In this document: positions 1 through 52,841 of the stretch, one piece after another | Layout of the letters: each line of letters starts with the position of its first letter | Numbering within the stretch: position 1 is the first letter of the stretch | Origin: Saprospiraceae bacterium | Lineage (GTDB): Bacteria > Bacteroidota > Bacteroidia > Chitinophagales > Saprospiraceae | DNA length: 52,841 nucleotides | Direction of reading: 5' to 3' | Assembly (NCBI GenBank): GCA_025056735.1 | Contig: JANWVR010000100.1 | Location: 1 to 52,841 of the forward strand | The notes under the pieces: model-generated | Told to the model about the DNA's origin: nothing | What the model saw: the letters and a program-made list of their open reading frames with translations, nothing else | Database searches by the model: none | Made by a program: the position numbers and the translations under genes

Positions 1-700
1 CGGCGGGAGTAACTTCGATGCGCTCCTTTTTTTCAGGTGTTTGGCGCTCGTACACCTCTGTTTTCAGTTGGGCATAGTCAAAATACACGGTACGCCAGAT
101 AGCCAGGGGGCGTCTGCCGTCCCAGTCGTACAGGCCGAGGCTACGCCCTGAGAGGTTAGTTTTGGCGTTGCACTGCTGTGCGATTAGGGTGTCGCAGCCC
201 TTGCGGAGCAGCGCATTGAGGCGCGCGTACTCTTCCGGAGAGAAGTTGCCAGGGCGTACCCACACCGTCCAGGGCGTCCAGCTCGCCTTTTGGGGATGCT
301 GGGCTTGAAGGGGCCGGTATTCTTTTGAGTACTCCCACGGTGCACCACGGCGCCGGAGTCGCTCTAAGGCGGCGAAAATAGGTGCATCTATCTCGAGGAG
401 GATTTCAGGATGCAACTTCTGCACATCGGCAGGACGCACTGGAAAGGCTTTGCTGCTTTCGTCTTCGCTTCCGTAGAGACGCCCTCGAACGTCCACCTGC
501 TTTCCATTGAACAACAGCACCGCTGCTGCATAAGAGTTCCCCCAGTCCGAAGTGTAATGGTATTCGAGGGCAATGCGGTCGCCATTTTCGGCGTATTCTG
601 CCAGAAGGAACTTTGTCGTGCGTATGCCAAGGCGAACGAACAACAACAAACTAACTACGAGAAGGGCTATTGCTCCGACGATGATAAGCAGGACTTTCAT
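1..700 (-). CDS. Hypothetical membrane-anchored protein (3' end outside window)
   Basis: An open frame starts at the ATG at 698-700 and runs without a stop for 233 codons to the left edge, so the C-terminus is missing. Residues 5-22 are a single hydrophobic segment (LLIIVGAIALLVVSLLLF) that could be a membrane anchor or uncleaved signal. The rest is soluble, rich in Trp, Tyr and charged residues, with no motif I recognise. The frame uses the same GC-rich third positions as its neighbours, and overlapping frames in this stretch lack such codon use. It lies 60 bp downstream of the DUF3592-like gene on the same strand, so the two may be co-transcribed. Function unknown. Confidence 0.7.
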   Translation of the reverse strand, partial: MKVLLIIVGAIALLVVSLLLFVRLGIRTTKFLLAEYAENGDRIALEYHYTSDWGNSYAAAVLLFNGKQVDVRGRLYGSEDESSKAFPVRPADVQKLHPEILLEIDAPIFAALERLRRRGAPWEYSKEYRPLQAQHPQKASWTPWTVWVRPGNFSPEEYARLNALLRKGCDTLIAQQCNAKTNLSGRSLGLYDWDGRRPLAIWRTVYFDYAQLKTEVYERQTPEKKERIEVTPA

Positions 701-760
701 GTTGAATAATTTCGGCAAAGCCATCCGACAGAGGGTGTTGCAGCGCGTTGTTTGCAAGCG

Positions 761-1276
761 TTAGATCACGATGCTGTTCACCTCTGGATTTTCAGGGAGA
801 TAGTACACGGTTATTTTACTACCCACGGGCAGTGGGTAAAACTGTGGATTTACGGCACTGTCCTGAAAGCGCATTACAAAGTTCGAGTGAAACTGGTAGA
901 ACACATAAAGAAGGTTGTCCTCTGTGCGCTCCACCTTCTCCCGGCCCACAATGGTGGCTTTTGTTTGAGCGGCGCGCTGGCGCAGCTGCCGGGCAAAATG
1001 AATTTGCTGAAAGTTATCCCGAACGGTGGCGATAGCGCCCCAGAAGAGCAGCAAGCAAAGGGGCGCCAACAGCGCGAACCCAAGAATACCCAGCCAGGAG
1101 ACCTTGCCGCTAAGTGCTTCTTTTACCCATAAGATGCCCACATAGCACAAAAACACCAGAATGAGAGCGAAGAATGCCATACCGGCCAATTGCCACATAG
1201 CGCCGCGTATGCTGAGGTTGGCATCTACGACTTTTAGGGCAGGGTCGAAATTCTTTTCTGTTTCTTCAATAGACAT
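761..1276 (-). CDS. DUF3592-like membrane protein
   Basis: This 171-residue protein has a short charged N-terminus, then two hydrophobic segments around residues 27-52 and 60-82 that look like transmembrane helices. They are followed by a soluble domain with the pattern TKATIVGREKV, then YQFHSNFVMRFQ, and finally VGSKITVYYLPENPE near the end. A helical hairpin followed by a beta domain ending in a V-Y-Y-x-P-x-x-P string is characteristic of DUF3592 proteins, which are common and uncharacterised. It precedes the membrane protein at the left edge by 60 bp on the same strand. The family call is by motif memory. No function is known. Confidence 0.7.
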   Translation of the reverse strand: MSIEETEKNFDPALKVVDANLSIRGAMWQLAGMAFFALILVFLCYVGILWVKEALSGKVSWLGILGFALLAPLCLLLFWGAIATVRDNFQQIHFARQLRQRAAQTKATIVGREKVERTEDNLLYVFYQFHSNFVMRFQDSAVNPQFYPLPVGSKITVYYLPENPEVNSIVI

Positions 1277-1426
1277 TTTTTGTTCGGAGACGTCGCGAGT
1301 ATGAGTTTCAAAGATGCGTGCCTGCCTGCCATTCTTTACGGTGTTTTTGCATAAAATAATTATTAAAAGTGCAACTTCGTTTCTGAGGCAGGTGAACGTT
1401 ATTTGAATGGGCTGGCGCCATGGCGT

Positions 1427-1434
1427 TACCTTTG
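1427..1434 (+). promoter_or_regulatory. Bacteroidota -7 promoter element for the M14 peptidase
   Basis: TACCTTTG matches the TAnnTTTG consensus exactly. A TTTG at 1402-1405 could be the -33 element, with a 21-base spacer. The gene start at 1470 leaves a leader of about 30 bases. Confidence 0.5.
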
Positions 1435-1469
1435 TTTCACAACTGCATCTTTGCTACTACTCGAACACT

Positions 1470-3836
1470 ATGTTGCGCTTGCGTTTTCTACTTTTCACTT
1501 TTGCATGGCTGCTTTTTGCATCTTGCCTTCTGGCTCAAGCGTCTGAGCGCTACGTGCGCGTCGGCATTTCGTTGGAAGGCCGGGATATTGCAGAACTGGC
1601 CCAATTGGGCTTAGAAACCGACCACGGCCTTCACCTGCCGGGGGTACTGTGGGTGGCTGACTTATCGGAGTCGGAATTGGCTCAGGTGCGTCAGGCTGGT
1701 TTTGAGGTGAAAATCTGGATAGACGACTTGCAAAAGGACTACGAAGCGCGTGTGCGCGAGACGGAGGCGCGCAACTTCCCGTGCCCCAGCGGCGCTTTTC
1801 CCAACTATCCTGCGCCGGTTAACTACACCTATGGCAGTATGGGCGGCTACCACACGTTGGACGAGATGATGGCTGTGCTGGACAACATGCGAGCCAAATT
1901 TCCGCACCTCATCAGCGCGCGGGCGCCCATCACCTCTGCGCCGGCGCACACGTGGGAAGGCCGTAAAATCTGGTATGTGCGTCTTTCGGACAATCCCGAC
2001 ACTGACGAAGCCGAACCCGAAGTGCTCTACACTGCCCTGCACCACGCCCGCGAGCCCAACAGCGCCAGCCAGATGCTGTATTTCATGTGGTACTTGTTGG
2101 AGAACTATGCCACTGACGCGCAGGTGCGTTACATTGTGGACAATGCCGAGCTATACTTCATCCCATGCCTGAACCCTGATGGCTACGTGTATAATCAAAC
2201 GATTAAATCTACCGGCGGCGGCATGTGGCGCAAAAACCGCCGCGACAACGGCAACGGCGCCTTCGGCGTTGACCTCAATCGAAACTACGGCCACTTCTGG
2301 GGCCTGAGCGACCTGGGTTCCTCGCCCAATCCTTCCAGTGAGACCTACCGTGGCCCAGAGGCCTTCTCCGAACCCGAAACCCGGGCCATTCGTGACTTTG
2401 TGCTGGCCCACAACTTCGTCTTTGCACAGAATTACCATACACACGGCAATCTGCTCATCCACCCATGGGGCTATAGCGATGACGTCGCCAGCCCAGACTT
2501 CCCGATCTACAGCGGCTTGTTTACTCGCGAAAACAGCTATCGGACGGGCACAGCAGGGCAAACCGTAGGTTACGCCGTCAATGGCGTCTCGGACGACTGG
2601 ATGCACGCTGACGCCGGCGCCTATGCGTTTACCCCAGAGGTGGGCAATGCTTTCTGGCCCTCGCCGGCGCAAATAGAAACCCTCAATCGCCGATGCCTGT
2701 GGATGAACTTAGCCACGGCCCTGTCCGCCCTGCGCTATGGAGAGGCTCGGGATCTCAGTCCGCCTTTTTTTCAGAGCCTATCGCCGAAGCTCCCCATCGA
2801 GTTTGTACGCTGGGGGCAGCAAAACGGACCGTTTGTTCTTTCCCTGACGGCTCTGACGCCGAATGTAGCCGCCATCTCGCCGGCAGAACACCTAATAGCG
2901 CCGGCGCTATTTTCCAAAACAACACTGAACTTTGACGTGCAGCTAACCCCCAACCTCTCTTCCGGGCAGGAAGTGGTGTTGTTGCTGCGCGTTAGCAATG
3001 GCGCTTTTACCCGCACGGATACGCTGCGCAAAATCTACGGCGCGCTATCCTTAGCCACTTTTAAAGACAATGCTGTTAATCTTAACAACTGGAGCGGCTC
3101 TTGGGGGCTAACTGACCTCCACTCTTGCAGCGCGCCAAATGCTTTTACGGACTCGCCCAACGGCGCCTATGCGCCCAACACCGAGTCGCGTTTTGCTTCA
3201 AGGCCCATCTCGATACCGGCTCACGCCCGTGCTGCCCGCCTGCGCTTTTGCGCCCGCTGGCAAGTAGAGCCTGTCTTCGATTACGTCCAGGTGCGCGCTT
3301 TTAATGCCAGCACTGATGTGCCCCTCTGCGGGCGGTACACCAAGCCCGCTACCGGCCCTAACCAACCCTTCGGAGAACCCATCTACGACGGCCAGCAACT
3401 CCAGTGGGTGAACGAAAGCATGGACCTCTCTGCCTTCATCGGCCAGACGTTCCGAATTGCCTTCGCGCTCAAATCCGACGGGAGCTTTCAAATGGACGGC
3501 TTCTACTTCGATGACCTTGTGGTGGAGTACGACGACCTGTCCGTCAGCGCACCCGAGCCCTCGTTATCGTCCATTACCCTACAAGGCGCGCCCAACCCGG
3601 CAGATGAGTATGCCTTCATCCGCTGGGAGGGCGGCTTTGCAGTACCAGACAGGCTGGCCCGGCTGGTGGTGTTCGATGCGCTGGGCCGCCCGATGGGCGA
3701 GTGGCCCGTCGAGTTGAGCGCTCCTGGACAGGTGTGTCTCCCGACGGCTCAGTGGCCGCAGGGAACGTACTTTTACCGTATCCAGGGCGCTTCGGGCGTG
3801 TCGCCATTACAGCGTTTGATGGTTTTACATCCTTGA
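1470..3836 (+). CDS. Secreted M14 zinc carboxypeptidase with type IX sorting domain
   Basis: A metallocarboxypeptidase predicted to remove C-terminal residues from peptides outside the cell. I chose the ATG at 1470 over the upstream one at 1407 because it begins directly with a signal peptide (LRLRFLLFTFAWLLFASCLLAQA) and follows a -7 element. The M14 signature is complete: HHARE at residues 191-195 supplies the first zinc His and Glu, then come NPDGY, WRKNRR, VDLNRNYG, the third zinc ligand in NYHTHGN, and the catalytic Glu in FTPEVG. After the catalytic domain (about 120-440) come beta-rich regions, one resembling an immune-inhibitor-type or jelly-roll domain. The last 80 residues begin GAPNPADEYAFIRW and end YFYRIQGASGVSPLQRLMVL, a type A sorting domain. 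Length 788, consistent with a multidomain secreted enzyme. The gene converges with the next one. Confidence 0.92.
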   Translation: MLRLRFLLFTFAWLLFASCLLAQASERYVRVGISLEGRDIAELAQLGLETDHGLHLPGVLWVADLSESELAQVRQAGFEVKIWIDDLQKDYEARVRETEARNFPCPSGAFPNYPAPVNYTYGSMGGYHTLDEMMAVLDNMRAKFPHLISARAPITSAPAHTWEGRKIWYVRLSDNPDTDEAEPEVLYTALHHAREPNSASQMLYFMWYLLENYATDAQVRYIVDNAELYFIPCLNPDGYVYNQTIKSTGGGMWRKNRRDNGNGAFGVDLNRNYGHFWGLSDLGSSPNPSSETYRGPEAFSEPETRAIRDFVLAHNFVFAQNYHTHGNLLIHPWGYSDDVASPDFPIYSGLFTRENSYRTGTAGQTVGYAVNGVSDDWMHADAGAYAFTPEVGNAFWPSPAQIETLNRRCLWMNLATALSALRYGEARDLSPPFFQSLSPKLPIEFVRWGQQNGPFVLSLTALTPNVAAISPAEHLIAPALFSKTTLNFDVQLTPNLSSGQEVVLLLRVSNGAFTRTDTLRKIYGALSLATFKDNAVNLNNWSGSWGLTDLHSCSAPNAFTDSPNGAYAPNTESRFASRPISIPAHARAARLRFCARWQVEPVFDYVQVRAFNASTDVPLCGRYTKPATGPNQPFGEPIYDGQQLQWVNESMDLSAFIGQTFRIAFALKSDGSFQMDGFYFDDLVVEYDDLSVSAPEPSLSSITLQGAPNPADEYAFIRWEGGFAVPDRLARLVVFDALGRPMGEWPVELSAPGQVCLPTAQWPQGTYFYRIQGASGVSPLQRLMVLHP

Positions 3837-3900
3837 GACGGTTGGCAAATGGAGCGGTCTGCCGGCGCGCCGGCACAAACCAACATCGGTTACAGCATTT

Positions 3901-5787
3901 TTAGAGTTTGTAGAAGGCCAGTGTTTGCTGTTCATAGGGAGTGGTAATGCGGACGAAATAAGCGCCCTCGGGCAGGTGCTCGACAGTTAAATGGGCTACG
4001 GCGCCATACTCGATGGCGAGTGTTTGCGAAACGCTTGTTGGGCGTCCATCGGCGTGGAAGACCTCGATGCGCACTTCAGCAGGTTGAGGAAGGTGAAGCA
4101 TCAGACGTGCCCAGCTGCCCACCGGATTAGGCCAAAGGGTCGCCTCTATTTTTTCGGCGGGAACAAACACCGAACGCCAGGGCGAGAAGGTTTCGCGCCC
4201 AGTGTGATCGAGCTGGCGCAAGCGAAAGAGGTGCTCACCGTGCGAAAGACTTGATACGCGAAAGTCGTACTGCTGCAGCGACTGGCTATTGCCCTGGCCG
4301 GGCACGAAGCCCAGGACAGCCCATTGATGCCCGCCGTTGCGACTGTGTTGTACCTCAAAGCCGGCATTGTTGCGCTCCTGGGCAGTTTGCCAGCGCAGTA
4401 GAGCGTCGCGGCCTTCGCGGGTGGCTTCAAAGGCGACCAATTCCACCGGAAACGGAGGGCCTCCACTGATCGGCGCCAGGGCGGCGTTCAGGGTAGTAAG
4501 TACTCCATTGGTCAGCGTAGCCGACAATACTTTGGTAACGTAGCCGGTCTTGCTAAAGCTGACATTCACTGTGCCGCTTTGCACCTGCCCGATCTTGTAT
4601 TCGCCGAGCGTGTTGGTAGTGCCCGTTACGCCGGTGGATAAGATGGTAACGGTAGCCGCAGGCAGCGGATTGCCCGTGACGGAGTCTGTAACCACACCTT
4701 CCAGATAGCAAGCGCGCTGATAGGTGGGGGTCATGACCCACAGCTCGCCATTTTGTGTCCCTTGCGCGCGAATGTTGGAGGCCACAATAGTGCCGGAGGG
4801 GAAGTACGGGTACACGCCCCAGCAGCCCTCGAAGCCGCTTCCCGAACCGTTGGGATAAGTGTCGTAGCGCCCTACCTCAACCATGTTGGCCGGGCGGTTG
4901 ACGTCAATGATGCTGAAGCCGTCCTTATACCACGACGTAACAGCGTAATTATTGATTACGTGCGTGTTATGCACAATAGAGCCGGAGCCGGGCGTGATGG
5001 CGATGCGGTCGAGTTCGCGGATATCCCCAGGGTCGCTGATGTCGTAGCTGGTCAAGAAAGAGTTGCTCACCTCGTCGGTAGTGAACAGATAGTTGCCCGA
5101 GCGCCAGGTGTTGTGCGTGAAAGCCCCTGGCGTTGTCTTGGTTCCTAAGAGCGTTGGGTTGGTCTTATTGGCCATATTGATGACAGCAAACTGCCCGGCG
5201 TAGATGTGGGCAGAGAAGAGCGTATCGTTGTCGGCATATCCGTCGTGGACGTATCCGATGAATGGGACATGGCCAACGTAGCTGGGGCTGTAGGGATTGG
5301 TGTTCAGGTTGAACACTTGTGTACGCCCCTGGTTGAGATTGCTGCCATACACGTAAAGGAAGCCCTTAGTTTCGTCCACGTGTAGCGCATGCGCCCGGGT
5401 GATGCCGCCCGGGTTCACATTCTGGTAGGAAAGGTTGGTGTCCGGTAGGTTGTTCAGGTTGACCACCTGAATACCAATGGAGCCGTGCTCCGTAACGACG
5501 TAGGCGTAGTGTTGATAGGTTTTTATTTCGCGCCAAGCGCTTGTGGGGCCCGGTATTTGTTTTATAAATTGTGGTGCGTCGGGGTTTGTAACGTTTACAA
5601 TAATTAGGCCGTTGGCGCCGCCTACCAAAGCGTACTCCGAGCCATCAGGCGCCGTATAGCCCCAAATGTTGGCTAAATTTTGATTGGGGAACGTCATCGT
5701 AGCCCGATGGGTTACGTTGAAGTTTTGTGCCCCTAAATTTGAGGCAAGGGCTGAAACCGAAAGGAGGAGTAGCAAACAGCGTAGCAT
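3901..5787 (-). CDS. Secreted choice-of-anchor B family protein with type IX sorting domain
   Basis: A 628-residue secreted protein with a signal peptide (LRCLLLLLSVSALASNLGAQ). Residues 25-370 form LVIVD-type beta-propeller repeats with recurring strings such as GLIIVNVTNPDAPQF, AHALHVDETKGFLYVYG, GYVHDGYADNDTLFSAHIY, VHNTHVINNYAVTSWYKDG and FSIIDVNRP. This is the layout of the choice-of-anchor B family. A carboxypeptidase-regulatory-like beta sandwich follows (LEGVVTDSVTGNPLPAATV). The end, LWPNPVGSWARLMLHL to GAYFVRITTPYEQQTLAFYK, is a type A sorting domain, so the protein should be exported by the type IX system to the cell surface. It converges with the M14 peptidase across a 64 bp gap. 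The ligand or role of this family is not established. Confidence 0.9.
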   Translation of the reverse strand: MLRCLLLLLSVSALASNLGAQNFNVTHRATMTFPNQNLANIWGYTAPDGSEYALVGGANGLIIVNVTNPDAPQFIKQIPGPTSAWREIKTYQHYAYVVTEHGSIGIQVVNLNNLPDTNLSYQNVNPGGITRAHALHVDETKGFLYVYGSNLNQGRTQVFNLNTNPYSPSYVGHVPFIGYVHDGYADNDTLFSAHIYAGQFAVINMANKTNPTLLGTKTTPGAFTHNTWRSGNYLFTTDEVSNSFLTSYDISDPGDIRELDRIAITPGSGSIVHNTHVINNYAVTSWYKDGFSIIDVNRPANMVEVGRYDTYPNGSGSGFEGCWGVYPYFPSGTIVASNIRAQGTQNGELWVMTPTYQRACYLEGVVTDSVTGNPLPAATVTILSTGVTGTTNTLGEYKIGQVQSGTVNVSFSKTGYVTKVLSATLTNGVLTTLNAALAPISGGPPFPVELVAFEATREGRDALLRWQTAQERNNAGFEVQHSRNGGHQWAVLGFVPGQGNSQSLQQYDFRVSSLSHGEHLFRLRQLDHTGRETFSPWRSVFVPAEKIEATLWPNPVGSWARLMLHLPQPAEVRIEVFHADGRPTSVSQTLAIEYGAVAHLTVEHLPEGAYFVRITTPYEQQTLAFYKL

Positions 5788-5971
5788 AATTCGTTCGAGT
5801 TAATGGTTTAAAATTCAGCGCGTCCGGAAGGCCGATTGCATTATTCGCAAGGCTTTCTGTTTTTTCAACGCTTTTTGCGCTCAGATATGGGTGCCGCACA
5901 GGTACATAGCCTCAATACGCTGCAAATTTGCGTTATTCTATGTTTTATGGGGTGTTTTTGGAGAATAGAGC

Positions 5972-6008
5972 AAAAAAAAGGGCGGCAGCGCCTTAACGCT
6001 GACCGCCC
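5972..6008 (-). terminator. Rho-independent terminator after the DUF937 gene
   Basis: On the minus strand the sequence reads GGGCGGTCAGCG, loop TTAAGG, then CGCTGCCGCCC, followed by eight T. The stem has 11 pairs with one bulged T. It lies about 28 bases beyond the stop of the DUF937 gene, so it should end that transcript. Confidence 0.85.
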
Positions 6009-6035
6009 GGAGGTACTTAAAAATCGAAAGGTTCT

Positions 6036-6665
6036 TTAACGCTTGCCAAAAAGGCCGCCGAGGAGGCTACCCAGCAGGCCGCCGCCTTGCGACTGCTGTT
6101 GCTCGCCTTGCTGGCCCGAGAGGGCGCCGCCGAGCAGGGACCCGATCAGGTCGCCATATCCGCTCGATTGAGCGCTCTGCGCCGAGCTGAGCAACGTTTG
6201 CAGCAGGCCGCCCATATCTAATTGGCCTGACTGGCGAGCGCGGCCCAGTACGGCCATCACTACTGGCGCCAACAGCGGAAGCAGTCGCATCACTTGTTGC
6301 GTCGAGAGGCCTGAGCTTTGGCCTACTTGCTGCGCCACGGCTTCCTGGCGGTCGCCTAAAATGTGGCCTAGGATGCCGGCGCCGTTGAGCGCGTTGGATG
6401 CAGGCTGGTTCCCACTGGCCATAGCGCTAATTATCCCGCCTAAGTCGTCCAGAATACTGCCGTCGTGGTCGCGGTCGAGTGCCATGATCAATGATTGTAG
6501 CCCATTCTGCGAAGAGGCCGCATTGCCGGCCAAACCGCCCAGAAGGGCGGCAAAAATGCCATTAGCCGCCGAGGCTGTTTGCTCAGGCGGAGCGCCTACT
6601 TGCTGGCTGAGTTGCTGCAGGACGTTGTCCGACATCTGGCTTTGGAGCATGCTCATTAAATCCAT
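6036..6665 (-). CDS. DUF937 (YidB-like) family protein
   Basis: A 209-residue protein with the DUF937 pattern: an N-terminal helical part (MDLMSMLQSQMSDNVLQQLS, then GAPPEQTASAANGIFAALLG), the string DHDGSILDDLGG, and the block GHILGDRQEAVAQQVGQSSG followed by MRLLPLLAPVVMAVLGR. The C-terminal 50 residues are rich in Gly, Gln, Ser and Leu, with GGGLLGSLLGGLFGKR at the end. There is no signal peptide. Members of the family are widespread small proteins of unknown function. The gene stands alone and ends at a strong terminator. The region 5788-6035 outside the terminator shows nothing I can identify. Confidence 0.85.
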   Translation of the reverse strand: MDLMSMLQSQMSDNVLQQLSQQVGAPPEQTASAANGIFAALLGGLAGNAASSQNGLQSLIMALDRDHDGSILDDLGGIISAMASGNQPASNALNGAGILGHILGDRQEAVAQQVGQSSGLSTQQVMRLLPLLAPVVMAVLGRARQSGQLDMGGLLQTLLSSAQSAQSSGYGDLIGSLLGGALSGQQGEQQQSQGGGLLGSLLGGLFGKR

Positions 6666-6843
6666 TGTGTGTACTTTTTTAGTGAAAGGAATTCGGGCGC
6701 AAAGGTGCTGGTTTTGGGAAAAAAATACGGGTTTTTAGAAGATATTTTTCGGAAAACCCTGACTTTTGAGCGGTCATGTATCCAACAACATACCAAAGTA
6801 CAGTGTTGAACTCTCGTTTGCAGAGGGGAAGCTGCCTATTTTC

Positions 6844-7437
6844 ATGAATTATCGCGCTGCTGAGGAGTATATTTTGCATCGCCTGCGCACGGAACTTTCC
6901 GAACGCCTGCTCTATCATGGCTTAGAGCATACTTTAGACGTGCTGCAGGCGGCAGAGTCTCTCTGCATGAGTGAGGGTGTGATCGGGCGCGAAGCTACCT
7001 TAGTAAAAACAGCGGCGCTTTTTCACGATGCGGGTTTTGTTCGTAACCGACACGCCGGCCACGAACACGAAGGCTGCCTTATCGTGCGGGAGGCTTTGCC
7101 GCACTTTGGCTATACCCCGACCGACATCGAGGTAATTTGTGGCATGATCATGGCTACCAAAATCCCGCAATCGCCAGCTAATTTGCTGGAAGCTATCCTG
7201 TGCGATGCTGACTTAGATTATCTGGGCCGGGCAGACTTCTACCGAATTGGGCGCAACCTATACGAGGAGCTCCTCTCCTATGGCCTCCTCCATGGCGAAG
7301 AGGCCTGGAATCGCTTGCAGGTCAACTTCCTGACGCAACACCGCTACCATACAGCCACCAACATCGCCCTGCGCGAGCCTGTTAAGCAGCGCTACCTAGA
7401 AGAACTGCGCGAGCTGGTGGCCAGCTACGACGAATAA
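6844..7437 (+). CDS. HD-domain phosphohydrolase
   Basis: A metal-dependent phosphohydrolase of the HD superfamily, probably acting on a nucleotide or similar phosphoester. From the ATG at 6844 the protein has 197 residues. An in-frame upstream ATG at 6766 would add a tail with no family character. The metal-binding residues are visible: H29 in YHGLEHT, the H61-D62 pair in LFHDAGF, His residues in NRHAGHEHEG, and D121 in LCDADLDYLG. The layout matches small bacterial HD proteins rather than RelA/SpoT or dGTPase enzymes. The substrate cannot be read from the sequence. The 3' end overlaps the kmo gene by 13 bp, tail to tail. Confidence 0.85.
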   Translation: MNYRAAEEYILHRLRTELSERLLYHGLEHTLDVLQAAESLCMSEGVIGREATLVKTAALFHDAGFVRNRHAGHEHEGCLIVREALPHFGYTPTDIEVICGMIMATKIPQSPANLLEAILCDADLDYLGRADFYRIGRNLYEELLSYGLLHGEEAWNRLQVNFLTQHRYHTATNIALREPVKQRYLEELRELVASYDE

Positions 7438-8831
7438 AATACGCCCTCCGATGCTGGCGCTGCTGTTGGGCTAACTTCGGCCTGGCGCTGCCGACGCCAC
7501 TCCAGAAAGATGCGCTCTACTTCCTCGCCATCCCATCGGTGTTCGATGTCGGGCAGCGCCAGGATGCGCGCGAACAGTTCGTTTTGCCGGTCGTCTTCGC
7601 GCAGCGCCACGTGGTAGGGGATGTTGCTAAACGACACCATCGAATATACGGGTAAAAAATCCGGATAGCGCTCGTGCAGGCGGGCGGCGATTTTCTTGCG
7701 CAGCAGAAATTTAGGGTCGGCCACTAAGTCGCGCATTTCGATAAAATTGCGCAGAGCCAATTCCAGGATGGCGTCGCCGTCCTTTTTGCGCTGGGCGGAG
7801 AAGTCGGGCAGGATGCGCGACCAGTCGCCGGCATACTGGTCGTACATGCGGTCGAGGATGGTGCAGTCTTCAAAGCCCGCGTTCATGCCTTGCCCGTAAA
7901 AGGGCACGATGGCGTGAGCTGCGTCGCCGATGAGCAGAATGCGCCCCTGCCATTGCCACGGGTAGCAGCGCGTGGTAACCAACGAGGATGTAGGGTTGTG
8001 GCGAAAATCCCGCAATAGCGTCGGCATCAGCGGGATGGCGTCTGGAAAGAAGCGCTGGAAAAAGTCCAGCACAGCTTCGTCGTTGGTCAGATGCTCGAAG
8101 GCCGTCTCGCCCTCGAAGGGCAGGAAGAGCGTACAGGTGAAGCTGCCGTCGGCATTTGGCAATGCAATGAGCATGAACTGCTTGCGCGGCCAGATGTGCA
8201 GCGCGCCTGGCTCCATCTGATGCCGCCCATCCGGGCCGGGCGGAATGGTCAGTTCTTTGTAGCCGTGCTCAATGTAGTGCTGGGCGTAGTTGAAGCGGTC
8301 GGTGCGTTGCAAAGCATAACGCACGGCTGAAAAGGCGCCATCGGCGCCAAAAATGAGCGGCGCTTCCACCGTTTTGTGCTGACCGGTGCGCAGGTCCTCA
8401 AAGGTGATGAAAGGACGTTCTAAATCCACGTCCACACAGCGATGGTTGAAATGGAAATGCACATTTTCATACGCATCGGCAATGTTGAGCAGCTCCAGAT
8501 TCAATCCTCCGCGCGACACCGAATAAATGGCTTCGCCCTCTTTCCCATAGGGCTGGAAAGTCAAGTGGCCATTCAAATCGTGCATCATGCGCCCGGCCAT
8601 AGGTATAGCCACCTGCTCAATGCGTTCGCGGATGCCGGCCTTCTCTACTGCTGCCCAACCGCGCACGCTCATGGCCAGATTGATCGAGCGACCGCCTGAA
8701 TAACCCGCCTGTCTCATATCCGGACGGCGCTCGTACACATCTACCCGATAACCGCGACGTGCCAGAAAAACCGTCCACAAAGCGCCAACTAAACCAGCGC
8801 CCACCACCACTGCACACTTTGAAGAATCCAT
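7425..8831 (-). CDS. kmo: Kynurenine 3-monooxygenase
   Basis: A flavoprotein that hydroxylates L-kynurenine to 3-hydroxykynurenine using NADPH and O2, a step in tryptophan breakdown and in de novo NAD synthesis from tryptophan. The 468-residue length fits the family. Residues 7-36 hold the FAD-binding Rossmann motif (VVVGAGLVGALWTVFLARRG). The region QAGYSGGRSINLAMSVRG is the kmo-type substrate and flavin loop, FGADGAFSAVR is the DG motif, and LIGDAAHAIVPFYGQGMNAG is the second flavin motif. The C-terminal region is more hydrophobic, as in other kmo proteins. No other kynurenine-pathway gene lies in the window, but a nicotinate phosphoribosyltransferase-like gene lies 1.4 kb away on the opposite strand. 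The gene overlaps the HD hydrolase by 13 bp at the 3' end. Confidence 0.88.
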   Translation of the reverse strand: MDSSKCAVVVGAGLVGALWTVFLARRGYRVDVYERRPDMRQAGYSGGRSINLAMSVRGWAAVEKAGIRERIEQVAIPMAGRMMHDLNGHLTFQPYGKEGEAIYSVSRGGLNLELLNIADAYENVHFHFNHRCVDVDLERPFITFEDLRTGQHKTVEAPLIFGADGAFSAVRYALQRTDRFNYAQHYIEHGYKELTIPPGPDGRHQMEPGALHIWPRKQFMLIALPNADGSFTCTLFLPFEGETAFEHLTNDEAVLDFFQRFFPDAIPLMPTLLRDFRHNPTSSLVTTRCYPWQWQGRILLIGDAAHAIVPFYGQGMNAGFEDCTILDRMYDQYAGDWSRILPDFSAQRKKDGDAILELALRNFIEMRDLVADPKFLLRKKIAARLHERYPDFLPVYSMVSFSNIPYHVALREDDRQNELFARILALPDIEHRWDGEEVERIFLEWRRQRQAEVSPTAAPASEGVFYSS

Positions 8832-9012
8832 GCCTCGCTTTTTTTATGGAAAACAAAGACCAAATTTCATGGCCCGAATTTGCCGCTCAAAACCGCCTAT
8901 CCAAGATTTTGTTTTTTGAATAAAACGCAAAAAAGCGGCCATCTGCTCCTCAAAAGGCGAGGCGAAGGTAAAAGCGCCAACGCGCAGATTTCGCTGGACA
9001 AATGTAGTGCGC

Positions 9013-9020
9013 TATTTTTG
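9013..9020 (+). promoter_or_regulatory. -7 promoter element for the 9060 operon
   Basis: TATTTTTG matches TAnnTTTG and ends 39 bases before the ATG at 9060. I see no convincing -33 element. Confidence 0.45.
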
Positions 9021-9059
9021 CCTTAGGCTAACTCCTATATCCCTGCATACCGAACCGCC

Positions 9060-10268
9060 ATGTGTCGCTTCATTTTATCAACCTTGTTCCTTTTCCTAAC
9101 AGTTGTTTTGGGGTTCTCGCAACGGGACCCTTTGCCCCCACGAACGTCTTCCACGCGGACGGAGCGCCAGATTGCCGAGTGCCGACAGCAACTGCAACGC
9201 GCGTTTCTGGCCAACGATCACGGCGAAACCCAGTTTTGGATGGACTCTTTGCGCCGGTTAGAGACAGCTACCTTCACCACCCTGTATTGGGACGAACGGT
9301 GGCTGCTTTACCTGTGGTTGGAAAACTACACGCCGGTTTTTCAAGAGGTACTGCGATACAACGATATTGAAGCTGACGAAGCTTACCGGATTCGCCCACC
9401 CAAAGACAGTCTATTCGAAGTGATAGACCAAAAGCTCTATGACGAGCGCTTTGCCCTCTTCGACCACCTCAATCGGGCCTGGCTGAGCGCCGAAGAGCGC
9501 GCTTTTGGCGCCTTGCTAATCAATTACTTGCTGCGGCTCAACGTTACTGAAGAAGAGCAAGAAGCTTTTGACGCCCAGTTAGATGCCTTTTTGAAAAAAT
9601 ACCCGAATTCGCGTTTTAAAAAATTCATTCTCGCTCGCATGTACCATGCGCCCAAGCCTGCCGACTGGGGCCTTGGCTTCGATGTTCTGGTGGCCTCTGG
9701 CAACTGGACGGATGCTCTAAGCCGCTCGCTCAACGCGCCTGTCGGCGTTGAATTTTGCGGCTTCTTTTCCAAAAAGCGCTGGATGGGCGGCGTTCGCCTA
9801 AGTGTGGGCGGCGCAAAATTGAGTCGAACGGTGGTACACCGCGGCTTTGACTGGCTCGAAGGCGATCCTTACACCTTTCTGCAGGGCGAGTTGGAGGCCG
9901 GCTATGCGCTCTATCGGAAAGGCCGGCTTCAGATAGGCCCTATTATTGCTGGCGGTCGCAGCGGTATCACTCCGCCCACCGATGAAGAAGGAAACTACCC
10001 GGAGTACTATCCGGATGTCTTCCGCTTTAGCGGCTGGCATTACACGGCTGCTGTGCAGGCCGACGTGGCGTTCAACCGCGTTCAGCACATCAGTAAGAGC
10101 TCGTACCACGGCCTGCGTTTACGCTTGGGGCATCGCTGGCTCAGCCTCGATGCCGGTAATCCTTCCATGCGCGGGAGCCAATTCTTTGTAAGTATCGGAT
10201 ACGTGATTTTCGGAAGGCATGCGCTCAACCCTGCTGCTGCAAACCAGGATCCACTGAGCCTGCGATGA
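9060..10268 (+). CDS. Secreted hypothetical protein with barrel-like C-terminus
   Basis: A 402-residue protein with a signal peptide (MCRFILSTLFLFLTVVLGFS). Residues 30-190 are helical and charged, with repeat-like strings such as ERQIAECRQQLQRAF and EEEQEAFDAQLDAFLKKYPN, suggesting tetratricopeptide-like helices. From about residue 205 the sequence becomes alternating polar and hydrophobic, with Gly and aromatics (VGVEFCGFFSKKRWMGGVRLSV, LEAGYALYRKGRLQIGPII, LRLRLGHRWLSL, QFFVSIGYVIFG), as in outer-membrane beta-barrels or their periplasmic relatives. I do not recognise the family. It overlaps the next gene by 4 bp (ATGA), so the two are translationally coupled. The helical-plus-strand layout is inference from sequence pattern only. 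Confidence 0.8.
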   Translation: MCRFILSTLFLFLTVVLGFSQRDPLPPRTSSTRTERQIAECRQQLQRAFLANDHGETQFWMDSLRRLETATFTTLYWDERWLLYLWLENYTPVFQEVLRYNDIEADEAYRIRPPKDSLFEVIDQKLYDERFALFDHLNRAWLSAEERAFGALLINYLLRLNVTEEEQEAFDAQLDAFLKKYPNSRFKKFILARMYHAPKPADWGLGFDVLVASGNWTDALSRSLNAPVGVEFCGFFSKKRWMGGVRLSVGGAKLSRTVVHRGFDWLEGDPYTFLQGELEAGYALYRKGRLQIGPIIAGGRSGITPPTDEEGNYPEYYPDVFRFSGWHYTAAVQADVAFNRVQHISKSSYHGLRLRLGHRWLSLDAGNPSMRGSQFFVSIGYVIFGRHALNPAAANQDPLSLR

Positions 10269-11254
10269 GCTACATTCATGAGCAAAGCGACTTCGACTGG
10301 CTGAGCGACGTTAGCGCGCTGTTGGCCGCACAAGATGCCTGGCATAGCGGCGGCTATGATCGGGTGGCCAGCTACCAGCTTGTCTACCGCCCTCCAGGGC
10401 TGTTTGCCCTTAGCTGTGGCGCAGGGCTGCTGGCCGATCTGGCGCGGCGTTTTCGTTTCACGTTTGACATCATTCGGCGCTTAGGCAACCAAACGGACGC
10501 TCAAGGCCGCGCACTTTTTACGGAAAGTTTTCTCAACTATCTGCAGCGCCTGCGCATCCGCGCCGATGTGTGGGCTGCGCCGGAAGGCACGCTTTTGCTG
10601 CCCGACGAACCCATAGCTCTCGCACGCGGTCCCCTGGCGCACCTTCTCCTGCTCGCAGCGCCCATGCACTGGCTGCTATGGCGCTCTACCCACTGGGCTA
10701 CGCTCGCTGCCCAACAGCGCTGGCAAAGTGGATATCTCGCCGAAGAAGACCCGCCGCCAGCGCCTATCTCCAGCAACTCCCTGAAAGGATGGACTTTGCG
10801 CGCGCTCTACGTTGGCGCCAGCAGTCCCGATGAGGCCGAAGCTTTTCTGCACCAAAATGCTGAACCTCAACCCGCCGACGGCGAGGGCTTCCAGCCTGCC
10901 CGCGTGACTTTTGCTTCTAACGAGGGCTTAGCCAGACCTTTGGCCCAGGTGCGACGCACCTACCGCGGAAGCCACCCTCAGGGCGATATTTGGCTCACCC
11001 GCACCCACGAAGAGACCGCAAGCGTTGGCAAAACCACCGCCCATATCGCCGATGTGCGTACGCGCCGACACCGAACACTCCATTTCTCCCGCTTCCAGAA
11101 CCTCTATCAACCCGTCTTGACGCGCGGCTACCCCGTACTTCCCGACATCAAACCAGCCTACCTGCGCCAGCGAACGCTCACACAACTGCGCGCCTTCACG
11201 CCCGAAAAATTGGCCGACTACCCCCACGGGTGGTTTGTTGAGACTGACCGTTAG
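10265..11254 (+). CDS. Shortened nicotinate phosphoribosyltransferase homologue
   Basis: This 329-residue protein resembles nicotinate phosphoribosyltransferase at both ends. Residues 37-66 (SYQLVYRPPGLFALSCGAGL, then LARRFRFT) match the N-terminal glycine loop of the family. Residues 84-147 (LFTESFLNYLQRLRIRADVW, then APEGTLLLPDEPIALARGPL) match the highly typical stretch leading into the active site. Residues 276-325 (QNLYQPVLTRGYPVLPD, then DYPHGWFVE) match the C-terminal tail. Between these the real enzyme has a TIM-like barrel with the S-x-G-x-R-R-A, G-T-x-A-H-S, D-T-Y-D and D-S-G-D motifs. Here that region is cut to about 120 residues and I cannot find those motifs. Full enzymes have about 400-490 residues. 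Catalysis is therefore doubtful. The gene is coupled to the upstream secreted protein by a 4 bp overlap and lies 1.4 kb from kmo. Confidence 0.68.
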   Translation: MSYIHEQSDFDWLSDVSALLAAQDAWHSGGYDRVASYQLVYRPPGLFALSCGAGLLADLARRFRFTFDIIRRLGNQTDAQGRALFTESFLNYLQRLRIRADVWAAPEGTLLLPDEPIALARGPLAHLLLLAAPMHWLLWRSTHWATLAAQQRWQSGYLAEEDPPPAPISSNSLKGWTLRALYVGASSPDEAEAFLHQNAEPQPADGEGFQPARVTFASNEGLARPLAQVRRTYRGSHPQGDIWLTRTHEETASVGKTTAHIADVRTRRHRTLHFSRFQNLYQPVLTRGYPVLPDIKPAYLRQRTLTQLRAFTPEKLADYPHGWFVETDR

Positions 11255-11457
11255 GGAATTTACGATGGAGGCACAAAGAGCAGCGCTGAGGCGCGGAGAC
11301 ATTCCGAGCTATTTGTATCGAGATGAGGCAGAGGGCTTTTTTCCCATTTTTCCCTCTTTGCGCCTAGGCAGGATTGATTGGAGTAGGAAAAAAAGCGGCT
11401 TAAGGTAGGCCCAATACCGTCGGTATCGGCGGCTTTTATCTTGCCGGACCGCCGCTG
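11255..11457. other. Convergent intergenic region with weak hairpin
   Basis: Between two converging genes. AGAGGG at 11330-11335 can pair with CCCTCT at 11352-11357, but the loop is long and pyrimidine-rich. ATACCG-T-CGGTAT near 11413-11425 is a small perfect palindrome. Neither has a proper T tract after a strong stem, so termination here is only possible, not shown. Confidence 0.3.
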
Positions 11458-12264
11458 CTATGCCTGTTGGGCTGCTTCTTTCATCTGTGTCGCCAAAGGC
11501 TCGCCCAGATAGCGGTCAATGGCCCAATGCACGGCATAGATGACCGGGGTGAGCGTTATGGCCATGATGCCTTTGTAAACATAGTTTATGATAGAGATGG
11601 CCAGTGCCTGCATGAAACCAATTTGCTGCCCTACGTAAAGCGCGATGAGGACGACGACAAAGCTGTCAATAAACTGCGACACTAAGGTGCTGCCCGTAGC
11701 GCGCAGCCAAATTTTCCGCTCGCCCGTGATGGCCTTAATGCGATGAAAGATGGTTACATCCACAATCTGGGCGATGAGGAAGGCCACCAAAGAGCCGACG
11801 ATGATCCACAAACTTTGGCCGAAGACGATCGAGTAAGCCGTGTTGTAATCGGCCACCTGAGCACGTACGGCGGCCTGCTTTTCGGGCGTCCAGGCAGGCT
11901 TGATGTGTGCCGTTCGCCAGAAATCCGCCGGGGCCAGCTCAATGGCTATAAACAACATGACAAATCCGTAGGCAATGAGACCCGCCGTCAGATACGACAG
12001 GTTGCGGATGCCTTGACGGCCATAGTACTCGTTGATGATGTCTGTCATGACAAACACCACTGGCCACAACAGTACGCCTGCCGTCAGCGTAAACGATAGC
12101 GGCCCCTGGCCCAGGATGTTCCAGCGTGCCTCCTCTAAGCCCAACGTGCGCTCTAGAGAGAACAATTTCACGCCCATGAACTCGGCTACTAAGGCATTTG
12201 CAATAAAAAAACCAGATAAAACCATCCAAAGCCGGTTAGCTTTGGCTGAAAAAAACTCGCGCAT
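11458..12264 (-). CDS. Queuosine precursor transporter (YhhQ/DUF165 family)
   Basis: An inner-membrane transporter of 268 residues in the DUF165 family, whose E. coli member YhhQ imports the queuosine precursors preQ0 and preQ1. Visible features are an N-terminal hydrophobic helix with FIANALVAEFMGVKLF, then VFVMTDIINEYYG (the family signature with the D-I-x-x-E-x-Y-G core), then SYLTAGLIAYGFVMLFI, a middle loop, and helices with LVAFLIAQIVDVTIFHRIK, LVSQFIDSFVVVLIALY and ISIINYVYKGIMAITLTPVI. The strings A-Q-x-x-D and Q-x-x-D-S are typical. The gene is on its own, divergent from hscA with 140 bp between the starts. The exact cargo (preQ0, preQ1 or queuine) cannot be told. Confidence 0.87.
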   Translation of the reverse strand: MREFFSAKANRLWMVLSGFFIANALVAEFMGVKLFSLERTLGLEEARWNILGQGPLSFTLTAGVLLWPVVFVMTDIINEYYGRQGIRNLSYLTAGLIAYGFVMLFIAIELAPADFWRTAHIKPAWTPEKQAAVRAQVADYNTAYSIVFGQSLWIIVGSLVAFLIAQIVDVTIFHRIKAITGERKIWLRATGSTLVSQFIDSFVVVLIALYVGQQIGFMQALAISIINYVYKGIMAITLTPVIYAVHWAIDRYLGEPLATQMKEAAQQA

Positions 12265-12404
12265 AGGAAGCGAATGAGAATAGGTTAGGAGGAAATCTCA
12301 GCGTGCAAGGGCAGGAAGCACTCACTCAAACCAAAAAGGGCTTGCGTTGTTCTGATGGCCATGTTGCTTTCACCTTTTTCCCGACCTGAACTTTTATAAC
12401 CGAC

Positions 12405-14264
12405 ATGCCGCTCATTCCTATAAACATGCGCGAGGGCACCCTCGCTCGTACAGAAGATATTATCGTAGGCATTGATTTGGGTACCACCAACAGCCTTGTG
12501 GCTTATCTCAAAGACGGCAAGCCCTATTGCATCCGTGAAGCGAGTGGAAAATACGCTATTGTGCCTTCTATCGTCTATTTCACCTCTGAAAACGAAGTCG
12601 TAGTAGGAGATGCCGCCCGAGAAAAGCTGGTCTCAGACCCGGCCAACACCATTTATTCCGTTAAGCGCTTAATGGGTAAGTCCTATCGCGATGTGGCGAG
12701 TCTGGAGGGTTTTCTGGGTTATCAGATTATTGACGACGACACCGAGTCGCTGGTAAAAATTCGCGTGCGCGATCGCTTTTATACACCCATTGAACTAAGC
12801 GCTGAAATCCTGCGTGCCCTGAAGCGCCGCGCCGAAAGCGAACTGGGCCGCCCAGTAAGCAAAGCCGTCATTACGGTGCCTGCCTACTTCAACGACAACC
12901 AGCGCCAGGCCACTCGCGACGCTGGCCGGCTGGCGGGCTTAGACGTATTGCGTATTGTCAACGAGCCCACTGCCGCCGCCTTGGCCTACGGCATTGGCCT
13001 CGACCCCACTCATGCCGAAACCATCGCCGTTTATGACCTGGGCGGCGGCACCTTCGATATTTCCATCCTCAAAATCCACGAGGGTATCTTCGAGGTGTTG
13101 GCCACCAACGGCGATACTTTTCTCGGAGGCGACGACTTCGACCGCGCGCTGGCCGACTTGCTGCTCCGCAAAACAGGCCTCTCCTCCGAGATGCTGGCCA
13201 CTGACAAGGCGAGGGGGCAGGCCCTACGGCTGCAGGCTGAGGCTGTCAAAAAGGTTCTCTCGGACGCGAATATCTTCGAGGGCGAGATCATGGGCCGGCC
13301 GGTGCGCATCGAGCGCGCTGAATTCGAGCAGGTCATTGAGCCGTTGTTGCAGCGCACCATAGAATGCTGCGCCAACGCCTTGCGCGACGCCCGTTTGCAG
13401 CCTAAAGACATCGAAAAAGTCGTCCTCGTCGGAGGCAGCACGCGCGTGCCAGCGGTGAAACGCCGCGTGGCCGAGTTCTTCGGCCAACAGCCCTACGATA
13501 GCCTCGACCCCGACGAAGTGGTCGCTCTGGGCGCTGCTGTGCAGGCCGACATCTTAGCTGGAAACCAGCGCGACCTGCTCTTGCTCGACGTAACGCCTTT
13601 ATCCCTTGGCATCGAAACCGTTGGCGGGCTGATGGACGTCATCATTCCGCGCAACTCGAAAATACCCATCCGCGCCGCACGCCAGTACACTACCAGCGTA
13701 GATGGCCAGAAAAACCTCAAAATCGCCGTCTTTCAAGGTGAACGCGACTTAGTGCAGTACAACCGAAAACTCGGCGAATTCATTCTCTCCGGCATCCCGC
13801 CCATGCCGGCCGGCCTGCCCAAAATCGAAATCGCCTTCATCATCAACGCCGACGGCATCCTGACCGTCCGCGCCCAGGAACTGCGCTCCGGCGTCGAGCA
13901 GCAGATTGATATCCGCCCCGCCTACGGCATCACTGAAGAAGAGATGGCCCGCCTGCTGATGGACAGCATCACCCACGCCGCCGAAGACATGCGCACCCGC
14001 GCCCTCCTCGAAGCGCGCAATGAGGCGCAAGCCCTCCTACTCGCCGGCGAAAAATTCCTCCAGCAAAACGACCTGCTGCTCACTGAAACCGAAAAGGCAA
14101 CTATCCGTTCCCTTCTGCGCGCTTTGCAGGAAACCACCCAAAGCGACGACAAAGACCGCATCCATGCTGCTATCCAGCAACTCAACGACTACACGACGCC
14201 CTTAGCTCACCGCGCCATGGAGGCAACCCTTCAAGAGGCCATGCGAGGGAAGAAAATATCCTGA
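12405..14264 (+). CDS. hscA: Fe-S assembly Hsp70 chaperone HscA
   Basis: An Hsp70 ATPase of 619 residues. The N-terminal ATPase domain shows IIVGIDLGTTNSLVAYLKDG, AVITVPAYFNDNQRQATRDA, RIVNEPTAAALAYGIG, VYDLGGGTFDISIL and VVLVGGSTRVPAVKRRVAEF. The substrate-binding domain follows with LLLLDVTPLSLGIETVGGL, and a helical lid ends the protein. I call HscA rather than DnaK because of the 18-residue lead before the ATPase core, the string NTIYSVKRLMGKSYRDV, the shortness of the C-terminal tail and the absence of the Gly-rich, acidic end of DnaK. HscA cooperates with HscB and IscU in iron-sulfur cluster transfer. No isc gene lies nearby here. Short intergenic DNA on both sides suggests a single-gene unit. 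Confidence 0.82.
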   Translation: MPLIPINMREGTLARTEDIIVGIDLGTTNSLVAYLKDGKPYCIREASGKYAIVPSIVYFTSENEVVVGDAAREKLVSDPANTIYSVKRLMGKSYRDVASLEGFLGYQIIDDDTESLVKIRVRDRFYTPIELSAEILRALKRRAESELGRPVSKAVITVPAYFNDNQRQATRDAGRLAGLDVLRIVNEPTAAALAYGIGLDPTHAETIAVYDLGGGTFDISILKIHEGIFEVLATNGDTFLGGDDFDRALADLLLRKTGLSSEMLATDKARGQALRLQAEAVKKVLSDANIFEGEIMGRPVRIERAEFEQVIEPLLQRTIECCANALRDARLQPKDIEKVVLVGGSTRVPAVKRRVAEFFGQQPYDSLDPDEVVALGAAVQADILAGNQRDLLLLDVTPLSLGIETVGGLMDVIIPRNSKIPIRAARQYTTSVDGQKNLKIAVFQGERDLVQYNRKLGEFILSGIPPMPAGLPKIEIAFIINADGILTVRAQELRSGVEQQIDIRPAYGITEEEMARLLMDSITHAAEDMRTRALLEARNEAQALLLAGEKFLQQNDLLLTETEKATIRSLLRALQETTQSDDKDRIHAAIQQLNDYTTPLAHRAMEATLQEAMRGKKIS

Positions 14265-14313
14265 ATATCAAAGACATGGCGCTCCGATAGAATGCTGTAA
14301 GTGCAGGCGTTTT

Positions 14314-14339
14314 CGTCCCGCGCGGACGACATGTTTGTA
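14314..14339 (+). repeat. REP-like short hairpin element, copy 1
   Basis: CGTCCCGCGCGGACGACATG continues with TTTGTA. Its hairpin arm and the string GACGACATGTTTRTA are shared with the element at 33086. It lies between hscA and the next convergent gene. The frame read through it on the minus strand encodes a Y-K-H-V-V string, a familiar artefact of such elements. Confidence 0.55.
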
Positions 14340-14496
14340 TCCTGAGGCATTAGATGGCGCTGCGCTGCACATTAGCTGGACGGCACTGGCTCGTTGACAT
14401 CGTCGAAAAAACGCCGCTGATGTTCTCAGCCTCTGATACCATACGTCAATGGGGAAGGCGGCTGTCGGCAGTCTCGGGCATGTGCCTTTGAGCGTT

Positions 14497-15939
14497 TCAC
14501 CACTTCCACCCGGCTTGCTGCGCCAATTTCTCAAGAAATGACCCAAGGGAAGGCTCTAAGTTTTTGATTTGATGCACTAATTCTCGGATTTCCGACAGCT
14601 TATCCAAGTCCGGGCAATGGCGAGGCATAAAAGCCGCTAACGAGGCCTTGAGCCGCTCTAAGGTTTCTCGCTGAGTGTGGAGGGCGGCAACGGCGTAGTA
14701 CCAGCGCAATACGGGCAGGTAATACGGCTTGTCTAAGTAAGCCGCGTCGCGTTCGAGGAGTCTGTATTTGGTACAGACCTTAAGCAGCCGATCGAATTTT
14801 CGCTGCCCAAAGAGGCTTTCCAAATAACCCGTGAAGAACAGATGCCAGCGGTGTTGGAAAATTTCTTTAGGGTAGGCGCGCAGGTAGGTTTCCGCGTAGT
14901 TTTCAGCGGCAAGGTATTGCCCTAAGTGGTTCAGGCATTGGACATAAAGGCTTACGAAGCCAATCTTGTTGTGGAAACTGGGCGTTTTCTTGCTTTCGGG
15001 TTGGGCATTCTTGAGCAGCGCTAAGGCCTCCCGATATTTTTTCTGGCGGAGCAGGACAGCACACAAGTTGTTCACGTAGTGAACGTAGTCTAAGTTTTTC
15101 ACCCGGATGGAAAGGTAGCCGTAGTACTCAGCTTTTTCAAATTCTCGGAACTTAACGTGCAGTAGCAGCCGGTTGCCGTAGTAATTGATCAGGATGCGTT
15201 TGGAATAGAAGTTGCCCTGGGCCAATTGTTGTTCGAAGTATTCGTATTTTTCTAACAGTGGCTCAAAGCGGCGGTAGTTGTAATAGATAAAGGTGAGCCG
15301 CACTAAGGCCATGTAGCGGTTCCAGCCGTCGAGGGTTTCGTCGTAGAAGAGGTCGGTCAGGCGTTTTTCCCACTGGATGGAGGGGGTAGGGTCGCCGGCG
15401 TATTGTTTGACGATGTCGTGGGTGGCCTTGTGCAGTTCGTCGCTGATGCGCAGGGAGCGTTGCCAGGCAGACTCGTTTTTTTGGAGGAACAGTTCTACCT
15501 GTTCATGTTCGGGGTAGCGCATGCGAATGAGCAATAGATGGCGATACGCTTGCGCCATTTCATAGAATTTGACGAAATAAAACTCCGTGGGCCGGCAGGT
15601 TTTGATTTCGTGCAGGAGGCGCGCTTCGGTTTCGGGTTCTACAGTGTCGGTAAGTACTTTGCGCTCGGTATCGAGTATCCAGGCTAAGTGCAGGTCTACG
15701 TCGAGTGCGCTGAGTCGGTCAGCAATCCAGTGTTTGAGGTTGGAATATTTGCGCTTGTCTATGGTGTCGTCGAAGGGCTGACAGTCCTGGTCGTTGAGGC
15801 GGTGGCAGTTGGCGTGTACTTGCTCTAAGATGGCCACCTTGACCTTGTCGTCGAAGTGCTGGTGCGAGAGCAGCCATGTCGTCTCGTGCGGGAGCAGCGT
15901 ACGGGAAAATTCGAAGAATTTTTGCAGTTTACTGCGCAT
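14497..15939 (-). CDS. Hypothetical helical-repeat protein
   Basis: A 480-residue cytoplasmic protein with no signal peptide or membrane segment. It is almost wholly alpha-helical in character and very rich in Leu, Tyr, Phe, Lys and Glu. Tetratricopeptide-like helices stand out at YVHYVNNLCAVLLRQKKYRE followed by ALALLKNAQ, and at YVQCLNHLGQYLAAENYAET. Similar proteins with a conserved N-terminus resembling LPHETTWLLSHQHFDD exist in relatives as I recall them, but I can name no function. Use of TTT, TTG and AAA codons seems a little higher than in neighbours. A TATTTTCG -7 element lies 9 bases before the ATG, so the mRNA may start close to the start codon. Confidence 0.72.
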   Translation of the reverse strand: MRSKLQKFFEFSRTLLPHETTWLLSHQHFDDKVKVAILEQVHANCHRLNDQDCQPFDDTIDKRKYSNLKHWIADRLSALDVDLHLAWILDTERKVLTDTVEPETEARLLHEIKTCRPTEFYFVKFYEMAQAYRHLLLIRMRYPEHEQVELFLQKNESAWQRSLRISDELHKATHDIVKQYAGDPTPSIQWEKRLTDLFYDETLDGWNRYMALVRLTFIYYNYRRFEPLLEKYEYFEQQLAQGNFYSKRILINYYGNRLLLHVKFREFEKAEYYGYLSIRVKNLDYVHYVNNLCAVLLRQKKYREALALLKNAQPESKKTPSFHNKIGFVSLYVQCLNHLGQYLAAENYAETYLRAYPKEIFQHRWHLFFTGYLESLFGQRKFDRLLKVCTKYRLLERDAAYLDKPYYLPVLRWYYAVAALHTQRETLERLKASLAAFMPRHCPDLDKLSEIRELVHQIKNLEPSLGSFLEKLAQQAGWKW

Positions 15940-15948
15940 GCGTCGAGG

Positions 15949-15956
15949 CGAAAATA
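15949..15956 (-). promoter_or_regulatory. -7 element directly before the 15939 start codon
   Basis: Read on the minus strand it is TATTTTCG, matching TAnnTT(T/C)G. Its end is 9 bases from the ATG at 15939. Confidence 0.4.
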
Positions 15957-16093
15957 CGGGCGCAAGTTTACGGATTTAGTCAGCAAGGAAGTGCGGGCGT
16001 ACAAAGGAGGGATGTGCGAGCGCGGTTGCGTTCGCCCGGGAGCGTGGAGGTGGTTTTGCTACCGCTTAGGGTTTTTTGTCGGAGTTACCTGCC

Positions 16094-16837
16094 CTACAGC
16101 GTCAGCCCACCGTCAATGCTGATCGTTGCGCCATTGATGAAGGCGGCTTCGTCGGAGGCGAGAAAGGCATATAAAGCAGCGATTTCCTCCGGTTGGCCGA
16201 GGCGGCCGAGAGGCGTTTTGTCTTTCATGCCCTGGAGGACGTTTTCCGGGATGGCATCCATCATTTCGGTGTGGATGAAGCCCGGCGCCACGGCGTTGGC
16301 AGTGATGCCTTTGCGGCCGAATTCTTTTGCCCACACTTTGGTCATACCGATGACGCCGGCCTTGGTGGCCACGTAATTGGTCTGGCCGAAGTTGCCATAC
16401 AGGCCCACCACGGAGGCTGCCGACAGAATGCGCCCCCAGCCCTGGGCTTCCAGGTAGGGATAGACAGCCTTAGTGCAGTGGAAAACGCCAGTCAAGTTGA
16501 CGGCCAGGACGGCATTCCATTGCTCGAGCGTCATTTTTTTGAACGATGCGTCCTTCGTTATGCCGGCGTTATTGACTAAGATGTGAATGCTGCCAAAGGT
16601 TTTGACTACCTCGGCTGCCGCGGCTGTTACGGCCTCAAAGTCGGTGGTGTCCACGTGGAAATAGACAGCCGGCAGCTGCTGTTGCCGGCAATGGTCGAGC
16701 AGAGCGTTGCCTCGTTCGTCGTTGATGTCCCAGATGGCGACGTTGGCGCCTTCCTCCAGAAAGCGGAGCACGGTGGCTTTGCCGATGCCACTGGCGCCAC
16801 CCGTGATGATGGCTGTTTTGTTTTGCAATCGTTTCAT
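16094..16837 (-). CDS. fabG: FabG-like 3-oxoacyl-ACP / acetoacetyl-CoA reductase (SDR)
   Basis: A short-chain dehydrogenase of 247 residues from the ATG at 16837. An ATG three codons earlier is also possible. It carries the NADP(H) motif TGGASGIG at residues 12-19, the N-N-A-G motif in ILVNNAGITKDASF, the catalytic Ser in RILSAASVVGLYG and the catalytic Tyr and Lys in TNYVATKAG. The region KGITANAVAPGFIHTEMMDA and the end GATISIDGGL fit the FabG/PhaB group that reduces 3-oxoacyl thioesters. Whether it serves fatty acid synthesis, polyhydroxyalkanoate synthesis or another pathway is not clear. No acyl carrier protein or synthase gene is next to it. It diverges from the symporter-hydrolase gene. 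Confidence 0.8.
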   Translation of the reverse strand: MKRLQNKTAIITGGASGIGKATVLRFLEEGANVAIWDINDERGNALLDHCRQQQLPAVYFHVDTTDFEAVTAAAAEVVKTFGSIHILVNNAGITKDASFKKMTLEQWNAVLAVNLTGVFHCTKAVYPYLEAQGWGRILSAASVVGLYGNFGQTNYVATKAGVIGMTKVWAKEFGRKGITANAVAPGFIHTEMMDAIPENVLQGMKDKTPLGRLGQPEEIAALYAFLASDEAAFINGATISIDGGLTL

Positions 16838-17179
16838 AGTGGGCAAAGTTAGGCGGGCCCGTCTGCTTCATCCAGCGACTGTGCGGGAACGGTGGTTTTT
16901 CGGTCAAGGGTGGTTTTAGCGAGATAAAATCAGGGTTCAGACGCAAAAAAATATGGCATAATTCATTAAATATCAAAAAAATAAAAATAGGGTCCTTGGC
17001 GCCGATATGTTGCTGTGGGCTGTTCGGTCAGCCAAAAAAAAGATGAGGTGTGCGGTTGGCAAAGGGCGTTTTGGGGAGAACAGAAGCCTTATTTGCCCGC
17101 TAACTTGGCTCGGCATATGATTGCCTCGAGCAGTAACGCTGCGCAAGAGTCTTTTACAGGAAATATCAAAACAACAGCG
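16838..17179. other. Divergent intergenic region, AT-rich
   Basis: About 340 bp between the fabG-like gene and the symporter fusion. Positions 16920-16990 are markedly AT-rich compared with the rest of the window and probably hold promoters for one or both genes. I find no exact TAnnTTTG match I would trust. An in-frame ATG at 17015 upstream of the fusion reads as a Cys, Gln and Trp-rich tail with no family character, so I treat it as noncoding. Confidence 0.4.
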
Positions 17180-19675
17180 ATGCAAAACAGTGACTGGATT
17201 TATGCGACCATAGCGCTCTTAGTTGTTTATGCGGGAGTGCTGATTTTGCTGGCTGTTCGGGCTGCCCGACGTACCCGGACGCTGGCTGACTATGCCCTGG
17301 GGGCGCAAGGTTTTTCGCCGGTAGTGGTGGGGCTATCGCTGGCGGCGAATATCACGAGTGCGGCCACGTTTATCATCAATCCCGGTTTTGTGGCCATGTT
17401 TGGGTGGAGCGCTTTCCTGGCTATGTCGGTGGTGTTGCCCTTGGGGTTGTACCTATCGCTGATAGTGCTCACGCGCAGTTTTCGGCGCTACGGCTCGTCG
17501 GTGAAGGCGCTTACCCTGGCGCAATGGATGGGCAAGCGTTACGAGAGTCAGGGGCTTGCGCTCTGGTTCGCCGTGTTGTCGTTCCTGCTGGTTACGTTTA
17601 TTGTGCTGATTTGCGTAGGCCTGACTAAGGTGCTGGCGGGGGCGCTGGGCGCTCGCGAGTTGCCGGTGCTGATAGGGTTGGTAGTGGTGGTTTTTGGCTA
17701 CATGATGTTTGGCGGGGCTACTTCTATGGTGTACACTAATGCCGTTCAGGCGGGTTTGATGCTGGTAGTAGCCGTCGTCTTGCTGGCATCGGGTTGGAAG
17801 TATTTCGACCACGGAACGGGCGGCTTTTGGGAAAAATTAGCCGCTATTGACCCTTTGCTTGTCCAGAGCACCAACCCGAAAAGCCCGCTGTTTCGGGATT
17901 GGTTTGAGGTGTTTTTTTGTAATTTCATCGTTGGCATAGCCATCGTGTGCCAGCCACACATCGTAACGCGATCGCTTTTGTTGCGCAGCGAAAAAGACAT
18001 CAACCGCTATTTGCTGGTCGCCCTGGTCGCTGAGTCGGTATTTTTTGCGGTGTTGTTTGTTGGGTTTTATGCCCGTTTGACGTTTCCAGAGCTGACTCTC
18101 AACGGCACGGCATTGAAGATGGACGGTATCGTTTCGGCTTACGTGGTGCGGGTGTTCCCGGTGGGCGTGGGTTTGCTGGTGGTATTGGGGCTGCTGTCGG
18201 CCGGGCTTTCGACGTTGGAGGGACTGATCCAGTCGCTGTCCACCACGTTCACGAACGATTTGATAGCGCCGCTGACGCAGCGATGGAACGGCGGCAGGCC
18301 GATGCCGGCCGAGCGATTGACCCGGGTGAACAAGGGAGTGATTGTGGTGCTGGCAGTGGTTGCGATTGTCTGGAGCTACCAGCAGTTGCTGTACCCAAAC
18401 CTGAGCGTGGGCATTCTGGCGCAAAACGGCGTATATGCCTTTTTCTCAGCGGCTTTTGTACCTGTGCTGTTCGGCATTTACGGCAAAAATGTGCCTCGCC
18501 TCGCGCCCGCCTTGGCATCGGTAACTGCCGTAGTGGTGCATTTTTCGGTGTACTACGGCGCCCTCACGCCCTACACAACGGGAGCGGTGCGCAATCCGGC
18601 GGTAGCAGCAGCCCTGGCCATTCTGGCCGCCACTGCGGTAGGGGGAGCGGTTTTTTTATGGAAGAAAAAAGCAATTTCTGCCCGAGCAGTAGCCACCGGT
18701 GTGGTATTGAGCGCTGCGCCTGCGCTGTTCGCTTTTGAAACGCGTGCTCACTCAGAGCACAATTGTGCATCAACGGCTTCCTCTCATTTCACGTGCACCG
18801 ATACGCTGCCTATGCAAACCATATCGTACCCCGCTGACCTTCGCTACATCGCTCTCTCTGGGGGCAAAAAGATCGCCTACCTCGATAGAGGCGCTGGCGA
18901 GCAGACCTTGCTTTTCCTTCACGGACTGGGCAGCAACCTGAAGTGCTGGCAAAAGAATTTGGATACCCTCAGCCGCCGTTTTCGGTGCATAGCGCTTGAC
19001 TTGCCGGGCTACGGTATGTCCTCCAAAAGCGACGATTATCCGTATGGAATGGCGTTTTTCGCCGATGTTGTTCGCGAATTCATGGACTCTCTGCACCTGC
19101 AAAACGTCGTCTTGGTAGGGCACTCGATGGGCGGGCAGATTGCCCTTACAGAGGTGCTTCGCGGCAACGACCGGATTAAGAAAATGGTGCTGCTGGCCCC
19201 TGCGGGTATTGAAACTTTCTCCGAACAGGAAAAGACGTGGTTTCGCACCATCTATACGCCCGAAATGCTGATGAATACCTCAGAGGCGCAAATCCGCAGA
19301 AACTTTGAGTTAAACTTCGTGCAGTTTCCGCCCGACGCCGAATTCATGTACCAAGACCGCCTTCGTCTTCGCCAGACGAGCGAATACGCCGCCTATTGCC
19401 GGATGATTCCGAAGTGCGTCCAGGGCATGCTCAATGAGCCTGTTTTTGAGCGCTTAGGAGAAATTCGCCTGCCGGTGTTGATTGTTTATGGAGAAAACGA
19501 CGCCCTCATCCCGAACCGGTTTTTGCACCCCCGACTGACTACCCAACAGATAGCGCAATTGGCGCAAGAGCGCATCCCTGGTAGCCAATTAGTCTTATTG
19601 CCCAACTGCGGCCATTTCGTTCAATGGGAGGGCGCGGCTGGTGTCAATGAAGCGATAATGCGCTTTTTAAGGTGA
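17180..19675 (+). CDS. Sodium:solute symporter fused to an alpha/beta hydrolase
   Basis: One uninterrupted frame of 831 residues joins two usually separate proteins. Residues 1-530 are a sodium:solute symporter with about 13 hydrophobic helices and the typical strings LADYALGAQGFSPVVVGLSL, ANITSAATFI, LAQWMGKRYES, GATSMVYTNAVQAGLMLVVA and SAGLSTLEGLIQSLSTTFTN. Residues 545-831 are a complete alpha/beta hydrolase: oxyanion region FLHGLGSNLKCW, nucleophile elbow VGHSMGG with Ser649, candidate acid Asp774 in YGENDALIP and His812 in NCGHFVQWE. A linker of about 25 residues rich in Ser, Thr and His joins them. I chose the ATG at 17180, where the first helix begins. An internal ATG at 18812 could give a free hydrolase. 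Substrates are unknown. The gene stands alone. Confidence 0.85.
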   Translation: MQNSDWIYATIALLVVYAGVLILLAVRAARRTRTLADYALGAQGFSPVVVGLSLAANITSAATFIINPGFVAMFGWSAFLAMSVVLPLGLYLSLIVLTRSFRRYGSSVKALTLAQWMGKRYESQGLALWFAVLSFLLVTFIVLICVGLTKVLAGALGARELPVLIGLVVVVFGYMMFGGATSMVYTNAVQAGLMLVVAVVLLASGWKYFDHGTGGFWEKLAAIDPLLVQSTNPKSPLFRDWFEVFFCNFIVGIAIVCQPHIVTRSLLLRSEKDINRYLLVALVAESVFFAVLFVGFYARLTFPELTLNGTALKMDGIVSAYVVRVFPVGVGLLVVLGLLSAGLSTLEGLIQSLSTTFTNDLIAPLTQRWNGGRPMPAERLTRVNKGVIVVLAVVAIVWSYQQLLYPNLSVGILAQNGVYAFFSAAFVPVLFGIYGKNVPRLAPALASVTAVVVHFSVYYGALTPYTTGAVRNPAVAAALAILAATAVGGAVFLWKKKAISARAVATGVVLSAAPALFAFETRAHSEHNCASTASSHFTCTDTLPMQTISYPADLRYIALSGGKKIAYLDRGAGEQTLLFLHGLGSNLKCWQKNLDTLSRRFRCIALDLPGYGMSSKSDDYPYGMAFFADVVREFMDSLHLQNVVLVGHSMGGQIALTEVLRGNDRIKKMVLLAPAGIETFSEQEKTWFRTIYTPEMLMNTSEAQIRRNFELNFVQFPPDAEFMYQDRLRLRQTSEYAAYCRMIPKCVQGMLNEPVFERLGEIRLPVLIVYGENDALIPNRFLHPRLTTQQIAQLAQERIPGSQLVLLPNCGHFVQWEGAAGVNEAIMRFLR

Positions 19676-20071
19676 TTTTTGAAATTTTATTTAGAACTGC
19701 GAGGTTAAAATCCGGTCAGTCCACCTGCTTTTTCAGCGTATCTAAACTTTTAAAAATCAATTCTTTGTGGCTCTTTTCTTCCTTTCAAGTTTTTTGGGTC
19801 AAGGGATGAAAAGCGCACCTTCTGCTTCGGCGCAACATTGTTTTAGATTTACCTTCGTAGCGCAATAATCCTTGATGTATTATTGGCGGAAATGCCGCTG
19901 AAATTTTAGTATCCCGTCTTTATTCAGGCGGGCTTGCTAGGGTCTGGGCCAAATGAATGAAGGCTGGTGGGGTAGCGTCCCGTGCGGCAATGGGATGTTT
20001 ATTGCGCCGGCAAGGGGGAGCATGTTTCTTACAACATTAGATTGTTTTTCTCTTTCACAAACACATCGAAA
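19676..20071. other. Intergenic region and long leader of the TonB-dependent receptor
   Basis: Nearly 400 bp without a gene. It holds a -7 element at 19850-19857 and then about 210 bases of leader before the receptor start. The leader contains a small hairpin, CCCGTC pairing with GGCGGG near 19913-19932. I do not see the conserved boxes of the cobalamin or thiamine riboswitches. Confidence 0.35.
19850..19857 (+). promoter_or_regulatory. -7 promoter element for the TonB-dependent receptor
   Basis: TACCTTCG fits TAnnTT(T/C)G, in an AT-richer stretch. It implies a leader of about 210 bases. Confidence 0.4.
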
Positions 20072-22690
20072 ATGCGAATGCGTATGAAAAAACTGTTTAC
20101 GTTCTGCTGTGTCCTTTTGAGCCTGAGTATGGCAGCACAGCGCGGCACTGTTAGTGGTAAAGTTACTGACCAGGCGAACAACGAGCCGCTTCCAGGGGCG
20201 TCTATTGTGGTAGATGGCGCTACGGCCAGTGCTACAACCGGCGCTACCACTCAATCGGATGGCTCCTACACCCTCTCTTTACCTGCAGGCAACTATACGT
20301 TGCTCTTCTCCTTTATCGGCTACGAAACCAAGACGCTCCCCGTGCGTGTGGAGGCCGGCCGTGCCATCACGCTTGATGTGGCGCTTGCCGAGTCGGGCAT
20401 TCAGGGCCACGAGGTGGTCGTGTCTGCCAGCCGCCGGGCAGAGAAGCGCACCAATGCGCCGGCAACCATTTCCGTGATTAACGCCAGGGCGATTGCCGAA
20501 TTGCCGTCTTTCAACGTGGCGGAATTACTGGGCCGACAAAAAGGCGTGGACTACGTGCGCTCGGGTGTACTCGGCATTGGCATCAATGCGCGCGGTTTCA
20601 ACTCGGCATTTAATCCTAAAAACCTGCAAATCAACGATAACCGCTTCTCTGCGCTCATCGCCACAGGCTTACCGCTCGGTGCGCTGAGCACCACTGTGAA
20701 AGAAGACATCGAGCGCATCGAGGTCATTCTCGGCCCGTCGTCGGCTTTGTATGGCCCTAACGCCCACAATGGCCTGCTCAACACCATCACCAAAGACCCG
20801 CGCACCTCGGAGGGAACTACGCTCGTCTTTGGCGCTGGCAACCAGAAGGTGCTGACCGGTCGTTTGCGTCACGCCATGAAATTAGGAGAAAAATTCGCCT
20901 TCAAAATCAGCGGTGAATACACCCAGGGTGAAGAGTTCGAATTCACAGACACCGTGTACGTTCTCAGTGCAGCGGCACCAGGAGGAGCCTTTGCCTTGCC
21001 GGAGTATTTGCTCGATCGAAACTTTAACTCGCTGCGCGGTGAGGCTCAGCTGTATTATAGTGTAAACAAAACCAGCGACATCATCATCGGCTACGGCGCC
21101 AGCAACAGCAACAACATCGGCAACACCAACGCCGGCCGCAACCAAATCCGAGACTGGCGCGTGTCGTGGCTGCAGGCCCGCTACGTGTCGCCGCGGCTCT
21201 TCCTCAACGTGTACAACACGTGGAGCACGACCGACAGCACCATCGCCATGAACCAGCGCACGGTGAACTATTTCTCCTACAAGGCCAACGGCTTCTCCGA
21301 AGAGGAAGCGCGCAACCGCTCCATCGCCACCCAATATCTGCCGCTTTCTCCCACAACGGGACTTCACCTGCCCAGAGGCGCCCTCTTCCAGGACTATTCC
21401 CAGCGCCTGAACGCGGAGGCCCAGTACAACAACTCCGTCGCCCAACTGTTCGACTTCATCGCGGGTATCCAGTACCAGCGTGATAAAGCCAACAGCCGCC
21501 AGACGTATCTGCTTGATAAGGCCGGTCCCATCACAATTGACCAATTGGGTGGTTACCTGCAATTAGAGCGTAAGTTTGGCCCCGTGCGCGCCGTAGTGGC
21601 TGCCCGCGCCGACAATCACGAACTCTACGGCTTCAACTTCATTCCAAAAGCGGCCTTAGTGTACTCCACCGACAACAGCGCCCTGCGCCTGACCTACGGC
21701 GAAGGCATCGCCGCGCCGACCATCCTCAACCTAAGTGCCAATATTTTCGGTGGCCTCCTGTTGGGCAATGGCGAAGGCTTCACCATCAAAGAAGTGGACG
21801 TAACCACCAACACTGTCGTTGGGCAATATCAAGTGCCCAAACTCGAGGTCGAGCGCATCCGAACCCTCGAATTGGGCTACAAAGGCCAACTCGGTAAGCG
21901 AGTCTACGTAGATGCAAATGCTTACTTCAACCGCTCGCAGAACTTCCTGAGCCCTGCCGTTAACGTTGCCGCCGACCGCGAACTGTTTGACCATGACGGC
22001 AACCCGAACACACCCAGAATTCCCAAAATCCGAGGCTATGGCGTGCTGCGCGGCAATCAGCCCATCGGCGAAATCGCTGCTGTCACTCCTCTGCCCGATG
22101 GCGACCGAGGCGCTGACATCGTGTTGACGTACGTCAACTTTGGCAAGGTTAATACCTACGGCTTCGACCTCGGCCTGAACGTGAATCTGGCCAAGGGCCT
22201 ATCGGGCGTGCTCAACTACTCCTGGTTCGGGTACGATCTGGACCGGAACGACCCGAGCAACGACGGCAACCGCAACGGCGTTGTGGACGAAAACGACCTG
22301 CCCATCAATACCCCTACTCACAAAATAGGTGCGGGTCTGAACTACGTCAGAGGCGGCTTTTTCTCTAACATCTTCGGCCGCTGGTACAACGCATACGACT
22401 TCTTCTCCGGCATTAACGTGGCCGCCGCAACCAATCAAAACCTGATCTACGCCGGCAGTCCTGTTGTTGAGAACCGACGGGTTGGCCGGTCGTTCAACTA
22501 CGGCCCGCTGGGCGGCTTGCTAAACCTCGACATCAGCGCGGGCTACACCTTTAAGGAGCGTTACACCCTCTCGGCGCAGGTGGTCAACGCCTTGGGCGTC
22601 GAGATTCGGGAGTTTGTGGCCTCGCCGCCCATCGGACGGCTGTATTCGGTAGAATTGAAAGTCAATTTACCCAGTTTCTCAAGGCGATAA
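20072..22690 (+). CDS. TonB-dependent outer-membrane receptor
   Basis: An outer-membrane active transporter of about 872 residues energised by TonB. Three in-frame ATGs lie close together (20072, 20078, 20084), each followed by the signal peptide MKKLFTFCCVLLSLSMAAQ. The order of domains is a carboxypeptidase-regulatory-like beta sandwich (GTVSGKVTDQANNEPLPGAS), the plug (EVVVSASRRAEKRTNAPATI, then ELLGRQKGVDYVRSGV and RIEVILGPSSALYGPNAHNG) and a 22-strand-type barrel ending YSVELKVNLPSFSRR. The barrel contains Asp/Asn-rich loops such as LDRNDPSNDGNRNGVVDEND. No SusD partner follows, which argues against a glycan uptake pair. The substrate, possibly a metal chelate or cofactor, cannot be told. 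A strong terminator follows the stop. Confidence 0.92.
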   Translation: MRMRMKKLFTFCCVLLSLSMAAQRGTVSGKVTDQANNEPLPGASIVVDGATASATTGATTQSDGSYTLSLPAGNYTLLFSFIGYETKTLPVRVEAGRAITLDVALAESGIQGHEVVVSASRRAEKRTNAPATISVINARAIAELPSFNVAELLGRQKGVDYVRSGVLGIGINARGFNSAFNPKNLQINDNRFSALIATGLPLGALSTTVKEDIERIEVILGPSSALYGPNAHNGLLNTITKDPRTSEGTTLVFGAGNQKVLTGRLRHAMKLGEKFAFKISGEYTQGEEFEFTDTVYVLSAAAPGGAFALPEYLLDRNFNSLRGEAQLYYSVNKTSDIIIGYGASNSNNIGNTNAGRNQIRDWRVSWLQARYVSPRLFLNVYNTWSTTDSTIAMNQRTVNYFSYKANGFSEEEARNRSIATQYLPLSPTTGLHLPRGALFQDYSQRLNAEAQYNNSVAQLFDFIAGIQYQRDKANSRQTYLLDKAGPITIDQLGGYLQLERKFGPVRAVVAARADNHELYGFNFIPKAALVYSTDNSALRLTYGEGIAAPTILNLSANIFGGLLLGNGEGFTIKEVDVTTNTVVGQYQVPKLEVERIRTLELGYKGQLGKRVYVDANAYFNRSQNFLSPAVNVAADRELFDHDGNPNTPRIPKIRGYGVLRGNQPIGEIAAVTPLPDGDRGADIVLTYVNFGKVNTYGFDLGLNVNLAKGLSGVLNYSWFGYDLDRNDPSNDGNRNGVVDENDLPINTPTHKIGAGLNYVRGGFFSNIFGRWYNAYDFFSGINVAAATNQNLIYAGSPVVENRRVGRSFNYGPLGGLLNLDISAGYTFKERYTLSAQVVNALGVEIREFVASPPIGRLYSVELKVNLPSFSRR

Positions 22691-22702
22691 ACAAATAATC
22701 GT

Positions 22703-22741
22703 AATACCGGGGCGGCTCGAGCAGTGGCCCCGGTATTTTTT
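22703..22741 (+). terminator. Rho-independent terminator after the TonB-dependent receptor
   Basis: AATACCGGGGC pairs perfectly with GCCCCGGTATT over 11 bases around a 13-base loop and is followed by T residues. It starts 12 bases after the receptor stop and ends just before the KAS III-like gene, separating the two units. Confidence 0.92.
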
Positions 22742-22759
22742 ACTTTTCAGCAATAGGCC

Positions 22760-23758
22760 GTGTCAAATCCAGTCATTGCCTCTGTCGGCGCTGCAGCGCC
22801 TGAGCGCGTCTTGCCAAACAGCTACTTCAACGAGCTGCTGGGCGAAGATGTAGATACCTGGCTGCGAGAGAATGTCCAGATTTATGAGCGGCGCTGGTGT
22901 GCGGATGGCGAAAGCACCGCCACCTTAGCCGAACAGGCTGCCCGACAGGCCCTCGAACGAGCAGGGCTCGAGGTATCCGATCTCGACCTGCTCATTGTGG
23001 CTACCGATACGCCGGAGTATATCTCTCCGTCCACGGCAGTGGTCGTGCAACATCGCCTCGGGGCAAAGAAAGCCGGCACCTTCGACCTTAACGCCGCCTG
23101 TGCGGGCTTCGTTACCGCCTTGGACGTCGGCGCCAAATACATTCGCTCCGACGAGCGCTATCAAAACGTCTTAGTCATTGGCGCTTACGCCATGAGCAAG
23201 TATTTAAACCTGGAGGACAAAAAAACCGTAACGCTTTTCGCCGACGGCGCCGGAGCGGTGTTGCTCCGGGCTACGCCAAATGAAGGCCAGCCCTCTGCGG
23301 GCTTCTTGGCCAGCGAACTGCGCACGCTTGGCGAATACCACGACTGGATGGGCATTTACGCCGGTGGCACACACGAGCCGGTAACCGAGGCTGCCATAGC
23401 CAATCACCACCACCAGCTGCAATTTGTGCGCAAGTTCCCAAAGGAACTCAACCCAACCATGTGGTCAGACATGGCCCAGCAGCTCTGTCGCCGCATTGGT
23501 GTCGAGCCACATGAGGTACAGCACTTTTTCATCACCCAAATCAACATCAACAGCATCTGGGAAACCATGGACCGGCTCGGTGTGCCCCGCGAGCGCGCCA
23601 CTACTGTGATGCACCGCTTTGGCTATACGGGCAGTGCCTGTATTCCCATGGCATTTAATGAGGCGTGGGAAAAGGGCGCCGTGCGTCCTGGCGACCTGTG
23701 CTTTTTCATCGGGTCGGGCGGCGGCCTGGCGTTCGCAGCGGCGGCATTTCGGATTTAA
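22760..23758 (+). CDS. KAS III (FabH)-like thiolase-fold enzyme with altered triad
   Basis: A 332-residue protein with a GTG start and the KAS III layout: IVATDTPEYISPSTA, the nucleophile Cys114 in LNAACAGFVTALDVG, FADGAGAVLL, and the end LCFFIGSGGGLAFAAAAFRI. When aligned by eye with E. coli FabH, whose triad is Cys-His-Asn, the His position in the H-Q-A-N motif is Thr259 (ITQIN) and the Asn position in G-N-T-S is Tyr289 (FGYTGSACIP). Cys is kept. FabH uses His and Asn for decarboxylative condensation, so this protein may transfer acyl groups without decarboxylation, or use other residues. The next gene, an acyl-CoA ligase, starts 15 bp after the stop, so the two form an operon and the ligase may supply the acyl thioester. 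Confidence 0.8.
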   Translation: MSNPVIASVGAAAPERVLPNSYFNELLGEDVDTWLRENVQIYERRWCADGESTATLAEQAARQALERAGLEVSDLDLLIVATDTPEYISPSTAVVVQHRLGAKKAGTFDLNAACAGFVTALDVGAKYIRSDERYQNVLVIGAYAMSKYLNLEDKKTVTLFADGAGAVLLRATPNEGQPSAGFLASELRTLGEYHDWMGIYAGGTHEPVTEAAIANHHHQLQFVRKFPKELNPTMWSDMAQQLCRRIGVEPHEVQHFFITQININSIWETMDRLGVPRERATTVMHRFGYTGSACIPMAFNEAWEKGAVRPGDLCFFIGSGGGLAFAAAAFRI

Positions 23759-23773
23759 TTTTGGGCCAAAAAC

Positions 23774-25351
23774 ATGGCAGTGTATCAGCAAGATTGGTCG
23801 GCCAAATGGGCCGTGTATTTTCCTGAAAAGATTGCTTTCAAGGAATTTGAAACCGGCAGAACACTGACCTACGGTCGCCTCAATCGCCTCGGGAATCGCC
23901 TGGCGCACTTCCTATCTCGCCATTTTGGCCTCCAGAAAGGCGATCGGGTGGCTGTTCTGGCCGAAAACTGCTTAGAATATCTGTGCCTGTTCGCCGCCGC
24001 GCAAAAAGCGGGATTTATCCTGGTGCCGCTCAACTACCGCCTTGCTCCGCCTGAACTCGATTACATGCTTGCCCTCGCTAAGCCCAAAGTGGCCTTAGCC
24101 GAAAGCAAGTTTCAGCATCTGTTCGACGCTACGACGGCTTTCCATACCCTGCCTCATCGCTGGTCGGTAGAGGCGCTCGCCGAAGTGCTCTTGGCGGAGG
24201 AAATCGCTGACCTTGACTCGCCCTTCCCGTTAGTGCCGGTGGACGACGACGACCCCATTTTCATCCTCTTCACTTCAGGCACCACAGGGTTTCCTAAAGG
24301 CGCTCTATACACACACGGCATGCTGTTTTGGAACAGCATCAATACCGCCATGTCGTTGATTGTCAACACGGAAAGCCGAACCCTTAACGTCATGCCACCC
24401 TTCCACACGGGCGGCTGGAACGTCCTCACTACGCCGTTCTGGCACCACGGCGGCTACACCTGCCTGTTGAAAAAATTCGACCCTGGCGCCGTCTTGCAAC
24501 TGCTCGAAGCAGAAGCCTGCACCATTTTCATGGGCGTGCCTACCATGCTCAAAATGCTGGCCGAGCATCCCGATTTTGAAAAGACCGACCTGTCTCCGCT
24601 CCTCTACATCATCGTGGGCGGCGAGCCGATGCCTATTCCGCTTATTGAAAAATGGCACAACAAGGGCGTGTTCATCCGCCAGGGCTACGGCATGACCGAA
24701 GTAGGGCCCAACCTCACCAGCCTGCACCAGCGCGATGCTGTGCGCAAAAAGGGCAGTATCGGCCGTCCCAACTTTTACGTCGAGATCCGCATTGTGGACG
24801 AGCACGGCAACGACCTGCCGCCCAACCAACCCGGCGAGCTCCTGTTGCGAGGACCGATGGTAACGCCCGGCTACTGGCGAAACCCAGAGGCCACCCGGAG
24901 CGCTTTTGTCTTGCCGGAGGGCGCCTCGCCCACAGCCGATCCCATGCTGCTCCACAGCCGCGGCGCCTGGTTCCGCACGGGCGACTTAGTCAGACAGGAC
25001 GAAGAGGGCTATCTTTTCGTGGTAGACCGGGTGAAGAATATGTTCATCAGCGGCGGCGAAAACGTCTATCCGGCCGAGGTAGAGCGAGTTTTGGTGCAAC
25101 ACCCCGCCGTCTCAGAGGCCGCCGTCGTTGGTGTGCCGGATGAAAAGTGGGGCGAAGTAGGGCGGGCTTTCGTAGTCATGAAAACCGGCCTTCCGCAAAA
25201 CCCTTCTGAGGCAGAGCAGGAACTGACTCAGTTCTGCAACAGCCGTCTGGCCAAATACAAGACGCCCAAGCAGTTCGTCTTTCTGACCGCTTTGCCCAAA
25301 AACGACACCGGGAAAATTGACCGAAAAGCGCTGAAATCTTTTAGCCATTAG
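23774..25351 (+). CDS. AMP-dependent acyl-CoA synthetase
   Basis: An adenylate-forming ligase of 525 residues that activates a carboxylic acid with ATP and joins it to CoA. Motifs in order: phosphate loop ILFTSGTTGFPKGALYTHG, QGYGMTEVGP, RTGDLVRQDEEGYLFVVDR, the hinge VKNMFISGGENVYPAEVE, and the catalytic Lys in NDTGKIDRKAL. The overall type is that of medium- or long-chain fatty acid CoA ligases, though aromatic acids cannot be excluded. It is 15 bp downstream of the KAS III-like gene and about 165 bp upstream of paaB, which has its own -7 element. A phenylacetate-CoA ligase (PaaK) has a different sequence type, so this is not PaaK. Confidence 0.88.
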   Translation: MAVYQQDWSAKWAVYFPEKIAFKEFETGRTLTYGRLNRLGNRLAHFLSRHFGLQKGDRVAVLAENCLEYLCLFAAAQKAGFILVPLNYRLAPPELDYMLALAKPKVALAESKFQHLFDATTAFHTLPHRWSVEALAEVLLAEEIADLDSPFPLVPVDDDDPIFILFTSGTTGFPKGALYTHGMLFWNSINTAMSLIVNTESRTLNVMPPFHTGGWNVLTTPFWHHGGYTCLLKKFDPGAVLQLLEAEACTIFMGVPTMLKMLAEHPDFEKTDLSPLLYIIVGGEPMPIPLIEKWHNKGVFIRQGYGMTEVGPNLTSLHQRDAVRKKGSIGRPNFYVEIRIVDEHGNDLPPNQPGELLLRGPMVTPGYWRNPEATRSAFVLPEGASPTADPMLLHSRGAWFRTGDLVRQDEEGYLFVVDRVKNMFISGGENVYPAEVERVLVQHPAVSEAAVVGVPDEKWGEVGRAFVVMKTGLPQNPSEAEQELTQFCNSRLAKYKTPKQFVFLTALPKNDTGKIDRKALKSFSH

Positions 25352-25486
25352 CACCGATAGTCTGCGCTGCTTGTTCATTGGCCAGTTACGGCAAGGTAGC
25401 CGCGACTTCTTTCCTTTTGGAGAGCGGCATTATCCTCCGCACCTCTCAGACTGACGCAAATCAACCAGCCATCCGCTCAGATGCGC

Positions 25487-25494
25487 TATCTTTG
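25487..25494 (+). promoter_or_regulatory. -7 promoter element for paaBC
   Basis: TATCTTTG is an exact TAnnTTTG match 21 bases before the paaB start at 25516. No clear -33 element is seen. Confidence 0.5.
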
Positions 25495-25515
25495 CGCTAA
25501 TAAATGGGAATTAGC

Positions 25516-25794
25516 ATGAAAGAATGGCCGCTTTGGGAAGTTTTCATCCGCTCCAAGCAAGGGCTTAGCCACAAACACGCGGGCAGCTTGCATGCTGCCG
25601 ACGCTGCTATGGCTATTGAAAACGCGCGCGATGTATACTGCCGCCGCAACGAAGGCATCAGCATTTGGGTGGTTGAGTCCAAATACATCCACGCCTCTAC
25701 GGAAGACCAGGAGGCTTTCTTTGATCCTTCTAACGACAAGGTGTATCGGCACCCGACGTTTTACAAACTGCCCGACGAGGTCAAACACATGTAA
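25516..25794 (+). CDS. paaB: Phenylacetyl-CoA epoxidase subunit PaaB
   Basis: A 92-residue protein of the PaaB family. In the ring 1,2-phenylacetyl-CoA epoxidase this small subunit bridges the PaaA-PaaC catalytic pairs. It is recognised by EWPLWEVFIRSKQGLSHKHA near the start, then GSLHAADAAMAIENARDVYC and NEGISIWVVESKYIHAS, and the end YRHPTFYKLPDEVKHM. I chose the ATG at 25516, since family members begin with W-x-L-x-E-V-F. An ATG four codons earlier is possible. paaC follows 42 bp later. The usual first gene, paaA, encoding the diiron catalytic subunit, is not upstream. The preceding gene is an acyl-CoA ligase. Confidence 0.93.
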   Translation: MKEWPLWEVFIRSKQGLSHKHAGSLHAADAAMAIENARDVYCRRNEGISIWVVESKYIHASTEDQEAFFDPSNDKVYRHPTFYKLPDEVKHM

Positions 25795-25836
25795 GCCGTT
25801 GCGGTTATAGTCGGTCAAAACGACGCTCACGCGCAC

Positions 25837-26586
25837 ATGCAAGCCAGTTTCCCTTACGTACTGCAATTGGGCGACAATGCCCTCATTCTTTCGCACCGCC
25901 TCAGCGAGTGGTGCGGCCACGGCCCTGTACTGGAACAAGACATTGCCTTGACCAACATCGCTTTAGACCTGCTGGGCCAGGCTCGCCTGCTGCTGACCTA
26001 CGCGGGCGAAATCGAAGGTCTGGGCCGCACGGAAGACGACTTAGCCAGCTTCCGCGACGCGCACCAGTTCCGCAACGTCCTCCTCGTCGAGCAGCCCAAC
26101 GGCGACTGGGCGCACACCATCGTGCGGCAATTCTTCTTCGACGCCTACCATTACTACCACTACCAGGCCCTGCTCCAGAGCCGCGACGAGCGTTTAGCTG
26201 CCATTGCTCAAAAAGCGCTCAAAGAAGTAACTTATCACCTGCGCTACTCCAGTGAGTGGACTATCCGCCTGGGCGACGGCACGGAAGAGAGCCACCGCCG
26301 TATGCAGGAGGCCGTAGACGACCTCTGGATGTACACCGGCGAGCTGACGACGCCCAACGAAGTAGAACGCGAGGCCGCCGAGGCTGGCGTCGGCTCCGAT
26401 CTGACGCAGATACGCCCTCTCTGGGAGGCCAAAGTGCGCGAAGTGCTCGAAGAAGCCACCCTGCAGATACCTGGCAACTCCTGGATGCAAAGCGGCGGCA
26501 AAGATGGGCGTCATACCGAACATTTGGGCTACATTCTGGCCGAAATGCAGTTTTTGCAGCGCGCCTATCCGGGGCTGCAGTGGTAG
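25837..26586 (+). CDS. paaC: Phenylacetyl-CoA epoxidase subunit PaaC
   Basis: A 249-residue ferritin-like structural subunit that pairs with catalytic PaaA in the phenylacetyl-CoA epoxidase. Typical strings are DNALILSHRLSEWCGHGPVL, EQDIALTNIALDLLGQARLL, FRDAHQFRNVLLVEQPNGDW, KEVTYHLRYSSEWTIRLGDG and SGGKDGRHTEHLGYILAEMQ. The order paaB-paaC is normal, but paaD and paaE, which usually follow, are absent. The next gene is convergent and ends 9 bp away. The missing subunits must be elsewhere in the genome if the complex works. Confidence 0.93.
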   Translation: MQASFPYVLQLGDNALILSHRLSEWCGHGPVLEQDIALTNIALDLLGQARLLLTYAGEIEGLGRTEDDLASFRDAHQFRNVLLVEQPNGDWAHTIVRQFFFDAYHYYHYQALLQSRDERLAAIAQKALKEVTYHLRYSSEWTIRLGDGTEESHRRMQEAVDDLWMYTGELTTPNEVEREAAEAGVGSDLTQIRPLWEAKVREVLEEATLQIPGNSWMQSGGKDGRHTEHLGYILAEMQFLQRAYPGLQW

Positions 26587-26595
26587 CCTGCGGAC

Positions 26596-27624
26596 TTACC
26601 CGCCGCGCCGAACATTCAGGTCTAAAATCTCCAACTGCTCTAACCGCGACAGGTCGAGTGCGATGGAACGCAGCGGGTTCTGGCTCACATCCAGTGTGCG
26701 CAATGCCGTCAAATCAGCCAGAAAGGCGGGCAATTGCTCGAGTTGATTGTAGCGCGCGTTCAGGTGCTCGATGTGCTGACTATGGGCCAGGAAGTCTAAG
26801 GTCGTCAGCCCGCAGCGCGGAAGCGTAGCCTCGCGGAGGCTCGGAAAAGGCCCAAGGCGTTCGGCGCCTACAATGGGGTAGCCCTCGCAAATGAAGCGCT
26901 CCAACGACGAGCTGCCAAAGGGGCCGCCATCGGGTACGCGCATGGGTACGCGCGGACGCATAGCGCCTTTGCGCAGAATCAGCGCCGTCAGCCGCGGCAG
27001 CGCGAAGAGTTCGACAGGGAACTGCTCAATCCGCACATTTTCTACAATGACCGTCTCCAACAGCGGCATTTGCACTAACAAGGGCAGAGCGCTGGGCAAA
27101 TCGAAGTCTTTATGGGCAGGCAGTGCGATAAATGTCAAGAAATGGAGCTCTGTCAGCGCCGGCGACAGGCGTGCACACGGCAGTCGCCGCAAGTCAAGCG
27201 TGCGAAAGGCGACTTCAGCATTGCTGCCCGCGTCAGGCCGATAGCGGTGCCACAGGCACATTTTACTGGCCAGCAAAACGTGAAACAGGTCTGCTTCATC
27301 GCTCTTATGGCGGCTCAGAAATTCGGCTTCCTCGTAGTAATAGGCCGACGTCTCGCGCAGGCGCTTAGCCTTTTGTACGGTCTGCTCCGAAGCATGGCGC
27401 TCCAGCAGCGCTATTGCCCGCTCCGATAAGTGGCGGTCGGGATGAAAAACGGCGATCCCAAACAAGTAGCCCAGCAACTGCGCATCCACGCTTATGCTGC
27501 CGAGCAAGTCAAGGATAAGCGGGCAGTTGTCCACCTCCCGGTCACAAAGCAAGCGCGTTATCTGGCGTGTATAATTGACGTCTTCAATACGCATCGAACT
27601 TGACTTCATCGTAACACACTGCAC
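26596..27624 (-). CDS. Leucine-rich-repeat protein
   Basis: A 342-residue protein without signal peptide or membrane segment. An ATG at 27609 is an equally likely start. Residues 1-130 are helical. From about residue 150 there are leucine-rich repeats, clearest at the C-terminus: PALTELHFLTFIALP, MPLLETVIVENVRIEQFPVE, LFALPRLTALILRKG, SQHIEHLNARYNQLEQLPAF, LADLTALRTLDVSQNPLRSI and LSRLEQLEILDLNVR. The L-x-x-L-x-L-x-x-N-x-L pattern is of the bacterial short type, and such repeats mediate protein contacts. The partner is unknown. It converges with paaC (9 bp) and diverges from the GbsR-like regulator. Confidence 0.78.
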   Translation of the reverse strand: MQCVTMKSSSMRIEDVNYTRQITRLLCDREVDNCPLILDLLGSISVDAQLLGYLFGIAVFHPDRHLSERAIALLERHASEQTVQKAKRLRETSAYYYEEAEFLSRHKSDEADLFHVLLASKMCLWHRYRPDAGSNAEVAFRTLDLRRLPCARLSPALTELHFLTFIALPAHKDFDLPSALPLLVQMPLLETVIVENVRIEQFPVELFALPRLTALILRKGAMRPRVPMRVPDGGPFGSSSLERFICEGYPIVGAERLGPFPSLREATLPRCGLTTLDFLAHSQHIEHLNARYNQLEQLPAFLADLTALRTLDVSQNPLRSIALDLSRLEQLEILDLNVRRGG

Positions 27625-27752
27625 GTGCTTTAAGTTTCGGATACATCTTGTCTTTGCCGCCTGCGGGTAGAACTCGTTTGAAAATCTCGCTTCTTATTGA
27701 ACAAAATAACCATGTGCGGCATTATAAAGCTCCAAAAAACCTGGCCGAGCGT

Positions 27753-28253
27753 ATGGACTATCAGGAAGGGAAGGAACGCTTCATCGAGGCATGGGGTAGG
27801 ATGGCCAACGTGTGGGGCATACCACCGGCGATGGCTCGCGTTCATGCACTATTGCTGATTTCGCCCGAGCCTCTTACCGCCGAGGAAGTGCAACAGCAGT
27901 TGGGTATTTCCGTGGGCAGCGCCAATACCAACCTGCGCAAGTTAGTCGAGTGGGAATTGATCAGCAAGAAAAACCTCCCTGGCGAGCGGCGAGAGCGGTT
28001 TGAGGCAGAGAAAAACATGTGGGTCATGGTACAGAAAATCATCGCCCACCGCAAAGAGAAAGAGTTAGAGCCTGTGCTGGCAGAACTGCAGACCCTTAGC
28101 CAGGTGCGCGGCGAATGCAAAGGAGCGCAATGCTTCCAAAAAGTCGTCTCGGAGATGTGCACGTTCTCCCGGCAGGCCGATCGGTTTCTGGACTTTTTGG
28201 CTCACACTGAACACATAAGGGCGCTGCACCTGCTCGGCAGGGTGATTACATAA
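27753..28253 (+). CDS. GbsR/MarR-like transcriptional regulator
   Basis: A 166-residue winged-helix regulator. I chose the ATG at 27753, as the 35 codons before it have no family character. The winged helix covers about residues 20-90: RVHALLLISPEPLTAEEVQQ, LGISVGSANTNLRKLVEWEL, then a wing with KKNLPGERRERFEAEKNMWV. The C-terminal half (HRKEKELEPVLAELQTLSQV) is helical and would dimerise. This matches the GbsR subgroup of MarR-like proteins, some of which control osmolyte or membrane-related genes. No operator can be assigned. It diverges from the leucine-rich-repeat gene. Whether it regulates paaBC is not shown. Confidence 0.82.
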   Translation: MDYQEGKERFIEAWGRMANVWGIPPAMARVHALLLISPEPLTAEEVQQQLGISVGSANTNLRKLVEWELISKKNLPGERRERFEAEKNMWVMVQKIIAHRKEKELEPVLAELQTLSQVRGECKGAQCFQKVVSEMCTFSRQADRFLDFLAHTEHIRALHLLGRVIT

Positions 28254-28292
28254 GCATACAGCAGGCGGATGCCTGCAGGCTATCTATTAGCC

Positions 28293-29015
28293 CTACGGCT
28301 GCCGGCGCCAGATGAGCACGGCGCAGCGAAAGCGCTTGCGCAGTTCAGCGCCCTCATAGTCGTTTTGCATATCTTCCCGCATTTCTTGGACGCCAGCTTC
28401 TGTTTCGCCGTAGGCATAGAGGCGAAGGCGTTCGACAGCGATATTGTTTTCTAATAAGAAATTGCGCACCACACGAGCGCGTTCAGCGGCAAGTTCCATA
28501 TTTACAAGGGCTGCTCCTACAGCGTCGGCATATCCCAGTATGTATAGACACGACCCTGGCACGGATTTGAGCAGGTGCAGCATGTGCAAAGCGTGTTTTT
28601 TGCCGGCGTCGGAGAGCACTGTCTTACCCGTCTCAAAATAGACAAAGCGCACCGTGTCGCTTTCTGCTAACGGCAGTGGCCCGCCCTTGAAGTAGGCGCA
28701 GCGCTCCCGATCGGCTAAGAGGCGCTGCTCTTCCACGTCAATAATGGTGGCGTATTCGAAGCCGCGCTCGGCCACCTGTTGGCGCACCTTTTCAGCCTCC
28801 AATCGGGTAGGGTAGCTGCCAAAGTAGTAGTGGTGGATGCCGGCGGCGTCGGTGGTGCGCCAAACGTTTTTCAGCCCACGCTGGGTGAAGTATGTCATCG
28901 GCAGCGAGTCGAGCGAGGCGAGTACCTGCACGCGGAAATGCTGGGCGCAGAGGGTATGGGACAGGGCCAGCAGGGCAGCGAGCAGGCAGACATTTTTCCA
29001 GTGACGCAGGCACAT
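28293..29015 (-). CDS. OmpA-like periplasmic protein
   Basis: A 240-residue exported protein with a signal peptide (VCLLAALLALSHTLCAQ). Residues 26-90 resemble a SPOR-like fold (HFRVQVLASLDSLPMTYFTQ, then YYFGSYPTRLEAEKVRQQVA). Residues 115-240 are an OmpA C-terminal domain: VRFVYFETGKTVLSDAGKKH, YILGYADAVGAALVNMELAA and ERARVVRNFLLENNI. OmpA domains bind peptidoglycan. The usual D of the G-H-T-D motif survives in GYADAVG, and the Arg in the A-x-x-R string is kept. The gene is 4 bp downstream of the CCA-adding-type gene and looks like the last gene of a dusB-led operon. Confidence 0.82.
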   Translation of the reverse strand: MCLRHWKNVCLLAALLALSHTLCAQHFRVQVLASLDSLPMTYFTQRGLKNVWRTTDAAGIHHYYFGSYPTRLEAEKVRQQVAERGFEYATIIDVEEQRLLADRERCAYFKGGPLPLAESDTVRFVYFETGKTVLSDAGKKHALHMLHLLKSVPGSCLYILGYADAVGAALVNMELAAERARVVRNFLLENNIAVERLRLYAYGETEAGVQEMREDMQNDYEGAELRKRFRCAVLIWRRQP

Positions 29016-29019
29016 GTTT

Positions 29020-30465
29020 TTACGGCTGGGTTGGATGCGTGACAGGTTCGTTTACAGGGCGCAAACCGAGTTTGGCGCCTTCTTGCAGCATGCGCTCGAA
29101 GGCAGTTTCGTATTCGTTGGGGATTTCTCCGTCTAAGATGGCCTCCCGGACGGCGGTTTTGATGATGCCCACTTCGCGCGAGGGCGGTATTCCGAAGGTT
29201 TGCATGATGATTTCGCCGTTGATGGGCGGCTGCCACAGGCGCAGGCGGTCCGCTTCCGACACTTCGGCCATGCGCTCGCGCAGGTATTCGTAGCCTTCTA
29301 AATAGCGGGCCATCTTGCGCGGGTTTTTGGTGGTAATGTCGCACGAGCACAGCAGCATGAGGTCGTCAATGTCTGGTCCGGCGTCGTAGAGCAGGCGGCG
29401 CACGGCACTATCGGTAACTTCTTCGCGCGTCAGGCCGATGGGGCGCAGGTGCAGGCGCACTAACTTCTGCACGTAGTCCATTTTGCTATCCAACGGCAGG
29501 CGCATGCGCCGGAAGATGCGCGGTACCATGTTGGCGCCTACCCATTCGTGCCCGTGGAAAGTCCAGCCCGTCTCTGGGTCGTATCTTTTGGTCGCGGGTT
29601 TGGCGATGTCGTGCAGGAGGGCCGCCCAGCGCAGCCAGATGTTATCGCTGCGCTGACTGAGATTGTCCACTACTTCTAAGGTATGGTAAAAGTTGTCCTT
29701 GTGGGCGCGTCCGTCGCGGTCTTCCACACCGTGCAAGGCGGCCAATTCGGGAAAGATAAGGGCCAATAGGCCAGTGTCGAACAGCAGGTTGAAACCTATA
29801 GAAGGCTTGGGTGCTTTCAAGATCTTTTCCAATTCTGTGGTGATGCGTTCCTGCGAGACGATGCGGATGCGCTCGGCGTTTTGGGCGATGCCTTGTAGCG
29901 TATTTGGTTCGATGGCAAAGCCCAATTGCGTGGCAAAGCGAACGGCGCGCATCATGCGCAGCGGGTCGTCGGAGAACGTCTTCTCAGGCGCCAGCGGCGT
30001 GCGGATGATTTTGCGCTCCAGATCACCGAGGCCGTCGAAGGGGTCTATCAGTTGGCCATAGTCAGCCTCGTTTAGGCTGACGGCTAAGGCGTTGATGGTG
30101 AAGTCGCGGCGGAACTGGTCGTCCTTCAGCGTGCCCTGCTCGACGTCGGGTTTGCGGCTTTCAGGGCGATAACTTTCCTTGCGGGCGCCGACGAACTCGA
30201 CTTCGATGTCTTCGAAGCGGAGCATAGCGGTGCCAAAGCGGCGATAGGTGGCTACCTTTGGGCGCGGGGTGATTTTGCCCGCTACGGCTTCGGCCAGCGC
30301 GATGCCATCGCCTACGCAGACGATGTCCACGTCCTTGTTGGGGCGGCCCAGCAGGCGGTCGCGCACGTGGCCGCCCACGATGTAGGCCGGCACGCCCAGC
30401 TCCCGTGCGGCGCTGGCGACAATGGCGGCAAGCCGCTCTTCTTGCGCATTAAAGTCAAACGTCAT
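29020..30465 (-). CDS. CCA tRNA nucleotidyltransferase with HD domain
   Basis: A 481-residue class II nucleotidyltransferase that adds or repairs the 3' CCA end of tRNA. The head motif is AYIVGGHVRDRLLGRPNKDV followed by DIVCVG with the two catalytic Asp. Next come RRDFTINALAVSL, IRTPLAPEKTFSDDPLRMMR (motif with the R-x-x-R) and the neck and body domain. A C-terminal HD domain shows WAALLHDIAKPATKRYDPE and FHGHEWVGANMVPRIFRRM. The HD type is standard in Bacteroidota. A poly(A) polymerase role is less likely but cannot be excluded by sequence. It sits 14 bp after dusB and 4 bp before the OmpA-like gene, forming a tRNA-maturation operon. Confidence 0.88.
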   Translation of the reverse strand: MTFDFNAQEERLAAIVASAARELGVPAYIVGGHVRDRLLGRPNKDVDIVCVGDGIALAEAVAGKITPRPKVATYRRFGTAMLRFEDIEVEFVGARKESYRPESRKPDVEQGTLKDDQFRRDFTINALAVSLNEADYGQLIDPFDGLGDLERKIIRTPLAPEKTFSDDPLRMMRAVRFATQLGFAIEPNTLQGIAQNAERIRIVSQERITTELEKILKAPKPSIGFNLLFDTGLLALIFPELAALHGVEDRDGRAHKDNFYHTLEVVDNLSQRSDNIWLRWAALLHDIAKPATKRYDPETGWTFHGHEWVGANMVPRIFRRMRLPLDSKMDYVQKLVRLHLRPIGLTREEVTDSAVRRLLYDAGPDIDDLMLLCSCDITTKNPRKMARYLEGYEYLRERMAEVSEADRLRLWQPPINGEIIMQTFGIPPSREVGIIKTAVREAILDGEIPNEYETAFERMLQEGAKLGLRPVNEPVTHPTQP

Positions 30466-30479
30466 AGGGGTGTGCGGGA

Positions 30480-31469
30480 TTAAACCATCTCAAAAGCATA
30501 CACCTCCTCGATTTCTTCCAGGATACCAAATAGTATTTCCGGTTCCATTTCCGTAACGAGCCGGTTGCGGTATGGCTTGATGTTAGGCAGGTCGCGGAAA
30601 TAAGGGCCGTAGTGGCGGCGCATTTCTAAGACGCCCAGTTTGGGCCCTTTCCAGGCGATGCTGTCGGTCAGGTGTTGTCGGGCGGCGCGCACGCGCTCAG
30701 CCACGGAGGGTGGCTCTAAGAGTTCGCCGGTGGCAAAGTAGTGTTTGATTTCACGGAAAATCCACGGGTAGCCGATGCTGGCCCGGCCAATCATGATGCC
30801 GTCAGGGCCGTAGCGGCGGCGGTATTCGAGTGCCCGTTGCGGCGAGTCAATGTCGCCGTTGCCAAAAATGGGGATGCGCATGCGCGGGTTCTCCTTGACG
30901 CGCGCAATCCAAGTCCAGTCGGCCTCACCCTTGTACATCTGGGCGCGCGTGCGGGCGTGAATGGTCAGCGCCGCAATACCCACATCCTGCAGACGCTCAG
31001 CCACTTCGACGATGTTGATGCTCGAGGCGTCCCATCCCAAGCGCGTCTTGACCGTTACAGGGCGGCGCGTGCTCTTGACCACCGCCTCAGTGAGCCGAAC
31101 CATGTGCGGCACGTCGCGCAACAGCCCGGCGCCCGCCATGCGGCAGGCCACCTTGGCCACCGGACAGCCAAAATTGATGTCTATCAAGTCGGGATTTTTG
31201 CTCTCGATGATCTCGGCAGCTTGCAGCATGCTGTCCAGCTGGCCGCCAAAGTATTGGATGCCGATAGGACGTTCGTAGTCGAAAATGTCGAGTTTTTTCA
31301 GAGCGTTGATGGCCTCGTGTACTAACCCATCGGCGCTGATAAACTCTGTGTACACTAAGTCTGCTCCCTGCTCTTTGCACAACTTGCGAAAGGGCGGGTC
31401 GCTGACGTCTTCCATGGGTGCCAGCAAGAGCGGAAACTCGCTCAGTTCAAGATCGCCTATTTTCACCAT
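30480..31469 (-). CDS. dusB: tRNA-dihydrouridine synthase DusB
   Basis: A 329-residue flavoenzyme that reduces uridine to dihydrouridine in the tRNA D-arm with NADPH and FMN. I chose the ATG at 31469, which gives MVKIGDLELSEFPLLLAPME, the normal DusB start. An upstream ATG at 31532 would overlap the preceding gene. Motifs: LLAPMEDVSDPPFRKLCKEQ, GIQYFGGQ, DLIDINFGCPVAKVACRMAG with the active-site Cys region, PVTVKTRLGWD, LTIHARTRAQMYKGEADW, GNGDIDSPQ and GIMIGRASIGYPWIF. It appears to head an operon with the CCA-adding-type gene and the OmpA-like gene. A -7 element lies just upstream. Confidence 0.92.
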   Translation of the reverse strand: MVKIGDLELSEFPLLLAPMEDVSDPPFRKLCKEQGADLVYTEFISADGLVHEAINALKKLDIFDYERPIGIQYFGGQLDSMLQAAEIIESKNPDLIDINFGCPVAKVACRMAGAGLLRDVPHMVRLTEAVVKSTRRPVTVKTRLGWDASSINIVEVAERLQDVGIAALTIHARTRAQMYKGEADWTWIARVKENPRMRIPIFGNGDIDSPQRALEYRRRYGPDGIMIGRASIGYPWIFREIKHYFATGELLEPPSVAERVRAARQHLTDSIAWKGPKLGVLEMRRHYGPYFRDLPNIKPYRNRLVTEMEPEILFGILEEIEEVYAFEMV

Positions 31470-31482
31470 AAAAAAACCGGGG

Positions 31483-31490
31483 CAAAGATA
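31483..31490 (-). promoter_or_regulatory. -7 promoter element for the dusB operon
   Basis: TATCTTTG on the minus strand matches TAnnTTTG and ends 13 bases before the dusB ATG. It lies between the stop of the upstream gene (31504) and dusB, so dusB can be transcribed on its own. Confidence 0.5.
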
Positions 31491-31503
31491 CGATGCCCTT
31501 GCC

Positions 31504-32802
31504 TCAGGAAGCCGAAACTGCTGCCGTTGCATTGGCTAACCGCTTCGGCGCCTCCCGGCGAGCCAGCCAAAAGGCTGCCACCGGCGAAAGCGCTATATGC
31601 GTCGCCACAACGCCCACGTACCAGAAGCCCACGCGCTCGCCCGCGCCAAACCAGTCGCCGCCGCCCTGGAGGATGAGGTAAAGACCCAGCAGCGACTTGC
31701 CCAGCTCGTACCACGGCGCGCGCGGATTAAGGTCCATCAATTCCGTGTAGGCGAACACCGAAGCAAAAAGAAACGCCCCATACCAGAAGATGCCCGGCGA
31801 ACCTATTGGCCCCAGATAAGCGAAAAAGTAGATCATCAGAAAGTAACAGAAGAACAGCTGCACCCACGACCACACGACTAAAGCGCGCGAGGCCGGCGTG
31901 TCGTACTTTTCTAAGCGATACACATCCTCGACCACCGCCACCGGGTAGCGCTCCCGCACGTCAGCAGGCCGCCAGCCAGTGCGCATAAACCACAGCCGAA
32001 CTTTGTCCCACCACGAGCGTGTGCGCCAGGCGTCGGTCAGCAGCAGCCAGAAGTGCTGAAAGTTGATTTTGAACGGATTCCACGTCCGAACGGGCCGCTT
32101 GACGCCATACACCGGCGGCACGTGCGGCAGCTCCTCCTGGAAAGTGCCGAACCACTTGTCCCACAGGATGAAAATCTGCGCGTAGTTTTTATCTATGTAC
32201 TCTGGGTTGATGGCGTGATGCACGCGGTGGTGCGAGGGCGTAACGATGATGTGTTCCAGCCATCCCATCCGGTCAATCAGGCGCGTGTGGTACCAGTATT
32301 GCAAAAACAGGTGGATCGGCCCAATCACCGCAATCACCTCAGCAGGCACGCCCAGCAGCGCCGCCGGCAGCAGCAGAAAGGTGAAGTAATTGAACACGTT
32401 CGAGATGGATTGCCGCAGCGCGCACGACAGGTTGAACTCCTCACTGCTGTGGTGAATGATGTGCCGGTTCCATAAAAAGTTGATTTCATGGCTCCACCGG
32501 TGTACCCAATAGCCCTGGAAATCCACCGCAATGAAGCCGATAACATAGACCAACCACGTAGCCTCGATGTGAACCAGCGCTAAATGCTGCACTAACCAGC
32601 CGTAGCTGAGAATGCCCACGCTCAATCCGAGCACGTCCTTGACCACGTTGGTGACGCCCGAACTGAAACTGGACACGCTGTCTAAGCCTCGAATCACCTG
32701 CACTCCCCGGCGCCAGGCGACGAAGACTTCAATAAAATAAAGCAAGAAAAAGATGGGAATGACCCAATTCAATACGGCGCCGTAGGCTTCCATAATGCGC
32801 AA
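31504..32802 (-). CDS. Sterol desaturase/fatty acid hydroxylase family protein, AGMO-like
   Basis: A 432-residue integral membrane di-iron hydroxylase. The eight-histidine clusters are complete: HRWSHEINFLWNRHIIHHSS supplies H-x-x-x-H and H-x-x-H-H, and ITPSHHRVHHAINPEYIDKN-type residues (read TPSHHRVHHAIN in the protein) supply the third cluster. The N-terminal half has four to five helices. After the third cluster a 200-residue tail contains further helices (SWVQLFFCYFLMIYFFAYLG, GAFLFASVFAYTELMDL). This extended tail is typical of alkylglycerol monooxygenase (TMEM195)-like members rather than short C-4 sterol oxidases. The substrate may be an ether lipid or another lipid, which is inference. 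It lies 35 bp upstream of dusB. Confidence 0.83.
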   Translation of the reverse strand: MRIMEAYGAVLNWVIPIFFLLYFIEVFVAWRRGVQVIRGLDSVSSFSSGVTNVVKDVLGLSVGILSYGWLVQHLALVHIEATWLVYVIGFIAVDFQGYWVHRWSHEINFLWNRHIIHHSSEEFNLSCALRQSISNVFNYFTFLLLPAALLGVPAEVIAVIGPIHLFLQYWYHTRLIDRMGWLEHIIVTPSHHRVHHAINPEYIDKNYAQIFILWDKWFGTFQEELPHVPPVYGVKRPVRTWNPFKINFQHFWLLLTDAWRTRSWWDKVRLWFMRTGWRPADVRERYPVAVVEDVYRLEKYDTPASRALVVWSWVQLFFCYFLMIYFFAYLGPIGSPGIFWYGAFLFASVFAYTELMDLNPRAPWYELGKSLLGLYLILQGGGDWFGAGERVGFWYVGVVATHIALSPVAAFWLARREAPKRLANATAAVSAS

Positions 32803-33085
32803 AATTTATTCCTCGCAAAGGTCGAAAAAAGGCGCTTAATGCTGCATGCGGCTGAAATGCCAGCACTCCACCGCGGTCCCAAGGCCGGTACTAAGAGAAA
32901 GGCGCCATTTCAGGCGGTTCTATCTTCCTTTTTTTCTTGCATTTCTAAAAGCTCTCTTTAGTTTTACAAGGAAAAGCGATACGGCGTTCACTGCAATGAA
33001 GACATAAGAAAACGCCGGATAGATTGAGGCGCGTGTCTCTGCATTTTTTTGAGGCATCCTCAGCAGACTGCTCCCATTGCGCTAT

Positions 33086-33112
33086 CGTCCCAATAGGGAC
33101 GACATGTTTATA
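33086..33112 (+). repeat. REP-like short hairpin element, copy 2
   Basis: CGTCCCAATAGGGACGACAT continues with GTTTATA. GTCCC and GGGAC pair around AATA. The tail GACGACATGTTTATA matches the copy at 14314 with one difference. Such hairpin plus ATGTTTATAG elements are dispersed in many bacterial genomes. Confidence 0.6.
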
Positions 33113-33155
33113 GCAGATCAGCACGATGCCTCCGCCCAATCTACCGCTGTCGCCC

Positions 33156-33163
33156 TACCTTCG
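33156..33163 (+). promoter_or_regulatory. -7 element directly before holA
   Basis: TACCTTCG ends 7 bases before the ATG at 33171, which would give little or no untranslated leader. Confidence 0.45.
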
Positions 33164-33170
33164 CCCTGCA

Positions 33171-34184
33171 ATGAGTTACGAGGAGATTTTGCGCGACGTC
33201 AGGGCGGGTAGATTTCAGCCCATCTATCTCTTGCACGGCGAGGAGCCGTATTTCATTGACCGCCTTGAGGCAGCCATTGAGGCTGAAGCGCTTTCGGAAG
33301 CAGAGCGGATCTTCAACCAGCTCATCCTCTACGGAAAAGACGCCGAGCCGCTTACTCTGCTCGATCAGCTGCGCCGCTACCCGATGATGAGCGCTCGGCA
33401 GGTGGTCATTTTGCGCGAAGCGCAGGAGATGAAAGATCTGAACGACTTAGCGGGCTATGCAGAAAACCCGATGCCCACTACCGTCTTCGTTATTTGCCAC
33501 AAGCACAAAAAGTTTGACCTGCGCACGCGCATGGGCAAGGCGCTGGCGGCTAAGGCTGTAGTGTTCGAAAGCAAAAAACTCTACGACAACCAGCTGCCCG
33601 ATTGGATAGCCGGCTATTGCAAAGAACAAAAACGCACCATCGAACCCGCCGCCGCCGCTCTGCTGGCCGAATACTTGGGGACTGACTTAGCCAAAGTGGC
33701 CAACGAATTGGACAAACTGGCCCTCAACCTGCCCGCAGGCAGCGCCATCACGCCTGCTCATGTGGAGGAATACGTCGGCATCAGCAAGGAGTACAATGTC
33801 TTTGAGTTGCAGCGCGCCTTTGCCTTGCGCGACAAGGCCCGCATTGCCCGCATGGAGCAGTATTTCGCAGCCAACATTCGCAAAAACCCGCTCATCGGGG
33901 CTATTGCCAGCCTGTACAATTACTTTTCAAAAGTGTACATGCTCTACTTCCTGCCCAACGCCTCCGATGCGGAGATTGCGAAAACCCTCGAACTGCGCTC
34001 CGATTTTTTTGTGAAAGAATACAAAACCGCCGCCCGCAACTACACGCGCGAACACGTAGAACACATCCTGCACCTGCTGCACCTGTACGACCTGCGCGCC
34101 AAGGGCGTCAACACCGACACCACACACACGGGCGAGGAGGCACTCATGCGCGAGCTGTTCTTCCGGATGCTGCACGGGGCTTGA
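33171..34184 (+). CDS. holA: DNA polymerase III delta subunit
   Basis: The 337-residue delta subunit of the clamp loader, which opens the beta sliding clamp. I chose the ATG at 33171 because the family begins with residues like YEEILRDVRAGRFQPIYLLH. The 15 codons before it lack similarity and would contain the -7 element. Key strings: YLLHGEEPYFIDRLEAAIEA, LDQLRRYPMMSARQVVILRE, TVFVICHKHKKFDLRTR, GTDLAKVANELDKLALNLPA, VEEYVGISKEYNVFELQRAF and NPLIGAIASLYNYFSKVYML. Length fits the family at about 340. Convergent with psuG over a 10 bp gap. Confidence 0.92.
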   Translation: MSYEEILRDVRAGRFQPIYLLHGEEPYFIDRLEAAIEAEALSEAERIFNQLILYGKDAEPLTLLDQLRRYPMMSARQVVILREAQEMKDLNDLAGYAENPMPTTVFVICHKHKKFDLRTRMGKALAAKAVVFESKKLYDNQLPDWIAGYCKEQKRTIEPAAAALLAEYLGTDLAKVANELDKLALNLPAGSAITPAHVEEYVGISKEYNVFELQRAFALRDKARIARMEQYFAANIRKNPLIGAIASLYNYFSKVYMLYFLPNASDAEIAKTLELRSDFFVKEYKTAARNYTREHVEHILHLLHLYDLRAKGVNTDTTHTGEEALMRELFFRMLHGA

Positions 34185-34194
34185 GGTTCGTCTG

Positions 34195-35160
34195 TCAACG
34201 CCTTTGCGGCGCGCCCTTTTCAGGCGTGTTTTCCAAGCGTCTGGGCTGCTCGTCTGCAAGCGCCCGTGCGATTTGTGCGGCTAAGCGAGCGTTGTTGCAC
34301 ACCAATTCGATGTTGGCCTTCAGGCTGAGGCCGCCGGTGAGTTGCTCGATGCGCGCCAGCAGGAAGGGAGTCAGCGCTTTGCCCCGGATGTGCTGGCGTT
34401 CGGCCTCGGCTATGGCCTGGGCGAGGATTTCTTCCATGGCTTTAGCGTCTAAGGCGTAGGGTTCGGGCACAGGATTGGCCACGACGACGCCGCTGCGCAA
34501 GCCGATGCCCCAATGCGCCCGGAGGAGTCGGGCGATGGCCTCGGGCGAGTCCATGCGATAGTCCACTTGAAGGCCGCTGGTGCGCGCATAAAATGCCGGA
34601 AATTCGTCGGTTTGATAGCCCAGCACGGGCACGCCGAAGGTTTCTAAGTACTCTAAGGTCAGACCGAGGTCTAAGATGCTTTTGGCCCCGGCGCAGACGA
34701 CGGCCACGGGTGTGTGGGCCAGTTCTTGCAGGTCGGCGGAGATGTCGAACGTCGCCGGTGCGCCGCGGTGTACGCCACCGATGCCGCCGGTAGCGAAGCA
34801 GCGGATGTCGGCCAGGTGAGCGATAATCATGGTGGCGGCCACAGTGGTGGCGCCGTCGAGGCCCCTACTGACTAAGTAGCCTAAATCGCGCCGGCTGGCT
34901 TTGGCAATGCTGCGCCCTTTTTGGGCGAAATGCTCCAGCTCTTCGGCGCTCAGGCCGGCGCGCAACTTCCCGCTTACGACGGCGCAGGTGGCCGGCACAG
35001 CGCCCGCCTGCCGCACAGTTTGCTCGACGCGCAAGGCCGTTTCTAAGTTTTGCGGATAAGGCATGCCGTGAGCGATGATGGTGCTCTCCAAGGCCACCAC
35101 CGCCTGGCCTTCAGCCAGGGCCGACGCCACTTCGGGCGCGAGAACGATCGGCGAACTCAC
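34195..35160 (-). CDS. psuG: Pseudouridine-5'-phosphate glycosidase
   Basis: A 321-residue enzyme that splits pseudouridine 5'-phosphate into uracil and ribose 5-phosphate with a manganese ion. Family strings are VVALESTIIAHGMPYPQNLE, AVVSGKLRAGLSAEELE, RRDLGYLVSRGLDGATTVAA, CFATGGIGGVHRGAPATFDI, SADLQELAHTPVAVVCAGAK, SILDLGLTLEYLETFGVPVL and QLTGGLSLKANIELVCNNAR. The length matches E. coli PsuG. The usual partner PsuK, a pseudouridine kinase that makes the substrate, is not adjacent. The frame carries seven CTTAG pentamers on its coding strand, part of a window-wide codon-context pattern. Confidence 0.93.
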   Translation of the reverse strand: MSSPIVLAPEVASALAEGQAVVALESTIIAHGMPYPQNLETALRVEQTVRQAGAVPATCAVVSGKLRAGLSAEELEHFAQKGRSIAKASRRDLGYLVSRGLDGATTVAATMIIAHLADIRCFATGGIGGVHRGAPATFDISADLQELAHTPVAVVCAGAKSILDLGLTLEYLETFGVPVLGYQTDEFPAFYARTSGLQVDYRMDSPEAIARLLRAHWGIGLRSGVVVANPVPEPYALDAKAMEEILAQAIAEAERQHIRGKALTPFLLARIEQLTGGLSLKANIELVCNNARLAAQIARALADEQPRRLENTPEKGAPQRR

Positions 35161-35214
35161 AGGGGATAGGCGTGCATTTTAGCCATCAAACAACGGCGCG
35201 GGTTTGTCGGCGGC

Positions 35215-36516
35215 TCACAGCCGCACTGCCAGCGCGCGCTTATCGGGCGCCGTGAAGTAGCGCAGCGAAACCTGCAAATCGGTGTTGTACAGCCGGTTCA
35301 CCCCGTCAAAGAATCCCTCCGAGGCCAGATTGATCGTGCCCTGCGTCAGGCGGGCATCGAGCGCCCACCGCGGATGTAGTCGCCATTCCCAGCCCACAGA
35401 GACGCCCATATCGAAGGCACGGAGTCCTTCGCGGACGCTGTACGCATTCGTGGGCACCGGGGCAGAACGGAAGGCCGTCGTCTGGGTGCGCATGGGCATA
35501 TTCCAGGATGGGCGAACGCCGATGAAAAACGCCTGATCAGGCCGATATCGGTGATGCACGCCCATGGGCAGTTCAAAGAAAATCAAGCCATCTACCTCAT
35601 GGCTGACCACGAGCGGCCCACTGGGGGTGTTTTCCTGAATCCGACCGCCTAAGGAATAGCCGCTGACCGACCTCATCTGCGCTTCTGCCTGCCAGCTGGT
35701 GTTGGGGCTGAAGCGACAGCGAAAGAGGTAGCCCAACGTCAGCGCCGGCGTAACGGTAAGCGACTTCCATTGCAACACACTGGCCCCCAGGCCGATAGAC
35801 AGACCGTGTTCGATGCGCGGGGATTGCGGCGTTATATCCACTACTCTGGGCAAAAGCGGCATACTGCCGGACGGACTCAGGGGCGCTAGCTTTGCCTCGA
35901 CAGGCAGCACCACTATCGCCCCCAACGCTTGCAGGTGGATCTCCGCGGCTTCCGGTGTTTGTTCCATATCGCCAGCAAGGGAAGACAGGAGCGCCTCCGA
36001 GCGCTTGCTTTGGCGGAACAGCTCTTCAGCGCCAGGTTGTGAGATGATGCTCCAGTGAGCATATCTGTGCGATAGGCGCTTACTACCCTTGACTGCGTTG
36101 GGCACAGGGGTTGCCCGCACACTCGTAACCGGGTTTGAGGCAAGGCGCTGGCCATGGGTCTTCTCAGCGTCCTTGCTCGCCGACTGGCCCAAAGTCCGGT
36201 TATCGCCTGCAGGTGCGACTCGTTTGCCCTGTGAGGCTCCCTGTATCGCTTCGGCCACTGCTTCGGCGGGCGGTGCTGGCGTATCCAGCTCTTTTTTCTG
36301 CGAAGGTCGCGCCTGCCACAGCAGCAGCGCTGAGGCTGTGGCCAGCAGCAATATCCACCCTCCATAGCGCCGCCACAGCGCTGCGCTACCGCCCGGACGC
36401 TGGGACTCTGCCAGCAACACCTCCATCGCTGCCCACGCGCGCTCGTCGAACGGAAACTCGTGTCGCCTCAGTTGCTCGCGCACGTATTGTTCTTCCTTGT
36501 CAAGTTGCGGTTCCAT
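35215..36516 (-). CDS. Membrane-anchored sigma-factor partner with barrel-like C-terminus
   Basis: A 433-residue protein encoded 60 bp downstream of an ECF sigma factor gene. Residues 1-45 are an acidic, helical cytoplasmic-type region (LDKEEQYVREQLRRHEFPFD, then ERAWAAMEVLLAES). Residues 49-67 are one transmembrane helix (YGGWILLLATASALLLW). A long Pro, Ala and Ser-rich linker follows to about 220. The last 200 residues alternate polar and hydrophobic with Gly and aromatics (HGLSIGLGASVLQWKSLTVT, ALTLGYLFRCRF, AFFIGVRPSWNMPM, FDMGVSVGWEWRLHP, ALDARLTQGTINL, LQVSLRYFTAP), as in outer-membrane beta-barrel proteins. Gene order and N-terminal plan suggest an anti-sigma factor. No zinc-binding anti-sigma motif is seen. 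Confidence 0.75.
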   Translation of the reverse strand: MEPQLDKEEQYVREQLRRHEFPFDERAWAAMEVLLAESQRPGGSAALWRRYGGWILLLATASALLLWQARPSQKKELDTPAPPAEAVAEAIQGASQGKRVAPAGDNRTLGQSASKDAEKTHGQRLASNPVTSVRATPVPNAVKGSKRLSHRYAHWSIISQPGAEELFRQSKRSEALLSSLAGDMEQTPEAAEIHLQALGAIVVLPVEAKLAPLSPSGSMPLLPRVVDITPQSPRIEHGLSIGLGASVLQWKSLTVTPALTLGYLFRCRFSPNTSWQAEAQMRSVSGYSLGGRIQENTPSGPLVVSHEVDGLIFFELPMGVHHRYRPDQAFFIGVRPSWNMPMRTQTTAFRSAPVPTNAYSVREGLRAFDMGVSVGWEWRLHPRWALDARLTQGTINLASEGFFDGVNRLYNTDLQVSLRYFTAPDKRALAVRL

Positions 36517-36576
36517 CTTCTATCGCGCTAAAGTTGGTTTACTAAAACAGTTGGACATATGTCCTTTATTAAATAC

Positions 36577-37131
36577 TCATACCGCCGATGCGTAAAAGTG
36601 GCGCAATCGTTCCTGCAGCAAACGGCGCGCCTGAAATAAATGCCACTTGGAAGTGCCTTCGTCAATGCCCAACATCCCGGCAATCTCGCAGTGCTTGTAG
36701 CCATCCACTACGTACAGGCTGAATACTGTGCGCGTAGCAGGCGGCAATTGCTGGATGAGGCGGAACAAGTCTTCGGCCTGGAGCTGATCCAGTCCCTCGT
36801 TCACTACGCGCCCGTCGGCCTCCGTGTGAAAGTCCATAGCGCGCCGATACGTTACCTGACTGCGCACGTGATCAATAGCGGTATGCAACACTACCTTGGC
36901 CATCCATCCTGCAAAAGAACCCACGCCGCTGTACTGCTCTAAGTTGGTGAAAATTTTTAAAAATGCCTGATTTAATACTCCAATAGATTCATCCCTATCC
37001 GACGTGTAGCGCATGGCAATGCCCAATAGCCGCCCGAAATAGCGTTCATACAGGTATTTTTGAGCCAGCGGATGCCGCTCCAAACAACCCTGCCTCAGCT
37101 TTTCGTCCGTACTGGTGGGATGATATGCCAT
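36577..37131 (-). CDS. ECF-type RNA polymerase sigma factor
   Basis: A 184-residue sigma-70 family protein with only regions 2 and 4. Region 2 runs from about residue 22 (AQKYLYERYFGRLLGIAMRY, SVGVLNQAF-type residues reading ESIGVLNQAFLKIFTNLEQY, then FAGWMAKVVLHTAIDHVRS). Region 4 covers about 115-180 (LIQQLPPATRTVFSLYVVDG, YKHCEIAGMLGIDEGTSKWH, LFQARRLLQERL) with the helix-turn-helix that reads the -35-type element. This class in Bacteroidota usually controls a surface or stress response through a membrane partner, here the downstream gene. The target promoters cannot be inferred. Confidence 0.92.
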   Translation of the reverse strand: MAYHPTSTDEKLRQGCLERHPLAQKYLYERYFGRLLGIAMRYTSDRDESIGVLNQAFLKIFTNLEQYSGVGSFAGWMAKVVLHTAIDHVRSQVTYRRAMDFHTEADGRVVNEGLDQLQAEDLFRLIQQLPPATRTVFSLYVVDGYKHCEIAGMLGIDEGTSKWHLFQARRLLQERLRHFYASAV

Positions 37132-37308
37132 GCCCTGACTCGATGCTTTTTTTGATGTCGAAAGTTAGAGCGAAAGGGTTGGGTATTGAGGCATTTTAAC
37201 GTTTCAAAAATATTCGTGGCGTAAAAACCAACAAAGCCAGGGTCTCGTACCTTGTTGCGATTTCGGCTCAGGGCTTTTATGGCTCTAAAAAATGCCGCCA
37301 TCCCATTC

Positions 37309-38643
37309 ATGCGCATCGTCATCATCGGCAACGGCGTCGCCGGCATCACCGCCGCCCGCCATATTCGCAAACGAAGCGACCATTCCATTCTGGTCATCTC
37401 CGACGAAACGGACTATTTCTTCAGCCGGACGGCGCTCATGTATGTTTACATGGGCCATATGCGCCCGCAAGACCTGAAGCCTTACGAGGACTGGTTCTGG
37501 GCTAAAAACCGCATTGAACTGCTCCGCGCCCGCGTCGTGGCGATTGATTTTGAAGGCAAAACCTTGCAAACGTCCGATGGGCGCTCGCTGCCTTATGACC
37601 GCCTCATTCTGGCCACCGGCTCTAAGTCCAACAAATTCGGCTGGCCCGGGCAGGACTTAGACGGAGTACAGGGCCTCTACCACTGGCAGGACTTAGAGTC
37701 TATGGAACGGCACAGCCGCGGGCTGCAGCGCGCCGTCATCGTGGGCGGCGGCCTCATCGGCATCGAAATGGCCGAAATGTTTCATTCGCGCGGCATTCCA
37801 GTTACCTTCTTAGTGCGCGAGTCCAGCTTCTGGAACAACGTACTGCCCGCCGAGGAGTCGGCCATGATCAACCGCCATATCCTTGAGCACGGCATTGACC
37901 TGCGCCTGAGCACAGAACTGCGCGAAATCCTGCCCGACGCTCAGGGCAAATGCCGGGCTGTCCTCACCTCGCACGGCGAAGAAATTGCCTGCGGCTTTGT
38001 GGGCCTGACCGTTGGCGTCAGCCCAAACGTGGATTTTCTGCGAAACACGCCGCTGGAGATCGGCCGAGGCATCCGCGTGGACGAATACCTGCAAACCAAC
38101 CTGCCCGACGTGTACGCCATTGGCGATTGCGCCGAACTGCGCCAGCCGCCCCCAGGCCGTAGGCCCATTGAAGCCGTGTGGTACAGCGCTCGCGCCATGG
38201 GCGAGACGGTGGCGCGTATCCTCTACGGCGAACCCACGCCCTACGACCCCGGCATCTGGTTCAACTCGGCCAAGTTCTTCGACATCGAATACCAGGTCTA
38301 TGGAAACGTGCCCCCTGCGCTGCCGCCCGAAGTAGAAACGCTCTACTGGGAACACCCCGACGGACGCAAAAGCATCCGCATCAACTACGACCGGGCCAGC
38401 GGAGCGGTACTGGGCTTCAACCTCATGGGCGTCCGTTACCGGCACCACGTATGCGACCACTGGCTGCGCCAGGGAACGCACATCGAAACAGTGCTCGAAA
38501 ACCTCGGAGCGGCCAATTTCGACCCGGAGTTTTATCCGCAGCACGAAGCCGAATTGGTGGCTCTGTACAATCGCCAGACGGGGCAAACGCTGCGGCTCAA
38601 ACGGCGGCGGGGGCTATCGTTGCTGCGAAAGATTGGGATGTAA
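37309..38643 (+). CDS. NAD(P)/FAD-dependent oxidoreductase
   Basis: A 444-residue two-dinucleotide-fold flavoprotein. From the ATG at 37309 it starts with the FAD-binding loop MRIVIIGNGVAGITAARHIR. In-frame ATGs at 37252 and 37279 add only a leader. The middle holds LPYDRLILATGSKSNKFGWP and the NAD(P)H-binding loop RAVIVGGGLIGIEMAEMFHS. Near the end of the core is LPDVYAIGDCAELRQPP. The fold resembles nitrite reductase-type, rubredoxin reductase-type or ferredoxin reductase-type enzymes. The C-terminal domain (FFDIEYQVYGNVP, LGFNLMGVRYRHHVCDHWLR) includes a conserved-looking H-H-x-x-C-D-H. No redox-active C-x-x-C pair is seen. It probably passes electrons to or from the membrane 4Fe-4S protein whose gene follows, which is inference from neighbourhood. 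Confidence 0.85.
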   Translation: MRIVIIGNGVAGITAARHIRKRSDHSILVISDETDYFFSRTALMYVYMGHMRPQDLKPYEDWFWAKNRIELLRARVVAIDFEGKTLQTSDGRSLPYDRLILATGSKSNKFGWPGQDLDGVQGLYHWQDLESMERHSRGLQRAVIVGGGLIGIEMAEMFHSRGIPVTFLVRESSFWNNVLPAEESAMINRHILEHGIDLRLSTELREILPDAQGKCRAVLTSHGEEIACGFVGLTVGVSPNVDFLRNTPLEIGRGIRVDEYLQTNLPDVYAIGDCAELRQPPPGRRPIEAVWYSARAMGETVARILYGEPTPYDPGIWFNSAKFFDIEYQVYGNVPPALPPEVETLYWEHPDGRKSIRINYDRASGAVLGFNLMGVRYRHHVCDHWLRQGTHIETVLENLGAANFDPEFYPQHEAELVALYNRQTGQTLRLKRRRGLSLLRKIGM

Positions 38644-38721
38644 TACGTAAATGCCTGCGCGGCTCTGCGGGGCGGCGGGGGAGATTGTTCGGTTATTCAT
38701 TTGGATTGTTCACGAATATGG

Positions 38722-38737
38722 GCCAAACAAGTTTGGC
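38722..38737. promoter_or_regulatory. Palindromic operator-like site, copy 1
   Basis: GCCAAACAAGTTTGGC is a perfect 7 bp inverted repeat around two bases. It is followed by GGTTA as in copy 2. It lies immediately upstream of the TACTTTTG -7 element. Confidence 0.75.
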
Positions 38738-38740
38738 GGT

Positions 38741-38748
38741 TACTTTTG
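38741..38748 (+). promoter_or_regulatory. -7 promoter element of the membrane 4Fe-4S gene
   Basis: TACTTTTG matches TAnnTTTG exactly and sits between palindrome copies 1 and 2, giving a leader of about 50 bases to the ATG at 38805. I see no certain -33 element. Confidence 0.5.
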
Positions 38749-38763
38749 CCAAACAAGTTTGGC
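38748..38763. promoter_or_regulatory. Palindromic operator-like site, copy 2
   Basis: Identical 16-mer to copy 1, starting 26 bases later. It begins at the last base of the -7 element and would cover the expected transcription start. Confidence 0.75.
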
Positions 38764-38772
38764 GGTTATTGG

Positions 38773-38788
38773 GCCAAACAAGTTTGGC
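38773..38788. promoter_or_regulatory. Palindromic operator-like site, copy 3
   Basis: Third identical 16-mer, 25 bases after copy 2 and 17 bases before the start codon at 38805. It lies in the leader. Confidence 0.75.
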
Positions 38789-38804
38789 CGTTACGATTAC
38801 GGAT

Positions 38805-40082
38805 ATGCAAAACGCCTCTCTTTCTATCGCTCAACCTGCGCCGGTGCTGACGCCCTGGCGCCAGAAGGTTGCTTTAGCCCTGGGCGCGCTGGGCGCGCTG
38901 TTGTTGCTCATTGTATGGGCGGCTGGCCGGGCCGTGGCGCCGGTTCCTACGCTTTTGGCTTCTTTGGGTCTGATGGCTGCTGGCGCCTGGCTCTTTGTGC
39001 GGGAGGAATACCTCAAGCATCCTGCCGGTATTCGCAACAACGGCGCGTGGTTTCGCAGCCTTACGGCCCGCGGCGTGTGGGGGTGGGTGCTGGGCGTTTT
39101 TATCACCGGCTTCTATGTCTGTCTGTACTGGTTTCCGCAATACCTCAAGGGCCTCATTGAGTTATTCACGCCGCTGAGCCAGGGGCTGCGTGCGCGTGCG
39201 GCAGACCAGTGGTTCGTTTATGGGACGCTCTACACGGTGGCCGTGCTGCTGATGGGCGTCAAGTTCTTCTTCAAATACCGGCACAACGCCTACCAGCGCA
39301 TCCGCACGGTATCGGTAGTGTTCTTTCAGCTGTGGTTTGCCTGGCTGTTGCCCGGCCTGTTGGTGCGGCTGCAGCAGCCGGAGATTTACTTCTCCTACTT
39401 CTGGCCGCTTTCGTACTATCAGGGCACGCCGATGGCTTACCAGGGGCACCTGAAGTCCGACTTGGGGCTGTTCTACTTTTTCTTTGGGCTGGCCATGTTT
39501 TTCATCGGGACGCCGGTGCTTACGTACTTTTTCGGCAAGCGCTGGTATTGTTCGTGGGTGTGCGGCTGCGGCGGCCTGGCCGAGACGGCAGGCGACCCGT
39601 TTCGCCACCTGTCGGACAAGAGCCTGCGCGCCTGGCGGATAGAACGCTGGCTGATTTACAGCGTGCTGCTTTTTGCGGTGGCTATGACGGCCCTGCTGTG
39701 GATCAATGTCGCCACCGGGCGCAGCGTGTTGCAGCAGTTTTCCGAGTCGTTCTATAAAACGTACTCATTCCTCATTGGCGCCGCCTTTTCGGGGGTGGTG
39801 GGCGTGGGCTTCTATCCGCTTCTGGGCAGCCGGGTGTGGTGTCGTTTTGGCTGTCCGATGGCAGCCTGGCTGGGCATCTGGCAGCGCAAGAAGTCGCGTT
39901 TCCGCATTACGACCAACGGCGGGCAGTGCATCTCCTGCGGCAACTGTTCGGCCTACTGCGAGATGGGCATTGACGTGCGCGCCTACGCCCAGCGCGGCGA
40001 AGACATTGTGCGCGCCTCATGTGTAGGATGCGGCATCTGCTCGGCGGTGTGTCCGCGCGGGGTGCTGCGGTTGGAGGCGTAG
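38805..40082 (+). CDS. Membrane-bound 4Fe-4S protein (NapH/CcoG/NosR-like)
   Basis: A 425-residue inner-membrane iron-sulfur protein. I chose the ATG at 38805 because upstream codons of the open frame run through the palindromes and the preceding gene. There are about six hydrophobic helices. Two cysteine pairs near the membrane (YCSWVCGCGGLAE and WCRFGCPMAAWLG) match the C-x-x-x-C-P-type motifs of NapH and NosR. At the C-terminus two ferredoxin motifs follow: CISCGNCSAYCEMGID and CVGCGICSAVCPRGV. Such proteins move electrons between the quinone pool and a soluble or periplasmic partner. The neighbouring FAD oxidoreductase on the same strand is a likely electron partner. Three identical palindromes around the promoter suggest tight control. 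Confidence 0.87.
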   Translation: MQNASLSIAQPAPVLTPWRQKVALALGALGALLLLIVWAAGRAVAPVPTLLASLGLMAAGAWLFVREEYLKHPAGIRNNGAWFRSLTARGVWGWVLGVFITGFYVCLYWFPQYLKGLIELFTPLSQGLRARAADQWFVYGTLYTVAVLLMGVKFFFKYRHNAYQRIRTVSVVFFQLWFAWLLPGLLVRLQQPEIYFSYFWPLSYYQGTPMAYQGHLKSDLGLFYFFFGLAMFFIGTPVLTYFFGKRWYCSWVCGCGGLAETAGDPFRHLSDKSLRAWRIERWLIYSVLLFAVAMTALLWINVATGRSVLQQFSESFYKTYSFLIGAAFSGVVGVGFYPLLGSRVWCRFGCPMAAWLGIWQRKKSRFRITTNGGQCISCGNCSAYCEMGIDVRAYAQRGEDIVRASCVGCGICSAVCPRGVLRLEA

Positions 40083-40121
40083 GCGAGGACATATCTTCAA
40101 TTAAAGCCGAACGTCCTGCCT
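40081..40121 (+). terminator. Possible weak terminator after the 4Fe-4S gene
   Basis: AGGCGAGGAC at 40081-40090 can pair with GTCCTGCCT at 40113-40121 with one bulge, followed by CTTTAG. The loop is long and the T tract short, so this is tentative. Confidence 0.3.
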
Positions 40122-40153
40122 CTTTAGACTACTTTACAGGGCAGATAGTTTGG

Positions 40154-41512
40154 TCAAAAAATAAGCGCCCCGCCTACGCGGAAGTTCACCGCCGCCGAAC
40201 GGTAGGGCGTAATGGCGTTGAGCGCGTTGTCGGATAGGGCAAAGGCCTGGAGCGGCCCCAGGCGTACGGCAGCGCTCAGCCCTAAGTTGGTGGCCGAGCG
40301 GTTGTTGATGCTGTACATGGCGCCCACGGTGAGCCAGGGCAACGGCGACCAGTGGCCGCTGAAGCCCACGGCGGTTGTCTGGCGGCGGTCGTCGCGTTGG
40401 TGGTGGAGCACGGCGCCCAGCACCCAGCGCTCCAAGAGCTGCCATTGGGCGGCGGCGTAGTAGCGCGTGGGCAGCGAGGTGGTTAGTTCGGCGTCGGCGC
40501 GCTGAAAGTTGAGCACGTCGTTGAGGCTGTCCAAAGCCGCCCCAAAGTCCAGGCTGTCCACCGTGCCGTTGAGAATGTCGGTACCGGGGATGAACACGCC
40601 GTCGTATTGGTACGTGCCCTGGCTGCGAAAGTAGGCGGTATTTTGCTTCCAGGAGATGCGGCTGCCGAGGTCTAAGGCGCTGGCGCTCAGCGTGAAGCGC
40701 TTGCTCAGGCGCAGTTGCACGCCTACGTCGAAGCCGATGCCGGAGTTCTGGCCAAAGCGGTTTCGCAACTCGTTGAACGACAGGTCGTAGCCAAAGCCCG
40801 ATGTGTCCACAGCGGAAATGAGGCTGGAGGAGTAGAAAGCGTAGTCGGTCTGGAGCGAGAGTTGATAGATGTCTGGTTCGGTGAAGACCTGGATCTTGCG
40901 GCGCGCTTCGTCGGTAACGAGCATGGCGCTCCCCGAGAGGTACTTTGCGCGCGCGCCAATGCGCAGGTGTTCGCCGAAGTCGCGGGCCAGGCCGGCGCTC
41001 AGTTCGTTCCAGCGCACGGTGCTGAGAGCCGGGCCGATGTCGAGCGTCTGGCCCACGTAAGGGCCGTTGCCGTACCAGAGCAATTCGGCCAGCGCGCGCG
41101 GATAATTGGCGGTAGCGGCGGTACGCTGGCTCCAGCCGGCAGTGAGGTACCAGCCGCCCAGGCGAAAGCCCAGCAGCGCGCGTTCGTTGCGCTGGTCTAT
41201 GCGCAGCGTGTTGTCGGGTTGCAGCTGGTTGATGGCGCCGCCCAAGTCTAAAATGGTGCGTCCGTTTTCGCGGCGCAGCAAGTCGTTGTAGGCGATATTG
41301 CCCGAATGAGCGGCGTCAATGCCGATAGCAGGCCCGCCCAGAAACACGGTTTTCTCTTTTGGGAAAAAAGCCGGATTAGCGGCATTGGCGTGCCAGGTTT
41401 CCGGGCTGAGGTAAAGCATGAGCTCCTGTTGGGCTGCGGCGTTTCGCGCCATTAAGGCGACATTCAGCAGCAGCGCGTATCGAAAAAAAGACAGAAAAGG
41501 GCGTTTTTTCAT
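40154..41512 (-). CDS. DUF5723-like outer-membrane protein
   Basis: A 452-residue exported protein with a signal peptide (FFRYALLLNVALMARNAAAQ). After it comes a stretch typical of Bacteroidota outer-membrane proteins of the DUF5723 type: LYLSPETWHANAANPAFFPK, NIAYNDLLRRENGRTILDLG, then many alternating beta strands, for example GFRLGGWYLTAGWSQRT, GIGFDVGVQLRLSKRFTLSA, WVLGAVLHHQRDD and LTVGAMYSINNRSATNLGLS. It ends in VNFRVGGALIF, with a terminal Phe as in barrel proteins. Its function is unknown. It is the last of three envelope genes on this strand, 72 bp after a lipoprotein gene. Confidence 0.8.
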   Translation of the reverse strand: MKKRPFLSFFRYALLLNVALMARNAAAQQELMLYLSPETWHANAANPAFFPKEKTVFLGGPAIGIDAAHSGNIAYNDLLRRENGRTILDLGGAINQLQPDNTLRIDQRNERALLGFRLGGWYLTAGWSQRTAATANYPRALAELLWYGNGPYVGQTLDIGPALSTVRWNELSAGLARDFGEHLRIGARAKYLSGSAMLVTDEARRKIQVFTEPDIYQLSLQTDYAFYSSSLISAVDTSGFGYDLSFNELRNRFGQNSGIGFDVGVQLRLSKRFTLSASALDLGSRISWKQNTAYFRSQGTYQYDGVFIPGTDILNGTVDSLDFGAALDSLNDVLNFQRADAELTTSLPTRYYAAAQWQLLERWVLGAVLHHQRDDRRQTTAVGFSGHWSPLPWLTVGAMYSINNRSATNLGLSAAVRLGPLQAFALSDNALNAITPYRSAAVNFRVGGALIF

Positions 41513-41584
41513 AAAAAAGACGGAAAAGGGTAGGGTAGTGGTCGGTGAGTGGGAATGGTGGGCATGGGTAGCGAGCGCCCTTGG

Positions 41585-43180
41585 TCAGGGTTTGCCGCCC
41601 AATCGCGTTTTGACCTTGAGGCCCATGCGCAGGGCGATGTCCTGTGTGGCCAGAAGTTTGACGGGCGCCTGTCCGCCCTGGGCAGTAGTGAAGGCAGCGT
41701 TGAGGCGCATAGAGGTAGCCTGGCGCACGCGGCTGAAGCGAGCGACGTCCATGGGAGCAAAGGTTTCGGCGCGCGCAGTGCCGATGCTAACACCGTTGGC
41801 ATTTACAGGCGGCGATTTCACCACAAAGGGCGGCGTTGCGCCGCTGAAGAGCGAGTCTAACACGCGGCCCTGGTCGTCTAAGAAGTACAGCTGCAGCGCG
41901 GCGCCGATGGGCGTGTTGTTTTCCGTAACGATCTTGAACTCAACGGCTTCGATTCGGCTGGTGTCGAAGTCGGCGAATTGCCCGAAGTTGGCGTTGATGG
42001 TCTGCTCGGCGCCGAAGTTTTCGGCGGAGCCTTCGAGGAGCAGTTCCACTTTCATGCGCAGGGCGATGGTGCTCTTGTCGGTCAGGAAGCCCACGATGCT
42101 GGGATCTTTTCGGGCGTTGGAGATGCCTGCCACCTCATAGATGAGGCGTATCGGTTGCGCGTTGAAGATTTCGGCAATGTTCGAGTTGGTGCTGTCTAAG
42201 ACGACGTGTGTCTCCTTCGTCTGGCCAATTTCGCCGGCGGCCCAGGAAGGGTAATTGAAGTCAATGCTGTCGCCGAAAAAGACGTTGCTCTTTAGTTTGT
42301 ACTCCTTGCCGTCGCGCCCGATGAAGCTCAGGTACTTGACCACCCCGCGCGTAGGGAAGCCCCAGGAATTGGTGATGGTCATGGTTACCTTTGGGTTTTT
42401 CACCTTCACATTGCCCTTAAGGTTGGTCTGGTTGATGTCAATATCAATGGTATCCAACGTGAGCGGGTACTCCGAGTAGCCCCAGTAGCCTTCCATGTAG
42501 GAGGCCGTGAAGCCCTGGATGAGGATGCCGATGCCGGCAATGCCGGGCAGGACTTCGTCAATTTTGATACGCGTGCCGTCGGGCAGGTACGCCTCGTAGC
42601 GGAATTCCAGCCGGTTGCTGTCCGAGGTCAGGGTGTAGCCTTTGAGCGGGATGGGCGGCGAAATGAACGTCTGGCGCGCCGGCACGGTGAAGGACATGGA
42701 GAACGGCTGGCCGTTTTTTGACATCTGCAGGATTTGGAAGGTACCCGTAATCGGCTGGTTGCGGGCGTTGTTGACCACCAGATTAAGGGTGCCGGTAGCT
42801 ACCTCCACGCGGCGGATGTACACCGAGTCTAAGGTGTTGAACGGATATGAGTAGAACGTATCGTTGATGGGCACCGGCACTTCCGGGAAGTTGAAGAACC
42901 GGAAAATATCCGACGCCGGTTTTTCAGCCACGTCGCCGCTGTAAAACAGCGTCATCGTCTTGTCGGGGTTGATGACAATGGTGTCGCCGCCCACCGAGTC
43001 GTTGAGGACTTTGAGCATCAGGTCTTGCATGCCAATGCGGGTGGAGAACACTGGGAAAGCGTATTCGCCGGTGCGTTCGGCGAACTCCAGGTCGTCAAGG
43101 GCCAGCTTCTGGCAGCCGGCCAGAATGCCGGCAATCACTAAGGCCTGGAGTAGGACAGGAAGGGCGTTTTTGCGCGTCAT
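41585..43180 (-). CDS. Large hypothetical lipoprotein
   Basis: A 531-residue protein with a lipobox (VLLQALVIAGILAGCQ), so Cys at about residue 23 should be lipidated. The mature protein is beta-rich, with repeated strand patterns and aromatic turns (FFNFPEVPVPINDTFYSYPF, TGTLNLVVNNARNQPITGTF, KNPKVTMTITNSWGFPTRGV, VEFKIVTENNTPIGAALQLY). I recognise no catalytic motif. It lies between two genes for barrel-like proteins on the same strand, 87 bp after one and 72 bp before the other, so a role with them at the outer membrane is plausible. Confidence 0.78.
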   Translation of the reverse strand: MTRKNALPVLLQALVIAGILAGCQKLALDDLEFAERTGEYAFPVFSTRIGMQDLMLKVLNDSVGGDTIVINPDKTMTLFYSGDVAEKPASDIFRFFNFPEVPVPINDTFYSYPFNTLDSVYIRRVEVATGTLNLVVNNARNQPITGTFQILQMSKNGQPFSMSFTVPARQTFISPPIPLKGYTLTSDSNRLEFRYEAYLPDGTRIKIDEVLPGIAGIGILIQGFTASYMEGYWGYSEYPLTLDTIDIDINQTNLKGNVKVKNPKVTMTITNSWGFPTRGVVKYLSFIGRDGKEYKLKSNVFFGDSIDFNYPSWAAGEIGQTKETHVVLDSTNSNIAEIFNAQPIRLIYEVAGISNARKDPSIVGFLTDKSTIALRMKVELLLEGSAENFGAEQTINANFGQFADFDTSRIEAVEFKIVTENNTPIGAALQLYFLDDQGRVLDSLFSGATPPFVVKSPPVNANGVSIGTARAETFAPMDVARFSRVRQATSMRLNAAFTTAQGGQAPVKLLATQDIALRMGLKVKTRLGGKP

Positions 43181-43267
43181 AAATCTGTCAGGGATGTGGT
43201 TGGGTGAAGAAAATGCGGTTTCGGGAATGCTGGTAAAGGAGCGGCTGAAGGCGCATCCTTAAGGCGT

Positions 43268-44161
43268 TTAGAAGCCAAAGCCAATAGAGAATTGCCATAA
43301 AATGTTGTGGTCGTGGTCGTTGCGGAAGACCTGCTGGCCGTTGTTGGTCTGGCTTTTGGCCAGATCGCCCGCTTCGTTGGTAATGTCGGCCAACCCGTAC
43401 TGAAAGCGCACGCCGAAAAAGAGCGAGCGGCTCATGTAGTACGACACGCCGCCCACAAGGCCATAGTCTAAGGCTTTATAAAGTTTGCCGCTGCCCTCCG
43501 GATGGTCAAAATAGGCGCCCATGGTTTTGGGCAACTCCACCTGGCGGCCGTCCACCTGTACGTTTACCTTTTCGCCAAAGTCGCCGCCGCTGATTTTATC
43601 CTTGCGGTAGTTGTGTTGCAGGTTGAACTCTAAGTCGGGTACCGTATTGCCCAAAGGCACCGTGCGCCCGCCCGTGAAGATGAGCGAGCCCTCACCGATG
43701 GATTGCACCAGCAGCCCCCCATACACACCGGCGGAAAACTCCAGGTCTTTCCAGCGGGCATATGCCAGCACCGGCAAGTCAATATAGACGTTTTGCAGAT
43801 TGATGAAATAGCGCGAGTCTCCACGCGCCTCTGTAAAGCCGGCGCTGTGTCGGAACAGTCGGTATGAGGGCCCGTCAAAAGTGTACTTTGCGCCGCGCCG
43901 CGAGTAAATGAGTTCGCCGCGCAGGCCAAAAGCGTCGGTGAACGAATAGCCGAGGCCCATGCCGAGGTGGAAGCCCGTTACGTTGCGCCAGGTCTCTAAG
44001 TTGTTGCCGTTGGCGTCCGTCTCCGAAGGGCCGGCGATGCGCGCGGCATTCAAGCCCACTTTAAAACTCGTGCGCAGCTGCCCCCAGGCGGGTGCAATGC
44101 TGCCCCCCAAAACCGCTGCAAATGCGATAAGCCCGATTTTTTTGGAAAAAAATGTCTGCAT
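43268..44161 (-). CDS. Outer-membrane beta-barrel protein (PorT-like type)
   Basis: A 297-residue barrel protein. I chose the ATG at 44161, preceded by the purine-rich AAAAAGGAAG, because it begins with the signal peptide KKIGLIAFAAVLGGSIAPAW. The longer frame before it has no export signal. Barrel strands are visible: TSFKVGLNAARIAG, GFHLGMGLGYSFTDAFGLRG, ELIYSRRGAKYTF, YIDLPVLAYARWKDLEFSAG, VYGGLLVQSIGEGSLIF, LVGGVSYYMSRSLFFGVRFQ and the end LWQFSIGFGF with terminal Phe. It resembles the small PorT/OMP_b-brl_2 barrels common in this phylum. A -7 element lies about 60 bases upstream. Confidence 0.84.
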   Translation of the reverse strand: MQTFFSKKIGLIAFAAVLGGSIAPAWGQLRTSFKVGLNAARIAGPSETDANGNNLETWRNVTGFHLGMGLGYSFTDAFGLRGELIYSRRGAKYTFDGPSYRLFRHSAGFTEARGDSRYFINLQNVYIDLPVLAYARWKDLEFSAGVYGGLLVQSIGEGSLIFTGGRTVPLGNTVPDLEFNLQHNYRKDKISGGDFGEKVNVQVDGRQVELPKTMGAYFDHPEGSGKLYKALDYGLVGGVSYYMSRSLFFGVRFQYGLADITNEAGDLAKSQTNNGQQVFRNDHDHNILWQFSIGFGF

Positions 44162-44222
44162 CTTCCTTTTTAAATACGTGTACTTTCTGTCCACCCGCTG
44201 CTTGCGGCTGGCGCTTTTTGGG

Positions 44223-44230
44223 CAAAAGTA
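44223..44230 (-). promoter_or_regulatory. -7 promoter element of the envelope gene group
   Basis: Minus-strand TACTTTTG matches TAnnTTTG, giving a leader of about 55 bases to the start at 44161. Confidence 0.45.
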
Positions 44231-44258
44231 AGCCTTGCCGGAAACGTGGCGAGGGTTT

Positions 44259-45281
44259 TTAGATTTGGGCAGTCGCGTAATGCTGTAGGAGCGCCCAATA
44301 CTGCCGCGCTGTTTGCTCCACTTCAGGGGCTGGTTCTTGCGCCCACTGGAGCAAGGCGATTTTGAGCCGTACGTTGGCCCGGTAGGTTTTGAAGTAGTGG
44401 AAGATGCGCTCGTCCTCGGCGCTTTCGATGCAGGGCCAATGGCGCTGGTAGGCACTCATAAATGCCTGTGCCAGAGGCGTATGTCCGCGGGCTTCCAAGT
44501 CCATGGCTAAGAAGGCCAGTTCGTTCAGGACGTCCAGCTGGCGCAGGTGCGGGCTGAATTCAATGCAGTCGAACACCACGGGCCCACCAGGCATCAGGAA
44601 GATGTTGCGTGCGTGAAGGTCGCCATGGCCATCCACCCAGAAGCCGTTGCGGGCGCGCTCGTCTAAGCGGTGTTGATGAGCCTCTATGAATTGGCGTTCC
44701 TGCTGTCGCCAGGCGTCGAAGCGGGCAGAGGCCTCGTTGCCGAAGAGCTGCCGGGCGGTGGGCTCTAAGGCGAAGAGGTCTTCAAAGTCGGCCCGGTATT
44801 CGTCGGGCGTTTCGCCCGGGGCGTCGGCAGCCGTCAGCACATGTTTGCGGTGGAATTGGGCCAATTGCCTGGCCAGCGCTTCCAGGTCGCGGTGCTCGAC
44901 GGCATTTTGGGTCAGCAAGCGGTCCATCTGGCGGCTGTTGTCTAAGCGGTGCATCCACACAGCGTATTCCAAGAGCGGCGCCTCTGGGCGGTAGGAGCCG
45001 ATGGCCGGCGCGCCGCTTTCATCGGGTTGTATGGCTAAGACGTCTAAGTACAGTTCCGGCGCCAAACGGCGATTGAGGATGACTTCCTGCTGGCAATAGT
45101 AACCGCGTTGTTCCAGCGTACTAAAGTCTAAGAAGGATAGCCGTACGGGTTTTTTAATCTTGAAGGCATACGTCGGAGCGAGCAGCACCCAGGAGATATG
45201 CGTTTCGATGACCTGTGCGGGGCCTTTTGGGCCCGGGTAGGCACTTCGGGCGGCGATGTCGTAGATTTGCTCGGTGGTCAT
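44259..45281 (-). CDS. Aminoglycoside phosphotransferase-like kinase
   Basis: A 340-residue protein with the protein-kinase-like fold of aminoglycoside phosphotransferases. The Brenner motif is WVDGHGDLHARNIFL with the catalytic Asp, followed by VVFDCIEFSPHLRQLDV with the metal-binding Asp. The N-terminal part (HISWVLLAPTYAFKIKKPVR) has the lysine of the nucleotide-binding lobe. In many bacteria this domain is the first half of a bifunctional protein whose second half is a P-loop ATPase. Here the two are separate genes with a DUF5995 gene between them. The substrate is unknown and antibiotic resistance should not be assumed. It is third in the operon, 26 bp after DUF5995. Seven CTTAG pentamers lie on the coding strand. 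Confidence 0.83.
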   Translation of the reverse strand: MTTEQIYDIAARSAYPGPKGPAQVIETHISWVLLAPTYAFKIKKPVRLSFLDFSTLEQRGYYCQQEVILNRRLAPELYLDVLAIQPDESGAPAIGSYRPEAPLLEYAVWMHRLDNSRQMDRLLTQNAVEHRDLEALARQLAQFHRKHVLTAADAPGETPDEYRADFEDLFALEPTARQLFGNEASARFDAWRQQERQFIEAHQHRLDERARNGFWVDGHGDLHARNIFLMPGGPVVFDCIEFSPHLRQLDVLNELAFLAMDLEARGHTPLAQAFMSAYQRHWPCIESAEDERIFHYFKTYRANVRLKIALLQWAQEPAPEVEQTARQYWALLQHYATAQI

Positions 45282-45307
45282 GTGAGGGCGTGCTGCGCGG
45301 GCGGTCT

Positions 45308-46003
45308 TTATATGAGTTCTTCCAGCATCAGCCTGCGTCCGCGCTTAAGCACGCGGGACTCCTGGATGCGGCAGATGTTTTCGCGCTGGTGGTCGTCGTT
45401 GGCTTCGAGGAGCTGCCTGGCGACGAGCCATACTTCGGTGCGCCAATTGCGAATGAGTTGGGCGAGGAGCCATTCGTCCGTGCGGCCCATGAGGCGGTCT
45501 ATGAGGGCCATGGCGACGGCGCGCGGTTCGATGATGCTGTCTTGTACGGCGTCAATCGTTTCGGCAATGACGCGGTTGACGGTCTCGTGGTCTTCGCGGC
45601 GTCGTTGGCGTGCGGTTTCGTCGGCGGTAGGCCACTCGTCGCGCAGGCACTCGTAGAGGGCCAGCGGCAGGTCGTAGTTGATATGGGCGTTGATGCCCAG
45701 TAGCAGGCGTTGCAGGATGTGCAGACGCCTGTGGCAGGTGGCGTCGTGCACCTGTTTCCACACGGCGGGCGTCTGGTCGCTTTGCCCGTCATAAAGTTGT
45801 AAGGCGTCGTAGTAGTAGTCGGCGAAGCGTAGCATGAGGCGCTCCACCCAGGCGGCATCGTGGAAGCGTCCGTCAGCAATGGCCTTTACCATATTGGCGC
45901 TCATCATACTGTAGCAGCGCTGGAAGTGGCAACGCTGGTCGCCCTTTCGTTCCCAGGCGGAGGCCTGGGCGTTCATGCGGTCGAGCAGGTCGTGCATAGG
46001 CAT
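45308..46003 (-). CDS. DUF5995 family protein
   Basis: A 231-residue soluble helical protein. It carries the family pattern: CYSMMSANMVKAIADGRFHD near residue 30, AAWVERLMLRFADYYYDAL, VWKQVHDATCHRRLHILQRL, and LLLGINAHINYDLPLALYEC, whose N-A-H-I-N-x-D-L core I associate with DUF5995. A second helical half follows (DHETVNRVIAETIDAVQDSI, ARQLLEANDDHQRENICRI). No enzyme activity is known. It lies 3 bp after the P-loop kinase gene and 26 bp before the phosphotransferase-like gene, so it shares their transcript. Confidence 0.8.
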   Translation of the reverse strand: MPMHDLLDRMNAQASAWERKGDQRCHFQRCYSMMSANMVKAIADGRFHDAAWVERLMLRFADYYYDALQLYDGQSDQTPAVWKQVHDATCHRRLHILQRLLLGINAHINYDLPLALYECLRDEWPTADETARQRRREDHETVNRVIAETIDAVQDSIIEPRAVAMALIDRLMGRTDEWLLAQLIRNWRTEVWLVARQLLEANDDHQRENICRIQESRVLKRGRRLMLEELI

Positions 46004-46006
46004 ATG

Positions 46007-46507
46007 TCAGTAAGCGTACTTGCGAACGGCACTCAGCAAGTCGTCTGGGGTTGCGTCGTCGGCCTGCAAAGAAAGGTGTGGGTCGGCGATGTCTTCCCAT
46101 TCGTTGCGCAGTTTTTCATAGACTTCGTAAGTGGCCTCGCTGTCCGGGCGCGGATGGCTCAGCCGTTGGCGGGCTGTGGCATCGCGGAGGCGCAACTGCA
46201 CCCACCGGCATTCGGCGCCGCATTCGGCAGCTGCGCGCCGGAAAGGCTCGCGCAGGGCTTCGCGCTCGAGCACGCTGTCCATGACCACATCGCGCCCCGC
46301 GCTCAGCGCTTGACGCACGCGCGCAAGCAGCGCTTCGTACACGCGCTGCTTGGCTTCCGGCGTGTACTGGCCGCGCAAACCCAGCTCGGCGCGCACCTCG
46401 TCGCTGTTGAGGTGTACAGCGCCGTAGCGCTCGGCATACCTTCGAGCCAGGGTCGTCTTGCCCGTGGCGGGTAAGCCGGTGATGATGAGAAGAGTAGGTA
46501 ATTTCAT
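46007..46507 (-). CDS. P-loop kinase (AAA_33-like)
   Basis: A 166-residue ATP-binding protein. I chose the ATG at 46507, giving MKLPTLLIITGLPATGKTTL with the Walker A motif starting at residue 11. It continues HLNSDEVRAELGLRGQYTPE, a typical nucleotide or small-molecule kinase string, then GRDVVMDSVLEREALREPFR in place of Walker B, and CRWVQLRLRDATARQRLSHP with the lid arginines. The domain usually forms the C-terminal half of a bifunctional phosphotransferase/ATPase. Here it is the first gene of a three-gene operon that also encodes the phosphotransferase-like half. Divergent from the penicillin acylase gene. Confidence 0.84.
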   Translation of the reverse strand: MKLPTLLIITGLPATGKTTLARRYAERYGAVHLNSDEVRAELGLRGQYTPEAKQRVYEALLARVRQALSAGRDVVMDSVLEREALREPFRRAAAECGAECRWVQLRLRDATARQRLSHPRPDSEATYEVYEKLRNEWEDIADPHLSLQADDATPDDLLSAVRKYAY

Positions 46508-46592
46508 AAAAGTATTTCTTGCTTTTACACACCACCTCTGAGCGTCTTGTGGCAAATGTATGAGTATGCGCCTACCTTTTGAACAGACGCTC

Positions 46593-46600
46593 TACCTTCG
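46593..46600 (+). promoter_or_regulatory. -7 element directly before the penicillin acylase start
   Basis: TACCTTCG ends 4 bases before the ATG at 46605, so the transcript should have almost no leader. Confidence 0.45.
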
Positions 46601-46604
46601 CCCC

Positions 46605-49040
46605 ATGCGAGGATTATGGTTTGCTTTGTCGTTAGCGCTCACGGGGGGCTTAGTGTGGTTGTTGCACACGCCCATTCCGGCGGGCCAGCAGCGCATTCCG
46701 GCGCTGGGCAGTTTTTTCAATCCCTTTAGTGGTTTTTGGCGAAATGCCGAACCGGCTGAGGGGCCACAGATGCCTGCCGAAGTTCGGCTATCGGGCTTGC
46801 GCGGTCGGGTAGAAGTGGTCTATGACGACCGGCTGGTGCCGCACATTTTTGCCGAACACTTAGAGGACGCTCTGCGTGTCCAGGGCTACGTTACAGCCCA
46901 GCACCGGCTGTGGCAGATGGACTTAGCGGCCCGCCGGGCAGCAGGCCGCCTGTCGGAAGTGCTGGGCGAACGGACGCTGGAGCTGGATCGCCTGACCCGT
47001 AGGCGCGGCCTTCCGTATGCCGCCGAGAACGCCTTGCGCGGCTGGCGACGCTCCGCAGAGGGCATGCGCTTGCTGGAGGCGTATTGCGCCGGCGTGAATG
47101 CCTGGATAGAACAGCTCAAGCCCGCCGACTATCCGCTGGAATTCAAACTCTTAGGTTATGCGCCCGAGCCCTGGTCGCCGCTGAAAACAGCCCTCATTGT
47201 GGAAAACATGGCCGAAACACTCTGCGGCGGCGAAAACGACCAGCTCGCCACAGCGGCGCTAGAGGCGCTTGGGCGTGCCACCTTCGACCAGCTCTACCCG
47301 GAGTGGAATCCGCGCCAGCAACCCATCGTGCCGGATACCGGGCAATGGCGCTCCATTCGCGGAACGCTGAACCCTGCCGCGCCGCCAGGCCGCGACAAAC
47401 GCCTGTCGGCCTGGCCCATCGAAGAAGAGTACATCCGGGGCTCCAACAACTGGGCCGTAGCGGGCGCCAGGACGGACAATGGTGCTGCCTTCCTGTGCAA
47501 TGACCCCCATCTGACGCTGTCGTTGCCATCCATCTGGTTCCAGCTGCAGCTGCATACGCCAGAGATGAACTGCTATGGCGTTTCCCTGCAGGGCGTGCCG
47601 GGCATTATCATCGGTTTCAATGAACACGTGGCCTGGGGCGTTACCAACGGAGGGCACGATGTAGCCGACTGGTACCGCGTGCAATGGGCCGATGCGGGGC
47701 GCACGCGCTATGTAGTGGACGGCCAGGAGCAACCCGTCGAGTGGCGCGTGGAGACCATCGGCATTCGAGGCCGCGCACCCCTGCTCGACAGCGTGCGCTA
47801 CACCCGCTGGGGGCCGATGACCTATGACCACCAACCCGACCATCCGCTGCACGACTGCGCCTTCCGATGGGTAACTCACGACGAACCCGACCCCAGCGAA
47901 ATGCGCTCGTTCCTCTTCCTCAACTTAGCCAAAACCTACGACAACTACCGCGAAGCCATCGCGCACTACGAGGCGCCGGCGCAAAACTTCGTCTTCGCTA
48001 CGCGCAGCGGCGAAGTCGCCATCACTGTCCAGGGCAAATTGCCGGCCCGTCGCTATGAGCAGGGCCGCTTTGTGCTCGACGGCAGCCAGAGCGCCAGCGC
48101 CTGGCCAGGCTTCATCCCCAACGAACACCTGCCCGCCCAACGCTCGCCCACCCGTGCCTTCGTCTTTTCGGCCAACCAGCACTCGACCCCTCCTTCTTAT
48201 CCCTACTACTACACCAGCCGCGACTTCGACGACTACCGGGGCCGACACCTCTACGACCGCCTGAATGCCCTGCAACGCGCCAATGCCGACAGCATGGCCA
48301 GCATTCAGCAGGACAACTTCAGCCAACGCGCCGCCGACGCCCTACCCGCGCTGTTGCGCCTACTCGACCGCAACGCTCTCAATGCCCAAGGCCAACAGTG
48401 GGCCGCCGAACTGGAACGCTGGGACTACCGCTACGAAGCTACCTCCACCGCTGCGCCGCTCTACGAGGTGTGGTTCGACACCTGCTACCTGCGCACCTGG
48501 GACGAAATGCTGGACTCCACCGGCGAAAAACAAACCCTCCTGCTGCCCGAGCGGTGGCGTTTTATCGAACTGCTGGACAAAGACCCTACCAACGCTTTCT
48601 TCGACCGCCAGGACACGCCGCAGCGCGAAACGGCTCGCGACATCGTTACCGACGCTTTCCGGTGCATGCAGGCATTTTTTGAAAAAAATCCGGAAAAACG
48701 CACCATGTGGGCCAAGTTTCGCCCGGTAAGTATCCGGCATCTGGCCCAAATAGAGGCCCTGAGTCGAAATGTAGAGGTGGGCGGCCACAACACTGCGCTA
48801 AATGCGCAGACGCGCACACATGGGCCGTCATGGCGTGTTATTGTGGAACTCAGCCCGGACACGGTGCGCGCTCGCGGCGTCTATCCGGGCGGCCAGTCGG
48901 GCAACCCCGGTAGCCGCTTCTACGACAATTTGCTCGACACATGGGCGAAGGGCCGCTACCACGATTTGTTTTTCTTAAAAACGCCTGAGGAACTGCCCGA
49001 AGCGCATTTGTTTACCCGCCAAACGCTGTTGCCGCGATGA
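46605..49040 (+). CDS. Penicillin acylase family N-terminal nucleophile hydrolase
   Basis: An 811-residue Ntn hydrolase that would cleave an amide such as an acyl-homoserine lactone or related N-acyl compound. I chose the ATG at 46605, where a hydrophobic signal or anchor begins (MRGLWFALSLALTGGLVWLL). The alpha-chain region contains VEVVYDDRLVPHIFAEHLED and RLWQMDLAARRAAGRLSEVL. The autocleavage site is RGSNNWAVAGART, with Ser280 as the new N-terminal nucleophile of the beta chain. Downstream are AFLCNDPHLTLSLPSIWFQL, AWGVTNGGHDVADWYRVQW and YPGGQSGNPGSRFYDNLLDT, all typical. The last 4 bases overlap the next gene (ATGA). A role in quorum-signal breakdown is possible but not shown. Confidence 0.9.
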   Translation: MRGLWFALSLALTGGLVWLLHTPIPAGQQRIPALGSFFNPFSGFWRNAEPAEGPQMPAEVRLSGLRGRVEVVYDDRLVPHIFAEHLEDALRVQGYVTAQHRLWQMDLAARRAAGRLSEVLGERTLELDRLTRRRGLPYAAENALRGWRRSAEGMRLLEAYCAGVNAWIEQLKPADYPLEFKLLGYAPEPWSPLKTALIVENMAETLCGGENDQLATAALEALGRATFDQLYPEWNPRQQPIVPDTGQWRSIRGTLNPAAPPGRDKRLSAWPIEEEYIRGSNNWAVAGARTDNGAAFLCNDPHLTLSLPSIWFQLQLHTPEMNCYGVSLQGVPGIIIGFNEHVAWGVTNGGHDVADWYRVQWADAGRTRYVVDGQEQPVEWRVETIGIRGRAPLLDSVRYTRWGPMTYDHQPDHPLHDCAFRWVTHDEPDPSEMRSFLFLNLAKTYDNYREAIAHYEAPAQNFVFATRSGEVAITVQGKLPARRYEQGRFVLDGSQSASAWPGFIPNEHLPAQRSPTRAFVFSANQHSTPPSYPYYYTSRDFDDYRGRHLYDRLNALQRANADSMASIQQDNFSQRAADALPALLRLLDRNALNAQGQQWAAELERWDYRYEATSTAAPLYEVWFDTCYLRTWDEMLDSTGEKQTLLLPERWRFIELLDKDPTNAFFDRQDTPQRETARDIVTDAFRCMQAFFEKNPEKRTMWAKFRPVSIRHLAQIEALSRNVEVGGHNTALNAQTRTHGPSWRVIVELSPDTVRARGVYPGGQSGNPGSRFYDNLLDTWAKGRYHDLFFLKTPEELPEAHLFTRQTLLPR

Positions 49041-49396
49041 GAAACTTTCATTTAGTGCATGCTACTACTTTTAGCACGGGCTTGCTCTTGGCCGCCGGCC
49101 TGCCGTGGTGGATGACGGCCGTCTTCGGGGCGCTGGCGGGCTGGCTGTGGGCTAAGAGCAATGGCCAGGGCTTTTGGGGCGGCTTTGTGGGCGCCCTGCT
49201 GCTGTGGCTGATATTCGCGGTAGTGCGCGACGTGGATAACGAAGGTATCCTCTCGACGCGCATGGGCGCGCTGTTTATGGGGCTACCGCGTTGGGGCGTG
49301 CTGGGCATTACGGGGCTGCTGGGCGGCCTTTTGGGCGCCACGGGCGCGCTCACGGGCTATCGGGCGCGGGTGTGGTGGCAGGCGAAACAAGCATAA
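49037..49396 (+). CDS. Small hypothetical membrane protein
   Basis: A 119-residue protein with three or four hydrophobic helices (LLLAAGLPWWMTAVFGALAG, FWGGFVGALLLWLIFAVV, LGITGLLGGLLGATGALTGY), a charged loop (RDVDNEGILSTRMG) and a basic tail. It overlaps the acylase gene by 4 bp and is likely made from the same transcript by translational coupling. I recognise no family. Its location suggests an inner-membrane protein. Confidence 0.75.
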   Translation: MRNFHLVHATTFSTGLLLAAGLPWWMTAVFGALAGWLWAKSNGQGFWGGFVGALLLWLIFAVVRDVDNEGILSTRMGALFMGLPRWGVLGITGLLGGLLGATGALTGYRARVWWQAKQA

Positions 49397-49454
49397 CAAA
49401 CCGCCGCCCACAATTCGGCGATACTGGCGGCATTCTATGGTAACACCCTGACGG

Positions 49455-51257
49455 TCAGTCCATACGCACCAGCTGAAATTCTACCCTTCGGTTGAGGGCT
49501 CGGCCCTTAGGCGTTTTGTTGCTGGCAATAGGTTTGGTTTGGCCGAAGCCAACGGCGTGGAGGCGTTCGGGTTCGATGCCCAGTTCAATGAGCTTTTCCC
49601 GGCATCGGGCGGCTCGTTTTTCCGACAGTTCCTGGTTCCGTTGTTTTTTGCCTCGATTGTCGGTGTGTCCGGCTATGGTCACGCGGTAATTGGGGTAGTT
49701 TTGAAGGATTTCGGCCACGCGCTTCACGACGGGCAGCGAGGCTTCGGTGAGTTTGTCGGAGCCGGTTTCAAACTGGATTTGTTTGCCGGCTTCTTGCAGT
49801 TGCCGGACGACCTGCTTTTTCAATTCCGGGCATCCTCGGAGGGTTTCAATGCCGGCGACGTAAGGGCAGCGGTCGTCGGGGTCGGGTAGGCCATCGCCGT
49901 CGGTGTCGGGGCAGCCCTGGTACTGGGCGCTACCGCTTTGTGTCGGGCATCGGTCGGCGTAGTCGGGGATGTTGTCGCCGTCGGTGTCGGGGCAGCCGTG
50001 GAAGGCGAAGAGACCCGGTTGGTCGGGGCAATGGTCGTCGTAGTCGGGCAGGCCGTCGCCGTCGCGGTCGGGGCAGCCTAAGTGGCGCCAGTCGCCGGGT
50101 TGGTCGGGGCACAGGTCGAGCAGGTCGGCGATGCCATCGCTGTCGGTGTCGGGGCATCCAAAAGTAAATTCAGGCCCCCACTGATAGGGGCAGGCATCGC
50201 GTGGGTCGGGTATGCTGTCGGCATCGGCGTCGGGGCAGCCGTCTAAGTGGTGCAGACCGGGCAGGTCGGGGCACAGGTCTTCGATGTCGGGTATGTCGTC
50301 GCCGTCGCGGTCGGGGCAACCACAGGCGCTGGCCGGGCCAGTTAAGTAGGGGCACAGGTCGAGGCTATCCTGCACGCCGTCGCCATCGGCGTCGGGGCAG
50401 CCGCGCGCCGAGGGTACGCCCGGTACGAAAGGACATTCGTCGTGGTCGTCCACAATACCGTCGGCATCAGCATCGGGGCAGCCGCGGTATTTGCGTGGGC
50501 CGGGCGAGAGTGGGCATTTGTCGCGGCGATTGGGTATCCAGTCGCGGTCGGAGTCTATGTAGCGGATGCGGTGAGAGAGGGTAACGCCGCCGAAGGCAAA
50601 CCAATCGTTGGTGTCTGAGATACCGGCGACGCTGACGCCGTCTAAATAATCGGAAGAAACGGAGCGCATGCCCAGCTCGAAGCCCAGCAGCCAATAGCGG
50701 CCAATGTCCCACTTGAAGCCACCGCCGAAGTGGATAACCGGCGTAGGCGGCGGTGCAGGAGCCTGCTTATCAGCTAAGATGCGCTCAGCCGATACGTTTG
50801 GGTTGGGCTGATAGGTGTCGTTGTAATCCGTTCGAGTGCGGAAATAGTTGTAGCCTGCGCCGGCAAAGACGTAAGGGCCAAAGATTTTGCGAAAACGCCA
50901 GCCATTGCGACGCCTGTAGCCAAACACGTCCCACTCCAGCAACAGAGAGCCTTCGTGAAAGTCGCTGATGAATTTAAACCGGCGCTGCGAACGCCATTCG
51001 GGTTCAGGGAAATGAGACTCATCGCCGGCAATTCTGCCGCCTAAGTAGTTGACACGCAGGGCGAACGAAGGGCTGAGATGGCGGCGTACCAGCAATCCGT
51101 AGCCAATTTCGCGCACCTTGTAGTCGTAATAAACATGCTCGTTCAGGTCGCCTGCATACGCTGTCATACCCCCCATAGCGCCTATTTCCCAGGTGGTCTG
51201 GCCAAACAGGCCCGCAAGACCTGACATGACCCCAAGTAGGGTACCGAAGTATTTCAT
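49455..51257 (-). CDS. DUF6089-like outer-membrane protein with thrombospondin type 3 repeats and OmpA domain
   Basis: A 600-residue protein with a signal peptide (FGTLLGVMSGLAGLFGQ). Residues 20-225 form a DUF6089-like barrel-type domain (EIGAMGGMTAYAGDLNEHVY, ALRVNYLGGRIAGDESHF, FAGAGYNYFRTRTDYND). Then one partial and eight full thrombospondin type 3 repeats of exactly 27 residues follow, each with a D-x-D-x-D-x-x-x-D calcium-binding string and two Cys. The C-terminal 110 residues are an OmpA domain (QIQFETGSDKLTEASLPVVK, VTIAGHTDNRGKKQRNQELS, NRRVEFQLV) that binds peptidoglycan. It probably tethers the outer membrane to the cell wall, with calcium-stiffened repeats as a spacer. Confidence 0.9.
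   Translation of the reverse strand: MKYFGTLLGVMSGLAGLFGQTTWEIGAMGGMTAYAGDLNEHVYYDYKVREIGYGLLVRRHLSPSFALRVNYLGGRIAGDESHFPEPEWRSQRRFKFISDFHEGSLLLEWDVFGYRRRNGWRFRKIFGPYVFAGAGYNYFRTRTDYNDTYQPNPNVSAERILADKQAPAPPPTPVIHFGGGFKWDIGRYWLLGFELGMRSVSSDYLDGVSVAGISDTNDWFAFGGVTLSHRIRYIDSDRDWIPNRRDKCPLSPGPRKYRGCPDADADGIVDDHDECPFVPGVPSARGCPDADGDGVQDSLDLCPYLTGPASACGCPDRDGDDIPDIEDLCPDLPGLHHLDGCPDADADSIPDPRDACPYQWGPEFTFGCPDTDSDGIADLLDLCPDQPGDWRHLGCPDRDGDGLPDYDDHCPDQPGLFAFHGCPDTDGDNIPDYADRCPTQSGSAQYQGCPDTDGDGLPDPDDRCPYVAGIETLRGCPELKKQVVRQLQEAGKQIQFETGSDKLTEASLPVVKRVAEILQNYPNYRVTIAGHTDNRGKKQRNQELSEKRAARCREKLIELGIEPERLHAVGFGQTKPIASNKTPKGRALNRRVEFQLVRMD
49836..50483 (-). repeat. Eight 81-bp tandem repeats encoding thrombospondin type 3 units
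   Basis: Eight consecutive units of 27 codons each begin with G-C-P-D and carry D-x-D-x-D and C-P motifs. The unit length is constant at 81 bp over 648 bp. A ninth, divergent unit of 24 codons precedes them at 50484-50555. The units are similar but not identical in DNA, consistent with an old expansion. Confidence 0.9.
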
Positions 51258-51332
51258 GTTAAACCGAAGGTTAGTAGGTAAACGATTATCCGGCGGAAAA
51301 CAGGCCGGTAGATTCGGGGGATAATACGCGGA

Positions 51333-52370
51333 TTATTGCCTCAAAATTCGCTCCATATCGGCTGCTGAAACAGTAATTATCCCTGCTGCGCGAAGGCGAG
51401 GCAGAGCAATTTTCCATATGGGCGCCTGATGAAACACATCAGCGAATATCGGTAATGCGGCATCCATTTGCCCAACGTTGGCCAGCGTCAGCGCTGTCCA
51501 GAATTGTAGTTCAACCTGCTGGGGCAGCAAGCGGCGCGCTTCGGAGTACTCGCGCATGGCCGAGCGCATATCGCCCTTCTCCATGTAATAATCGCCGCGG
51601 TTCATGTGCTCGTAGGCTAAATGCACAGTGTAGAGCCGTCGCAGCTCGGCAACGGGCGTCGGATGATCGTCCACGCGCAGGTCAATGAGTCGGTCGTCCC
51701 AGGGTGTGTTCGTACGCTGGCCGCGTACAACGAGCAAGGCCGCCGATTGCTGGCCGCGGAAATCGCCCCCAGCTGCCTGGGCCGCCTCCAGAACGCACAG
51801 CAACCGCTCGGCTAAAGACTTGCCCTGGCTGGTTTCCCAGGCTTGCTGCATGGCCGAGCAAACATCGGGCCCCAGCATCATATTGGCCTGAACGGAGTAT
51901 TGCGCGCCTGCAGCATCGCAGGCGTATGCGATGCAACCCTCACCCGTATGTACGGCCACCCGCCCCTGTGCATCGAGCAATGCTACCTGGCGCACCGCTC
52001 GCCCGGGGTCGTTCTTTAGCAAGCTATCTAACGCCTCTCGAGCACTCAAGCCGCTGCGCATAAGCGCTAAACCACGGGGGCCAAAAGACTTGTTAACAAA
52101 TGATTGAGTAGCCACCACGCCGACGCCTGCCTCCGCCCAGGAAACCACTGTGCCCACACTAAACCAGTGACTTTGCACCGCTACCCCCATCTCACCGCTG
52201 GCACTATCACGCGCCACCACAGAGAAGGTATGTGCCAATGGTTCACGTAAAAAAAGTTGACTCAAGGGCGCCTCGGCCACGACCTGACCCGTTGCTGCAG
52301 CTGCATTCCACAAAAGCGCACCAGCGCCATAAAGCAGCCATATCCGCCTGAATAGAGCACATATGAGCAT
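51333..52370 (-). CDS. DUF1028 protein with C-terminal helical repeats
   Basis: A 345-residue exported protein with a signal-like start (CALFRRIWLLYGAGALLW). Residues 45-255 are a DUF1028 domain, an Ntn-hydrolase-like family: HTFSVVARDSASGEMGVAVQ, SHWFSVGTVVSWAEAGVGVV, ATQSFVNKSFGPRGLALMRS and QRVAVHTG-type residues read QGRVAVHTGEGCIAYA. The ends NMMLGPDVCSAMQQAWETS and GGDFRGQQSAALLVVRG are also typical. Residues 258-345 form tetratricopeptide-like helices (AYEHMNRGDYYMEKGDMRSA, MREYSEARRLLPQQVELQFW). No activity is established for DUF1028. The ATG lies 4 bases after a -7 element, suggesting a leaderless mRNA. Confidence 0.87.
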   Translation of the reverse strand: MLICALFRRIWLLYGAGALLWNAAAATGQVVAEAPLSQLFLREPLAHTFSVVARDSASGEMGVAVQSHWFSVGTVVSWAEAGVGVVATQSFVNKSFGPRGLALMRSGLSAREALDSLLKNDPGRAVRQVALLDAQGRVAVHTGEGCIAYACDAAGAQYSVQANMMLGPDVCSAMQQAWETSQGKSLAERLLCVLEAAQAAGGDFRGQQSAALLVVRGQRTNTPWDDRLIDLRVDDHPTPVAELRRLYTVHLAYEHMNRGDYYMEKGDMRSAMREYSEARRLLPQQVELQFWTALTLANVGQMDAALPIFADVFHQAPIWKIALPRLRAAGIITVSAADMERILRQ

Positions 52371-52374
52371 GCCG

Positions 52375-52382
52375 CAAATGTA
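52375..52382 (-). promoter_or_regulatory. -7 element directly before the DUF1028 gene
   Basis: On the minus strand this reads TACATTTG, an exact TAnnTTTG match ending 4 bases before the ATG at 52370. Confidence 0.45.
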
Positions 52383-52525
52383 GCACCTCGCCCGGCTTTG
52401 CAGCCGGTTCTTACAATAAGTTCTCCGGAAATCTGCGGGAAACCGCCGCTTGTTTACTCCTTTAAAAAAAGCCCATCTTATCCTCTTCTTTTAAAGAGCG
52501 CCTCCCGAAAACAAGAAAGAGGACA

Positions 52526-52841
52526 CTAAAGCGCATCTGCCGCCTCCGCCTTCCACGCCTCAATGTTTCGCGTCTTGCTGGACAACTGAACGCCCACCGC
52601 CACCACCGGCTTGCCCAGATTCCAAAACGCCTGATGGTAGCGCTTCTGCCGTATCTGCTCCAGCGCCACCTCCGCGCTCTGATCTAATTTGAACTCCAAG
52701 ATGTACACCCGCCGGCTCGTCTCCACTGCCACATCGGCCCGACCCTCCGACGTGCACGGCTCGCTGCGCACGCGCAAACCCATGTAACTGAACAACAAAT
52801 GAATAGCCGCATGAAAAAACCGCACCGGCGCCTTCGCATCG
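52526..52841 (-). CDS. PD-(D/E)XK nuclease domain protein, C-terminal part
   Basis: The frame is open to the right edge, so only the last 105 residues are present. In-frame codons continue past the GTG at 52825 without a stop, hence the gene extends outside the window. The visible region is the nuclease domain found at the end of AAA-ATPase-like PD-(D/E)XK proteins (PDDEXK_9 type): APVRFFHAAIHLLFSYMGLR, RADVAVETSRRVYILEFKLD with the catalytic D and E-x-K, and ALEQIRQKRYHQAFWNLGKP. These genes often belong to expanded families in Bacteroidota, and their role is not settled. The 155 bp between this gene and the DUF1028 gene hold one -7 element and nothing else I can identify. Confidence 0.83.
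   Translation of the reverse strand, partial: DAKAPVRFFHAAIHLLFSYMGLRVRSEPCTSEGRADVAVETSRRVYILEFKLDQSAEVALEQIRQKRYHQAFWNLGKPVVAVGVQLSSKTRNIEAWKAEAADAL

Follow-up and report, generated by a model that had tools for sequence, protein, structure and literature searches.

The window analysed here, a stretch of 52,841 nucleotides from a Saprospiraceae bacterium, carries a gene (17180..19675, forward strand) in which a sodium/solute symporter (SSS) and an exported alpha/beta hydrolase, neighbours in an uptake cluster conserved in Bacteroidota, appear to have been joined in frame. What would once have been the signal peptide of the hydrolase now follows symporter helix 13 and has no ATG of its own. 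We put the probability at roughly 0.7 that this account holds as a whole, that is, that the cluster's symporter and exported hydrolase were fused in frame, that the ex-signal peptide carries the hydrolase to the periplasm, and that the product serves a pathway of uptake, hydrolysis and import. The fusion itself, its recurrence in relatives, selection on its linker (in one genome pair) and the conserved cluster are the elements that the sequences, as we read them, bring out directly.

From ATG 17180 to the stop at 19675 the gene is a single open frame of 831 codons, with no internal stop upon translation. The mechanical ORF starts further upstream, at GTG 17015 (886 aa); we take ATG 17180 as the start because the matches of close relatives begin at query residues 1-8. 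Both domains score well above their Pfam cut-offs, SSF (PF00474) at residues 38-438 with 113 bits (cut-off 22.8) and Abhydrolase_1 (PF00561) at residues 576-819 with 121.1 bits (cut-off 25.8). The symporter part comprises residues 1-494 (17180..18661, forward strand) and has 13 predicted transmembrane helices, N-terminus out and C-terminus in, based on the SSF match and AlphaFold helices. The hydrolase domain, defined by Pfam, Foldseek and an alignment of the triad, spans residues 552-831 (18833..19672, forward strand). AlphaFold models both halves of the protein well (mean pLDDT 92.1). The candidate triad of the initial annotation, Ser649, Asp774 and His812 (forward-strand codons 19124-19126, 19499-19501 and 19613-19615), is correctly positioned and does not vary in any of the 37 aligned sequences that include the hydrolase. 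Where that annotation saw one polypeptide with two intact halves in an unusual order, we agree; the literature we searched contains no report of an SSS-hydrolase fusion. The annotation overlooked the relatives in which the two genes are separate and the signal-peptide-like segment at the junction. The genome itself has one full copy of the gene.

To what families do the two halves belong? The symporter half matches the SSF profile and is predicted to adopt the LeuT-like fold, with 13 helices (13-15 expected) and the N-terminus outside. Against the NCBIfam superfamily model TIGR00813 it scores 107.2 bits where the cut-off is 184, and it is therefore at most a divergent SSS member; it likewise falls short of the equivalog cut-offs for PanF (81.5 of 328.05) and PutP (78.3 of 515.5). 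Foldseek matches it to SiaT (5nv9/5nva, TMt 0.80/0.79) and also to SGLT2, and PmSiaT (5nv9/5nva, E 1.7e-9) is the sole solved chain found by sequence. In the alignment to SiaT, an Ala, a Ser and a Thr stand opposite A339, S342 and S343, which we take to form the sodium site. The likeness to this sialic acid symporter concerns the symporter half (TMt 0.80), whereas PmSiaT has no hydrolase and its substrate is not implied for the protein described here. The hydrolase half belongs to the alpha/beta hydrolase superfamily by profile match and Ser-Asp-His triad, with esterases, PlaF (6i8w, rank 2), HsaD and a PHB depolymerase among its Foldseek matches. Among the matches listed (25 of 36 families), it stays below the equivalog cut-offs for PcaD (109.7 of 255.85), MenH (85.3 of 208.55), BphD/HsaD (90.2 of 400 for HsaD) and PHA depolymerase. 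Nor does the chain qualify as a CbrA-type sensor kinase: the seven Pfam families listed for it are SSF and hydrolase-type, with no STAC, PAS or kinase domain.

An open frame alone is weak evidence for a genuine fusion because 11-13% of shuffled linkers stay open. Evidence also comes from relatives, where the initial annotation had proposed looking for the same domain order. Whole-protein searches covered 149 relatives and overlapping samples of 42 genus, 396 order, 395 class, 398 family and 395 phylum genomes. The loci fetched include 48 in which both halves lie adjacent and in the same direction; the halves are separate genes in 33 and fused in 15, so the order does recur and the worry that relatives might always carry two separate genes at this point is not borne out. 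The ratio of 15 to 48 is no frequency, because loci came in order of match quality, an order biased towards fused genes, and the fetched set stops short of many weaker matches in the 398-genome family and 395-genome phylum samples. Among the matches listed for the phylum sample (395 genomes), and judged by frame length, only the window's own frame is long enough for both halves. Spacing was recorded for 29 of the 33 separate pairs: 17 overlap by four bases (ATGA), 4 overlap by 14, and 8 lie apart. Since these other 33 adjacent pairs are separate genes, we regard the window gene as a fusion of a conserved operon pair.

Four further genomes in the window's clade (G011, G035, G302, G900) are fused at the same place, with domain identities of 68-88% and indels of whole codons. 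Between the window and L009, residues 494-551 give an NG86 dN/dS of 0.21, and changes fall at 31 of 56 third codon positions versus 28 of 112 first and second positions (p 1.5e-4). The same codon-position test is not significant for window-L010 or L009-L010 (p 0.19 each), and the one comparison made for the linkers of a second group of fusions (clade C, below) offered few differences. As judged from codon patterns, then, the linker appears to be under purifying selection in frame in one genome pair of three. A base-call or assembly artefact that joined two genes was considered and rejected, given the four additional same-place fusions and the in-frame selection against L009. Several of the genome records are MAGs, and the pair in G330 breaks at an A9 run, which shows that errors or genuine frameshifts happen; even so, we deem an artefact extremely improbable here.

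Between helix 13 and the Ser/Thr/His-rich linker stands a signal-peptide-like segment (residues 495-520, 18662..18739, forward strand) that consists of KKKAISAR and then 17 mostly hydrophobic residues, and that we propose as helix 14. The flexible linker follows (residues 521-551, 18740..18832, forward strand; pLDDT below 50 at residues 520-547). The segment stands at the position taken by the signal peptide in free hydrolases, which usually start with such a peptide, sometimes with a lipobox; the nearest unfused relatives (L011, L015, L016, L018) all have one. Seven of the 15 fusions, the window's included, have a signal-like segment at the junction and eight have a hydrophilic linker. A tripartite signal rule passes all seven junctions of the first type and none of the eight of the second (clade C); as a control, 3-13% of shuffles of those seven junctions pass. 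A stricter pattern rule passes 24 of 33 free hydrolases, and its nine misses comprise four that by eye resemble signal peptides and five with no leader or none that is clear.

The initial annotation had further suggested that an internal ATG (Met545, 18812..18814, forward strand) might give a free hydrolase. Met545 corresponds to a Met in the mature part of free hydrolases (for example, ...TSSMQDLPYP in L015), and in a leaderless sub-clade the start is a Met near this place. We consider ATG 18812 a poor start because its product would be leaderless, whereas free hydrolases that adjoin a TonB receptor carry signal peptides. More broadly, one might imagine that internal initiation supplies a free hydrolase besides, or in place of, the fusion, given that this ATG is present and that the signal-like segment of G853 and L009 has an in-frame ATG at its front. 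Yet the window has no ATG between helix 13 and the signal-like segment, so that translation from 18812 would give a hydrolase without export, and G302, G005 and L010 also lack a good start by eye, which makes internal initiation quite unlikely.

A stronger competitor is a polyprotein in which signal peptidase cuts after the ex-signal segment to yield the same two separate proteins that relatives have, at a fixed 1:1 ratio. This is a variant of our preferred explanation, with which its odds overlap, and we give it a substantial chance that falls somewhat short of even. Sites of textbook appearance survive at the junction in G302 (between GAAA and Q) and G005 (between FANA and Q), and a Pro followed by LFA is kept in the window and in L009, but to the eye the site is worn in the clade that includes the window, above all in L010. 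Bradyrhizobium fbcH (cytochrome b/c1) is a precedent for a cleaved polyprotein; a precedent of this type was not found in the literature searched, which lay mostly outside subscription journals.

Which side of the membrane does the hydrolase face? SSS proteins have their N-terminus outside (PMC7918813). With the N-terminus outside and 13 helices, the C-terminus of the symporter comes to lie inside. The positive-inside count for the window is 21 K+R in versus 8 out, and K+R is higher inside than outside in 40 of 40 symporters (alignment A1). A further helix with its Lys-rich end inside would therefore lead the hydrolase into the periplasm. On these grounds (13 helices, K+R counts and the signal-like segment) we can supply the topology prediction that the initial annotation had called for: in the seven signal-type fusions, the window's among them, the hydrolase should be periplasmic. 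It should stay cytoplasmic in the eight hydrophilic-linker fusions if the symporter has 13 helices, and a periplasmic location is therefore no general rule. AlphaFold does not place helix 14, because the window model has one long helix (residues 473-519) in which helix 13 and the signal-like segment are continuous and whose end is of low confidence (pLDDT about 61 at 511-520). In the G302 model, helix 13 (473-494) is separate from the ex-signal helix (500-514, low confidence). The continuous helix in the window model, together with the expected placement of the hydrolase in the eight hydrophilic-linker fusions, would suit a scenario where the ex-signal segment fails to span the membrane, which leaves the hydrolase in the cytoplasm to act on imported substrate. 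We think this unlikely: the window keeps the Lys-rich end and the hydrophobic stretch, the gene adjoins a TonB receptor, and there are the signal peptides of the nearest unfused relatives.

In the tree the 15 fusions fall in four groups. Clades A (G000, which is the window, with G011, G035, G302 and G900), B (G005) and D (G853) are of the signal type, with a Lys-rich and then hydrophobic segment between helix 13 and the hydrolase, whereas clade C (G061, G865, G915, G967, G1008, G989, G939, G1019) holds the hydrophilic-linker fusions. At least five changes between fused and separate states are required, one of which is the split copy in G330. In that genome (L072/L131) the pair is split at the A9 run inside the otherwise fused clade C, which may reflect an error, decay or a programmed frameshift. 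AU tests, for which the groups were picked after the tree was seen, reject all fusions as one clade and also A, B and D as one clade. On the shortest histories, clade C and the A/B/D group have separate origins. Within A/B/D, three fusions and one fusion plus two splits are equally short. Eight of the nine unfused rows in this region of the tree have the ATGA overlap, as do L030 and seven more distant f20 rows; we prefer three fusions because splits would have had to re-create this overlap. Taken together, the tree points to at least two, and probably four, origins of the fusion. Note that the 48-row tree omits duplicate fetches (L038, L042, L043, L044, L046-L065) and loci without a hydrolase in the fetched stretch, that 13 of its 48 rows were added by hand, and that 'signal peptide' in it denotes a hydrophobicity rule (15-residue mean above 0.9). 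G150, in which a 34%-identical symporter comes after the hydrolase, was left out, and L116 (G853) covers only 48% of the alignment columns.

Outside the 48 rows, L037 (G042) and L147 encode a 394-aa protein in which symporter helices 1-2 and 13 are joined to the hydrolase. In the G042 protein, the stretch equivalent to symporter residues 1-62 matches at E 7.6e-12 and that equivalent to about 481-512 at E 1e-4, against E 0.59 for the best reversed-sequence control. An in-frame loss has thus removed the core of the symporter and spared the junction, which suggests that fusions of this sort are produced as a single chain.

What might such a chain do? The cluster begins with two genes on the reverse strand: one (14497..15939) that is conserved in the cluster and whose protein has no NCBIfam match at 1e-20 and no Pfam match at 1e-4, and one for a short-chain dehydrogenase (SDR; 16094..16846), FabG- or acetoacetyl-CoA reductase-like by profile matches. 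Divergent from these, the symporter and hydrolase are followed on the forward strand by a TonB-dependent receptor (19982..22690; Pfam barrel, plug and CarboxypepD_reg), a KAS III-like protein (22760..23758; profile and structure-chain matches) and an AMP-forming acyl-CoA ligase-like protein (23774..25351; profile matches). The cluster is seen in Saprospiraceae and in Allomuricauda. The phenylacetyl-CoA epoxidase subunit PaaC lies directly downstream of the cluster in the window (25837-26586). The KAS III-like protein keeps Cys114, but Thr259 and Tyr289 replace the His and Asn of Aquifex FabH, a pattern found in 21 of 21 homologue rows (three of them duplicate fetches). On our assumption that Cys114 is catalytic, and on the roles we presume for the His and Asn positions of FabH, this protein is likely not a normal decarboxylating synthase. 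Five genomes (G071, G129, G055, G047, G082) keep the hydrolase and TonB receptor and have a different SSS protein (34-37% identical) after the receptor; since that protein replaces this one in all five, some SSS partner would seem to be needed.

From this setting we infer a topology, a substrate class and a coupling of the two activities. The TonB-dependent receptor would pass a compound resembling an ester or lactone to the periplasm. There the hydrolase would cut it, having been delivered by the ex-signal segment, which would enter the membrane from the cytoplasmic side with its Lys-rich end in and serve either as an internal signal or as helix 14; the joined symporter would import the acid product with Na+, and the ligase (by CoA activation), the KAS III-like protein and the SDR would process it. 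In leaderless forms, a small substrate may instead be imported first and cut inside.

Signal segment and receptor do tend to go together: in the 38 of 48 rows for which flanks were fetched, some on contigs that end close by, 26 pairs have both a signal segment and an adjacent TonB receptor, 11 have neither and 1 has the signal only. For G853, scoring of the neighbouring receptor relied on Pfam, as the window's receptor gave no match to it. Each state changes only three times on the tree; of three independent pairs, two agree and one shows no difference (sign test p 0.5). We treat the association as a lead only. Ten of the 11 pairs without signal and receptor adjoin a divergent SDR of 45-50% identity; the two of these SDRs that were checked both pass the acetoacetyl-CoA reductase model TIGR01829, and one of the ten loci, L134, also has a ligase, a second hydrolase and the other SDR, that of the receptor-type cluster, nearby. 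PHB storage, raised by these SDRs near leaderless pairs, was discarded, with PhaC_N in 0 of 19 genomes at E 1e-10. An OleABCD-like olefin cluster was likewise considered for the combination of KAS III, hydrolase, ligase and SDR and rejected: 3fk5 and similar chains, which we take to be Ole proteins, are weak partial matches, and the matches listed for the ligase (25 of 94 families) include no OleC-type model.

Several known systems share part of this arrangement. The lysophospholipid transporter LplT and the acyltransferase Aas likewise pair a transporter with an enzyme, both acting on one compound. Many bacteria have the two side by side in an operon and others seemingly as one ORF, and the separate proteins interact by two-hybrid assay; Aas, however, works on the cytoplasmic side, and the available text describes no captured signal peptide (PMC11416262). 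The fused TRAP transporter SiaQM has parts that are separate in most relatives (about 25% fused) and an extra transmembrane 'fusion helix' that keeps the topology, but both parts are transport subunits and the helix is not traced to a signal peptide in the text available (PMC10942642). The sensor kinases CbrA and MxtR/CrbS combine a 13-helix SSS domain with a C-terminal partner in one chain, the partner being STAC/PAS/histidine kinase or another signalling domain and, as far as the source at hand goes, no hydrolase (PMC7918813). PlaF has a similar hydrolase fold on the periplasmic face, anchored by one N-terminal helix, yet is described without a transporter, and its phospholipase activity is not carried over to the window hydrolase (PMC9132575). 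Literature searches for such a fusion, for its cluster and for a route from signal peptide to helix, in which few subscription journals were covered, brought up no SSS-hydrolase fusion. LplT, for its part, is presumably not an SSS symporter. As far as we have checked, then, both the SSS-hydrolase pair and the signal-to-helix route are new among transporter-enzyme fusions.

Coupling of transport and hydrolysis is the natural reading of a fused chain, and it can be taken a step further. More tentatively, and at odds we would place nearer one in three than even, the protein might be a covalent periplasmic hydrolase-importer, with the enzyme tethered at the mouth of the symporter by a domesticated signal peptide and handing over its product, and with a cytoplasm-facing counterpart built independently from the same operon pair. 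Either way, the family offers a natural experiment in the merging of a membrane protein with an exported enzyme encoded next to it: its four fusion groups sort by whether the signal-like segment was kept or not, and opposite sides of the membrane are predicted accordingly. For a widespread Bacteroidota cluster, the fusion suggests that an orphan hydrolase and an orphan SSS symporter are linked through substrate and product, and makes the question of their substrate a testable one.
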